Positions 1 through 49,808 of a stretch of 49,808 bases of DNA are shown here, piece by piece. Under the pieces are notes generated by a model. The model was given only the letters and a program-made list of their open reading frames with translations. It ran no database searches and was not told the DNA's origin. The translations under genes and the position numbers were made by a program. The DNA is from a bacterium (GTDB taxonomy: Bacteria > UBP13 > UBA5359), in assembly GCA_028685295.1 (NCBI GenBank), contig JAQUEL010000005.1:1-49808 (forward strand), written 5' to 3'. Positions within the stretch are counted from its first letter, which is position 1, and the number at the start of each line of letters is the position of its first letter.

Positions 1-1
1 C

Positions 2-538
2 AAAGGAATCGTAAATGCTGAAGCCCCAAAGGGCCATAGCCACCAGCAACAGCGGCAGCCAGGCGGGAGAGAGGTTGAAAGCACCGGTACGGGTGTAATC
101 GGTGAACATATAAGCCGTCAGTAGCAGCAATTTGAAAAACACCAAAAGGTAAACGAGCAGAATGACGGAACCCTTGATAAATTGCTGATTGTAAAGCTCT
201 CCCATGCCGGGCAGAAGCGTTGATAAAAGAATAGCGGTAAGAGGATGCCGCCTGGAAGAAGCATCGCTGGAGTGCATGGATGCCTGTCGTAACGCCAATC
301 TTCCGATATGATCTTCGGCTTTGATATTGGCAGGATCCAATTCCAGCGCTCTGCGGTACTCTTGCAAGGCCTGGGCCGGGTTCCCACAGGCTTCCGTTAC
401 CTCACCCAGCAGAACCATCCCCTTCGAGGTCTCCTCCAGGGACAGGGCCTGCCGGCAAATCTTGACGGCATTGGCATAATCGCCTTTCAAAAAAAGAAGG
501 TTCGCCTGCTTGAGAAGCTCTTCAGCCTGATTCACCAT
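2..538 (-). CDS. TPR-containing membrane protein, truncated at the left window edge
   Basis: Minus-strand ATG at 538 opens MVNQAEELLKQANLLFLKGDYANAVKICRQALSLEETSKGMVLLGEVTEACGNPAQALQEYRRALELDPAN..., a TPR-like repeat followed by hydrophobic segments (KGSVILLVYLLVFFKLLLLTAYMF). The frame stays open to the edge and is absent from the supplied ORF track. Confidence 0.75.
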   Translation of the reverse strand, partial: MVNQAEELLKQANLLFLKGDYANAVKICRQALSLEETSKGMVLLGEVTEACGNPAQALQEYRRALELDPANIKAEDHIGRLALRQASMHSSDASSRRHPLTAILLSTLLPGMGELYNQQFIKGSVILLVYLLVFFKLLLLTAYMFTDYTRTGAFNLSPAWLPLLLVAMALWGFSIYDSF

Positions 539-555
539 AGGACCACTCCTAAGCT

Positions 556-1317
556 TTAAATCCTGAAAAGCGCCGCGGCATTGGCCGATGTAACTTCGGC
601 TACCGTTTCAGTATCCGTTCCTTTTATCGCCGCCACCATGTCGGCGATGGTCGCCGTCCAGGCCGGTTCGTTGCGCCGTCCCCTATGGGGCACCGGAGCC
701 AGATAGGGGGCATCCGTCTCCAGGATGATCCTCTCCAGCGGAAGTTGCCGCACGATCTCTGCCAACTCTTTGGAAAAGGTGACGATGCCGCCTATGCCCA
801 GATACCAGCCTCTGGCCATAATCTTTTCAGCCAGCGCCAGATCGCCGGAAAAGCAATGCCAGACACCGCCCAGACGGTTTACGGAGAAACCTTTCAGCGC
901 TGCCAGCATGTCGTTATGTGCTTCGCGATCATGTATTATTATCGGCTTGCTCTGTCGTTCACACATCTCCAAGTGTGCTTCCAGAGAGGCAAGCTGTGTC
1001 TCTTTGGAAGAATGCATATAGTGATAGTCCAGACCGGTTTCACCTACCGCCACCACTCGAGACGAAGAAGCCAGCCGTTCCAATTCCTCCATAATTTCCC
1101 TGGAAACGTCTTTAGCTGCGTGAGGATGGACCCCTACCGCAGCATAGCACGCTTCAACCTCTTCAGCTATCTTTACGGCTTCCCGGCTGGAAGAAAGATC
1201 ATAACTGGCCACCACCATTTTCTCCACACCGGCTATAGCTGCGCGTGTCAGAACAGCATGGAGATCAGCGCCGTATTCAGGGTGCTGCAGATGGACGTGT
1301 GTATCTACCAGCATCAT
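556..1317 (-). CDS. tatD: TatD family metal-dependent hydrolase/DNase
   Basis: MLVDTHVHLQHPEY, VGETGLDYHY, IIIHDREAH, ILETDAPYLAP motifs; 4-nt overlap with metG stop. Confidence 0.93.
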   Translation of the reverse strand: MMLVDTHVHLQHPEYGADLHAVLTRAAIAGVEKMVVASYDLSSSREAVKIAEEVEACYAAVGVHPHAAKDVSREIMEELERLASSSRVVAVGETGLDYHYMHSSKETQLASLEAHLEMCERQSKPIIIHDREAHNDMLAALKGFSVNRLGGVWHCFSGDLALAEKIMARGWYLGIGGIVTFSKELAEIVRQLPLERIILETDAPYLAPVPHRGRRNEPAWTATIADMVAAIKGTDTETVAEVTSANAAALFRI

Positions 1318-3293
1318 TTTACCTTGCTGCCGGGCGTCATCAGGAGGTCGGGTGTCAGCAAAGCCACCTTATCCTTATCGGAAGCTGCCAGCAACATACC
1401 GTTTGAGGCCACGCCGCGAATCACAGCCGGCTCAAGATTAGCCACCACTACGATCTGCCGTCCGATTATCTCTTCGGGAGTATAATGCTCTGCCACACCG
1501 GCTACTATGGTGCGGGTGCTCTCTTCGCCAAGATCTATTTCCAGTTTCAAGAGCTTATCCGTTCCTACTACCTTCTCAGCGGCAACCACTCTAGCCACTT
1601 GCAGATCTACTTTGGCAAAATCTTCATAACTTATAGTTTCCTTCACAGGAGCTGCTCCCTTCTTTCCAGCCGGCACGGCGGCCGTTTTCTTCTCTTCCTT
1701 CTTCTGCTTACCGGATTTACGCTTTCTCCCGACCTCTTCCAAACGAGGAAAGAGCGGTGCCGCTTTGGTCGTGATCAGGCCCGGCTTCAGAATATCCCAT
1801 CCGCCCAGGCTCTGCCAATCTTCGATGGTAATTCCCGAAGCCAGCCCCAGCTGCTCCTGGATGCACCCGGATGTAGCCGGCATATACGGGGCTAAGGCAA
1901 CCGCTATCTGGCGCAATGCTTCCAATACGTTATACATGACACGAGCCAATCGTTGCTCCTTGCCCTCCCGTTTCAACGCCCAGGGCGCCTGTTCGTCTAT
2001 ATACTTATTCATACGCCCGATAAAACGCCAGAGTTCGGCCAGAGCCAGGCTATAAGCCAGCTTTTCCGTATACCGACCAAAGGCAGCCAGTGCTTCGCGA
2101 CATACCGCCTGTATGTCGGCATCCGCTTCGGCATCAGGCAGAGAAGCGGGCACTCGTCCGTCAAAATATTTCTCCAACATGGAAAGGGTACGATAAAGTA
2201 AATTACCGATATCGTTAGCCAGGTCGGCATTTATCCGGGCCTTGAGCGCCGTCCTGGAGAAATCTCCATCATTTCCGAAGGGAACCTCTCGCAGCAGGAA
2301 ATATCTTAACGCCTCTAACGCCAATTTGTGTGACAGGCCAAACTCTTGCTTCAGCTCGGTTATAACCTCGACCGGATCCACTTTATTTCCTTTGGATTTG
2401 GAAATTTTCTCTCCCTCGGAAGTCCAGAAACCGTGAGCAAAGATTTTACCCGGCAAGGGCAGACCTACGGACATGAGCATAGCCGGCCAGAGTATGGCAT
2501 GGAAACGAAGAATATCCTTGCCGATAAGGTGGACATCAGCAGGCCAGAAGCGGTTGAACTTAGCTTCATCAGAAAGATATCCGGCTACCGTAACGTAGTT
2601 TATCAGAGCATCAAACCAAACATATGCCACATGAGCGGGCTCCCGAGGCAGTTCAATACCCCAGGAGAACGATGTGCGGGAAACACAGGTATCCTGCAAT
2701 CCGCTTTTGACAAAGCTTATAACCTCATTACGCCGCCACTCCGGCTGAATGAAATCAGGATGGGTTTCATAATACTCCAGCAGCGTCTCCTGATACCGTG
2801 AGAGCCGGAAGAAATAGCTCTCTTCTTTTAAGACATGAACCGGGCGCCGACATTCGGGATTGGGACAACAACCATCCACCAGTTGGGATTCCAGCCAGAA
2901 GGTTTCACACGGCGTACAATACCAGCCTGAATACTCTCCCTTATAGATATCGCCGCTGGCTATCATTTTCTCAAAGAAGTGCCTGACCACCTGAATATGC
3001 CGGGGCTGGGTAGTGCGAATGAAATCGGTGTTGCTTATATCCAAGTCTTCCCACAGCCGTTGCCAGGCCGCCGACATCTCATCTACATAGGTTTGCGGGT
3101 CCTCGCCACGCTCTTGAGCGGCAAGTTCCACTTTCTGGCCGTGTTCATCGGTCCCGGTGGAGAATAAAACCTCCCGGCCCAGTAACCTATGGTACCGGGC
3201 CAGGGTATCTGCCGCCATCGTCGCATAAGTATGACCTATATGCGGGACATCGTTGATATAATAGATCGGTGTCGTCACCATGAACTTATCCAT
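1314..3293 (-). CDS. metG: Methionyl-tRNA synthetase with C-terminal tRNA-binding domain
   Basis: TTPIYYINDVPHIGHTYATMAADTLARYHR, KMSKS-like EKISKSKGNKVDP, zinc Cys cluster, C-terminal EMAPII-like domain (DLQVARVVAAEKV...GMLLAAS). Confidence 0.97.
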   Translation of the reverse strand: MDKFMVTTPIYYINDVPHIGHTYATMAADTLARYHRLLGREVLFSTGTDEHGQKVELAAQERGEDPQTYVDEMSAAWQRLWEDLDISNTDFIRTTQPRHIQVVRHFFEKMIASGDIYKGEYSGWYCTPCETFWLESQLVDGCCPNPECRRPVHVLKEESYFFRLSRYQETLLEYYETHPDFIQPEWRRNEVISFVKSGLQDTCVSRTSFSWGIELPREPAHVAYVWFDALINYVTVAGYLSDEAKFNRFWPADVHLIGKDILRFHAILWPAMLMSVGLPLPGKIFAHGFWTSEGEKISKSKGNKVDPVEVITELKQEFGLSHKLALEALRYFLLREVPFGNDGDFSRTALKARINADLANDIGNLLYRTLSMLEKYFDGRVPASLPDAEADADIQAVCREALAAFGRYTEKLAYSLALAELWRFIGRMNKYIDEQAPWALKREGKEQRLARVMYNVLEALRQIAVALAPYMPATSGCIQEQLGLASGITIEDWQSLGGWDILKPGLITTKAAPLFPRLEEVGRKRKSGKQKKEEKKTAAVPAGKKGAAPVKETISYEDFAKVDLQVARVVAAEKVVGTDKLLKLEIDLGEESTRTIVAGVAEHYTPEEIIGRQIVVVANLEPAVIRGVASNGMLLAASDKDKVALLTPDLLMTPGSKVK

Positions 3294-3319
3294 GCGTGTG
3301 TACTCCAGTATCCCTCTTT

Positions 3320-5752
3320 TTATTCCTCTTCTTTGATCACGATTCTCTCTAGTGCGACAACTTTGTCGTCCTGGTCCAGCCGGATCAGACGCACGCCCTG
3401 CGTACTGCGTCTATACTGATTTATATCACGCATGCGCAAGCGAATAATAATGCCTTTGGCAGTTATAATGATCAACCTGTCGCTGCTGTCCACCACCTTA
3501 ATGCCTTCTACCGGTCCATTGCGCGGCACTCTCTTTATCGTTTGGATACCGCTGCCGCCGCGTCCCTGGACCCGGTATTCGGACAACGGCGTCCGTTTGC
3601 CGTAACCATTAGCCGTTACTACCAGCAGATCCTTATCCGGTTCGACTATGTCCATGCCGATCACTCTATCGCCCTTACCCAGACGTATGCCGCGCACTCC
3701 AGCAGCTGTCCTGCCCATGCTGCGAACATCCGCTTCATGAAAGCGAATGGACAGGCCCTTGCTGCTGGCCAGGATAATATCCTGCTCGCCGTTAGTGGAA
3801 GCCACCCAGCAAAGATCATCGCCCTCTTTGATCGTAATAGCTATCAGCCCGCCTTTACGAGGTGTATTGAAGGCTACCAACGGCGTCTTCTTCACCACCC
3901 CTTTTCGGGTAGCCATGAAGAGGTAGCCCTCCTCTCGTAAATCCTTGACCGCCACCGTAGCCGTAACCTTTTCACCCGGTTCAATCTGAATAAGATTGAT
4001 TATAGCTGTTCCCCGCGCTTGTCGGCTGGCCATCGGGACTTCGTAAGCTTTTAGCCGATATACCTTGCCTTTGTCGGTGAAGAAAAGCAGATGATGATGC
4101 GTCGTAGCCACAAAGAGATGGGCGACGGAGTCCTCTTCCCTGGTAGTCAAAGCAATAATACCCTTGCCGCCGCGTCCCTGGCTGTGGTATGTCACGGAAG
4201 GCAGTCTCTTGATATAGCCGTCACGCGTGATGGTGATGATCATCTCTTCCTCTGCTATCAGATCCTCCGCAGTAAGCTCACTGGCCTCGGTCGGCTTGAT
4301 CTGTGAACGCCTTGCATCAGCAAAGGTCTTCTTGGCTTCCAGTAGTTCATCGCGAATAACGAACGCGATCTTGCGCGGACTCTCCAGAAGATCCTGCAGA
4401 TAGCTGATCAGCTTCAGCAATTCTCTGTATTCAGCTTCAATCTTGTCCTGCTCGAGAGCGGTAAGTTGATGAAGCCGCATATCCAGAATGGCTTGGGCCT
4501 GGAGCTGTGATAATTCGAACCGGGTCATCAACTTGGTTCTGGCTTCATCGGAGTTTTTGGAGGCGCGAATTATCCGAACGACCTCATCCAGATTGGCCAC
4601 CGCTATACGTAATCCTTCCAGAATATGAGCCCGGGCCTGAGCCTTGTCCAGATCGAACTGCGTCCGCCTGGTTACTACCTGTTTCCGATGCTCCAGATAA
4701 TGCTCCAACATCTGCTTCAGGCTCAATATCTGCGGCCGTCCATTGACCAGGGCCAACATAATAACGCCGAAAGAGGTACGCAAGTTGGTTCGCTTATAGA
4801 GTTGATTGAGAACCACATGCGGATTGGCATCGCGCTTGAGTTCTATGACTACACGCATACCATTTCTATCGGATTCATCTCGTAGATCCGAGATTCCATC
4901 AAGCCTCTTGTCCCGGGTCAGATTGGCAATATTCTCTATTAGGCGGGCCTTGTTGACCTGATAGGGCAGTTCGGTAACAATGATGGCTGCCCGGCCGTTG
5001 TCCATCTCTTCGATAACTGCTCGAGCCTGAAGCGTAATCACCCCGCGTCCCGTCTCATAGGCACTCTCTATCCCTTTGACGCCGAGAATCAGTCCGCCAG
5101 TGGGAAAGTCAGGCCCTTTGATATGCTGCATAAGCTCTTTAACCGTGATCGAGGGCTCTTCGATCAAGGCCGTAATTCCATCGATTAACTCTCCCAGGTT
5201 CTGCGGCGGTATATTGGTGGCCATTCCCACGGCTATTCCTGATGAACCGTTCATCAGCAGGCAGGGAAGGCCCGACGGCAGCACCGACGGCTCTTTACGC
5301 TTTTCATCGTAACTGGGTGAAAAGTCCACCGTCTCCTTGTCCATATCGCTGAGCAATGCCATGGATAGCCTGGATAGTCGCACCTCTGTGTAACGGTAGG
5401 CGGCAGCAGAATCGCCGTCTATCGAGCCGAAGTTTCCCTGTCCTTCCAGCAATGGGTAGCGGCTGTTGAAATCTTGAACAAGTCTGACGATGGCATCGTA
5501 AACCGCCATATCACCATGCGGATGGTATTTTTTAAGCACATCTCCCACCGGACCGGCCGATTTGGATGTAGGCTTATCATTAGTCATGCCTTCCTCATAC
5601 ATGGAATAAAGAATTCGGCGATGCACCGGCTTAAGGCCGTCACGGACATCCGGAAGAGCCCGGCCGATGATAACGCTCATGGCGTAATCCAGGTATGAAG
5701 CCTTCATCTCTTCTTCTATATTTATTGGTATAATCTGTTTGGCGATTGCCAT
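3320..5752 (-). CDS. gyrA: DNA gyrase subunit A
   Basis: [61 protein letters not shown]-terminal beta-pinwheel GRGGKG-type repeats. Confidence 0.98.
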
Positions 5753-5815
5753 ACTATGTTCTCCTTTGTTTATATACAGAGGGGTTCAGACGCCCGGACC
5801 CAGGAATCTGAATAT

Positions 5816-7783
<1,968 letters not shown>

Positions 7784-7794
7784 TTAAAATATCC

Positions 7795-7813
7795 AGGCCG
7801 ATATTATCGGCCT
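7795..7813. repeat. Near-perfect dyad AGGCCGATA-T-TATCGGCCT in the gyrB 5' region
   Basis: 9-bp arms with a 1-nt centre, ~40 bp upstream of the gyrB start; no T-run follows on the transcribed strand. Confidence 0.6.
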
Positions 7814-7879
7814 TGTGAAGCCCGGCACAGAACCGGAACGATATAAATTATACCACAAACATTTGTTTTCGTCATCAAA

Positions 7880-7917
7880 AACGCTCTGCTGCCGCGGCCG
7901 CGACCGAGAGCATGCTA
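7880..7917 (-). terminator. Probable terminator of the galE-side transcript
   Basis: Minus strand reads GCTCT...CGCGGCCGCG...AGAGCGTTTTTG just after the galE stop; GC-rich stem followed by T-run. Confidence 0.5.
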
Positions 7918-7930
7918 AGACCCGTATACA

Positions 7931-8902
7931 TCAGCCTAACCTACCATAACGCGCCATTAGCCAGCGTGTATAAAGCCTGACGCCCTCCAGCGTAGTATAC
8001 TTCGGTTTCCAGCCAAGAGAGCGGATATCGGAAGTATCCGCCAGCGTTCTGGTAACATCGCCCACCCATCCTTTGGATCCGCCGGTATATTCAAGACTTA
8101 CTCCTGAAAGACCTAATTCATCGATCATGGTAGCGGCTATTTCCTTTACCGTAATACTTTCCGCCGTGCTGACATTGAAAGCAGACATTCCTTTGCCATC
8201 GGAATCGCCGGCCAGCAGCGAAGCTTGCACGCAATCGGATATATAGAGATAAGATTTCTGTTGCATACCATCTCCAAGAATTTCCAGACAAGATGGGTCC
8301 CGACGTAATTTGAAGAAAAAATCGTGCATGACGCCATGAGTGGATCGTTCCCCAAAAATATTGCCATAGCGCAACGCTACACACCGCATTCCTGCCATAG
8401 CGGCATAGCTGGAGAGATACATTTCACAGGCAGCCTTGGAAGCCCCGTAATGGCTTATCGGTTGTAGAGGATGTCCTTCAGGAGTCGGCAATACTTCAGT
8501 ATCACCGTAAATGGTACCGGCACTGGAAGCAAATACCAGCAGAGGTACTTCCGCCTGGCGCATTTCTTCCAGAATATTCAACGTAGCCGTAACGTTGATA
8601 TCAAAATCAAGCAGTGGCTGGGAAGCACTGAGACGGACATCCGGCTGTGCAGCCAGATGGATTACAGCATCTTTTCCCGGTATGGCGGCATGCAACAGGG
8701 CACGGTCCCTTATATCCCCTTTTATAAAAGCGAACCTGTTGTTTTCGCTATAACCCTCCATATATTCCGTTGTTCCGGCGGAAAGATTATCTATTACAGT
8801 TACCCGGCAGCCTCTTTTTATCAATTCATCAACTATGTGACTCCCGATAAACCCTCCACCTCCGGTAACAACTACAGCAGAGCCTTCCCTTAAACACTTC
8901 AT
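7931..8902 (-). CDS. galE: NAD-dependent epimerase, probable UDP-glucose 4-epimerase
   Basis: VVVTGGGGFIGSHIVDELIKRG Rossmann motif, YGASK catalytic motif; clustered with galT and galK. Confidence 0.85.
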   Translation of the reverse strand: MKCLREGSAVVVTGGGGFIGSHIVDELIKRGCRVTVIDNLSAGTTEYMEGYSENNRFAFIKGDIRDRALLHAAIPGKDAVIHLAAQPDVRLSASQPLLDFDINVTATLNILEEMRQAEVPLLVFASSAGTIYGDTEVLPTPEGHPLQPISHYGASKAACEMYLSSYAAMAGMRCVALRYGNIFGERSTHGVMHDFFFKLRRDPSCLEILGDGMQQKSYLYISDCVQASLLAGDSDGKGMSAFNVSTAESITVKEIAATMIDELGLSGVSLEYTGGSKGWVGDVTRTLADTSDIRSLGWKPKYTTLEGVRLYTRWLMARYGRLG

Positions 8903-8929
8903 AGTCCTTCCCCCATTTAAATGCAGTAT

Positions 8930-10060
8930 TTAGTCCGTTCCCATCAATTCCCCAGCTCCATCCATGGGGCGACAGGGATAAAATTCCGGCGTTATTCCGG
9001 TTTCCGTCATGTATTTTTCCGCCATCATCCGGCAAAAATTATCGACACAGTCTTCCTGAACCAACGAAATGGTGCAGCCTCCAAACCCGCCACCCGTCAT
9101 TCTCGATCCTAATACGCCCTCTATCTCCAATGCTCTTTCCACAAGGATATCCAATTCCGGACAACTGACTTCATAATCATTCTTAAGGCTGGTATGAGAT
9201 TCGTTCATCAACTTTCCAAATCGAATCAGATCGCCGTCATCCAAAGCTATTACCGTCTGGCAAACTCTGTCGATCTCCGTTATTACGTGCCGGCATCGTT
9301 TAAAGATAACCTTTTCAAGCATATCTTTATACTGCTCCAGTATCTTTTCATCAACATCGCGCAGGCTGGAAACAGTCGGCACTTTTTCTGCGATCTTCTT
9401 GACTCCGGCTGTGCATTCCTCCCGGCGTTTGTTATATTCTGAAGATATCAGACTATGTTTGACCCGGGAGTTACAAGCAATTATTTTATATCCCGAAAAA
9501 GGCAACGGTACCTGCCGATGCGATAAATCCCGGCAATCTATCAGTAACGCGTGATCCTTTTTCCCCATAGCACTGATGAATTGATCCATTATGCCGCAAT
9601 TTACACCGACAAATTCGTTCTCCGCCCGCTGACAGAGAAGAGAAATTTCCACGCTGTCCGCCACAATGCCTGATAAGGTTAGCATTGCCACTGCCGTAAC
9701 AACCTCTATAGCTGCAGAAGAACTCATTCCGCCACCGGCCGGTATATTACCGTCGAATTCCAATTCAGCCCCGCCGAGCCGGTACCCGGCTTCTTGTAAA
9801 GCTTTCATGACGCCTTTAGGATAATTTCCCCAGCGCTCCTTCTTTGAAGGCTCTATGTTGTCAAGGCTGAAGGAACACTCTCCCGGGAAATTCTTCGATC
9901 TCATTATCACTACTCGATCTGTTCTGGGCAGAGCGGAGACTCTTATTTCCTGCTCTACCGCTATCGGCAGCACCAGCCCCTGATTGTAATCGGTATGCTC
10001 TCCTATTAGATTTACTCGTCCGGGGGCCCTAAAAATGCGTCTCTTATCCCTCTGTGGCAC
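8930..10060 (-). CDS. galK: Galactokinase
   Basis: APGRVNLIGEHTDYNQGLVLPIAVEQ, GGGMSSSAAIEV, SRMTGGGFGGCTISLV. ORF track extends to 10141, but GTG at 10060 follows GAGGAGG at good spacing and reduces overlap with galT. Confidence 0.93.
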   Translation of the reverse strand: MPQRDKRRIFRAPGRVNLIGEHTDYNQGLVLPIAVEQEIRVSALPRTDRVVIMRSKNFPGECSFSLDNIEPSKKERWGNYPKGVMKALQEAGYRLGGAELEFDGNIPAGGGMSSSAAIEVVTAVAMLTLSGIVADSVEISLLCQRAENEFVGVNCGIMDQFISAMGKKDHALLIDCRDLSHRQVPLPFSGYKIIACNSRVKHSLISSEYNKRREECTAGVKKIAEKVPTVSSLRDVDEKILEQYKDMLEKVIFKRCRHVITEIDRVCQTVIALDDGDLIRFGKLMNESHTSLKNDYEVSCPELDILVERALEIEGVLGSRMTGGGFGGCTISLVQEDCVDNFCRMMAEKYMTETGITPEFYPCRPMDGAGELMGTD

Positions 10061-11021
10061 TCTTTCTACCCTCCTCGATAGCCTTACGCAATTCAGCGGC
10101 TTTCTCCTCCGGCTTGGTATCGTTGATATACGTTCCCGCACCGGATTCGCAGCCCGCCAGATATTTTATCTTGTCCTTGCTGCGCCGCGGAGGATAGAAC
10201 TCAAAATGGAAGTGATAGTAAGGATATTCTTTACCATCGGTCGGCCGTTGATGCAGTATCATTATATAAGGCATAGAGAATCCGAAGAGATGATCGTAGC
10301 CCACCAGCACATCCTTGAGAATGGATGCCAATGATAAGGCATCATCCATGTCTAATTCCAGAATGGATTCCATATGCCTTCTGGGGTAAATATGGACTTC
10401 GTAAGGCCAACGGGCAAAGAAGGGAATAAAGGCGAAAAACCTCTCGTTCTGCGCAACTATCCTGCGTCCATCTCTAAATTCTTCAGATTGGACCTGACAG
10501 AAAATACAGCCGCCTTTATCTATATAGTGTTCACGGGCACTATCCAATTCCTGCTGTGCTTTGGGTGGGATAAAAGGATAACCATATATCTGCCCATGGG
10601 GATGTGGTAAAGTAACTCCTATTTCCTCTCCCTTGTTCTCAAAAACCATAACGTATTTAATCTCTTCTTTACTCCCTATAAAGTCAAAGCGCTCACGCCA
10701 AAGCAGAATCAGGTTCAGAATACGTCTGTTACTTTGCTGTGCTAGGGTAGTATTATGCTCTGACGAATAAAGCACTACCTCACAATATCCCTTTGCCGGG
10801 GCTACACGGTAGAAATCATCACCTTCTATGTCCGGCGCCGGCGGACATTCATGCAATGACGGAAACCTGTTAGGTAAAACCAATAAATCATAATTTTTAG
10901 GAACTTCTTCAGATCCTACACAAAAAGGACATGTCTTGGTGGGCATCAGGGGCCTGTCCTGTCTATGCGTAGCCACAATAACCCATTCCCTCAATATGGG
11001 GTTCCACCTCAATTCCGACAA
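10044..11021 (-). CDS. galT: Galactose-1-phosphate uridylyltransferase
   Basis: SELRWNPILREWVIVATHRQDRP, CPFCVGSE, HPHGQIYGYPFIP. Track start is 11048, but TTG at 11021 follows a perfect AAGGAGGT Shine-Dalgarno overlapping the upstream stop. Confidence 0.93.
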   Translation of the reverse strand: MSELRWNPILREWVIVATHRQDRPLMPTKTCPFCVGSEEVPKNYDLLVLPNRFPSLHECPPAPDIEGDDFYRVAPAKGYCEVVLYSSEHNTTLAQQSNRRILNLILLWRERFDFIGSKEEIKYVMVFENKGEEIGVTLPHPHGQIYGYPFIPPKAQQELDSAREHYIDKGGCIFCQVQSEEFRDGRRIVAQNERFFAFIPFFARWPYEVHIYPRRHMESILELDMDDALSLASILKDVLVGYDHLFGFSMPYIMILHQRPTDGKEYPYYHFHFEFYPPRRSKDKIKYLAGCESGAGTYINDTKPEEKAAELRKAIEEGRKSATEG

Positions 11022-11034
11022 AGTAATAACCTCC

Positions 11035-11619
11035 TTAGATGCTTTCAATATTTCTAGAAGACGGAGATGCTTTTCTACAAATCATACACATCTCTTTTTC
11101 TCCGGCGTGCAACGCGCCGCAACAGATACATTTTACCCAGCCGTGTTCTCGTCTTATCCTTTGGCGACAAAGTTCATGTTCCAAAAATCTGCCGAATGAT
11201 TCCGCCACCAAGCTATCTTTTATAACGGCACTTATTTCCTGTGCCGTTCTGCTATCTTCCTTATCCGGGCCCAAGCGTTTTGGGGATGGTCCCTCACTAT
11301 GCTTATAAACGGCTCCCGCCCTAAAACGTATGTCTGTGATCAAATCAAATCCGATTCTCTCGTTAAGCCGTTTTCTTATTTCCTCTTTCTGCAGGGATAA
11401 TTCCTGCGCCCAGGCAGATCCATTTGTATTTACTGTCATTATACCCGAAAAGACCCTCTGTGGCGAAGTATTTCTGCTTACTCCTTTGCCGACAACTTCC
11501 TCCCAAACAAATAAAATCAATTCCTCTCGCAATCTTCTACTATCCTTAAGATTTCTTAAAATACGAGAGATGATTTTTTCAACGGATATAAATCCGCTTC
11601 TACTCATTTGTTCCCTCAA
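11035..11619 (-). CDS. DUF721/DciA-like protein with C-terminal Cys-rich (zinc-ribbon-like) tail
   Basis: WEEVVGKGVSRNTSPQRVFSGIMTVNTNGSAWAQELSLQKEEIRKRLNERIG is DUF721/DciA-like; C-terminus CICCGALHAGEKEMCMIC; directly follows recF. Confidence 0.8.
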   Translation of the reverse strand: MREQMSRSGFISVEKIISRILRNLKDSRRLREELILFVWEEVVGKGVSRNTSPQRVFSGIMTVNTNGSAWAQELSLQKEEIRKRLNERIGFDLITDIRFRAGAVYKHSEGPSPKRLGPDKEDSRTAQEISAVIKDSLVAESFGRFLEHELCRQRIRREHGWVKCICCGALHAGEKEMCMICRKASPSSRNIESI

Positions 11620-12740
11620 ACAGCATTAGAGATATTTCCCTCTTTCACCCTGTAAATTGTCGCTGTTGCAGACGATATAAAAGGAATAAATCTTTCTTCC
11701 GCCGTAGTTATAAATGCCTGTATTCCCTCTTTGGATATCTCTCTTATAAGGTATCCTTTTCTCTGATCATCCAATTCAGATAAAACATCATCAAGTAAGA
11801 GCACCGGCCACTCTCTCACTTTCCTTTTCACCATATCCATAGCTGCTAATTTGAATGCAAGCACTGCTGTACGCTGTTCTCCCTGAGACCCATATACGTG
11901 GATATCTCTATCTCCCAAAAATATCCTTACATCATCTCTATGCGGCCCTACCAATGTTGTCTTATAAATATCCTCTCTCTTTGCCTCCTGCCTGATCAAA
12001 TCACTATATGCAAGAGATATATCCGCCTCTTCCAATTCTTCATACTTACCCATTCTTTCCAGCACTCTGTTAACATACATTATGTTAAGTCCATCACCTC
12101 GTTCCGTCAACAGACGATGCCTTTCTGCCGCTAGAATGGATATCTCTTCAAGATATTGCTTGCGCCTTTTTATGATTCGGCTGCCCAAAGTTACCAATTG
12201 CTCACTCCAGACATCCGTTTCTTCGGAGAAGGCCCCTTTTCTTTTAATCAACACATTTCTGTTTCTGAGAACCCTGTTGTATTGCTGCAGATGATGACAG
12301 TGTAATCTGCTTATCTGGGATATCTCCCTATTTAAAACAATTCTTCTCTCCCCCGGACCCCCTTTTATCATCTTAAGGTCCTCCGGGATGAAACAGACAG
12401 CATTTACCTCGCCTATAAGATCAATACACCTTCCTATGTTGGCATTGATTTTAACATGCTTGCTCTTATCTCTGGCTACGGCTAAAGAAACCTCTATATC
12501 ACCACGCTCTTCTCTACCTAACACAGCTTCCACAAAAGCACAGGGCTCTCCTGTTTTTATCATTTCCTGATCCCGGGCCGTCCTGGGGGATTTTGTAGCC
12601 GCCGTTACATATACCGCTTCCAATAAGTTGCTCTTTCCCTGGCCGTTTTTACCGAAAAGAACATTAAGACCATGGGATGGAGCAAAATCCAGTCTCTGAT
12701 AGTTTCTGAAGTTTACCAGTCTTATTCTCTTTAGATACAA
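11616..12740 (-). CDS. recF: DNA replication and repair protein RecF
   Basis: MYLKRIRLVNFRNYQRLDFAPSHGLNVLFGKNGQGKSNLLEAVYV, GEQRTAVLAFKLAAMD, PVLLLDDVLSELD. Confidence 0.97.
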   Translation of the reverse strand: MYLKRIRLVNFRNYQRLDFAPSHGLNVLFGKNGQGKSNLLEAVYVTAATKSPRTARDQEMIKTGEPCAFVEAVLGREERGDIEVSLAVARDKSKHVKINANIGRCIDLIGEVNAVCFIPEDLKMIKGGPGERRIVLNREISQISRLHCHHLQQYNRVLRNRNVLIKRKGAFSEETDVWSEQLVTLGSRIIKRRKQYLEEISILAAERHRLLTERGDGLNIMYVNRVLERMGKYEELEEADISLAYSDLIRQEAKREDIYKTTLVGPHRDDVRIFLGDRDIHVYGSQGEQRTAVLAFKLAAMDMVKRKVREWPVLLLDDVLSELDDQRKGYLIREISKEGIQAFITTAEERFIPFISSATATIYRVKEGNISNAV

Positions 12741-12744
12741 TATC

Positions 12745-13851
12745 TCATCCCATCTTTACCGGCATAACTACATAAGTATACCCTTCTTTTCCTACAGGTC
12801 TTATAATAGCCGGACTTAACGAAGTGCCGGTTTTTATCTCCACTATCTCTTCGTCGAGGTTACCGAGAATGTCCAGAAGGTATCTGGCATTAAAAGCTAT
12901 ATCCATATCTTCGCCGTCATACTGCGCATTTATTTCCTCATAAACATCGCCAACATCCTGTGTTACCGCTGTAACGGCTATTCTTTCTGCTGAAAAGCTC
13001 ATTTTTACTACATGAGAGCCTTCTTTAGCAAGAATATGCGCTCCCTTGACAGCCTTGGTTATTTCGTCTCTGGAAGCAACGGTTCCAGAAGGAAGATTGC
13101 CGGGTATGACCTGTCTATAATTAGGATATTTACCCTCGATAATTCTGGAAACCAGAACTATTTTATTATAAATAAAGGCAACTTGATTGGAGAGAACTCT
13201 TATAACAACCTCTCCTTCCCCTGAAGAAAGAAGACGGCTTAACTCATTAAACGTTCTTTCCGGAATAATTAGAGCAATCTGTTCTTGAGATAGTTCAGGC
13301 AAAGAGATGCTGCGTAATGCTAATCTATGTCCGTCGGTAGCTGCAAGGTTGATATTATTTCCTTCCACTTCCAACAAAACGCCGGTCAGAATGGGTCTTG
13401 TTTCATCCTGCGAGGAAGCAAATATTACCTGTCTGATGGCCTGTTGCAATATAGCTGCGGGAATTTCGCATATATCTCCTTTTTCCAACTCAGGGAAAAG
13501 AGGGTATTCCGAAGCAGGAAGTGTCCGTATACTATATTTTGATTTTCCTTGCTTTACCAGAAGTTCATGTTCTTTTTCCTGACAAAGCTCTATCTCTTCG
13601 CCAGGAAGGTTGGATATTATCTCATAAAGAAGTTTAGCCGGCACGGTAACACTCCCGTTAGATTCCACTTGTGCTTTTACCGCTGTTTTTAACCCTATCT
13701 CCAAATCTGTTCCGGTGAAAAGAAGATGGCCTTCCTCGAACTCTATCAGCGTATTTCCAAGAATAGGTTGTGTGCTTCTATTGGATACGGCTCTCATTAT
13801 GGCTTGTAATGTAGATGCTAAACAGCTCTTTTCTATTTTGGCTTTCAACAC
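12745..13851 (-). CDS. dnaN: DNA polymerase III beta subunit (sliding clamp)
   Basis: Full-length DnaN pattern: LQAIMRAVSNRSTQPILGNTLIE, ATDGHRLALRSI, IIRPVGKEGYTYVVMPVKM; adjacent to dnaA. Confidence 0.97.
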   Translation of the reverse strand: MLKAKIEKSCLASTLQAIMRAVSNRSTQPILGNTLIEFEEGHLLFTGTDLEIGLKTAVKAQVESNGSVTVPAKLLYEIISNLPGEEIELCQEKEHELLVKQGKSKYSIRTLPASEYPLFPELEKGDICEIPAAILQQAIRQVIFASSQDETRPILTGVLLEVEGNNINLAATDGHRLALRSISLPELSQEQIALIIPERTFNELSRLLSSGEGEVVIRVLSNQVAFIYNKIVLVSRIIEGKYPNYRQVIPGNLPSGTVASRDEITKAVKGAHILAKEGSHVVKMSFSAERIAVTAVTQDVGDVYEEINAQYDGEDMDIAFNARYLLDILGNLDEEIVEIKTGTSLSPAIIRPVGKEGYTYVVMPVKMG

Positions 13852-13894
13852 TTTACCTCCCCCTACGTAGTACTAGTTTAACAATGTACTTTTT

Positions 13895-13912
13895 TAGTAG
13901 TAATAGTAGTAG
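13895..13912 (+). promoter_or_regulatory. DnaA-trio array (6 trinucleotides: TAG TAG TAA TAG TAG TAG)
   Basis: Read directly between dnaN and dnaA. AT-rich DNA lies on the dnaN side and DnaA-box-like motifs on the dnaA side, as in the described basal unwinding system of B. subtilis. Confidence 0.75.
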
Positions 13913-13925
13913 TTACCTTGATAAT

Positions 13926-14078
13926 GTTGATCTGCTTTCTTTTCAGGCTTATCATGCTCTCTTTGCCTGTGAGCGCTCTGTTGAAAACATTGTTGATGTA
14001 CGATGCCTTTATGCTTCTTTATCAACAGTTTTTTTCTTATCTTCAATTATCCCTGCGTTGGTCACATGTTTATCCACA
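13926..14078. promoter_or_regulatory. dnaA-dnaN intergenic DnaA-box cluster
   Basis: Perfect box TTATCCACA at 14070-14078; TTATCAACA (8/9) at 14019-14027; degenerate ATCAACA-core sites on the minus strand at about 13991-13999 and 13925-13933. Confidence 0.75.
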
Positions 14079-14103
14079 GTTTGGGATATGAGAATACTCA
14101 CCT

Positions 14104-15468
14104 TTAATTCCTCAATCTTTCAGTTAAGGATTTCAACACTTTATTTAAATTCTCATCGACCAGGCTTAATTTCTTTATTTGATTACAGGCATGTATTACG
14201 GTAGAGTGATCCTTCCCCCCAAATTGATTGCCTATATCCGGCAAAGAAGCTTCCGTCATCTCTCGGCATAAGAACATGGCGATCTGCCTTGGGAAAACGA
14301 TATTTCGGGTTCTTTTTGAGGATTTCATCTCCGCTATCTTTATATTGAAATGTTCAGCTACAGTCTTTTGTATATTCTGTATTGTCATCTCCTTCGGTCT
14401 GTTTTTTGGCAGGATATCTTTAAGCACTTCAGTTGCTCGTTCTATCGTGATCGGGGTATTGGTTAACGATGAGAACGCGGTTATTCTTATAAGCGCACCT
14501 TCCAGTTCCCGGATATTATTGGAGATGTTGTTAGCTATAAATTCAATAACATCATCAGGTATATCCAGTTCATCCTTATTTGCTTTTCTTTGCAAAATAG
14601 CTATTCTCGTTTCGAAATCAGGGGGCTGAATATCTATTGTTAATCCCCATTTAAGCCTTGAACGCAATCTTTCATCTGTAAGATGTAGTTCGCTCGGGGG
14701 ACGATCGCTGGTTATAACAATTTGCTTGTTTGTTTCGTGAAGGGTATTAAACGTGTGGAAGAATTCCTCCTGTGTTCTATCTTTGCCGGCAATGAATTGA
14801 ATATCATCGACCAACCAAATATCCACGTTCCTATATCTATTTCTGAATTCTGTTGTTCGTTCCTCGCGTATAGAGGCGATGACATCATTGGTGAACTTCT
14901 CTGCAGAAACATATATTACATGAGGGCTGTTTTTGTCACTATTGATATAGTTCCCTATGGCATGCATAAGATGTGTTTTTCCCAGACCTACTCCTCCATA
15001 AATAAAAAGAGGGTTATACATAATTGCCGGAGATTTAGCTACGGCCAGCGAGGCCGCCTGGGCAAACCGGTTACTATTACCGACAACAAAAGTATCGAAA
15101 TTATATTTAGGATTAATGGGGATAAATGAAAAAGCATCTCTTTCCAAGCTTTCTGATGATCTTCGTGATCCCTTTTTTCTCGACCTTTCTATTATCGGCG
15201 GCAACTCATCCTCTTCCATAACGACGAATTTTAATTTAACATTGCTGTTACAAATGGCTTTGAGAGTATCTTCGATTGCTCGTGAAGATCTCTTCTCAAT
15301 CCAATCTTTAGCGAAATCGCTGGATACTCCCACAGTGAAAATATTATCCTTAAAGGAGATGGGCGAAATAGTTTTAAGCCAGGTTTCGAATCCCGGCTTG
15401 TTGGTTTTTGTTTTAAGAAGAATAAGGGCTTTATTCCAAATCTCCATATGAGGGGCGTTTTTAGGCAT
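14104..15468 (-). CDS. dnaA: Chromosomal replication initiator protein DnaA
   Basis: YNPLFIYGGVGLGKTHLMHAIGNYI, VDDIQFIAGKDRTQEEFFHTFN, FGGKDHSTVIHACNQI; SD GGAGG upstream of ATG. Confidence 0.99.
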   Translation of the reverse strand: MPKNAPHMEIWNKALILLKTKTNKPGFETWLKTISPISFKDNIFTVGVSSDFAKDWIEKRSSRAIEDTLKAICNSNVKLKFVVMEEDELPPIIERSRKKGSRRSSESLERDAFSFIPINPKYNFDTFVVGNSNRFAQAASLAVAKSPAIMYNPLFIYGGVGLGKTHLMHAIGNYINSDKNSPHVIYVSAEKFTNDVIASIREERTTEFRNRYRNVDIWLVDDIQFIAGKDRTQEEFFHTFNTLHETNKQIVITSDRPPSELHLTDERLRSRLKWGLTIDIQPPDFETRIAILQRKANKDELDIPDDVIEFIANNISNNIRELEGALIRITAFSSLTNTPITIERATEVLKDILPKNRPKEMTIQNIQKTVAEHFNIKIAEMKSSKRTRNIVFPRQIAMFLCREMTEASLPDIGNQFGGKDHSTVIHACNQIKKLSLVDENLNKVLKSLTERLRN

Positions 15469-15510
15469 AGTTTAATAAAACCTCCAATAATAGCTGTAAA
15501 CGGTTACTAT

Positions 15511-16326
15511 TTATTTTAAAATAAGATCAACTTGCACCAACCCTTCCTCGGTAAGCGATCTCTTACCGTTCTCATCACAACGTAAAAGATCTATCTTCTC
15601 CAGATACGCCATATCTCTATGCGCTGTGCTAAGGCTTATATTGAGTTCCTTAGCTACTATGCTCGGGCCTGCAATGCTCAATTCCGTAATAAGCAGAAGC
15701 ACTCTTTTTTGGCGATCCGTAAGTGCCGGCAGCGGTTTTCGTTTTCTTCTACTCTCTTCTTTTTGTTCCGTACCCGTGTCCCCGGATGAATTAGGTCCCA
15801 AGGACAAAGTTATAACGGTTCCTTGAGATAGATTATCCTCTATAGTTATGATTCCACCTATGTAGCTCAGAGTCTCTTTAACAATAGGCAGTCCTGAACC
15901 AACGCCTTTTATATACTCCTTAACCTGGGCATTTGCTGTGGAAAAACCTGGTAGAAAGGCTTTTTCCTTGTTTTTTATTCCCGGTCCCCGATCGGAAATG
16001 CGGATCGTATTACCATCATCCAGGACAGTTATTATAGCATCCTGGAAATAAGCATGAATAAGGTTTTCCACTAACTCTTTAATTATAATATAAGGAAGTT
16101 TCCCTCCCTTGCTCTGGGATGCCTCATACGTCTTTGCCGCTAAAAGGTGTATAAATTCAAGGTAGTTGCTACTACTAAGTTCTATTACACGTGGCGAGGA
16201 CAAAGGAGAATCATATATCGCCAGGCGAACGCGAGATTCCTTTCCCAGCAAAGGGTGTGCGCTTTTATCAAAGGGATGGGAAAGGTTTCCCTCCTTTACC
16301 GTAACTTTTCGAGGATACTTCCGCAT
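15511..16326 (-). CDS. GHKL-type ATPase domain protein with C-terminal winged-HTH, upstream of dnaA
   Basis: N-box KELVENLIHAY, G1 ISDRGPGI, G2 GVGSGLPIVKETL; C-terminal LTDRQKRVLLLITELSIAGPSIVAKELNISLSTAHRDMAYLEKIDLLRC. No histidine phospho-acceptor domain seen. Confidence 0.8.
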   Translation of the reverse strand: MRKYPRKVTVKEGNLSHPFDKSAHPLLGKESRVRLAIYDSPLSSPRVIELSSSNYLEFIHLLAAKTYEASQSKGGKLPYIIIKELVENLIHAYFQDAIITVLDDGNTIRISDRGPGIKNKEKAFLPGFSTANAQVKEYIKGVGSGLPIVKETLSYIGGIITIEDNLSQGTVITLSLGPNSSGDTGTEQKEESRRKRKPLPALTDRQKRVLLLITELSIAGPSIVAKELNISLSTAHRDMAYLEKIDLLRCDENGKRSLTEEGLVQVDLILK

Positions 16327-16456
16327 TTTTCAACACCGTATAATCCTTTATACCAACAATAATACATATTCTGTGAACAGAAGCGGAATCCTGCCTTTCC
16401 GACTTTCTTCCGGGCTTTCCAGAAAGCATATCAGTCAACGGAATATGCCGGAAAGC

Positions 16457-16616
16457 TGTGGAAAAAAAGAGCGCCGAGAATAGAGGGGAAAGGCGCTGTC
16501 TTAAAATCTTTTCATCCGACAAAGTCCCTTCTTGTGCAGCATAAAGGCCGCTTGTTCTGCTGGTAAGGCAATGTCAATAGGATCTTTTCCACAAAACTAT
16601 CCACAGATGTTGATAA
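16457..16616. promoter_or_regulatory. Second origin DnaA-box cluster (upstream of dnaA)
   Basis: TGTGGAAAA (16457-16465), TTTTCCACA (16585-16593), CTATCCACA (16597-16605), TGTTGATAA (16608-16616); each 8/9 to the DnaA box, in the non-coding strand-switch region. Confidence 0.75.
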
Positions 16617-16770
16617 CTTTGATTGTTTAGTAATGATAACAGACGAAAAGCCCTTTTTCAATTGGCTTCAATAGCAGCACTTAATTCTCGTCTCCTTTAC
16701 AAGCCCTTTAGCGACACGATCTGTTTGTCGTCACTACAGTCTAATATGGTATGGGGACTTCTACAGCTGC

Positions 16771-16799
16771 TTGCTGTGGCATAGTGCCTGTGTTATAAT
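16771..16799 (+). promoter_or_regulatory. Probable sigmaA promoter of rpmH operon
   Basis: TTGCTG-17 bp-TATAAT, 31 bp upstream of the rpmH ATG. Confidence 0.7.
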
Positions 16800-16830
16800 C
16801 CCCCTATAATTTTGTAAGGATGAAAAAGAG

Positions 16831-16965
16831 ATGAAAAGAACTTATCAGCCAAAGGTAAGAAGAAGAAAAAGGGTTCACGGGTTTCTTTCCAGGATGAGCA
16901 CTCCCGGTGGACGGAGAGTTATCAAGGCCCGAAGAGATAAAGGTAGAAAGGTCCTGTCCGTTTAG
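16831..16965 (+). CDS. rpmH: 50S ribosomal protein L34
   Basis: [44 protein letters not shown] (44 aa); not in ORF track because it is short. Confidence 0.98.
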
Positions 16966-16976
16966 GACAGTCTTTC

Positions 16977-17321
16977 GTGCGCAGGGAGAGTCTAAAAAGA
17001 AGGCGTGAATTTACCGATCTCTATCAGCGTGGATACAGGTATTCCAATGCATTGCTGGTTCTCAGAGTCATTCATACCGAAGAGGATAAGCAAGGGGTAG
17101 GATTGGCTGTCAGCAAAAAGATAGGAAGCGCGGTTCTTAGAAACAGGGTTAAGAGATTGCTGAGAGAAGCGGTTCGACAGGAAATAGAAGAAGTGGTTTC
17201 GAGAGTAAACCTTCTTCTGATCGCTCGAAAGGGTATTGAATCGGCAACCGCTCAGAGCATTAAAGCAGCCGTAAAGGAGCTTTTCAAACGTGCGCACCTA
17301 TATAAAGCTGATGTTGGCTAA
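16977..17321 (+). CDS. rnpA: Ribonuclease P protein component
   Basis: LKRRREFTDLYQRGYRYSNALLVLRV, VGLAVSKKIGSAVLRNRVKRLLREAVR; GTG start. Confidence 0.97.
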   Translation: MRRESLKRRREFTDLYQRGYRYSNALLVLRVIHTEEDKQGVGLAVSKKIGSAVLRNRVKRLLREAVRQEIEEVVSRVNLLLIARKGIESATAQSIKAAVKELFKRAHLYKADVG

Positions 17322-17523
17322 AATAGCTCTGACGGTGATACGATTATACCAGCGTTTTTTATCTCCTGCTTTTTCTTCGGCCTGTCGTTTTAGTCCTAGC
17401 TGCTCCAATTATGCTTATCAGGCAATAGATAAATATGGAATAGTAAAGGGGCTTTTTTTAACTGTCAGGCGTGTTTTAAGATGTCATCCCTTCAATCCCG
17501 GAGGAGAGGATCCCATTCCTTAA
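17290..17523 (+). CDS. yidD: Membrane protein insertion efficiency factor YidD
   Basis: LIRLYQRFLSP-like VIRLYQRFLSPAFSSACRFSPSCSNYAYQAIDKYGIVKG...HPFNPGGEDPIP; start could be ATG 17311. Confidence 0.95.
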   Translation: MRTYIKLMLAKIALTVIRLYQRFLSPAFSSACRFSPSCSNYAYQAIDKYGIVKGLFLTVRRVLRCHPFNPGGEDPIP

Positions 17524-17556
17524 ATTGCGCCGTTAAATGGAGGATTGCATAACAGA

Positions 17557-18204
17557 ATGTGGAGTTTTTTAGTTAATATTATGAAGGACGTTCTGTCCTT
17601 CTTTTACCAGTGGACGGGCAACTATGGTGTAGCTGTTATTCTACTTACGGTAGTAGTTAAAGCCGTATTGTATCCCCTCACGCATCAACAATTCAAATCC
17701 ATGAGGGATATGCAGAAGATTCAGCCGATGATGAAAGAATTGCAGGATAAATACAAGGATAAGCCGGAGGAGCTTCAGAAAAGGATGCTGAATCTCTATA
17801 AGGAGCATAAAGTAAATCCGTTGGGCGGATGCTTACCATTGCTAATCCAAATGCCTATTCTTTTCATGCTTTATTCTGCGGTGCTATCTTTTAAAACGGC
17901 GTTTGCCACGGAGGGTTTTCTTTGGATAAGCAACCTTGCTCTTCCTGATATTCCGTTGCTTCTGCTTTATGCCGTCAGCCTTTATCTATCGTCAAAAATG
18001 ACGGTTACGGATCCGTCGCAGGCACAAACACAGAATACAATGGCAGTGATGATGCCCTTTGTTTTTACCTTTATGGCCTGGATATATAAGTGGCCGGCGG
18101 CGTTTATACTTTATTGGCTCGTCTTCAATATATTGAGTACAGCGCAACAGTATTTCATTATGCGTGCGCCGGACAAGGAGAAGCAACAGAACTTAGATAA
18201 ATGA
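17557..18204 (+). CDS. yidC: YidC/Oxa1 membrane insertase
   Basis: NYGVAVILLTVVVKAVLYPLTHQQFKSMRDMQKIQPMMKELQDKYKDKPEELQKRMLNLYKEHKVNPLGGCLPLLIQMPILFMLY; ORF track start 17545 (TTG) sits too close to the SD. Confidence 0.95.
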   Translation: MWSFLVNIMKDVLSFFYQWTGNYGVAVILLTVVVKAVLYPLTHQQFKSMRDMQKIQPMMKELQDKYKDKPEELQKRMLNLYKEHKVNPLGGCLPLLIQMPILFMLYSAVLSFKTAFATEGFLWISNLALPDIPLLLLYAVSLYLSSKMTVTDPSQAQTQNTMAVMMPFVFTFMAWIYKWPAAFILYWLVFNILSTAQQYFIMRAPDKEKQQNLDK

Positions 18205-18227
18205 ACCCCAAAAGGAGGGAGACCGTA

Positions 18228-18875
18228 ATGAGAAGTATAGAACAGACAGGAAAGACCGTAGATGAAGCTATACAAGCGGCACTTGAAGCTCTGGGTGTAA
18301 GCCGGGAGGAGATTACGGTCGAGGTCTTGGATGAACCTGTAAAAGGAATGTTCGGTCTCGGAACCAAAGAGGCTCGGATAAAGGTATCAACTAAGGATGG
18401 TGAAGAAGAAACCTTTGGTGGAGCCAGCGCTGAAGATCATCGTAAAGCAAAAGAATGCTTTGAACAAGTCATTTCTCGTATGGGATTGGCTGCCAAGGTT
18501 GAATCCTGGGATGAAGACGGCTATATACATCTAAACGCAGAAGGCCAGGATATGGGTATACTAATCGGTCGACAGGGACAGACTTTGGATGCCCTTCAAT
18601 TTATCATCAATCTTATTCTGAACAAGAACCGTGAAGAACGGATAAGAGTTATCTTGGATGCCGAATTTTATCGTGAGAGAAGAAAGAAACTTTTAGCAAA
18701 TATGGCGGAAAAGATGGCCGCAAGAGCCATTGAAACCGGACAGGAAGCAGTCTTATCGGCAATGACACCTTTTGAACGGCGAGTGATACATACTACCCTT
18801 CAGGGAAATGAGCATGTCATAACTTTCAGCGAAGGAGAAGAACCCTATCGCCGAGTGGTTATACAGCCAAGATAA
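18228..18875 (+). CDS. jag: Jag/KhpB RNA-binding protein (Jag_N, KH, R3H)
   Basis: GKTVDEAIQAALEALGVSREEITVEVLDEPVKGMFGLGTKEARIKV; GILIGRQGQTLDALQFI; R3H MTPFERRVIHTTLQGNEHVITFSEGEEPYRRVVI. Confidence 0.92.
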   Translation: MRSIEQTGKTVDEAIQAALEALGVSREEITVEVLDEPVKGMFGLGTKEARIKVSTKDGEEETFGGASAEDHRKAKECFEQVISRMGLAAKVESWDEDGYIHLNAEGQDMGILIGRQGQTLDALQFIINLILNKNREERIRVILDAEFYRERRKKLLANMAEKMAARAIETGQEAVLSAMTPFERRVIHTTLQGNEHVITFSEGEEPYRRVVIQPR

Positions 18876-18972
18876 TTTCTACAACAAAAGCAGATCCGGT
18901 TAGGGGAACCCGTTTGTAAGCCATGCTCTCCCGTGACACTGCATTCTCGAATGAATATTATGTGGAAGAATA

Positions 18973-19017
18973 CTCTGCAGCCTTGTAAACATAACTGCTC
19001 TGCGGTTACAGGCAGAG
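18973..19017 (+). other. Imperfect long stem-loop in the jag-mnmE intergenic region
   Basis: CTCTGC AGC CTtGTAA ... TTACAG GCAGAG pair across about 45 nt. Confidence 0.35.
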
Positions 19018-19068
19018 GACTTTGCTAAGGAAACAAATAACAACTATCACGTCTGCATTTGGGTATAT

Positions 19069-19099
19069 GATATAATAGCCGGGGAAGTTTTCCCCGGCT
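19069..19099 (+). promoter_or_regulatory. Extended -10 promoter (TGATATAAT) immediately followed by a perfect 10-bp hairpin, upstream of mnmE
   Basis: TATAAT at 19071-19076; AGCCGGGGAA (19077-19086) GTT TTCCCCGGCT (19090-19099). Confidence 0.55.
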
Positions 19100-19151
19100 A
19101 AGCTTTGAGAGGACACACGCGTATACGGTGCTCCGAAAAGAGGTTACGAAT

Positions 19152-20531
19152 ATGGAAAGAGATACCATTGCAGCCGTTTCTACTCCTCCTGGGGAGGGTG
19201 CTCTTGCCATTATCAGAATAAGCGGGCCGGGAGCGATTAAAATAGCCCGGAGCCTATTCAGAGCCGGCAGCGCCGGTATCGTCGAGAAGTTTGAAAGCCA
19301 CAGAGTTTATTACGGCTTTATTCTCGATTTGAAAGACGGCAAGAAGATAGACGAGGTGTTTTTGACGGCCTTGCTGGCGCCACGGTCATATACGCGTGAG
19401 GATATGATAGAAATAAGCGCCCATGGTGGAATGCAGCCGGTAAGACAAATTTTGCAGCAAGCGCTTTCTGCCGGCGCCAGACTGGCGGAGCCGGGTGAAT
19501 TTACTAAAAGAGCCTTTCTTAATGGCCGTCTGGATCTGGCGCAGGCCGAAGCGGTCATGAGCGTCATAAAATCCCGCACAGAGGCTGGATTGAAGAGTGC
19601 TGTCAGCCAGCTCAGAGGGTTTTTGTCACGCGATATTGAAGAGCTGCGCCGGGAGATTATCGGGCTGCTGGCGCTTATGGAAGCAGAGATAGATTTTCCT
19701 GAGGATGTTGAAATTTCAGAGGTCTATGACAAGGCTTTGGATAAGGTTCAAGGGCTTATCAGAAAATTGGATGATCTTATCGCTTCGGCTGATAGAGGGC
19801 GTATTTTACAGGATGGAGCTGCTCTGGCTATTGTGGGTAAGCCTAATGTCGGGAAATCGAGTTTGCTGAACAGGCTTCTACGGGAAGCGCGGGCTATTGT
19901 TACGGAGATACCGGGAACAACCAGGGATGTTTTGGAAGCCATGGTCAACATCGGCGGGGTGCCGGTAAGGGCCTTTGATACGGCTGGGATACGAGCTACG
20001 ACGGATATGGTGGAACGTATCGGTGTTGAGAGAGCTAGAGAAGTTATTTTGCAGGCCGATATTCTGTTGTTGGTTTTGGACGGGTCTCAACCTCTTACCG
20101 AGGAAGATTGCGTTTTGGCTGTCGAATGTGCACAAAAGAGAACCATTTTGGTGATCAATAAGGCCGATTTACCGCCAGCTGTCAATGAAGAAGCGCTGGC
20201 GGAAATGATGCCCGGAACACCCCTGCTACGTATCTCCTCTCTCACTGGTGAAGGAGTAACGGCGCTGGAAGCAGAGATTGCCGCCATACTTCTAGGTGGT
20301 GAAATAGTATTGGAACGCATAACCGTAGCCAATATCCGACAAGTTGAGGCGCTGGTTAGAGCAACTGCGGCGCTGCGGACGGGAAGAGAGGCCATACTCT
20401 GTGGGCAACCGGCAGAGATCACGGCGGTGGATCTGCATGACGCTGCTGACGCATTGGGCGAAATTACGGGAGAAACTACCACCGATGATGTAATAGACAG
20501 GATATTCTCCGATTTTTGCATAGGAAAATAA
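19152..20531 (+). CDS. mnmE: tRNA modification GTPase MnmE
   Basis: DTIAAVSTPPGEGALAIIRISG, GKPNVGKSSLLNRLLREARAIVTEIPGTTRD, C-terminal FCIGK. Confidence 0.98.
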   Translation: MERDTIAAVSTPPGEGALAIIRISGPGAIKIARSLFRAGSAGIVEKFESHRVYYGFILDLKDGKKIDEVFLTALLAPRSYTREDMIEISAHGGMQPVRQILQQALSAGARLAEPGEFTKRAFLNGRLDLAQAEAVMSVIKSRTEAGLKSAVSQLRGFLSRDIEELRREIIGLLALMEAEIDFPEDVEISEVYDKALDKVQGLIRKLDDLIASADRGRILQDGAALAIVGKPNVGKSSLLNRLLREARAIVTEIPGTTRDVLEAMVNIGGVPVRAFDTAGIRATTDMVERIGVERAREVILQADILLLVLDGSQPLTEEDCVLAVECAQKRTILVINKADLPPAVNEEALAEMMPGTPLLRISSLTGEGVTALEAEIAAILLGGEIVLERITVANIRQVEALVRATAALRTGREAILCGQPAEITAVDLHDAADALGEITGETTTDDVIDRIFSDFCIGK

Positions 20532-20533
20532 TT

Positions 20534-22435
20534 ATGGTCTATGAAAAAAGCTATGATATTATCGTTATAGGTGCCGGCCATGCAGGATGCGAAGCGGCCT
20601 TGGCTTCGGCCAGAATGGGATGTGCCACCCTTCTGCTGACCATCAATCTTGACAGTATAGCGCTTCTGCCGTGCAACTGCTCCATAGGAGGGCCCGCCAA
20701 AGCCCATCTTGTCAGAGAGATTGATGCTCTAGGTGGCGAAATGGGCCGGAATATAGATAAGAGCTTTACGCATATAAGGATGCTGAATCTCAGCAAAGGA
20801 CCGGCGGTGCAGGCGCTGAGAGCCCAGGTGGATAAAAAATACTATCAGATGGAGATGAAACACACGCTGGAATCTCAGGACCGGCTGGATATAAAGCAGG
20901 CTATGGTGGAGGAGATTCTTTGTGACGAAACGGCTGTAACAGGCGTCAGGGTGCAAACCGGGATAGAATATCGTAGCCGAGCTGTAATCGTAGCCGCCGG
21001 GACATTTCTAGAGGGCTTGATCCATATCGGCGAGACCTCTTTCCCCGCCGGACGAGGCGGGGAGGTCCCCTCCATCGGACTGGCACAGAATTTGAAATAT
21101 CTTGGTTTTAATTTGGGACGCCTGAAGACCGGTACTCCTCCCAGAATAGATGCCCGCACGATCGATTTCTCTCAGGGAAAGATTCAGGAATCCGAGGATG
21201 TGCCGCTGCCCTTCTCTTACACCACCGGCCCAATTTCCGGCCGCGGCCGGCTATCATGCTGGCTGATGGAGACAAATGAGCAGACACACCGTATAATTCG
21301 CGATAATCTTCATCGCTCACCACTCTTCTCCGGACGCATCAAGGGCACGGGGCCTCGCTACTGTCCTTCCATTGAAGATAAGGTTGTTCGTTTTCCTGAT
21401 AAAGAAAGGCATCAGATCTTTCTGGAACGGGAAGGCTGGAAGACCAGCGAGGTTTATTTGCAGGGACTCTCCTCTTCTCTGCCGGAAGATGTTCAAATTG
21501 CTGCTGTCCATAGCGTAAAAGGCCTGGAAAAGGCAGAGCTAATGCGTCCCGGCTATGCCATAGAGTATGATTTTCTCCTGCCGGTCCAGCTCTTTCCCAC
21601 ATTGGAAACGAAGCTAATAAAAGGACTTTATACCGCTGGGCAGATAAATGGGACATCGGGCTATGAAGAAGCGGCGGCACAGGGTATTATGGCCGGTATA
21701 AATGCCGCAGCTGCGATCAAAGAGCTGCCGCCGCTGATATTGTTGCGCTCAGAGGCTTATATCGGTGTTCTGGTAGATGATCTTGTTACAAAAGGTACGG
21801 AGGAGCCCTACAGAATGCTTACTTCCCGTGCCGAGTATAGATTGATCCTGCGCCAAGGGAATGCTGATCTGCGCTTAACGGAAAAGGGATACCGCTATGG
21901 CCTTATTCCTGAGGATCGATATCAACGGTTTGTTATCAGACGAGAGATGATCGAGCTTGAAACCGCTCGTCTCAAAGAGACCCGGCTGCGCCCGACAGGC
22001 CAGGTGCAGCGACTGTTGCGAGACCTAGGCAGCGAGAGGCTTGGAAAGGCTGTTAGCTTGGCGGATATTCTTAAGCGCCCGGATATGACCTACCGGAGAA
22101 CGGCGACTCTTGATAAAGATCGTCCTTCGCTTCCGCCCGATGTGATAAGCGAGACGGAAACAGAGATCAAATATGAGGGCTATATAGAGAAGCAGCAGCA
22201 GCAGGTGGTGCAGTATCAGCGTCTTGAATCCAGGCTTGTTCCTGAAGAGATAGACTATGATGCTATCCCCAGCCTGTCACGAGAGGGTCGGGAGAAGTTA
22301 AAAAATATTCGTCCGGTATCAGTGGGGCAGGCATCGAGAATTGCCGGCCTTACGCCGGCCGATATAACTATACTCATCGTCTATTTGGAGCAACAGCGCC
22401 TGCAGGCCCTAAGACAAAGAGAGAAAACGTCATGA
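20534..22435 (+). CDS. mnmG: tRNA uridine-5-carboxymethylaminomethyl modification enzyme MnmG/GidA
   Basis: YDIIVIGAGHAGCEAALASARMG, PCNCSIGGPAKAHLVREIDALGGEMGRNIDKS, RLKTGTPPRID. Confidence 0.98.
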   Translation: MVYEKSYDIIVIGAGHAGCEAALASARMGCATLLLTINLDSIALLPCNCSIGGPAKAHLVREIDALGGEMGRNIDKSFTHIRMLNLSKGPAVQALRAQVDKKYYQMEMKHTLESQDRLDIKQAMVEEILCDETAVTGVRVQTGIEYRSRAVIVAAGTFLEGLIHIGETSFPAGRGGEVPSIGLAQNLKYLGFNLGRLKTGTPPRIDARTIDFSQGKIQESEDVPLPFSYTTGPISGRGRLSCWLMETNEQTHRIIRDNLHRSPLFSGRIKGTGPRYCPSIEDKVVRFPDKERHQIFLEREGWKTSEVYLQGLSSSLPEDVQIAAVHSVKGLEKAELMRPGYAIEYDFLLPVQLFPTLETKLIKGLYTAGQINGTSGYEEAAAQGIMAGINAAAAIKELPPLILLRSEAYIGVLVDDLVTKGTEEPYRMLTSRAEYRLILRQGNADLRLTEKGYRYGLIPEDRYQRFVIRREMIELETARLKETRLRPTGQVQRLLRDLGSERLGKAVSLADILKRPDMTYRRTATLDKDRPSLPPDVISETETEIKYEGYIEKQQQQVVQYQRLESRLVPEEIDYDAIPSLSREGREKLKNIRPVSVGQASRIAGLTPADITILIVYLEQQRLQALRQREKTS

Positions 22436-23142
22436 AAGAGCATAAAGATTTATTGGTCTCCTTAGCCGGGCAAAGGGGAATTTCTCTTAACGATAAAGCT
22501 GCGAGCAAGCTTCTACACTATGCCGGTGAGATAGAGCGTTGGAGCAGGGTTTACAACTTAACAGGAGCTGCCGGCATAGAAAAGATTCTTCGAGAGCATA
22601 TCGTAGATTCCCTTTCGCTATTAATCCTGAAAAGCATTCATCAGGCAGAAAACATTCTTGATATCGGCACAGGTGCCGGCTTGCCGGGGATTGTCCTGGC
22701 GATTCTTTTACCGGAAACAGAGATATCTTTGCTGGAGGCCAATGGGAAAAAGGCACGCTTTTTGAAGAATATGGTCATCGATCTGGGCCTAAACGCTTCT
22801 GTTTTGGAAGGGCGAGCAGAGGAACTGGGACATAATGGACTTTTCAGAGGCCGGTATGATCTGGTAACGGCCAGAGCATTAGCACGAATGAATATCTTGT
22901 TAGAACTGTCCGTGCCCTTTCTTCGTGTGGGAGGGCATGTAGTTGCTATGAAAGGCCCTGATTATGCTGCCGATATAGCAGAGGCAACCCGGGCGCTGGA
23001 GATCCTTCAATGTGGGGATTTGCAGGTAACAAATGTTTCTATAAGCGAGAAACAGCGCTATCTGCTGGATATAACCAAGCTCTCCCCTACCCCGGAAACC
23101 TATCCACGCCGTACAGGGATACCTGGCAAGAGGCCGTTGTAA
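22432..23142 (+). CDS. rsmG: 16S rRNA (guanine-N7) methyltransferase RsmG/GidB
   Basis: YNLTGAAGIEKILREHIVDSLSLL, ILDIGTGAGLPGIVLAILLPETEISLLEANGKKARFL. Confidence 0.96.
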   Translation: MKEHKDLLVSLAGQRGISLNDKAASKLLHYAGEIERWSRVYNLTGAAGIEKILREHIVDSLSLLILKSIHQAENILDIGTGAGLPGIVLAILLPETEISLLEANGKKARFLKNMVIDLGLNASVLEGRAEELGHNGLFRGRYDLVTARALARMNILLELSVPFLRVGGHVVAMKGPDYAADIAEATRALEILQCGDLQVTNVSISEKQRYLLDITKLSPTPETYPRRTGIPGKRPL

Positions 23143-23180
23143 CGTCGAACGGTTTGGAACGTTCTTCAAAGTTACCGCAA

Positions 23181-23196
23181 TGTTTCACGTGAAACA
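23181..23196. promoter_or_regulatory. parS site 1 (TGTTTCACGTGAAACA)
   Basis: Perfect match to the conserved ParB-binding palindrome, in the rsmG-parA intergenic region. Confidence 0.97.
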
Positions 23197-23218
23197 TTCC
23201 CCTTCCTGCTCTTTTCTA

Positions 23219-23227
23219 TGCTATAAT
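23219..23227 (+). promoter_or_regulatory. Extended -10 promoter for parA (TGCTATAAT)
   Basis: TGnTATAAT motif 32 bp upstream of the parA ATG; no good -35. Confidence 0.5.
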
Positions 23228-23259
23228 AATGCTATCAACTTTAATTGTGGAGCAACACG

Positions 23260-24504
23260 ATGGTTATAAAAAACTTTCTTGCTCGTCTTTCCGCTATCTT
23301 TCGAAAAAAAAGCTCTTCTGTCGCCGAGACCATTGTAGGCTCGGAGCTTGAACAGGCAAATACAGGAGAGCTTAAAGAAGTAACCTTAGATAAAAAGCAC
23401 GATGATGTTTCACGTGAAACGTTGAGCAACACCGGTCCAGAAGAGGCCCCGGGAATAGAAACCCGGTCTGAGTTAAGTGACGGTATGGCAGAGCATAGCA
23501 ATGAACCGGTTCCTCTTGAAGCACCGTTCGGAACTATTGGCGTAGAGGCCGTTTATGATGATGCAGATGCAGCTGCAGAGGGATCATCGGCAGAGGCAGC
23601 GCTTGATAATACTTCGCCCGTAGACGAGCTTCGCGAAGCTTCTTTACGGATGGTTCTTCTAGAAGATACTTCGGCGGAGGCCTGCGATATGGCAGCCTTG
23701 GATGAAGAAAATAATGAGGCCGCACGCAAGCCGCTTATCCTTGACAGCCGAGTTCTGGTGGTCATTAATCAAAAAGGCGGCGTGGGTAAAACTACGACGG
23801 CCATTAACCTGTCTGCTGCTTTGGCCGAGATGGGACAGCGAGTTCTGTTAGTGGATGCCGATCCGCAGGGAAATGCCGGCAGCGGCTTGGGAATTGACCG
23901 TAACAAGCTGGGCTGCTGCCTTTATGATCTGCTGCTGGGAACACTTTCCTTAGCAGATGTTAGAGTTGAAACAATGATTCAGGGGCTGGATGTTGTGCCG
24001 GCCACCGTTAATTTAGCCGGCGCGGAAGTTGAGCTTGTGGTTATCGATAATCGGGAATATCGCCTGGGAGAGGTTTTGAAGGATGCGGTGAACAGCTACG
24101 ATTTTGTCATTATAGATTGTCCGCCGTCTCTGGGGCTATTGACCATTAATGCTTTAGCTATAGCTGATGAGGCTGTTATCCCCGTGCAATGCGAATTCTT
24201 TGCTTTGGAGGGGCTTAGTCAGCTTTATTCCACATTGGGCATGATCAGGAAGGAATTGAACCCTCGGCTGAGGCAGCAGCATATTCTAATAAATATGTAT
24301 GACGGCCGAGTGAAGCTTCATCAACAAATAAGAGCGGAGATAGAGAAGTTCTTTCAGGCGGATTTGTTTAAAACGGAAATTCCCCGTTCAGTAAGATTAA
24401 GCGAGGCGCCGAGCTTTGGCCAGCCGATTATGGAATATGACAAAAGTGGCCGGCTTAGCGATATCTACAGGCGTTTAGCTGAGGAGGTCGTCGGTTTTGA
24501 GTGA
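23260..24504 (+). CDS. parA: ParA/Soj chromosome partitioning ATPase with a ~164-aa N-terminal extension
   Basis: VLVVINQKGGVGKTTTAINLSAALAEMGQRVLLVDADPQGNAGSGLG, FVIIDCPPSLGLLTINAL; preceded in frame by MVIKNFLARLSAIFRKKSSSV... acidic linker. Confidence 0.95.
   Translation: MVIKNFLARLSAIFRKKSSSVAETIVGSELEQANTGELKEVTLDKKHDDVSRETLSNTGPEEAPGIETRSELSDGMAEHSNEPVPLEAPFGTIGVEAVYDDADAAAEGSSAEAALDNTSPVDELREASLRMVLLEDTSAEACDMAALDEENNEAARKPLILDSRVLVVINQKGGVGKTTTAINLSAALAEMGQRVLLVDADPQGNAGSGLGIDRNKLGCCLYDLLLGTLSLADVRVETMIQGLDVVPATVNLAGAEVELVVIDNREYRLGEVLKDAVNSYDFVIIDCPPSLGLLTINALAIADEAVIPVQCEFFALEGLSQLYSTLGMIRKELNPRLRQQHILINMYDGRVKLHQQIRAEIEKFFQADLFKTEIPRSVRLSEAPSFGQPIMEYDKSGRLSDIYRRLAEEVVGFE
23406..23421. 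promoter_or_regulatory. parS site 2 (TGTTTCACGTGAAACG) inside parA coding sequence
   Basis: 15/16 match to the parS palindrome; encodes D-VSRET. Confidence 0.93.
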
Positions 24505-25330
24505 AAGACAGGTTCTGGGACGAGGGCTTGGAGCGCTTATTCCTGGTGCAGCCTCTTTCGAAAAAGAATCGAAGGATATCCCGCTGCACTTGATAGATCC
24601 CAATCCTTATCAGCCAAGGCAATACTGGGATGATGACCGTATTGAAGAGTTAGCGGTTTCAATACGGGAGCATGGTCTCATTCAGCCCATTGCCTTACGT
24701 CCGATAGGAAGTCGTTATCAGATAGTGGCCGGCGAGCGTCGCTGGAGAGCTTCAAAGAAAGCGGGACTGCAGCGAGTAGCCGCCTTTATTAAAGAGTATT
24801 CCGATAAAGAAATGTTGGAACTTGCATTAGTGGAAAATATCCAGCGCCAGGATCTCAACCCGGTGGAGACGGCACGAGCCTATAAAATGTTGATTACAGA
24901 GTTTAACTATACCCAAGAGGAGCTAGGACGAAGGGTCGGCCGTAGCCGGTCAAGTGTAGCTAATACCCTGCGTTTGCTCTCTCTCTCAAAGCAACTTCAA
25001 GAAATGCTGGCGGAGGGTCTTTTGAGCGAAGGACAGGTCAGGCCGTTATTGGCGCTCTCTCCTGAAAAACAGTTAAGCATGGCACAAGAGATTGCGCACA
25101 AGGGTTTTACAGCCAGACAGGTGGAAAGGATAGCACGGCGCAATGTTTCACGTGAAACATCTGCGCGAAGCGTTGATCCTAATACGGCCGATATAATAGA
25201 ACGACTTCAGCACCGTTTGGGGACGGAGGTTCGCATATCAGGCGCTGTTGCCGGTGAGGTGACCATCAAATTTTTCTCTCCCGAAGATTTGGAGAGGGTT
25301 GTGGGTATTATCCTCAATGAACAAGAGTAA
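24497..25330 (+). CDS. parB: ParB/Spo0J chromosome partitioning protein
   Basis: RGLGALIP, NPYQPRQYWDDDRIEELAVSIREHGLIQPI, VAGERRWRASKKAGL, LVENIQRQDLNPVETA, GRSRSSVANTLRLL; TTG start overlapping parA. Confidence 0.97.
   Translation: MSERQVLGRGLGALIPGAASFEKESKDIPLHLIDPNPYQPRQYWDDDRIEELAVSIREHGLIQPIALRPIGSRYQIVAGERRWRASKKAGLQRVAAFIKEYSDKEMLELALVENIQRQDLNPVETARAYKMLITEFNYTQEELGRRVGRSRSSVANTLRLLSLSKQLQEMLAEGLLSEGQVRPLLALSPEKQLSMAQEIAHKGFTARQVERIARRNVSRETSARSVDPNTADIIERLQHRLGTEVRISGAVAGEVTIKFFSPEDLERVVGIILNEQE
25144..25159. promoter_or_regulatory. parS site 3 (TGTTTCACGTGAAACA) inside parB coding sequence
   Basis: Perfect parS palindrome; encodes N-VSRET. Confidence 0.97.
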
Positions 25331-25386
25331 CCCGGCATCTCGTTGTTTGTTGTTTTATTGATGATAGTAAGTGACGGCGTAAAGAT

Positions 25387-26223
25387 ATGAATGCATTATA
25401 TAAAAGATTGCTGACGGCTTTTGCGGGCATTCCGCTACTACTCTATCTTGCCAACAAGGGGCACTGGTTTTTCTTTGCTCTGACGCTTTTTATTGCTCTT
25501 GTCTCGGCAGGAGAGTTTTTGGCTGCCTGCCAGGGGCGAGGTGTTCGAACTAATGTCGCTCTTGTTTTATGTGGTGTTGCTGCAGCTTCCCTTTTTGCTA
25601 AAATGTGTGCCGGCAAAGGGCAAATACCGTTAGCTGCTTTGTTACCGGTTTCTTTATGGCTGCTCTTTTCCATCTTCTGTGTTTTACGTGCGGATGTGAA
25701 TATCCTTCATCGTGTTCCCGTAAAGGTTTTGACCATAATCTACCTTGGCATTCTACCGGCTCATCTTATTCTGCTGCGGGATCTAATAGGAAGCTTTCAG
25801 CTTCTCGGCCGAGAATGGGATCTAGGGTTCTTTATGATTATCTGGCTTTATCTTGTCGTCTGGGGAACCGATACAGGGGCATATGTGATCGGTACTTTAA
25901 TCGGCAAGAGAAGGATCTTTCCAGTCGTCAGCCCTAATAAATCGTTAGAAGGTCTTTTAGGCGGACTATCGCTAGGAGTGTTGCTGGGCATGGCCTGCGG
26001 GAGCCTTCTTTTTCATGATTGGCTGAAGCTGCTGGTCTCCGCTTTGATAACCAGCCTGGCGGCTGTCTACGGCGATTTATTTGCCTCTCTGCTCAAACGA
26101 GCGCTGTCGATAAAGGATTTTGGAGAAGTTCTGCCGGGGCACGGCGGTATTCTTGACCGGTTTGATAGCTTGATAATGGCGGCGCCGGCTGCTTATATCT
26201 GTATCAGGCTCTTTTTTAGATGA
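25387..26223 (+). CDS. cdsA: Phosphatidate cytidylyltransferase
   Basis: Polytopic membrane protein with WGTDTGAYVIGTLIGKRRIFPVVSPNKSLEGLLGG and VYGDLFASLLKRALSIKDFGEVLPGHGGILDRFDSL. Confidence 0.95.
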   Translation: MNALYKRLLTAFAGIPLLLYLANKGHWFFFALTLFIALVSAGEFLAACQGRGVRTNVALVLCGVAAASLFAKMCAGKGQIPLAALLPVSLWLLFSIFCVLRADVNILHRVPVKVLTIIYLGILPAHLILLRDLIGSFQLLGREWDLGFFMIIWLYLVVWGTDTGAYVIGTLIGKRRIFPVVSPNKSLEGLLGGLSLGVLLGMACGSLLFHDWLKLLVSALITSLAAVYGDLFASLLKRALSIKDFGEVLPGHGGILDRFDSLIMAAPAAYICIRLFFR

Positions 26224-26293
26224 CCTTTACATACCGTGATGGTATTGTTAAAATTGCAGTTGCCGGAAGTTTGTTTTTAAAGGATATTTTTAG

Positions 26294-26947
26294 ATGTCTT
26301 TTTATGATCGCAATGAAGCCGGACGACTATTGGCAGACCGGTTGATGTCCTACAGGCATGATGACACTATTGTTATGGCTGTTCCTAGAGGCGGTGTGAT
26401 AGTTGCTTCTGAAATTGCCCGGACGCTTGACGTCAAGATGGATATCGTGCTGGCGAAAAAAATAGGTGCTCCATATAATAAGGATTATGCTATTGGGGCT
26501 TTATCCGAATCAGGCTGTGAGGTTATCGATCACGAAGCTGTAAAAGATTTGCAGGTGGAATCTTCTCATTTGGAGCGTATGCGCCTGCTGGTCTCCAGGG
26601 AGCTGGAGGCCCGGCGTTCTCATCTCCGAAGAGGATATGCAAGGGTTTCGACATATGGACGGACCGTTATTGTTGTTGACGACGGTGTTGCCACGGGGCT
26701 GACTTTGAAAGCAGCGGCCCTTACCCTCCGCTCGGATTGCCCACGGGAAATGGTGTTGGCTGTTCCTGTGGCGGCGGCGGACAGCTTGATGCTGTTGCGA
26801 CCGTTCTTTGATGTCATTATATGCCTGGAAACATCGGAAATGTTCTTCTCCGTCGGGCAATTTTACGATCTTTTCGAGCCGGTTTCCGAGGAGACCGTTA
26901 CTACGCTCCTCAGGGAGGGGTTTGGTCCTAAAGCGTTGAGGGGGTAA
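26294..26947 (+). CDS. Phosphoribosyltransferase family protein
   Basis: VPRGGVIVASEIA, VIVVDDGVATGLTLKAAAL PRPP-binding loop. Confidence 0.88.
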   Translation: MSFYDRNEAGRLLADRLMSYRHDDTIVMAVPRGGVIVASEIARTLDVKMDIVLAKKIGAPYNKDYAIGALSESGCEVIDHEAVKDLQVESSHLERMRLLVSRELEARRSHLRRGYARVSTYGRTVIVVDDGVATGLTLKAAALTLRSDCPREMVLAVPVAAADSLMLLRPFFDVIICLETSEMFFSVGQFYDLFEPVSEETVTTLLREGFGPKALRG

Positions 26948-26953
26948 ATACTT

Positions 26954-27736
26954 ATGTCGTCTTTTACCACCATTTTAACCAAAGCAATTACTATATTACT
27001 GATAGCTGTGGCTGCGGAAATAGTTGTTATGCTCGTTGCCAGAGTAATCAGTAACAACATTAATCGTAGTGTCGGACAGCAGGAACGGCCGACATCCATA
27101 AAAGCACGACGGCGGACTACCTTGCAAGGATTGCTGGTGAATTCCGCCAGATATTTCATTTATTTTATAGCATTATTAATGATCCTTGGCCAAATGGGAG
27201 TTAATTGGCAGCCTATACTTGCAGGCGCAGGGGTCATTGGCCTGGCTATAGGTTTTGGGGCGCAGCGGCTGGTAAGGGATATCATTTCCGGGCTCTTCAT
27301 TCTGGTGGAGGATCAATTTGCCATCGGAGATTATATTACTCTGGGAGCTGTATCCGGCGAGGTTGTTGAACTGGGGCTGAGAGTGACGAAGATACGTGAT
27401 GATAACGGTCGCATCTGTACCATTGCCAACGGTGACGTCACGGCCACCTGTAATTATTCCCGGGGCCCTTATCGTCTCACCATCAATTTTGCTGTTGCTC
27501 TGGACAGCGATCTTATAAGGATCAGGGAGATTGTCAGCACTTTGGCTGAGGATTTTTCCGGGCGGGAGGATGTTTCCGAGAAACCTCGTCTACTGGGACC
27601 GGTGGCCATTAGTGAGGGTAAGATACAATTGCTTGTAGCGGCGGAGGTGCTCTCAGCCGATAGGCTTTCCCTGGCCGCCGAGATACAGACGGAACTGCTT
27701 TATCGCCTTCGTGCCGCCGGTATCAGTATCTGCTAG
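26954..27736 (+). CDS. MscS-family mechanosensitive ion channel
   Basis: AGAGVIGLAIGFGAQRLVRDIISGLFILVEDQFAIGDYITLG. Confidence 0.93.
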   Translation: MSSFTTILTKAITILLIAVAAEIVVMLVARVISNNINRSVGQQERPTSIKARRRTTLQGLLVNSARYFIYFIALLMILGQMGVNWQPILAGAGVIGLAIGFGAQRLVRDIISGLFILVEDQFAIGDYITLGAVSGEVVELGLRVTKIRDDNGRICTIANGDVTATCNYSRGPYRLTINFAVALDSDLIRIREIVSTLAEDFSGREDVSEKPRLLGPVAISEGKIQLLVAAEVLSADRLSLAAEIQTELLYRLRAAGISIC

Positions 27737-27748
27737 GAGGATAAATTT

Positions 27749-28585
27749 TTGAACGAAATTATCGCTGCTGTCTTGGGATTGGTTCAGGGGCTGACGGAAT
27801 TTGTTCCGGTTAGCAGTTCCGCTCATTTGGTTCTGGTCCCTGAGCTTTTTCGCTGGGAGCCGGCTGGAATGGCATTCGATACGGCGCTGCATCTCGGCAC
27901 GCTGTTGGCCCTGCTGGCCTTTTTCAGACGCGACATAGCCGTGTTGTTGGCTGCTTTTTATGACAGCCTTAAAGAGATCATGACCGGAAAGAACTGGCGG
28001 CAAGCTCTGTCTGCCACCGCCGAGAGGCGGTTGGCCTGGCTGGTGCTGCTGGGCACACTACCGGCTGTAGTTATCGGCGTGAGCTTTAAAAGCACTTTGG
28101 AGAGGCTTTTTGAAACACCGCTGGCTGCAGCCTCCTTTCTACTGATAACAGGCATCATGATCTGGTATGTTGGAAGCCGAAAACACAAGGATATTGTCGG
28201 TCGGCAGGTATCCGTTTCACCAAGGGTCGCTTTTTTTGTTGGGTTGGCTCAGGCGTTTGCTATGTTGCCGGGGATATCACGTTCCGGAGCTACCATCTCT
28301 GCCGGACTCTTCTTGGGGCTTGATAGAGAAACAGCTCCGCGCTTCTCCTTTCTGCTGGCTATCCCGGCCATAGCAGGTGCTGCTCTTCTACAGCTTAAGG
28401 ATTTACATCAGCTGGCTAATGAAGCCTGGCTGCCTTTGCTGATAGGCGGAGCAGTGGCTGCTGTTAGTGGTTATTTGGCTATTTTGCTGGTCTTTCGTTC
28501 TCTGCAAAGCCATAAATTCAAATATTTTGCTTACTATTGCTGGCTGATAGGTATTTTCATGATGGGGCGAATTCTGTGGAAATAA
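27749..28585 (+). CDS. uppP: Undecaprenyl-diphosphatase UppP/BacA
   Basis: VQGLTEFVPVSSSAHLVLVPELF, ISRSGATISAGLFLGLDRETAPRFSFLLAIPAI; TTG start. Confidence 0.96.
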   Translation: MNEIIAAVLGLVQGLTEFVPVSSSAHLVLVPELFRWEPAGMAFDTALHLGTLLALLAFFRRDIAVLLAAFYDSLKEIMTGKNWRQALSATAERRLAWLVLLGTLPAVVIGVSFKSTLERLFETPLAAASFLLITGIMIWYVGSRKHKDIVGRQVSVSPRVAFFVGLAQAFAMLPGISRSGATISAGLFLGLDRETAPRFSFLLAIPAIAGAALLQLKDLHQLANEAWLPLLIGGAVAAVSGYLAILLVFRSLQSHKFKYFAYYCWLIGIFMMGRILWK

Positions 28586-28797
28586 TGGTTATTCACCCGG
28601 GGGATTTGTTGGAGCTTAAAAAACCACATCCTTGTGGCAGCAAAACCTGGGAGGTAACCCGGACCGGTGCCGACATAGGTATGGTTTGCCAGGGATGTGG
28701 GCATTATGTTCTGATAGCAAGGCGAAAACTGGAACCGCGGATAAAAAGCATTCGTTCCTCTCCTTTTACGGATGACCAAAGAGAGCAAAACAGATAA
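28585..28797 (+). CDS. DUF951-like small zinc-ribbon-type protein
   Basis: MVIHPGDLLELKKPHPCGSKTWEVTRTGADIGMVCQGCGHYVLIARRKLEPRIKSI; ATG overlaps the uppP stop. Confidence 0.85.
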   Translation: MVIHPGDLLELKKPHPCGSKTWEVTRTGADIGMVCQGCGHYVLIARRKLEPRIKSIRSSPFTDDQREQNR

Positions 28798-28882
28798 CAG
28801 GGGGCCGGCTAGGGTTTTTCGCTCTTTGCCGATGGAAGGATAAAATGGTTCTTCAGAGTGAATGCAGAAAGAGGTTGGCGGT

Positions 28883-29668
28883 ATGGGCCCAAAAAAAATT
28901 TTAACCGTCGATATAGGTAATACCAATGTTCTTCTGGGCATTTATACGGAGAAAGAGCTGGCTGCTTCCTGGCGTATAGCCACAGGGCGATGGCGAACAG
29001 CTGATGAGTGGGGTTTTACGCTCTCCGGTTTGCTCGGGATGCGAAGCATGGATCTCGGGGCAGTGGATGCCGTGGTCATCGGCAGCGTAGTGCCGGCTAT
29101 TACTCAGGCCTGGGCCGACATGTGCCGGAAGAATCTTGGCCTGGAACCGTTATTAGTCAGCTCTGCCGTAGATTGCGGGCTTATCGTGCTCTATGATCAT
29201 CCAAAGGATGTGGGTGCCGACAGATTGGCTAATGCTCTGGCCGCTTTTCGCCGGCGGGGTGCAGCTGTAATTCTGGATTTCGGCACGGCCACCACTTTGG
29301 ATGCCGTCTCCGCTTCAGGAGAGTATCTGGGCGGAGCTATTATGCCGGGAATAAGTATCTCGCTTGATGCGCTGTATAGCAAGGCTGCCAGGCTATCGGG
29401 CGTTGATCTTTTTGCCCCGCTAACGACGATAGGTCGCAATACCGGTGATAGTCTGAGATCGGGAATAATATACGGTTTTGCCGCTCAGGCAGAGGGAATG
29501 ATCCAGCGTTTTTTAAGGGAAATGGGCGAAGGAACAGCCGTGCTGGCCACCGGGGGGCTGGCGGAGTTGGTCTGTGGACAGATGTGCCTGAAAATAGAGG
29601 TTGATCCGTTTCTGACGCTCGAGGGGCTGAAGGCGATATACGAAATGAATTGTAAGGATAACATTTGA
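28883..29668 (+). CDS. coaX: Type III pantothenate kinase
   Basis: ILTVDIGNTNVLLGIY, WRTADEWG, VGADRLANALAAF, DFGTATTLDAVSASGEYLGGAIMPGI. Confidence 0.95.
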   Translation: MGPKKILTVDIGNTNVLLGIYTEKELAASWRIATGRWRTADEWGFTLSGLLGMRSMDLGAVDAVVIGSVVPAITQAWADMCRKNLGLEPLLVSSAVDCGLIVLYDHPKDVGADRLANALAAFRRRGAAVILDFGTATTLDAVSASGEYLGGAIMPGISISLDALYSKAARLSGVDLFAPLTTIGRNTGDSLRSGIIYGFAAQAEGMIQRFLREMGEGTAVLATGGLAELVCGQMCLKIEVDPFLTLEGLKAIYEMNCKDNI

Positions 29669-30621
29669 TGGATCTGGCCGACATACTGAAGCGCCGGCCT
29701 GTTATTCTTGCACCGATGGCCGGCATTACGGATAAGAGTTTTCGGTTGATATGCCGGCGTCTGGGAGCCGATCTGGTCTATACTGAGATGGTCAGCAGCT
29801 GGGGGCTCCATTATCGCAATGCGGCGACCGCGGATATGCTGGATTTCAGCGGGGAGGACCGGCTGGTGGCACAGATATTCGGTGCTGATCCGGCAGTTAT
29901 GGCTGAGGGCGCTCTGATGCTGCAGGGAAAAGGTGCTGGAGCGGTAGATATTAATGCCGGCTGCCCGGTGCCCAAGGTGGTCAAGACAGGAGCCGGCGCC
30001 GATCTGCTGCGCAACCCGGAACTGCTTAACCGTATAGTACATAGCGTCGTGCAAGCGGTGAAGGTCCCGGTCACGGTTAAAATTAGAACCGGCTGGAACG
30101 CTGCGAGCATAAACGCTGTCGAGATTGCTCTGGCGGCCCAGGATGGCGGAGCTGCCGCCATAGCGGTGCATGGTAGGACTTGTCGCCAGATGTACGGCGG
30201 CAGAGCTGATTGGGATGTGATAGCCCGGGTTGTTGCTGCGCTGGATATTCCAGTGATCGGTAACGGAGATATTACCGGCCCTGAGGATGCCGCTCGGCGT
30301 TTTTTAGAGAGTGGTTGTGCCGGAGTGATGATTGGTCGGGCATCTCTGGGAAACCCTTGGATCTTGGGGCGGATTGCAGCTTTTATCCGGGAAGGGAGGC
30401 TTATCTCCGAGCCTTCTTGGGCAGAGAAGACGGCTGTGGCGCGAGAGCATCTCTATGATGTGTTGCAGCGCCGAGGAGAGGCAAGAGGCATCAGGGAGAT
30501 GCGCAAGCACCTAGCCTGGTATTTCAAAGGAGTGCCGGGTGCGGCCAGGCTGCGCGAGGAGATCAATGCCATGTCGAATAAAGAGGATGCCGAAAGGATC
30601 TTTCGGGAGGAAGTAAGATGA
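29665..30621 (+). CDS. dusB: tRNA-dihydrouridine synthase
   Basis: RRPVILAPMAGITDKSFRLICRRLGADLVYTEMVSS, INAGCPVPKVVKTGAGADLLRNP, AVHGRTCRQMYGGRADWDVI. Confidence 0.95.
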   Translation: MMDLADILKRRPVILAPMAGITDKSFRLICRRLGADLVYTEMVSSWGLHYRNAATADMLDFSGEDRLVAQIFGADPAVMAEGALMLQGKGAGAVDINAGCPVPKVVKTGAGADLLRNPELLNRIVHSVVQAVKVPVTVKIRTGWNAASINAVEIALAAQDGGAAAIAVHGRTCRQMYGGRADWDVIARVVAALDIPVIGNGDITGPEDAARRFLESGCAGVMIGRASLGNPWILGRIAAFIREGRLISEPSWAEKTAVAREHLYDVLQRRGEARGIREMRKHLAWYFKGVPGAARLREEINAMSNKEDAERIFREEVR

Positions 30622-31601
30622 AAAAAGTTGTCAGCGTAAGCTTGGGTTCTTCTAAACGGGATCATGCCGTAGAGATGAACCTGTTTGGCGAACGGATCAA
30701 GGTTCGTCGTATGGGTACGGACGGTAGTATGCAGAAGGCGATAAGGATCATCGGTGAGCTGGATGGTGAGGTTGATGCCATCGGCCTGGGAGGAATAGAC
30801 CTTTATCTGATAACCGCAGGAAAAAAATTTGTGGTCCGGGATGCTCTCAAAATGGCTCGGGCTGCCTTTATAACGCCGGTAGTGGACGGCAGCGGGCTGA
30901 AGAACACGCTGGAACGACAGACTATCGAATATCTTGTCAAGGAAGGCCTGCTCTCTCTGCCTGGCCGGCGGGTGATGCTGGTAAGCGCCGTTGACCGCTT
31001 CGGCATGGCCGAAGCGGTGGAGGAGATGGGGGCGGAGTGTCTCTTTGGCGATGTGATCTTCGCTCTGGGCTTGCCGGTGCCGATACGGTCCCTGCGGGTG
31101 CTGAAGCTGGTGGCTTTTACGTTTTTGCCTCTTGTTTGCCGTTTGCCGTTCAAGTTAATCTATCCTACCGGGGAGAAGCAAGACTCGGAAAACCCTCGAT
31201 ATAGTAAATATTTCGATTGGGCTGAGGTCATAGCCGGAGATTTTCACTTTATCAAGCGGTATATGCCGGCCCGTCTGGACGGCAAGGTAATTATCACCAA
31301 CACAGTTACGGCTGCGGATGTGGAGCTGTTCCGGCAGCGAGGAGCGAAGATGCTGGTGACCACTACCCCTGAACTTAACGGACGCTCTTTCGGCACCAAT
31401 GTTATGGAGGCCGCGCTGGTGGCTGTCAGCGATAAGCCGGTTGCTCAGATTGCTCCCGAAGAGTACTGGGAAGTATTGAAAAAGCTGGGCTGGCGTCCCA
31501 GGATAGTGCGTTTCGATGTGCCGGAGAGGGAGCTTGTAGCGGTTGCAGATGAGAAGAGCAATAGAGCTATTCAACAGAGGGAGAATAAAAGAGATTATTA
31601 A
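30618..31601 (+). CDS. Quinate/shikimate 5-dehydrogenase-like protein (family of uncertain function)
   Basis: VVSVSLGSSKRDHAVEMNLFGERIKVRRMGTDGSMQKAIRIIGELDGEVDAIGLGGIDLYL resembles proteins commonly annotated this way in Firmicutes; recalled, not searched. Confidence 0.5.
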   Translation: MKKVVSVSLGSSKRDHAVEMNLFGERIKVRRMGTDGSMQKAIRIIGELDGEVDAIGLGGIDLYLITAGKKFVVRDALKMARAAFITPVVDGSGLKNTLERQTIEYLVKEGLLSLPGRRVMLVSAVDRFGMAEAVEEMGAECLFGDVIFALGLPVPIRSLRVLKLVAFTFLPLVCRLPFKLIYPTGEKQDSENPRYSKYFDWAEVIAGDFHFIKRYMPARLDGKVIITNTVTAADVELFRQRGAKMLVTTTPELNGRSFGTNVMEAALVAVSDKPVAQIAPEEYWEVLKKLGWRPRIVRFDVPERELVAVADEKSNRAIQQRENKRDY

Positions 31602-31605
31602 GATC

Positions 31606-32685
31606 ATGGAAGAATGTTATAAAGAGAGATATTCGCGTCAGATGTTGTTTCAGGAGCTTGGAGACGATGGCCAGGAGCGCCTGGCGAGGTCCAAGGCTGC
31701 GGTTATAGGTTGCGGAGCGCTGGGAACCGTTATCGCCAGCGGTCTGGCTCGTGCCGGTATAGGCCGGCTGGTACTTATCGATCGGGATGTGGTGGAATGG
31801 AGCAATCTGCCGCGGCAGATGCTTTTTGAAGAGAAGGATGTCGGCTTGCCCAAAGCAGTGGCGGCGGAGATGCATCTTAAAGCTGTAAACTCCGCTATAG
31901 AGATTACCGGTCTGGTAACGGATTTCAACTCTATGACGGCTGAAAGCCTGATAGCCGAGGCAGATATAGTCCTGGACGGCACAGATAATTTTGCGGCACG
32001 TTTTCTGATGAATGATACCTGTCTGAAGCTGGGCATTCCCTGGATCTATGGTGCTGTGCTGGGAGCCACCGGTTGCTCGCTTACTATACAGCCGGATCAT
32101 CCTCCATGCTTACGCTGTCTTATGCCGGAGCCGCCGGAGGCGGGCTCCTTTCCCTCCTGCCACCAGGCCGGGGTGATCAATCCTGCGCCAGGGCTGATAG
32201 GTGCGGTGGAAGTGGCTGAAACGCTGAAGGTTTTGAGCGGAGTGAAAACGGATCAGCGATTGCTGGAAGTGGACTTGTGGCAGAGAAATTACCGGCTGAT
32301 GAATGTATCGGATGCGGCCAGAATTGATTGCCCGGCCTGCAATGGCCGTTATGATTATCTCAATACCGAAACCGGAGGGTATTCGCCGCTCTATATGGGA
32401 GAGGCCTCCGTGCAGCTTTACGATACGGTAAAGGCCGGTCGGGTGGATCTCGATAAACTGGCCGGCCGGCTATCCGGCCGGGGCAAGGTATGTAACAACG
32501 GTTATGTTCTCAGCTTAAGACAAGAGAGCAGGAGTGTTTACTTTTTTACAGATGGAAGGGTCATCGTCAGAGGTATGGATGATCCTGCTCAGGCGAGGCA
32601 GTTACTGAAGGATTACATCGGTACTTCCCGGCCGGGGCAAGGGATTTCAGGAGAGGATGAAGGATGCCGTGCAGGGCATGAATAA
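31606..32685 (+). CDS. ThiF/MoeB/HesA E1-like adenylyltransferase
   Basis: RYSRQMLFQELGDDGQERLARSKAAVIGCGALGTVIASGLARAGIGRLVLIDRDVVEWSNLPRQMLF, CLRCLMPEPP, PSCHQAGVINPAPGLIGAVEVAE, zinc pair CPAC. Confidence 0.92.
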   Translation: MEECYKERYSRQMLFQELGDDGQERLARSKAAVIGCGALGTVIASGLARAGIGRLVLIDRDVVEWSNLPRQMLFEEKDVGLPKAVAAEMHLKAVNSAIEITGLVTDFNSMTAESLIAEADIVLDGTDNFAARFLMNDTCLKLGIPWIYGAVLGATGCSLTIQPDHPPCLRCLMPEPPEAGSFPSCHQAGVINPAPGLIGAVEVAETLKVLSGVKTDQRLLEVDLWQRNYRLMNVSDAARIDCPACNGRYDYLNTETGGYSPLYMGEASVQLYDTVKAGRVDLDKLAGRLSGRGKVCNNGYVLSLRQESRSVYFFTDGRVIVRGMDDPAQARQLLKDYIGTSRPGQGISGEDEGCRAGHE

Positions 32686-33496
32686 GGGCTTGGAGGCCAA
32701 ATATGAAAGGTTGATAAACTTGCTGTGCGACCTGGGCGGCGTTGTCTTGGCCTTTTCCGGAGGAGCTGACAGCACCTTGCTGGCCAGGGCGGCCTTTGAT
32801 GCTTTAGGAGACCGGGCGCTGGCGGTCACGGCGGTCTCTCCTGTTTTTACCGTTGAAGAGAGCGAGGCTGCCGTCGCTGTGGCCCGGCATATAGGTATCA
32901 GGCATAGATTGTTGAAGACAGAAGTAATGAGTGACGAGCATTTTATCTCCAATTCTCCGGAACGCTGTTATTACTGTAAGAGGGCACTCTTTATCTCTCT
33001 GCGGCAGATTGCCGATGAGGAGGGATTATCGGAGGTTATAGAGGGCAGCAATATGGATGATCTGCAAGATTTTCGCCCCGGCAGCAGGGCGGTAGCCGAA
33101 ACAGGGGCCTGCAGCCCCATGGTGAACGTCGGCCTGAATAAGGAGGATATTCGTCGCATCTCCCGAAATTTAGGGTTATCTACCTGGAATAAGCCTTCTA
33201 TGGCCTGCCTGGCATCGCGTATACCTTATGGCGTTAGATTGACCGTTGAGAATCTTCATCGGGTGGCTCAGGCGGAGAGGTTACTGTGCGAGCTGGGCTT
33301 CGAGCAGGTAAGGGTCAGAGATTACGGCGATCTGGCTCGGATAGAGGTGGAGAAGGAAAAGCTGCCGGAGGCGCTGCAGCTTGCCGAAGAGATCCTACCA
33401 GGCTTGATATCGCTGGGCTATAAATATGTTACTTTAGATCTGGCCGGTTTTCGTAGCGGCAGTATGGATCTGACGCTGGCAGATCGGATGCAATAG
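32657..33496 (+). CDS. larE: LarE-type ATP-dependent sulfur transferase
   Basis: VVLAFSGGADSTLLARAAFDALGDRALAVTAVSP, SNSPERCYYCKRALF, EGSNMDDLQDFRPGSRAVAE, SMACLASRIPYG. Confidence 0.92.
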   Translation: MKDAVQGMNKGLEAKYERLINLLCDLGGVVLAFSGGADSTLLARAAFDALGDRALAVTAVSPVFTVEESEAAVAVARHIGIRHRLLKTEVMSDEHFISNSPERCYYCKRALFISLRQIADEEGLSEVIEGSNMDDLQDFRPGSRAVAETGACSPMVNVGLNKEDIRRISRNLGLSTWNKPSMACLASRIPYGVRLTVENLHRVAQAERLLCELGFEQVRVRDYGDLARIEVEKEKLPEALQLAEEILPGLISLGYKYVTLDLAGFRSGSMDLTLADRMQ

Positions 33497-33546
33497 CATA
33501 TGATTATTTATTTGGAACTCTTTCAAGGACATGGTGGAAATACAAA

Positions 33547-33560
33547 CTGCTTTAAAGCAG
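33547..33560. repeat. Perfect palindrome CTGCTTTAAAGCAG upstream of the PTE-family gene
   Basis: 14-bp palindrome just 5' of the GAGGTGAT ribosome-binding site. Confidence 0.6.
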
Positions 33561-33575
33561 ACGAGGTGATTTAAA

Positions 33576-34616
33576 ATGTCAGTTACAACGGTTTTAGGAT
33601 CGGTGAAAAGAGAAGAGCTAGGAGTCATTTTACCCCATGAGCATCTCTTTATTAACCTGACAAACCAGTTCTCCGAGTTTGATGATCCTGAGGCCAGGCG
33701 TCGCAGCCGGGAAGCAATATCCTTGCAGAATTACGGGTATCTTAGAAGAAATCCGTATGCTCTTAAAGAGAACCTGATTATGGATGATCCCGTGGTTATG
33801 ACAGAGGAAGCGCTCTGTTTTAAGAATGCCGGCGGCTCTACCATAGTAGATTGCACGTCCGTAGGTATAAACAGGTCGCCGCTGAAGCTCAAGGCTTTGG
33901 CGGAAGAGACCGGATTGAATATCATCGTCGGATGCGGCTATTATACGCAGGATACGCATCCGGAAGAAATAGCGGAATTGACTGAGGAACAAATTGCTGC
34001 AGAGATGGTAAGAGAGCTCTGTGAAGGCATTGGAGATACCGGCATCTGTGCCGGGGTCATCGGCGAGATAGGCACCGGGGATCCAATTCATCCAAACGAG
34101 GTAAAATCTTTACGGGCGGCCGCTCTGGCACATAGGCAGACCGGTGCTTCATTACAGATACATACATACCCCTGGGGTACCACCGGCCATGAGGTCCTGG
34201 ATGTTTTGACGGCTTTGGACGTGGATCCGGCGCGGGTGGTTATCTGCCATATCGATGTGGAGTTTAACATACCGTATATAAAAGAGCTTTTACGACGGGG
34301 TGCTTATGTGGAATTTGATAATTTTGGCAAGGAATTCTATATCGACAGCAAAGACCGCCTGGGATTCACCGGTGGTGCCTTTGCTACCGATCTGGAAAGA
34401 GTACGAGTGATCAAAGAGCTTGTGGCGGCAGGTTTTGAAAAGCGCATACTGATTACCAATGACCTTTGTCTTAAACAAATGCTGCATCGTTATGGCGGAT
34501 GGGGCTACGATCATATCATTTCCCATATTTTGCCGATGATGATAGATGAGGGCATTCCGGAAAATATTGCCTGGTCCATGATGCAGGATAATCCTGCCGA
34601 CTGGCTATGCTCATAG
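33576..34616 (+). CDS. Phosphotriesterase-family (PTE/PHP) metal-dependent hydrolase
   Basis: LPHEHLFINL (HxH), GVIGEIGTG (Glu at bridging position), LQIHTYPWG, VVICHIDVEFN, LITNDLCLK. Confidence 0.9.
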   Translation: MSVTTVLGSVKREELGVILPHEHLFINLTNQFSEFDDPEARRRSREAISLQNYGYLRRNPYALKENLIMDDPVVMTEEALCFKNAGGSTIVDCTSVGINRSPLKLKALAEETGLNIIVGCGYYTQDTHPEEIAELTEEQIAAEMVRELCEGIGDTGICAGVIGEIGTGDPIHPNEVKSLRAAALAHRQTGASLQIHTYPWGTTGHEVLDVLTALDVDPARVVICHIDVEFNIPYIKELLRRGAYVEFDNFGKEFYIDSKDRLGFTGGAFATDLERVRVIKELVAAGFEKRILITNDLCLKQMLHRYGGWGYDHIISHILPMMIDEGIPENIAWSMMQDNPADWLCS

Positions 34617-34662
34617 ATAGAATGAAGCAGCATTCTTAGCAGGGGTTTTCTTCTTCGTAATG

Positions 34663-34745
34663 TTGACAAGAGCTGCTTTGACCGGTAATATTTACAAGGG
34701 TTAGCCTGCAGTTTGAATGCACTCTTATAAAAGAGCATGCAGGCT
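34663..34745 (+). promoter_or_regulatory. Promoter (TTGACA-17-TAATAT) followed by a compound hairpin at the start of the transcript for the PfkB gene
   Basis: -35 at 34663-34668, -10 at 34686-34691; AGCCTGCA (34703-34710)/TGCAGGCT (34738-34745) with inner CTCTT/AAGAG. Confidence 0.6.
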
Positions 34746-34824
34746 GAGGGAGAGCGCCGGAGTATAATTTCTTAACGATCTTCAGCCTTAAAAGCGAATA
34801 AAAGGAATAGAGAGGTATATTATC

Positions 34825-35904
34825 ATGAGTATTGAACTTAAGAAAGATTGCCGGTACAGCCTTGTGGTCCCTACCAGTATAGGTATTCGTTTGACGCCGG
34901 CTAACGGGCAGCCGATGCATTGCAGCAAGAACCTTATTATGCAGGCAACCAGTGCGGAAACCAATGTGGCAAGCATATCGTCATATCTGGGCCTTCCGGT
35001 AAAGGTCCTGACAACTTTCGTCAAAGATAGTCCGATAGCAAGATTCATCAAGGACGATCTTGCCGGCCGCCATATGGATTATGAAGGGCCTGAAGTGGAG
35101 CAGGGCGGCCCATGGGGTTATCGTCACCAGTTTAATCTTGCCGACAGCGGGTACGGCAGCCGGGGGCCTCGTGTTCACAATGATCGTGCGGGCGAGGTCG
35201 GCAGAACCCTGAACGTCAAAGATTTCGATCTGGATCGCATTTTCGGGCAGGAGGGGGTGCAAATAGTGCATCTCTCCGGGCTTATCGCTGCACTCTCTCC
35301 GGAGACCGGTGTTTTCTGTCTGGAACTGGCCAGGGCAGCCAAGAAATACGGGACACGAGTTTCCTTCGACCTTAATCACCGAGCCTCTTTTTGGATCAAT
35401 CGCGAGGAAGAGCTCCATAGCATATTCACGGAGATTGCAGGGATTGCTGATATTCTGATAGGTAATGAAGAGGATTTTCAGCTTTGCCTGGGTATTGAAG
35501 GGCCTGAGGCGGGCGGCAAAGATATCAAAGCCAAGATTGAAAACTTCAAGGGAATGATAAACCGTGCCAAAAAGAAGTTTCCCAAGGCTACGGTTTTTGC
35601 CACGACATTACGCCAGGTTCTCAGTGCCAATCATCATCTATGGGGCGCTATTTTGTCCGAAGGCGACAACTGGCATGTTGTTGAACCCCGCGATATAACT
35701 GTTTTGGATCGCATAGGCGGTGGCGACGGTTTTGTGGGCGGCATGCTCTATGCCATTCTGAGGAACTGGGAGCCGCAGAAATGGGTGCAGTTTGCCTGGG
35801 CTACCGGAGCGCTGGCAACCACTATGCTGACCGATTATGCTCAGCCTGCAGATGAAGAGCAGGTTTGGAGCATCTGGAAAGGGAACGCGCGCGTAAGAAG
35901 ATAA
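34825..35904 (+). CDS. PfkB-family carbohydrate kinase (2-keto-3-deoxygluconate kinase-like)
   Basis: SAETNVASISSYLGLPVKVLTTFVKDSPIARFIKDDLAG, FDLNHRASFW, IGNEEDF, DRIGGGDGFVGGMLYAIL. Confidence 0.88.
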   Translation: MSIELKKDCRYSLVVPTSIGIRLTPANGQPMHCSKNLIMQATSAETNVASISSYLGLPVKVLTTFVKDSPIARFIKDDLAGRHMDYEGPEVEQGGPWGYRHQFNLADSGYGSRGPRVHNDRAGEVGRTLNVKDFDLDRIFGQEGVQIVHLSGLIAALSPETGVFCLELARAAKKYGTRVSFDLNHRASFWINREEELHSIFTEIAGIADILIGNEEDFQLCLGIEGPEAGGKDIKAKIENFKGMINRAKKKFPKATVFATTLRQVLSANHHLWGAILSEGDNWHVVEPRDITVLDRIGGGDGFVGGMLYAILRNWEPQKWVQFAWATGALATTMLTDYAQPADEEQVWSIWKGNARVRR

Positions 35905-36003
35905 GGAAATTCAGGGGAGCAAGGCGCCAGGTATCTTCTTGATGAGGCTTTTGTTTAGAAATGGTTCATAAGTTTTATCAATATGTAAGGAGAGGCATAC
36001 AAA

Positions 36004-37350
36004 ATGTATACTCAGCTTAAAAAAGGATATGGGATCTTTGCTGCGGCCGGGCTGCTTCTGGGAACCTTTAACATCGATGCTACACCACCCTTGGGCAGCC
36101 CGGTGGCCTATGCTCTGACTCGCAGTATTCAGGATCGTCTCAGTGCTCGGGGAGTGGTGATCAGCGGCAGCGGTCAGCCTATAGTCCTCTGCGCCGTGGA
36201 CTGGATTGGTATCGGCAACGATGCTCACGACGCCTGGCGAGAGGCTCTGGCCAAGGCTGCCGGTACTACCTCTGACAGGGTGGCAGTCCATACATTGCAT
36301 CAACATGACGCCCCACGCTGCGATTTCGCTGCCGAGGAACTGCTGACGGCTCAAGGCCTGGGCGGCAGGTTCATGGATGCGGCCTTTGCTCGTGACGTTA
36401 TCCGGCGCACGGCTTCCGCCGTAGCTGAAGCTGCTAAGAACGGCCGTCCCCTGACTCATATCGGCACGGGGAAGGCTCTGGTAGACAGAGTAGCCTCCAA
36501 TCGCCACATCTTCGGCGCCGACGGCATGGTGGCTATGATGCGCTGGAGCAACTCTCAGAATGCGAAAGCCATAGCCGCTCCTGAAGGAACCATCGACCCG
36601 GAAGTACAGATAATCAGTTTTTGGAACGAGGAGACGCCGCTGGCAGCAGTCAGCTACTATGCTACCCATCCCCAAAGTTACTATGGACAGGGTGACGTTA
36701 CCGCCGAGTTCGTCGGCTTGGCCCGGGCTGAACGGGAGAAAGCGCTGCCGGGCGTGTGCCAGGTTCATTTCAACGGAGCCGGCGGCAATATAGCTGCCGG
36801 CAAGTACAACGATGGCTCGCCGCAGATGCGACCGGAACTAGCCCGACGCCTGGCCGACGGCATGAAGCGAGCCTGGGAGGCTACAGATCGCTTTCCTGTA
36901 AGTGCTGACGATATCGGCTGGGAGGTGCAGGCGGTCTCTCTTCCGGCGAATGAGAGATTGAAGGAGGCCACGTTGCTGGCAGAGCTTGATGATCCATCAA
37001 TGACGGAGAGAAAACGTCTTGGGGCCGCCTTGAGTCTATCCTGGCTGAACTGGATCAGGCAGGGAGGCCGTATTGACATCAGCTGCCTGCATTTGGGCCG
37101 GCGGGTCCATATACTGCACCTGCCTGGCGAACTGTTCGTGGATTACCAGCTTTACGCCCGCGGTCTGTGCCCGCATGATACGGTCTGCATGGCCGCCTAC
37201 GGCACCCACGGCCCATCGTATATCGGCACTGCGGATGCCTACAGCCGAGGAGGATACGAAATCGGTGTCAGCAAAGTGGGGCCGCAATCCGAGAGGATAT
37301 TGAAAGAGGCAATATCTTATCTGCTGCTCAAAGGTCGAGCTAAGCCATAG
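36004..37350 (+). CDS. Neutral/alkaline ceramidase N-terminal-domain-like hydrolase
   Basis: GTFNIDATPPLGSPVAY, VAVHTLHQHDAPRCDF, YYATHPQSYYGQGDVTAEFVGLAR, FNGAGGNIAAGKYNDG. No evident signal peptide. Confidence 0.75.
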   Translation: MYTQLKKGYGIFAAAGLLLGTFNIDATPPLGSPVAYALTRSIQDRLSARGVVISGSGQPIVLCAVDWIGIGNDAHDAWREALAKAAGTTSDRVAVHTLHQHDAPRCDFAAEELLTAQGLGGRFMDAAFARDVIRRTASAVAEAAKNGRPLTHIGTGKALVDRVASNRHIFGADGMVAMMRWSNSQNAKAIAAPEGTIDPEVQIISFWNEETPLAAVSYYATHPQSYYGQGDVTAEFVGLARAEREKALPGVCQVHFNGAGGNIAAGKYNDGSPQMRPELARRLADGMKRAWEATDRFPVSADDIGWEVQAVSLPANERLKEATLLAELDDPSMTERKRLGAALSLSWLNWIRQGGRIDISCLHLGRRVHILHLPGELFVDYQLYARGLCPHDTVCMAAYGTHGPSYIGTADAYSRGGYEIGVSKVGPQSERILKEAISYLLLKGRAKP

Positions 37351-37519
37351 GCGAAAAGGCTGCTAGTGACCTCTCTTGTCTTTGATGAAAAAGCTGAAAA
37401 GAATACGGTAACGGGGAAGAAGATAGCGTGTTGTTCTGCAGTATAGTGTTATGCTTCTGCATGATAACGGATATTTCCTGTTATTGGCGGCTGCAAGGCA
37501 TTACCTTCTGAGCAGGCGG

Positions 37520-37533
37520 CGAACACCCGTTTG
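37520..37533. promoter_or_regulatory. LexA/SOS box (CGAACACCCGTTTG) upstream of lexA
   Basis: Matches Gram-positive SOS consensus CGAACRNRYGTTYG with one mismatch; TATAAT at 37555-37560. Confidence 0.8.
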
Positions 37534-37581
37534 TTCATTTCCGGGTTTTTCTGTTATAATAGGCTCGGGAGGGGGTTGTAA

Positions 37582-38187
37582 ATGGATAGTCTCAGTCAGC
37601 GACAGCGCCTGATTCTGGATGTTATCAAGCGAAGCATGGAGAAGCGGGGATATCCACCCACTGTAAGAGAGATAGGAGCGGCTGTTGGTCTGCGTTCTAC
37701 CTGTACGGTGCATAAACATCTGAATTCTTTGGAGCAGAGGGGGTATATCCGACGCAACCCTCTGATTTCACGTTCTGTAATGCTGGCTGAAGATTCGCTG
37801 GCCCGCAAGGCCGAGGTTGTTGAACTGCCTTTGGTCGGGCGTGTAGCTGCCGGTGTTCCTTTGCTGGCATCAGAGAATGTGGAGGATATGGTGCCGCTGC
37901 CGTTGACTATCACCAGAGGGCGTGATGCTTTTATACTTAGAGTAGTGGGCGAGAGTATGATTGGCGATGGTTTGCTGGACGGCGATTATGTAGTTGTAGC
38001 TCGCCAGCAGACGGCTGTGAACGGTGATCTGGTTGTAGCTCTAATTGGGGAGGAAGCCACCGTCAAGCGTTTTTACCTGGAAGCCGGCATGGTACGGTTG
38101 CAGCCGTCCAATCCGATGTTTCAGCCGATTATATTGCGGGATGCGGCTATTCTCGGGAAGGTGATCGCCTCCTACCGAAGTTATTGA
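37582..38187 (+). CDS. lexA: LexA repressor
   Basis: LSQRQRLILDVIKRSMEKRGYPPTVREIGAAVGLRSTCTVHKHLNSLEQRGYI, cleavage VAAG, GESMIGDGLLDGDYVVV. Confidence 0.97.
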   Translation: MDSLSQRQRLILDVIKRSMEKRGYPPTVREIGAAVGLRSTCTVHKHLNSLEQRGYIRRNPLISRSVMLAEDSLARKAEVVELPLVGRVAAGVPLLASENVEDMVPLPLTITRGRDAFILRVVGESMIGDGLLDGDYVVVARQQTAVNGDLVVALIGEEATVKRFYLEAGMVRLQPSNPMFQPIILRDAAILGKVIASYRSY

Positions 38188-38243
38188 GTGCAGTCTGTCT
38201 TATAGCTTCCGGTAAGCATTTTGCAGGAAAGATCATCACCTGT

Positions 38244-38276
38244 AACCCTCCTTTGCCAAGGCTACGGAGGGTTTTT
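38244..38276 (+). terminator. Intrinsic terminator downstream of lexA
   Basis: AACCCTCC ... GGAGGGTTTTT hairpin with T-run. Confidence 0.85.
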
Positions 38277-38478
38277 AATTATTATGGCAGTAGAATTGTT
38301 GGAATGGCAATTAAGGAAAGGGAAGTTACTCCCGGGGGTAGAATAAAGTATAGTGTCAGAGTTCAAGGTTCGAAAGATCCCGACGGGCCGTTGAAGTCTT
38401 CTTCATAACCGGCTTTAAACGGTGAACTATGAACCTAGAACTGTCTGAAAGGCACAATTTACGGCAGGAGTGGTAAAA

Positions 38479-39357
38479 ATGGGGTTACAGATCTATGTGA
38501 ATGGTCATTATTATGATGAAGAGGAGGCTAAAATCTCCGTTTTTGATCACGGTTTTCTTTATGGAGACGGGGTCTTCGAAGGTATAAGGGCTTATAACGG
38601 CCGGGTTTTTCGTCTAAAAGAGCATATCGTTCGTTTGTATCGTTCGGCAAAATCAATTGCTCTGGATATATCCATGTCTATGGAAGAGATGGAAGCGGCT
38701 TTATTGGAAACGTTGCGGCGCAATGAGCTGAAAAATGCCTATATCAGATTGGTGGTCTCCCGCGGCAAGGGGGATCTGGGCCTTGATCCTCGAAAATGTT
38801 CCAGGCCTACTGTAGTTATTATTGCTCATCGGATAACGCTCTATCCGGAGGAAACATATCAGGATGGCTTGGAAGTAAGGACTCTCTGTACCAGGCGTAG
38901 TTTGGCCGAGGCACTGAATCCTGCTATCAAGTCGCTGAATTATCTTAACAACATTCTGGCGAAGATAGAGGTTATTAATGCCGGCTTGCTGGAAGGCATT
39001 ATGTTGAATAATCAGGGATATATAGCTGAGGCTACGGGAGACAATGTTTTTATTTACAAGGATAATATGCTTCTGACACCTCCTCCATCAGCTGGTATTC
39101 TGGAAGGGGTGACTCGTGGTGCGGTCATGGAACTGGCACAAGAAATGGGGCTGGATGTCAGAGAAGAACTTTTTACGCAGCATGACATATATATTGCTGA
39201 GGAGGCTTTTCTTACAGGAACCGCAGCGGAGATCATACCTGTCGTCAAGGTGGATGGCCGCAGCATAGGCAACGGGTGTCCCGGCAGCATAACTACGGAA
39301 CTTATCTCACGCTACAGGACATTGGCCAACAGCACGGGATCGGAGATATACATATAG
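38479..39357 (+). CDS. ilvE: Class IV aminotransferase, branched-chain amino acid aminotransferase-like
   Basis: VFDHGFLYGDGVFEGIRAYNGRVFRLKEHIVRLYRSA, KSLNYLNNILAKIEV, EATGDNVFI, EAFLTGTAAEIIPV. Confidence 0.88.
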   Translation: MGLQIYVNGHYYDEEEAKISVFDHGFLYGDGVFEGIRAYNGRVFRLKEHIVRLYRSAKSIALDISMSMEEMEAALLETLRRNELKNAYIRLVVSRGKGDLGLDPRKCSRPTVVIIAHRITLYPEETYQDGLEVRTLCTRRSLAEALNPAIKSLNYLNNILAKIEVINAGLLEGIMLNNQGYIAEATGDNVFIYKDNMLLTPPPSAGILEGVTRGAVMELAQEMGLDVREELFTQHDIYIAEEAFLTGTAAEIIPVVKVDGRSIGNGCPGSITTELISRYRTLANSTGSEIYI

Positions 39358-39370
39358 GGAGGAATGCTAT

Positions 39371-41860
39371 TTGTGGCAGAGATTCACTGAGAAGGCTAAG
39401 AAAATAATTGTTCTGGCCCAGGATGAAGCACAGAAACTGGGATGTGCCTATGTAGGTACGGAGCATTTATTGCTGGGCATCCTTCGTGAAGGTGAGAGCC
39501 TGACGGCTAAGATGTTGCTAAGCGGCGGCATGTCACTGGAAACGATGCGATTCGAGGTGGAGCATATCGCCGGTAAGGAGCATAATCCGCGGGAAAAGGA
39601 GATGACCTTTACACCGCGCTCCAAGAAGGTGCTGGAGCTGGCCTTTGATGAAGCTCGTCAACTCGGCCACAATTACATCGATGCTGAACATCTCTTTCTG
39701 GGGATACTTCGTGAAAGGGAGGAATCTTTTCGTGAGGGGAAGGGAGAAGGTGTAGCTACAAAAGCATTGGTTAACCTCGGCCAGGATGTGGATAGATTGC
39801 GCTGGCAGTTGATGCAATTGATGCAGGATGGCGGAACATCCATATCGCCGGCCCGAGCCAAGGCAAAGACTCCCACTTTGGATGAGTTTGGACGTGACTT
39901 GACGGCTCTAGCCCGGGAGAACAAATTGGATCCGGTGGTGGGGCGGGAGCAGGAGATAGAACGAGTTCTGCAAATATTATCCCGTCGGACCAAGAACAAC
40001 CCGGCTCTTATAGGCGAACCCGGGGTGGGAAAAACGGCTATTGCGGAAGGCCTGGCCCAACGTATTGTTAAAGAGGAAGTTCCCGATCTTCTTCATAATA
40101 AGCGTGTGGTAACACTGGATCTGGCGGCCATGGTCGCCGGCACTAAATATCGAGGCGAATTTGAAGAGCGTCTTAAAAAAGTCCTGGACGAGATACGTAA
40201 AGCAACCGGTGAAGTGATTGTGTTCATCGATGAGTTGCATACGTTGGTCGGCGCTGGGGCGGCGGAGGGCGCTATGGATGCGGCTTCCATTATCAAACCG
40301 ATGCTGGCAAGAGGAGAGTTGCAATGCATAGGAGCCACCACACTTACCGAGTATCGTAAATATGTGGAAAAGGATAGTGCTCTGGAACGGCGCTTCCAGC
40401 CGGTCAAGGTAGGAGAGCCGACGGTAGATGAGACCCTCCAAATACTGAGGGGGCTGCGCGATAGATACGAAGCGCATCATCGCTTGAAGATCAGCGATGA
40501 TGCATTGGAGGCTGCAGCTGTCCTGGCCGAAAGATACATTGCCGATAGGTTCCTGCCGGATAAGGCTATTGATTTGATGGATGAAGCGGCATCCCGCCTT
40601 CGGCTCTCTTCCAGTGTAGCACCACCCGAATTACAGCAGATAGACAGGGAACTGCAACAGCTTCAACAGGAGAAAGAGGCCTCCGTTCGGGCACAGGAAT
40701 TTGAAAAGGCTGCTGAGCTCAGAGACCATGAAGACAAGCTACGTCTGCGTCGCAGTGAACTGCAGGCAGGTTGGAAGAAGAATAAGGGTGTGATCAGAGC
40801 TACGGTTACGGCCGAGGAGGTATCTCAGGTTGTAGCCATCTGGACCGGTATACCGGTGACCAAGCTTAATGAAGAGGAAGCTCAGCGTTTGCTGAAAATG
40901 ACGGCTATTTTGAAAAACAGGATCATCGGTCAGGATGAAGCGGTGGACGTTGTCTGTCGAGCGGTGCGTCGTTCCCGGGCCGGGCTGCGTGATCCCAAAC
41001 GCCCGGCGGCATCGCTTATCTTTGTCGGGCCTACCGGAGTAGGCAAGACAGAGCTGGCCAGGGCGCTGGCAGAGTATTTATTTGGGAATGAAGAAGCCAT
41101 AATCAGGGTGGATATGAGTGAATACATGGAGAAGCATGCTGTCTCTCGTCTGGTGGGATCGCCTCCTGGATACGTGGGATATGATGAGGGAGGCCAGCTT
41201 ACCGAAGCCGTCAGGAGAAGGCCGTATTCCGTAGTGCTGTTGGATGAAATAGAGAAAGCTCATCCCGACGTCTTCAATATCCTGCTGCAGGTTATGGAGG
41301 ATGGCAGGTTGACTGATGCTCACGGCAGAGTGGTAAGTTTCAAAAACACCATTGTTATCATGACTTCCAATTTGGGGTTGCAGGAAATGCATGCTCGCTC
41401 AGTAGGCTTCAAAGCGCTGCAGGAGGAGCGGATTGTCGATGAAAAACAGCGGTACAACAGTATGAAGCGCCATGTTATGGAAGAGGTGAAAAAGGCCTTC
41501 CGGCCTGAGTTTCTAAATAGGGTGGATGAAACGGTGGTTTTCAATTATCTTTCACCGCTGGAAATAGAAAGTATCGTGGGGCTTATGGTAGCTGAATTGG
41601 AGGCCAGGGTAAAGGCTCATGGTTACGATATATGCATAGGCGATGAGGTTAAAAAATTAATAGCTCATGAGGGTTTTGATCCTGTCTACGGAGCCCGGCC
41701 GTTACGCAGGGCTATTCAGCAATTGTTAGAAGATCCGCTCTCTGAAGAAATCCTCGGCGGCGTATTTGCGGATGGCGATAGGATAGAGGCTGAAGTTGAG
41801 GAGGCAAAGGTGATTTTCAAGAAGGAATGCCGAGAAGAGGCAGGTCTTTCTGCAGGATAA
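39371..41860 (+). CDS. clpC: ClpC-type AAA+ unfoldase
   Basis: Two Clp_N repeats, [21 protein letters not shown]-like segment [47 protein letters not shown] start after GGGAGG. Confidence 0.96.
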
Positions 41861-43216
41861 ATGATGAAAACAAACAGCAAATATGTATGCCAGGAATGCG
41901 GTTATGAAAGCGTACGCTGGCTGGGACGCTGCCCCGGCTGTCGAGCATGGAGCTCCATGGTGGAAGAGTTGTCGCATAGGGCCGCAGAGAATACGGGGAG
42001 TGGAAGCGTTCAGGATCCCTTGCCGCTGAGCGAGGTCCAGACGGGCGAAGGCTCACGTCTGCCTACCGGATTATCGGAGTTTGATCGTGTGTTGGGAGGA
42101 GGAATTGTTTCCGGTTCATTGGTTCTTATCGGAGGTGATCCAGGCATAGGCAAATCGACGCTTCTGCTTCAAACCGCCTGGTTGGCCGGCACCGGTTGTG
42201 GGAGAGTTCTATATGTTTCCGGAGAAGAATCTGCTCAGCAGACCAGAATGAGGGCTGAGCGCCTGGGTGCTTGCTCGGAAAATATTTATATATTGCCGGA
42301 AAATGATCTGGATAATATCGAAGTGCAGGTGAGAAAATTTGCACCGGGGCTTCTAATGGTGGATTCCATCCAGACCCTTTATAATCCGGGTTTGCCATCT
42401 GCACCGGGCAGTGTTTCTCAGGTACGGGATTGTACCGCTCGATTGATGCGCCTGGGAAAGGGATTGGGGATACCTGTTTTTATTGTTGGGCATGTCACCA
42501 AAGATGGAAGTTTGGCAGGTCCCAGAGTGTTGGAGCATATGGTGGATACGGTTCTCTATTTTGAGGGCGAGAAGTATAATAGTTACCGTCTGCTCAGGGC
42601 TATCAAAAACCGTTTTGGATCTACCAATGAACTGGGAGTCTTTGAGATGACGGATGGTGGTTTAAGGGAGGTATCCGATGCGGCCGGGCTCTTTTTGCCG
42701 GAACGCAAGAGCGGTATACCCGGCTCTTCCGTGATAGCGGTGATGGAAGGCACCAGGGCTATGTTGGTAGAAGCACAAGCTCTGGTGTGTCCAACCGGAT
42801 TTGGAACGCCGCGACGTCTGGCTACAGGGATGGATCATAACCGTCTTTCCATGCTTCTGGCTGTGCTGGAAAAGAGGATAGGCTTTCATATGTCGCAGGA
42901 GGATGTTTATTTGAATATAGCGGGAGGGATCAAGGTGGATGAGCCGGCAATAGACCTGGGAGTGGCTCTGGCAGTGGCTTCAAGCCATCGCGATATTCCT
43001 CTGTGCTGTGGCAGCATCTTTATTGGCGAGATAGGCCTTACCGGCGAAATCAGGTCTGTTAGGCAGATTGATATGCGTTTGCGAGAGGCGTCCAGATTGG
43101 GCTTCAGCAGGGCGATAATTCCATCCGGAGAGAACCGCTTTGGGCGTATCGATAATATAGAGGTAATAGAAACCGGTTCTCTGGAAGATGCGTTGGAGGT
43201 AGCTCTTGGTGGATGA
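41861..43216 (+). CDS. radA: DNA repair protein RadA
   Basis: YVCQECGYESVRWLGRCPGCRAWSSMVEE zinc finger, GGDPGIGKSTLLLQTA, Lon-like C-terminus, KNRFGSTNELGVFEM. Confidence 0.97.
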   Translation: MMKTNSKYVCQECGYESVRWLGRCPGCRAWSSMVEELSHRAAENTGSGSVQDPLPLSEVQTGEGSRLPTGLSEFDRVLGGGIVSGSLVLIGGDPGIGKSTLLLQTAWLAGTGCGRVLYVSGEESAQQTRMRAERLGACSENIYILPENDLDNIEVQVRKFAPGLLMVDSIQTLYNPGLPSAPGSVSQVRDCTARLMRLGKGLGIPVFIVGHVTKDGSLAGPRVLEHMVDTVLYFEGEKYNSYRLLRAIKNRFGSTNELGVFEMTDGGLREVSDAAGLFLPERKSGIPGSSVIAVMEGTRAMLVEAQALVCPTGFGTPRRLATGMDHNRLSMLLAVLEKRIGFHMSQEDVYLNIAGGIKVDEPAIDLGVALAVASSHRDIPLCCGSIFIGEIGLTGEIRSVRQIDMRLREASRLGFSRAIIPSGENRFGRIDNIEVIETGSLEDALEVALGG

Positions 43217-44270
43217 ATTGGTTAACGTTCTAAAGATGCTGGCACCGGGAACGTCGGTGCGTGAGGGACTGGAGAATATCGTCAGGGCCAAGGCTGGTGC
43301 GTTGATAGTGGTAGCGCACGGACCGGAGGTAGAAGCGGTTCTTGATGGTGGATTTGCCATCAACATAGACTTCAATCCTCACTATCTTTATGAATTGGCC
43401 AAGATGGACGGTGCTATTGTAGTGGATGACGGCTTTGCCCATATTCTGCGTGTCAACACTCTGCTGATGCCTGATGCCGGTATCTTCTCTCCGGAGACGG
43501 GCAGCCGGCATCGGGCAGCGGACAGGACTGCAAGGCAGACAGGCGCTTTGATTGTAGCCATATCCGAGCGAAGGGGGTTGATAACCATTTATAAGGGGGA
43601 AACCAGATATATTCTCAAGGATGTTCCGATAATCCTGACTAAGGCTAATCAGGCATTACAGACTATGGAGAAATATCGTTCGGTTCTGGATCAATCTCTG
43701 AACAGCCTGAGTATTCTTGAGTTTGAGGATCTGGTGACGCTTTCCGATGTGGTGACCGCCATTCAACGTGCGGAGATGTTGAACCGTGTCAGTTCTGAAA
43801 TAGAGCGATACGTTATTGAGCTGGGTAATGAGGGGCGCCTGGTGAATATGCAGATGGAAGAGTTGAATGCTGGGACAGCGGATGAAGAAAATTTGATTCT
43901 TAGGGATTATATCCAGGATGAAGATGTGGCAAGCATCAGGCAGGCATTGCAAGAGCGAAGCTCAGCCGATCTGCTGGATACGGTGGGTATAGGCAAGGCA
44001 CTGGGTTTTGTCGGCATGTCGGCCAGCCTGGACCTGCCGGTCTCGCCAAGGGGCTATCGCCTGTTAAGCAAAATACCCCGATTGCCCTTTCAACTTCCCG
44101 GGCATGTAATTGATAATCTGGTCAAATCTTTCGGTACATTGCAGGGTATCGTCGAGGCCTCTCTTGATGATCTGGATAAGGTTGAGGGAGTAGGCGAAGT
44201 TCGGGCGCACATGATCAAAGACGGACTTAAGCGCCTGCGGGAGGAGGTCTTCCTGGGACGACGAGGCTGA
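43206..44270 (+). CDS. disA: DNA integrity scanning diadenylate cyclase DisA
   Basis: MDGAIVVDDGFAHILRVNTLLMPD, GSRHRAADRTARQTGALIVAISERR, C-terminal HhH LDDLDKVEGVGEVRAHMIKDGLKRL. Confidence 0.97.
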   Translation: MVDELVNVLKMLAPGTSVREGLENIVRAKAGALIVVAHGPEVEAVLDGGFAINIDFNPHYLYELAKMDGAIVVDDGFAHILRVNTLLMPDAGIFSPETGSRHRAADRTARQTGALIVAISERRGLITIYKGETRYILKDVPIILTKANQALQTMEKYRSVLDQSLNSLSILEFEDLVTLSDVVTAIQRAEMLNRVSSEIERYVIELGNEGRLVNMQMEELNAGTADEENLILRDYIQDEDVASIRQALQERSSADLLDTVGIGKALGFVGMSASLDLPVSPRGYRLLSKIPRLPFQLPGHVIDNLVKSFGTLQGIVEASLDDLDKVEGVGEVRAHMIKDGLKRLREEVFLGRRG

Positions 44271-44273
44271 GGG

Positions 44274-44672
44274 TTATTTAAGGCTGTAGATTCCCAGGGT
44301 TCGGATACGCTCATTTTCTTCACGGATAACCGTATCCAGGTCCAATTCCAGAAGATTGCAGAGTGCTGCCAGATAAAAGACCGTGGTGCCTATTTCATGA
44401 GAGATAGTATCCCGGCAATTATCACAGAGCGTACCGTCCATGTGGCTTTGCATAAAGGTTCGAATATCGGAATAGCTGACGTCAGGGGGAAGGCACTGTT
44501 TATCGGCATCGATTTTTATACAACCGCAGCAAGTAACTGCTTTGGCAATAGCCCGATTAACTCGGGCACAGTACTCCTGCATCTTGGAAGTAGCATCAAG
44601 AATGCTCTTGTGACGTATGAGAAATTTGCCGGCTGTTCCCTGTATTTCCTGGGGAGTATTTCTGTCTTCCAT
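44274..44672 (-). CDS. Conserved Cys-containing small protein, MazG-like/unknown function
   Basis: Complete 132-aa ORF convergent with disA (3-nt gap) with CGCIKI and LCDNCRDTISHEIGTTVFYLAALCNLLELDLDTVI; promoter-like TTGACA-18-TATTAT on the minus strand at 44764-44735. Confidence 0.7.
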   Translation of the reverse strand: MEDRNTPQEIQGTAGKFLIRHKSILDATSKMQEYCARVNRAIAKAVTCCGCIKIDADKQCLPPDVSYSDIRTFMQSHMDGTLCDNCRDTISHEIGTTVFYLAALCNLLELDLDTVIREENERIRTLGIYSLK

Positions 44673-44844
44673 ATAGGTGTGATCACTCCAATGCAGATTT
44701 TATTAACTGTTACTGCGAATCCGACTTATATACTATAATATATACTGGTACTTTTTCTTGTCAAGGAATTGCAAGCGATAAGCAGCCGTCTTTGACCGGT
44801 AAAAGATACGGATTATGCTTAAATAGCAGCGGCAGAGAGAGAAG

Positions 44845-46194
44845 ATGTTCAAAGTGAAAAATATATATGAGAGCTATTTACAGATTCAGACAGCAGTAGC
44901 CGGGCATCAGTATTCAAAAGTTCGAGACGGCTATTGCGGAGGATGGTGTCGTTGTGTCGTTATGCCTTTATACTATGGTGTAATACTGGCGCTATTTCTT
45001 CTATGGTTGCTTCCTCGTAGCGTGTCTGCTGAAGAAATATATCGCATACGGGCAGTCAACCAGAAGAATGGAGCCATAGAGCTGAGCTCCGACAGAGGCA
45101 AGAAGTGGGCCCGAGTAGGCAATGTTCTTAAGCCGGCTACGAACAATAACCCGAACTCTTTTAGCGCCGGACGGTGGGTTGATAATGGTTGTGTAGCCGG
45201 AGTGGCGACGCACTCTATTCATATCAAGGTAGGATGCTTTCCGGCGGCCGCTGGGAAGAAGGATAGAGCGGTTCTGATCAGTCTGGTGCCTTGTGATTTC
45301 CAGAATATGTCTACGAGTGTTATGGTTCGGCAGGCGTTAGCCTCCTGCATAGTTACCGACATACCGGCCGGAGCATCTATTTTTAGGTCCTTTGCTCCGT
45401 TTGTAGGTAATCGTGTCTTTCTGGAGAGGGAAGGATCCCTTGTTCCAGTTCTTGATAATTACCGGCCCGCAACGGGCGATGTATTACTGATCGTTGTAGA
45501 TGCTCCCGCCCGCTATCCCGAAGAGATAGTCTTTGAAAACAGAGCCGGAGGTAAGGTTATTTCCGTTTATGCTGACGGTAGTTCTGAGGATGTGGCCAGG
45601 GTTGTTCGTGCGGTGGGCGGCATAGGTCGCTTTGAAGGAACCTCTTGGGCTGGTCCAGGACGAATAACCTCCAATCATCCCGGCGTTATAACGGTATCCA
45701 CGGCACCCTTTTCGCGGCAGGCCCTTCTGGCGGATGCATTGAGCGATTTTGCGGTAGAGAGCCGAGGCGGCTTTCAAATTGTTCCCTGGGAGCATGCTCG
45801 TGATAGCCGGCTGGAGGGCTCTCAGTGGATGACCGTTGCCCCTCTTAATGATGATGATCCTCCTATTGACGGGCGCGATCCTCTTTTTAGCCGTTTTATC
45901 AGCCTTTCTTATGAGCCGCAGAGGCCGGAACTATCATCTGAGGTTCAGATTCGTCTGGATGACGGCCCCTGGGAGAGTATTCCACAGATAATAGGCAAGG
46001 TGGATAATGCTTTTGAGCCGTCTTACCTTAATGCGTATTACACAGCCCGAGGATGTCCACGTCGTATCTCTACGGGCATAACGCATATAAGAATACTGTT
46101 GCCGCGTCTGGAGAGCCATCTTTCCTCGGCACAGCTAGAGGCCGGATTGCATTCAAGCACAGGGCAAGAAGCTCGACTTCAGGCAGGGAGCTAA
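44845..46194 (+). CDS. Exported/membrane-anchored protein of unknown function
   Basis: Hydrophobic segment MPLYYGVILALFLLWLLPRSVSA near N-terminus, then about 390 aa extracytoplasmic-like region; no family recognised. Confidence 0.7.
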   Translation: MFKVKNIYESYLQIQTAVAGHQYSKVRDGYCGGWCRCVVMPLYYGVILALFLLWLLPRSVSAEEIYRIRAVNQKNGAIELSSDRGKKWARVGNVLKPATNNNPNSFSAGRWVDNGCVAGVATHSIHIKVGCFPAAAGKKDRAVLISLVPCDFQNMSTSVMVRQALASCIVTDIPAGASIFRSFAPFVGNRVFLEREGSLVPVLDNYRPATGDVLLIVVDAPARYPEEIVFENRAGGKVISVYADGSSEDVARVVRAVGGIGRFEGTSWAGPGRITSNHPGVITVSTAPFSRQALLADALSDFAVESRGGFQIVPWEHARDSRLEGSQWMTVAPLNDDDPPIDGRDPLFSRFISLSYEPQRPELSSEVQIRLDDGPWESIPQIIGKVDNAFEPSYLNAYYTARGCPRRISTGITHIRILLPRLESHLSSAQLEAGLHSSTGQEARLQAGS

Positions 46195-46196
46195 GC

Positions 46197-46772
46197 ATGG
46201 AAAGCAACCAAATCAGCTCCATGTCAAAAGCATCTCGATGCGAGGCAAATGAACCTATGCCCTCTGAATCTCAGAGTGCCTATCTCGGCCTGGGTTCTAA
46301 TCTGAATGACAGGGAAGCCTGTTTGTACAGGGCTGTAACCATGCTGTCCAATGCCGGAGCGCGGTGTGTGAAAGCCTCCTCCATTTATGAGAGCGAGCCG
46401 TTTGGCTACTCGGATCAACCGGCCTTTCTCAATGCCGTTATAAAAGTAAAAACATTCTTATCCGTCCAGGCGCTTCTGATAACCGTCAAAGAGGTAGAGC
46501 GACGTATGGGCAGAATTTCCGGTCCGCGCTGGGGCCCAAGGCTCATAGATATAGATATACTGCTGTATGATGATGTGACGCTTGCTACAGAAGAACTAAC
46601 GGTGCCGCATCCGGGGCTGCGACATAGAGTCTTTGTTCTATTGCCCTTGCACGAGATTGCTCCGAGAGTTAACATAGATAAAGATTTGAGCGTAGAAAAA
46701 GCTCTGGAAAGCCTGGATACCAGCCAGGGCATAAAAAAATACGCCTCTTGGAGGTACGGTGATGTCCGATAA
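46197..46772 (+). CDS. folK: 2-amino-4-hydroxy-6-hydroxymethyldihydropteridine pyrophosphokinase
   Basis: AYLGLGSNLNDREACLYRAVTML, SSIYESEPFGYSDQPAFLNAVI, GPRWGPRLIDIDILLYDD, VPHPGLRHRVFVLLPL; ATG 46197 has SD CAGGGAG (track start 46053 overlaps the upstream gene). Confidence 0.95.
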   Translation: MESNQISSMSKASRCEANEPMPSESQSAYLGLGSNLNDREACLYRAVTMLSNAGARCVKASSIYESEPFGYSDQPAFLNAVIKVKTFLSVQALLITVKEVERRMGRISGPRWGPRLIDIDILLYDDVTLATEELTVPHPGLRHRVFVLLPLHEIAPRVNIDKDLSVEKALESLDTSQGIKKYASWRYGDVR

Positions 46773-47598
46773 AATTACAACGGCGGTTATAAGAGAGAAA
46801 AAAGGACGGGAAAGAATCACGGCGTTGACGGCTTACGATACACCTATGGCCGCTCTACTGGATGAAGCAGATATCGATATCCTGCTGGTAGGAGATTCCG
46901 TGGGTAATGTTGTTTTAGGCTATGAGGATACTCTCCCGGTTACGATGGAAGAGATGCTGCACCATGTCAAAGCCGTCCGCCGGGGAAGCGGGAGGAGCCT
47001 TGTTGTAGCCGATATGCCTTTTCTATCTTACGGAGCGGGAGCTGATAAGGCAACATCGATTATGAATGCCGGCAGGTTTCTCAAGGAAGGCGGTGCGAAT
47101 GCAGTCAAGCTGGAGGGCGGTACGGGAATAGCGCCTCTGGTGGCGCAGATGGTGGAGATAGGTATTCCCGTTATGGGCCATATAGGCTTGCAGCCGCAAT
47201 CGATAAATCAGCTGGGAAGCTATAAAGCCAGAGGGCGCAAACGGGGGGAGGCTGAGGCGCTGCTTGAATCTGCCAGGGCTCTCGATGAAGCCGGGGTATT
47301 TGCATTGGTTCTGGAATGCATTCCGCGTCAGCTGGCTGCACGGATAACCGCTGCTATAAGGGTGCCGACCATAGGTATAGGCTCTGGAGAATTCTGCGAT
47401 GGGCAAATACTTGTAACCCATGATATACTTGGTCTGGGCAAAAACGGTGTACCGCGTTTTGTCCGTCGTTATCTGGATATAAATTCCTTGATGGCTGCCG
47501 CGGTTAGGGAGTATGCTTCAGATGTCAGAAGAGGTGGATATCCTTCACCGCAAGAGGGATATGATATGCCTGAGAGTGAGCTGGAAGGATTGAGGTGA
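46762..47598 (+). CDS. panB: 3-methyl-2-oxobutanoate hydroxymethyltransferase
   Basis: ITALTAYDTPMAALLDEADIDILLVGDSVGNVVLGYEDTLPVTMEEMLHHVKAV, GIPVMGHIGLQPQS. Confidence 0.96.
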   Translation: MSDKITTAVIREKKGRERITALTAYDTPMAALLDEADIDILLVGDSVGNVVLGYEDTLPVTMEEMLHHVKAVRRGSGRSLVVADMPFLSYGAGADKATSIMNAGRFLKEGGANAVKLEGGTGIAPLVAQMVEIGIPVMGHIGLQPQSINQLGSYKARGRKRGEAEALLESARALDEAGVFALVLECIPRQLAARITAAIRVPTIGIGSGEFCDGQILVTHDILGLGKNGVPRFVRRYLDINSLMAAAVREYASDVRRGGYPSPQEGYDMPESELEGLR

Positions 47599-49280
47599 GC
47601 CGCTTGCCGACAAAAAAGAGAATTATAGCCAATATAGACCAATGCGAAACACGGATCGGCATCATGGATGATGAGCGCCTGGTGGAGATATATGTGGAAA
47701 GGGAAGAGCGCAATATAGGCAGCATCTATAAGGGAAGGGTGGCCAATGTTTTACCCGGTATGGCGGCTGCTTTTGTAGATATCGGCCTGGAACGCAATGC
47801 TTTTTTGTATGTCGGCGATGTCATACCGGGCACGATCATTGACGAAGAGGAGATAATTTCGTCTAAGGCGAGCATTTCCGAGGCACTGAAAGTCGGCCAG
47901 GAGGTCAAAGTCCAGATCACGAAGAGCCCGATCGGAACCAAAGGTGCAAGAGTGACCACGCGCATCAGTTTGCCAGGACGCTATCTAGTGCTTATGCCGT
48001 CCTCCGACCTGGTGGGTGTTTCCCGCCGTCTTCCCGATGAAGCAGAGCGAGAGCGCTTGCGTCATATAGCAGAGAAGATACGCCCTAGGGATATGGGAAT
48101 TATTGTTAGGACGGCAGCTGAAGGAAGAAGCGAGAGGGATATTGTCAGGGATCTTAACTTTCTGACCTCTCTTTGGAAGAGGATAGGGGAGAGTGCCCGT
48201 AAAGCAGCGGCACCGGCTCTTATTCATAAGGAATACGGATTGGTCTTTCGCATGGTCCGCGATGTCTTTACTGCCGATATAAGCGAGTTTATTATCGATT
48301 CTCTGCCGGAGTATGAGAAAGTGCTCGATCTTGTCGGCCTGCTTTCACCTCGCTATAAAAACAGAGTTAAGTTATATGATGGCAAAATACCGATATTTAG
48401 CCATTATGGCCTGGAAGAACAGATAGATGAAGCGCTGAAGCGTAAGGTATGGCTTAAATCCGGGGGCTATCTGATCATTGAGGAAGCCGAGGCGCTTACC
48501 ATTATAGATGTCAATACAGGACGATATGTCGGCACCAGGGATCTGGCTCATACCATTCTGACTAATAATCTGGAGGCTGTAAAGGAGATAGCCCGGCAAC
48601 TCAGGCTGCGTGATATCGGCGGCATAATAGTTATCGATCTTATCGATATGGATAACGAGTCGCATCGGGATAAGGTGATAAAGGCTTTTGAAAAGGCTTT
48701 AAGCGAGGATAAGACCAAGACCAGCATTTCGTCCATCAGCAAGCTGGGATTGATTGAAATGACGCGCAAGCGTGTCAGTAAAAGCCTGCCGGCACTTCTT
48801 TGTGTCTCCTGTCCTCTTTGCCATGGTCACGGTCATATTATCTCCGCCGAAACAATGTCTGTACGTATTGAGCGTGAAATGCGCAAAGCGAGCATTGAAT
48901 ACGAAAGCGGGCGGTTGGTGGTCAGGGTTCACCCGCAGGTGGCCGTTAATCTTATCGGCGCCGATGGAGAGCGTATAGATGGTATTGAAAAATATATCGG
49001 TAAGGAAGTCTATGTGCGCGGCGATCAGCGCTTTCATCCTGAAACTTTCAAGATAGAGCCGGAAAGCCATGTCAAAGAGGGATTGTTCCCTTTTGCAGTA
49101 GGCGACAGCATGGCGGTGATTATAGATTCGGTTAATCCTTTCTGCGTTGATAATGGACTGGCCTGGTTTCGCGGCATGATGATAGACGTGGACAAAGCCG
49201 GCAAGCGAGTCGGTGATGATATCAGGATATATATTCGCCAGTTGGATCGCTCTTTCGCCAGGGCGGATATAACAGAGTAG
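47595..49280 (+). CDS. rng: Ribonuclease E/G family protein
   Basis: GSIYKGRVANVLPGMAAAFVDIGLERNAFLYVGD (S1), LTIIDVNTGRYVG, GGIIVIDLIDMDNESHRDKV, CPLCHGHGHI; GTG start. Confidence 0.93.
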   Translation: MSRLPTKKRIIANIDQCETRIGIMDDERLVEIYVEREERNIGSIYKGRVANVLPGMAAAFVDIGLERNAFLYVGDVIPGTIIDEEEIISSKASISEALKVGQEVKVQITKSPIGTKGARVTTRISLPGRYLVLMPSSDLVGVSRRLPDEAERERLRHIAEKIRPRDMGIIVRTAAEGRSERDIVRDLNFLTSLWKRIGESARKAAAPALIHKEYGLVFRMVRDVFTADISEFIIDSLPEYEKVLDLVGLLSPRYKNRVKLYDGKIPIFSHYGLEEQIDEALKRKVWLKSGGYLIIEEAEALTIIDVNTGRYVGTRDLAHTILTNNLEAVKEIARQLRLRDIGGIIVIDLIDMDNESHRDKVIKAFEKALSEDKTKTSISSISKLGLIEMTRKRVSKSLPALLCVSCPLCHGHGHIISAETMSVRIEREMRKASIEYESGRLVVRVHPQVAVNLIGADGERIDGIEKYIGKEVYVRGDQRFHPETFKIEPESHVKEGLFPFAVGDSMAVIIDSVNPFCVDNGLAWFRGMMIDVDKAGKRVGDDIRIYIRQLDRSFARADITE

Positions 49281-49296
49281 GAGTAGAGGATTTAAA

Positions 49297-49808
49297 GTGA
49301 AGTTAGCACGCTTTATGTTCGGATATATAAAATCTGTTTGGGTACAAATTCTCTTATCCTTGATCTGCCTTGGCATCGCCACTTTTTTTAATCTGAAATT
49401 GCCTCATATTTTCGGAAAGGATTTACTGGATAACGTTTTTAACAGTAAAGATAGAGAGCTGTTGATGAACGTATGCCTGATAATTATTACCATCTTTCTC
49501 ATTAAAGGCATATTAACCTGGCTTCAGGCCTATATGATGTCTTTTGCCGGGCAGCGTATGGTATTGAATATGCGCAACGATCTCTACAGCCACCTTCAGG
49601 AGTTGCCGATCGATTTCTATGAAAGAAGGCGTACCGGAGAGGTTATTTCCACTCTGACCAATGATATCAATGTAGTCCAGGGAGCTCTTTCGGGAGGGCT
49701 TTTGAATATCATCCAGGCCCTGGCCATGCTGGTGGGAGCATTGGTCATAATGCTGATGACGGATTGGCAGCTTACATTGCTTACCCTGGGGGTAATGCCG
49801 GTTATGGC
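49297..49808 (+). CDS. ABC transporter, exporter-type transmembrane domain, truncated at right edge
   Basis: GTG-start frame VKLARFMFGYIKSVWVQILLSLICLGIATFFNLKLPHIFGKDLLDNVF...LPIDFYERRRTGEVISTLTNDINVVQGALSGGLL; classic ABC exporter TMD. Confidence 0.85.
   Translation, partial: MKLARFMFGYIKSVWVQILLSLICLGIATFFNLKLPHIFGKDLLDNVFNSKDRELLMNVCLIIITIFLIKGILTWLQAYMMSFAGQRMVLNMRNDLYSHLQELPIDFYERRRTGEVISTLTNDINVVQGALSGGLLNIIQALAMLVGALVIMLMTDWQLTLLTLGVMPVM

Follow-up and report, generated by a model that had tools for sequence, protein, structure and literature searches.

The spacer between dnaA and dnaN in this bacterium is predicted, with high confidence, to contain a DnaA-trio basal unwinding system (BUS) as part of a dnaA-dnaN origin. 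We favour this reading because sequence, strand, order, spacing, conservation, the GC-skew switch and the residues of DnaA all fit it; counted against it are three mismatches in each of the two boxes beside the trios, changes at N196 and E223 of DnaA, and a skew minimum that lies nearer a second box cluster. The site very likely represents a functional and ordinary origin-unwinding element in a little-known lineage, of which only the weak anchor and a fixed distal spacing might be noteworthy to the specialist.

The window, i.e. the whole stretch of DNA that was analysed, comprises 49,808 nucleotides, with the dnaA-dnaN spacer at 13852-14103. Among the genomes compared, the lineage forms a phylum whose only genus has three species: the window species and two sisters, G001 and G002, whose DnaA proteins are 92 and 86% identical to that of the window. 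In a DnaA tree the genus falls in an open polytomy, without placement among named phyla. The features of the locus are as follows.

16585-16616, mixed strands: second DnaA-box cluster, TTTTCCACA (+), CTATCCACA (+) and TTATCAACA (-), nearly invariant in the three species and oriC1-like
16457-16465, - strand: DnaA-box TTTTCCACA
14104-15468, - strand: dnaA, the initiator, with conserved trio-capture residues
14070-14078, + strand: perfect DnaA-box TTATCCACA, invariant in the three species
14019-14027, + strand: DnaA-box TTATCAACA, 8/9
13991-13999, - strand: degenerate box ACATCAACA, 3 mismatches, ATCAAC core common to the three species
13979-13987, - strand: DnaA-box TTTTCAACA, 2 mismatches (TTTTCCACA in G002)
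13925-13933, - strand: degenerate DnaA-box AGATCAACA, 3 mismatches, at exactly the box #6 position, 12 bp from the trios
13916-13924, - strand: degenerate DnaA-box, the TTATCAAGG half-box, 3 mismatches, abutting AGATCAACA at the place of B. subtilis box #7
13913-13915, - strand: 3 bp spacer TAA between the trios and the box #7 place
13895-13912, + strand: six DnaA-trios TAGTAGTAATAGTAGTAG, on the strand that DnaA is expected to capture
13871-13894, strand not applicable: AT-rich DNA TACTAGTTTAACAATGTACTTTTT, adjoining the trios, the predicted first melting region
12745-13851, - strand: dnaN
11035-11619, - strand: DciA-family gene, directly after recF, likely encoding a helicase-loading factor

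Base-by-base checking recovered every feature from which the original prediction had been assembled, namely the perfect box, the 8/9 box, two ATCAACA-core boxes on the - strand, the six trios and the AT-rich DNA. Missing from its list were TTTTCAACA, the TTATCAAGG half-box and the cluster at 16585-16616. Its description of the element as 'textbook' holds for order, strand, spacing, conservation, skew and DnaA residues; it does not hold for the published box rule, which the three mismatches fail.

The trio array

Since dnaA and dnaN run leftwards, TAGTAGTAATAGTAGTAG reads 3'-GAT GAT GAT AAT GAT GAT-5' in the direction from dnaA to dnaN, i.e. five GAT and one AAT. The array thus has the make-up of a BUS, with at least three trios, a middle A, the consensus 3'-GAT-5' and a strand running 3' to 5' away from the boxes, and the claimed agreement in order and strand with B. 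subtilis, 3'-GAT-5' trios leading from dnaA to dnaN, is borne out. The 2.0 Mb genome has a single copy of the array when up to two mismatches are allowed, and six consecutive [AT]A[GA] triplets are found at just one further place. First-order Markov simulations of the spacer produced such a run on that strand once in 200,000 trials, and a run of six TA[GA] in none of 200,000. The 40 bp at 13877-13916 are the ninth least stable among the 49,769 40-mers of the window. The 3 bp separating trios and boxes are TAA here, whereas in most other lineages they are GC-rich (CCC or similar).

All six trios are present in both sister species and the full 18-mer in all three; in the alignment 17 of the 18 trio columns are invariant, the remaining one falling at an alignment gap. 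The spacer as a whole is much diverged, its long invariant blocks being the perfect box, the trios, TATCAAGGT and, ahead of dnaN, the ribosome-binding site of that gene and AGTACTACGTA. The latter (13864-13874, between the trios and the ribosome-binding site) consists of 11 bases invariant in the three species, and on the - strand it includes CTA GTA CTA, a short run that resembles trios.

Boxes beside the trios and at a distance

The box nearest the trios had been described as degenerate, and both trio-side boxes indeed have three mismatches. AGATCAACA and TTATCAAGG form a co-oriented tandem, 12 bp and 3 bp from the trios, with weak sequences, and the box #7 place lies one base closer to the trios than usual. 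At the box #6 position the window has AGATCAACA (3 mismatches), G001 has ATATCAACA (2) and G002 has ATTTGCACA (3). Under the published rule for BUS searches, which asks for a box no more than 16 bp from the trios and no more than two mismatches from TTATCCACA (PMC8287927), the sister G001 accordingly passes, and the window species and G002 fail. This rule is a search threshold, and DnaA also binds low-affinity boxes (PMC8287927).

The quality of the site was assessed quantitatively with a profile trained on 30 of 94 dnaA-dnaN spacers, all from outside the genus, in which the trios have, at 12 bp, a box with two mismatches or fewer (consensus TTATCCACA-TATCCACAGCCC-CTACTACTACTACTACTA). Over both strands of the 50 kb window the trio site is the best profile match, at 28.2 bits against 0.5 for the next independent site. 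Splitting the profile assigns 29.1 bits to the trio half and -0.9 to the box half, the latter below every training site (training minimum 3.7, median 27.7), a comparison that places the genus outside a set picked for good boxes and does not give the rarity of such sites. The box #6 part ranks in the top 0.3% of window positions by score, yet below all training sites; because only 0.3% of positions score as well, the box #6 anchor is judged to be weak rather than absent. By its sequence, then, the place appears right for a BUS and the boxes poor. Altered DnaA-box specificity as a cause of the weak boxes is not supported: the recognition helix is DHSTV, with S found there in 32 of 111 DnaA proteins, and other parts of the locus have conserved TTATCCACA boxes that are perfect or nearly so.

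Within 13916-13924, TATCAAGGT is invariant across the three species, in which the box #7 position reads (T/A)TATCAAGG, while the adjoining box #6 position varies. Along with a match to TTATCCACA at just 6 of 9 positions, this would suit the site of some other, lineage-specific protein that recruits or restrains DnaA, as opposed to a DnaA-box. We regard that as unlikely: the sequence starts TTATC (ATATC in G001), is co-oriented and sits about at the place of B. subtilis box #7, there is no known candidate protein, and the invariance spans three species only. Such a site would, moreover, modify the BUS, not replace it.

The perfect box at 14070-14078 is the sole perfect TTATCCACA box of the 49.8 kb window, and in all three species its centre lies 145 bp from that of the box #6 position. 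Between the perfect box and the trios are 157 bp, which show 38, 64 and 65 differences in the three species pairs and align best without gaps; the flanks vary in length, from 22 to 27 bp before and from 41 to 43 bp after. In a comparison with other lineages, on whether such spacers generally keep their spacing free of indels, there were few pairs of suitable divergence, and the gap penalties admitted compensating gaps. A distal box in B. subtilis acts via an apparent phased loop, in either orientation (PMC6669920). Fixed spacing together with weak anchors is what a loop-dependent BUS would look like, but three species are too few to prove it; that the anchor boxes have decayed in this genus, so that the element is loaded from the distal perfect box and depends on a stereospecific loop, is a tentative suggestion and on balance doubtful.

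In the BUS reading, DnaA-ATP would bind the boxes of the spacer, most strongly, to judge from sequence, at 14070-14078, and would be set on the weak pair at 13916-13933. Polymerisation along the + strand would then proceed in the direction of dnaN, with neighbouring protomers holding the first two bases of every trio. Melting would affect the trios together with the AT-rich stretch at 13871-13894 and let in the helicase, probably with DciA; the distal box may have a part in opening.

The second cluster and the position of the origin

Box clusters lie on both sides of dnaA (13916-14078 and 16457-16616) at the skew switch, as in a bipartite origin, and the origin looks to be of this Bacillota type, with a layout as in B. 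subtilis and C. difficile. In an origin of that type DnaA would also bridge the two clusters, looping out dnaA. Cumulative GC skew along a 350 kb contig of a sister species declines as far as 297,969, its minimum, and then rises; the trios of that contig are at 295,416, within 3 kb of the minimum, and its second cluster at 298,117. The window, with its minimum at 16,737, gives the same picture. A minimum elsewhere had been named as grounds for refuting the prediction, and the skew in fact turns at the dnaA locus. It places the origin there without choosing between the two clusters, since skew over 3 kb tracks gene direction and therefore cannot separate them.

Both minima are nearer the second cluster than the trios, and the cluster at 16585-16616 is nearly invariant, as would be expected were opening to take place upstream, between rpmH and the HATPase gene described below, with the dnaA-dnaN boxes only titrating DnaA or regulating dnaA and dnaN. 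However, there are no trios at 16585-16616, the dnaA-dnaN spacer has DNA of more extreme instability than any there, and B. subtilis and C. difficile open in this spacer despite having two clusters (PMC6669920, PMC7561715). Given also the dependence of the skew on gene direction, upstream opening seems to us very improbable, and the BUS in the dnaA-dnaN spacer is preferred.

Around the upstream cluster, conservation among the three species is far higher over some 100 bp (16555-16660) than in the remainder of that spacer; this stretch includes CTGTTATCATTA and AAACAAT beside the boxes. Between this cluster and dnaA lies a gene (15511-16326, - strand) whose 271 aa product has an HATPase_c domain and, at its C-terminal end, a winged-helix-like part, and is conserved among the three species (90 and 81%). 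It also adjoins dnaA in the distant outgroup G076, at 52-53%, in the same HATPase-dnaA-dnaN-recF-dciA order, whereas the dnaA neighbourhoods searched at other loci lack it. The protein is possibly an origin- or dnaA-linked regulator. The dnaA-dnaN spacer of G076 is GC-rich and contains no clean trio array.

DnaA and comparison with other origins

The DnaA of the window can be aligned over nearly its whole length with the B. subtilis DnaA of BUS structure 8btg, in which E183, N187, R202 and E228 contact trio bases, I190 and I193 are the separating isoleucines and R264 is the arginine finger (PMC10721633). The trio-capture residues and arginine finger expected for a BUS are present: E183, N187, I190, I193, R202, K222, E228 and R264 are all retained (B. 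subtilis numbering). The substitutions are E at N196 and D at E223, both positions that vary elsewhere.

As in the B. subtilis BUS (incC), two abutting co-oriented boxes are followed by a short spacer and six trios on the same strand (PMC6669920, PMC8287927, PMC10721633), with AT-rich DNA and distal boxes in the spacer. Box #6 of B. subtilis is a perfect consensus, in contrast to the three mismatches in both window boxes and their TAA spacer. B. subtilis also has a PF07261 (DnaB_2) protein; none was found in the three genomes of the genus, the B. subtilis control being positive, and DciA is instead present in all three, so that helicase loading after opening probably differs from that in B. 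subtilis.

The similarity to C. difficile oriC2 is closer still in the array, the 18-mer CTACTACTATTACTACTA there being letter-identical to that of the window and on the same strand (PMC7561715). AT-rich DNA again follows the trios, and a second, trio-less cluster lies upstream of dnaA (PMC7561715). The two differ in the anchor boxes, degenerate in the window, and in the HATPase gene that the window has between upstream cluster and dnaA. DnaA-dependent melting of C. difficile oriC2 was demonstrated with P1 nuclease (PMC7561715); opening there was assayed, while that in the window is a prediction.

The identical 18-mer was also found in Clostridium brassicae (L051) and a Bacillota MAG (L045). 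That the TAG repeat is incidental, as a coding frame, promoter or other cis element of dnaN, is scarcely credible: a 129-codon + strand frame spans the trios and a promoter-like match overlaps them, but stops interrupt the frame in both sister species, promoter-like matches are at chance level (2 against 1.4 expected, both opposite the dnaN strand), no terminator was found, and many unrelated dnaA-dnaN spacers have the same array, strand and box spacing.

With the BUS predicted here, a phylum represented by a single genus among the genomes compared gains a clear trio array, in support of the view that few parts of bacterial origins are as constant as the trios. The weak anchor boxes provide a natural experiment on how far the unwinding system needs a strong trio-side box. 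The longest array of the survey is that of another dnaA-dnaN spacer (L007, genome G038), in which 14 consecutive trio-like triplets follow TTATTCACA.
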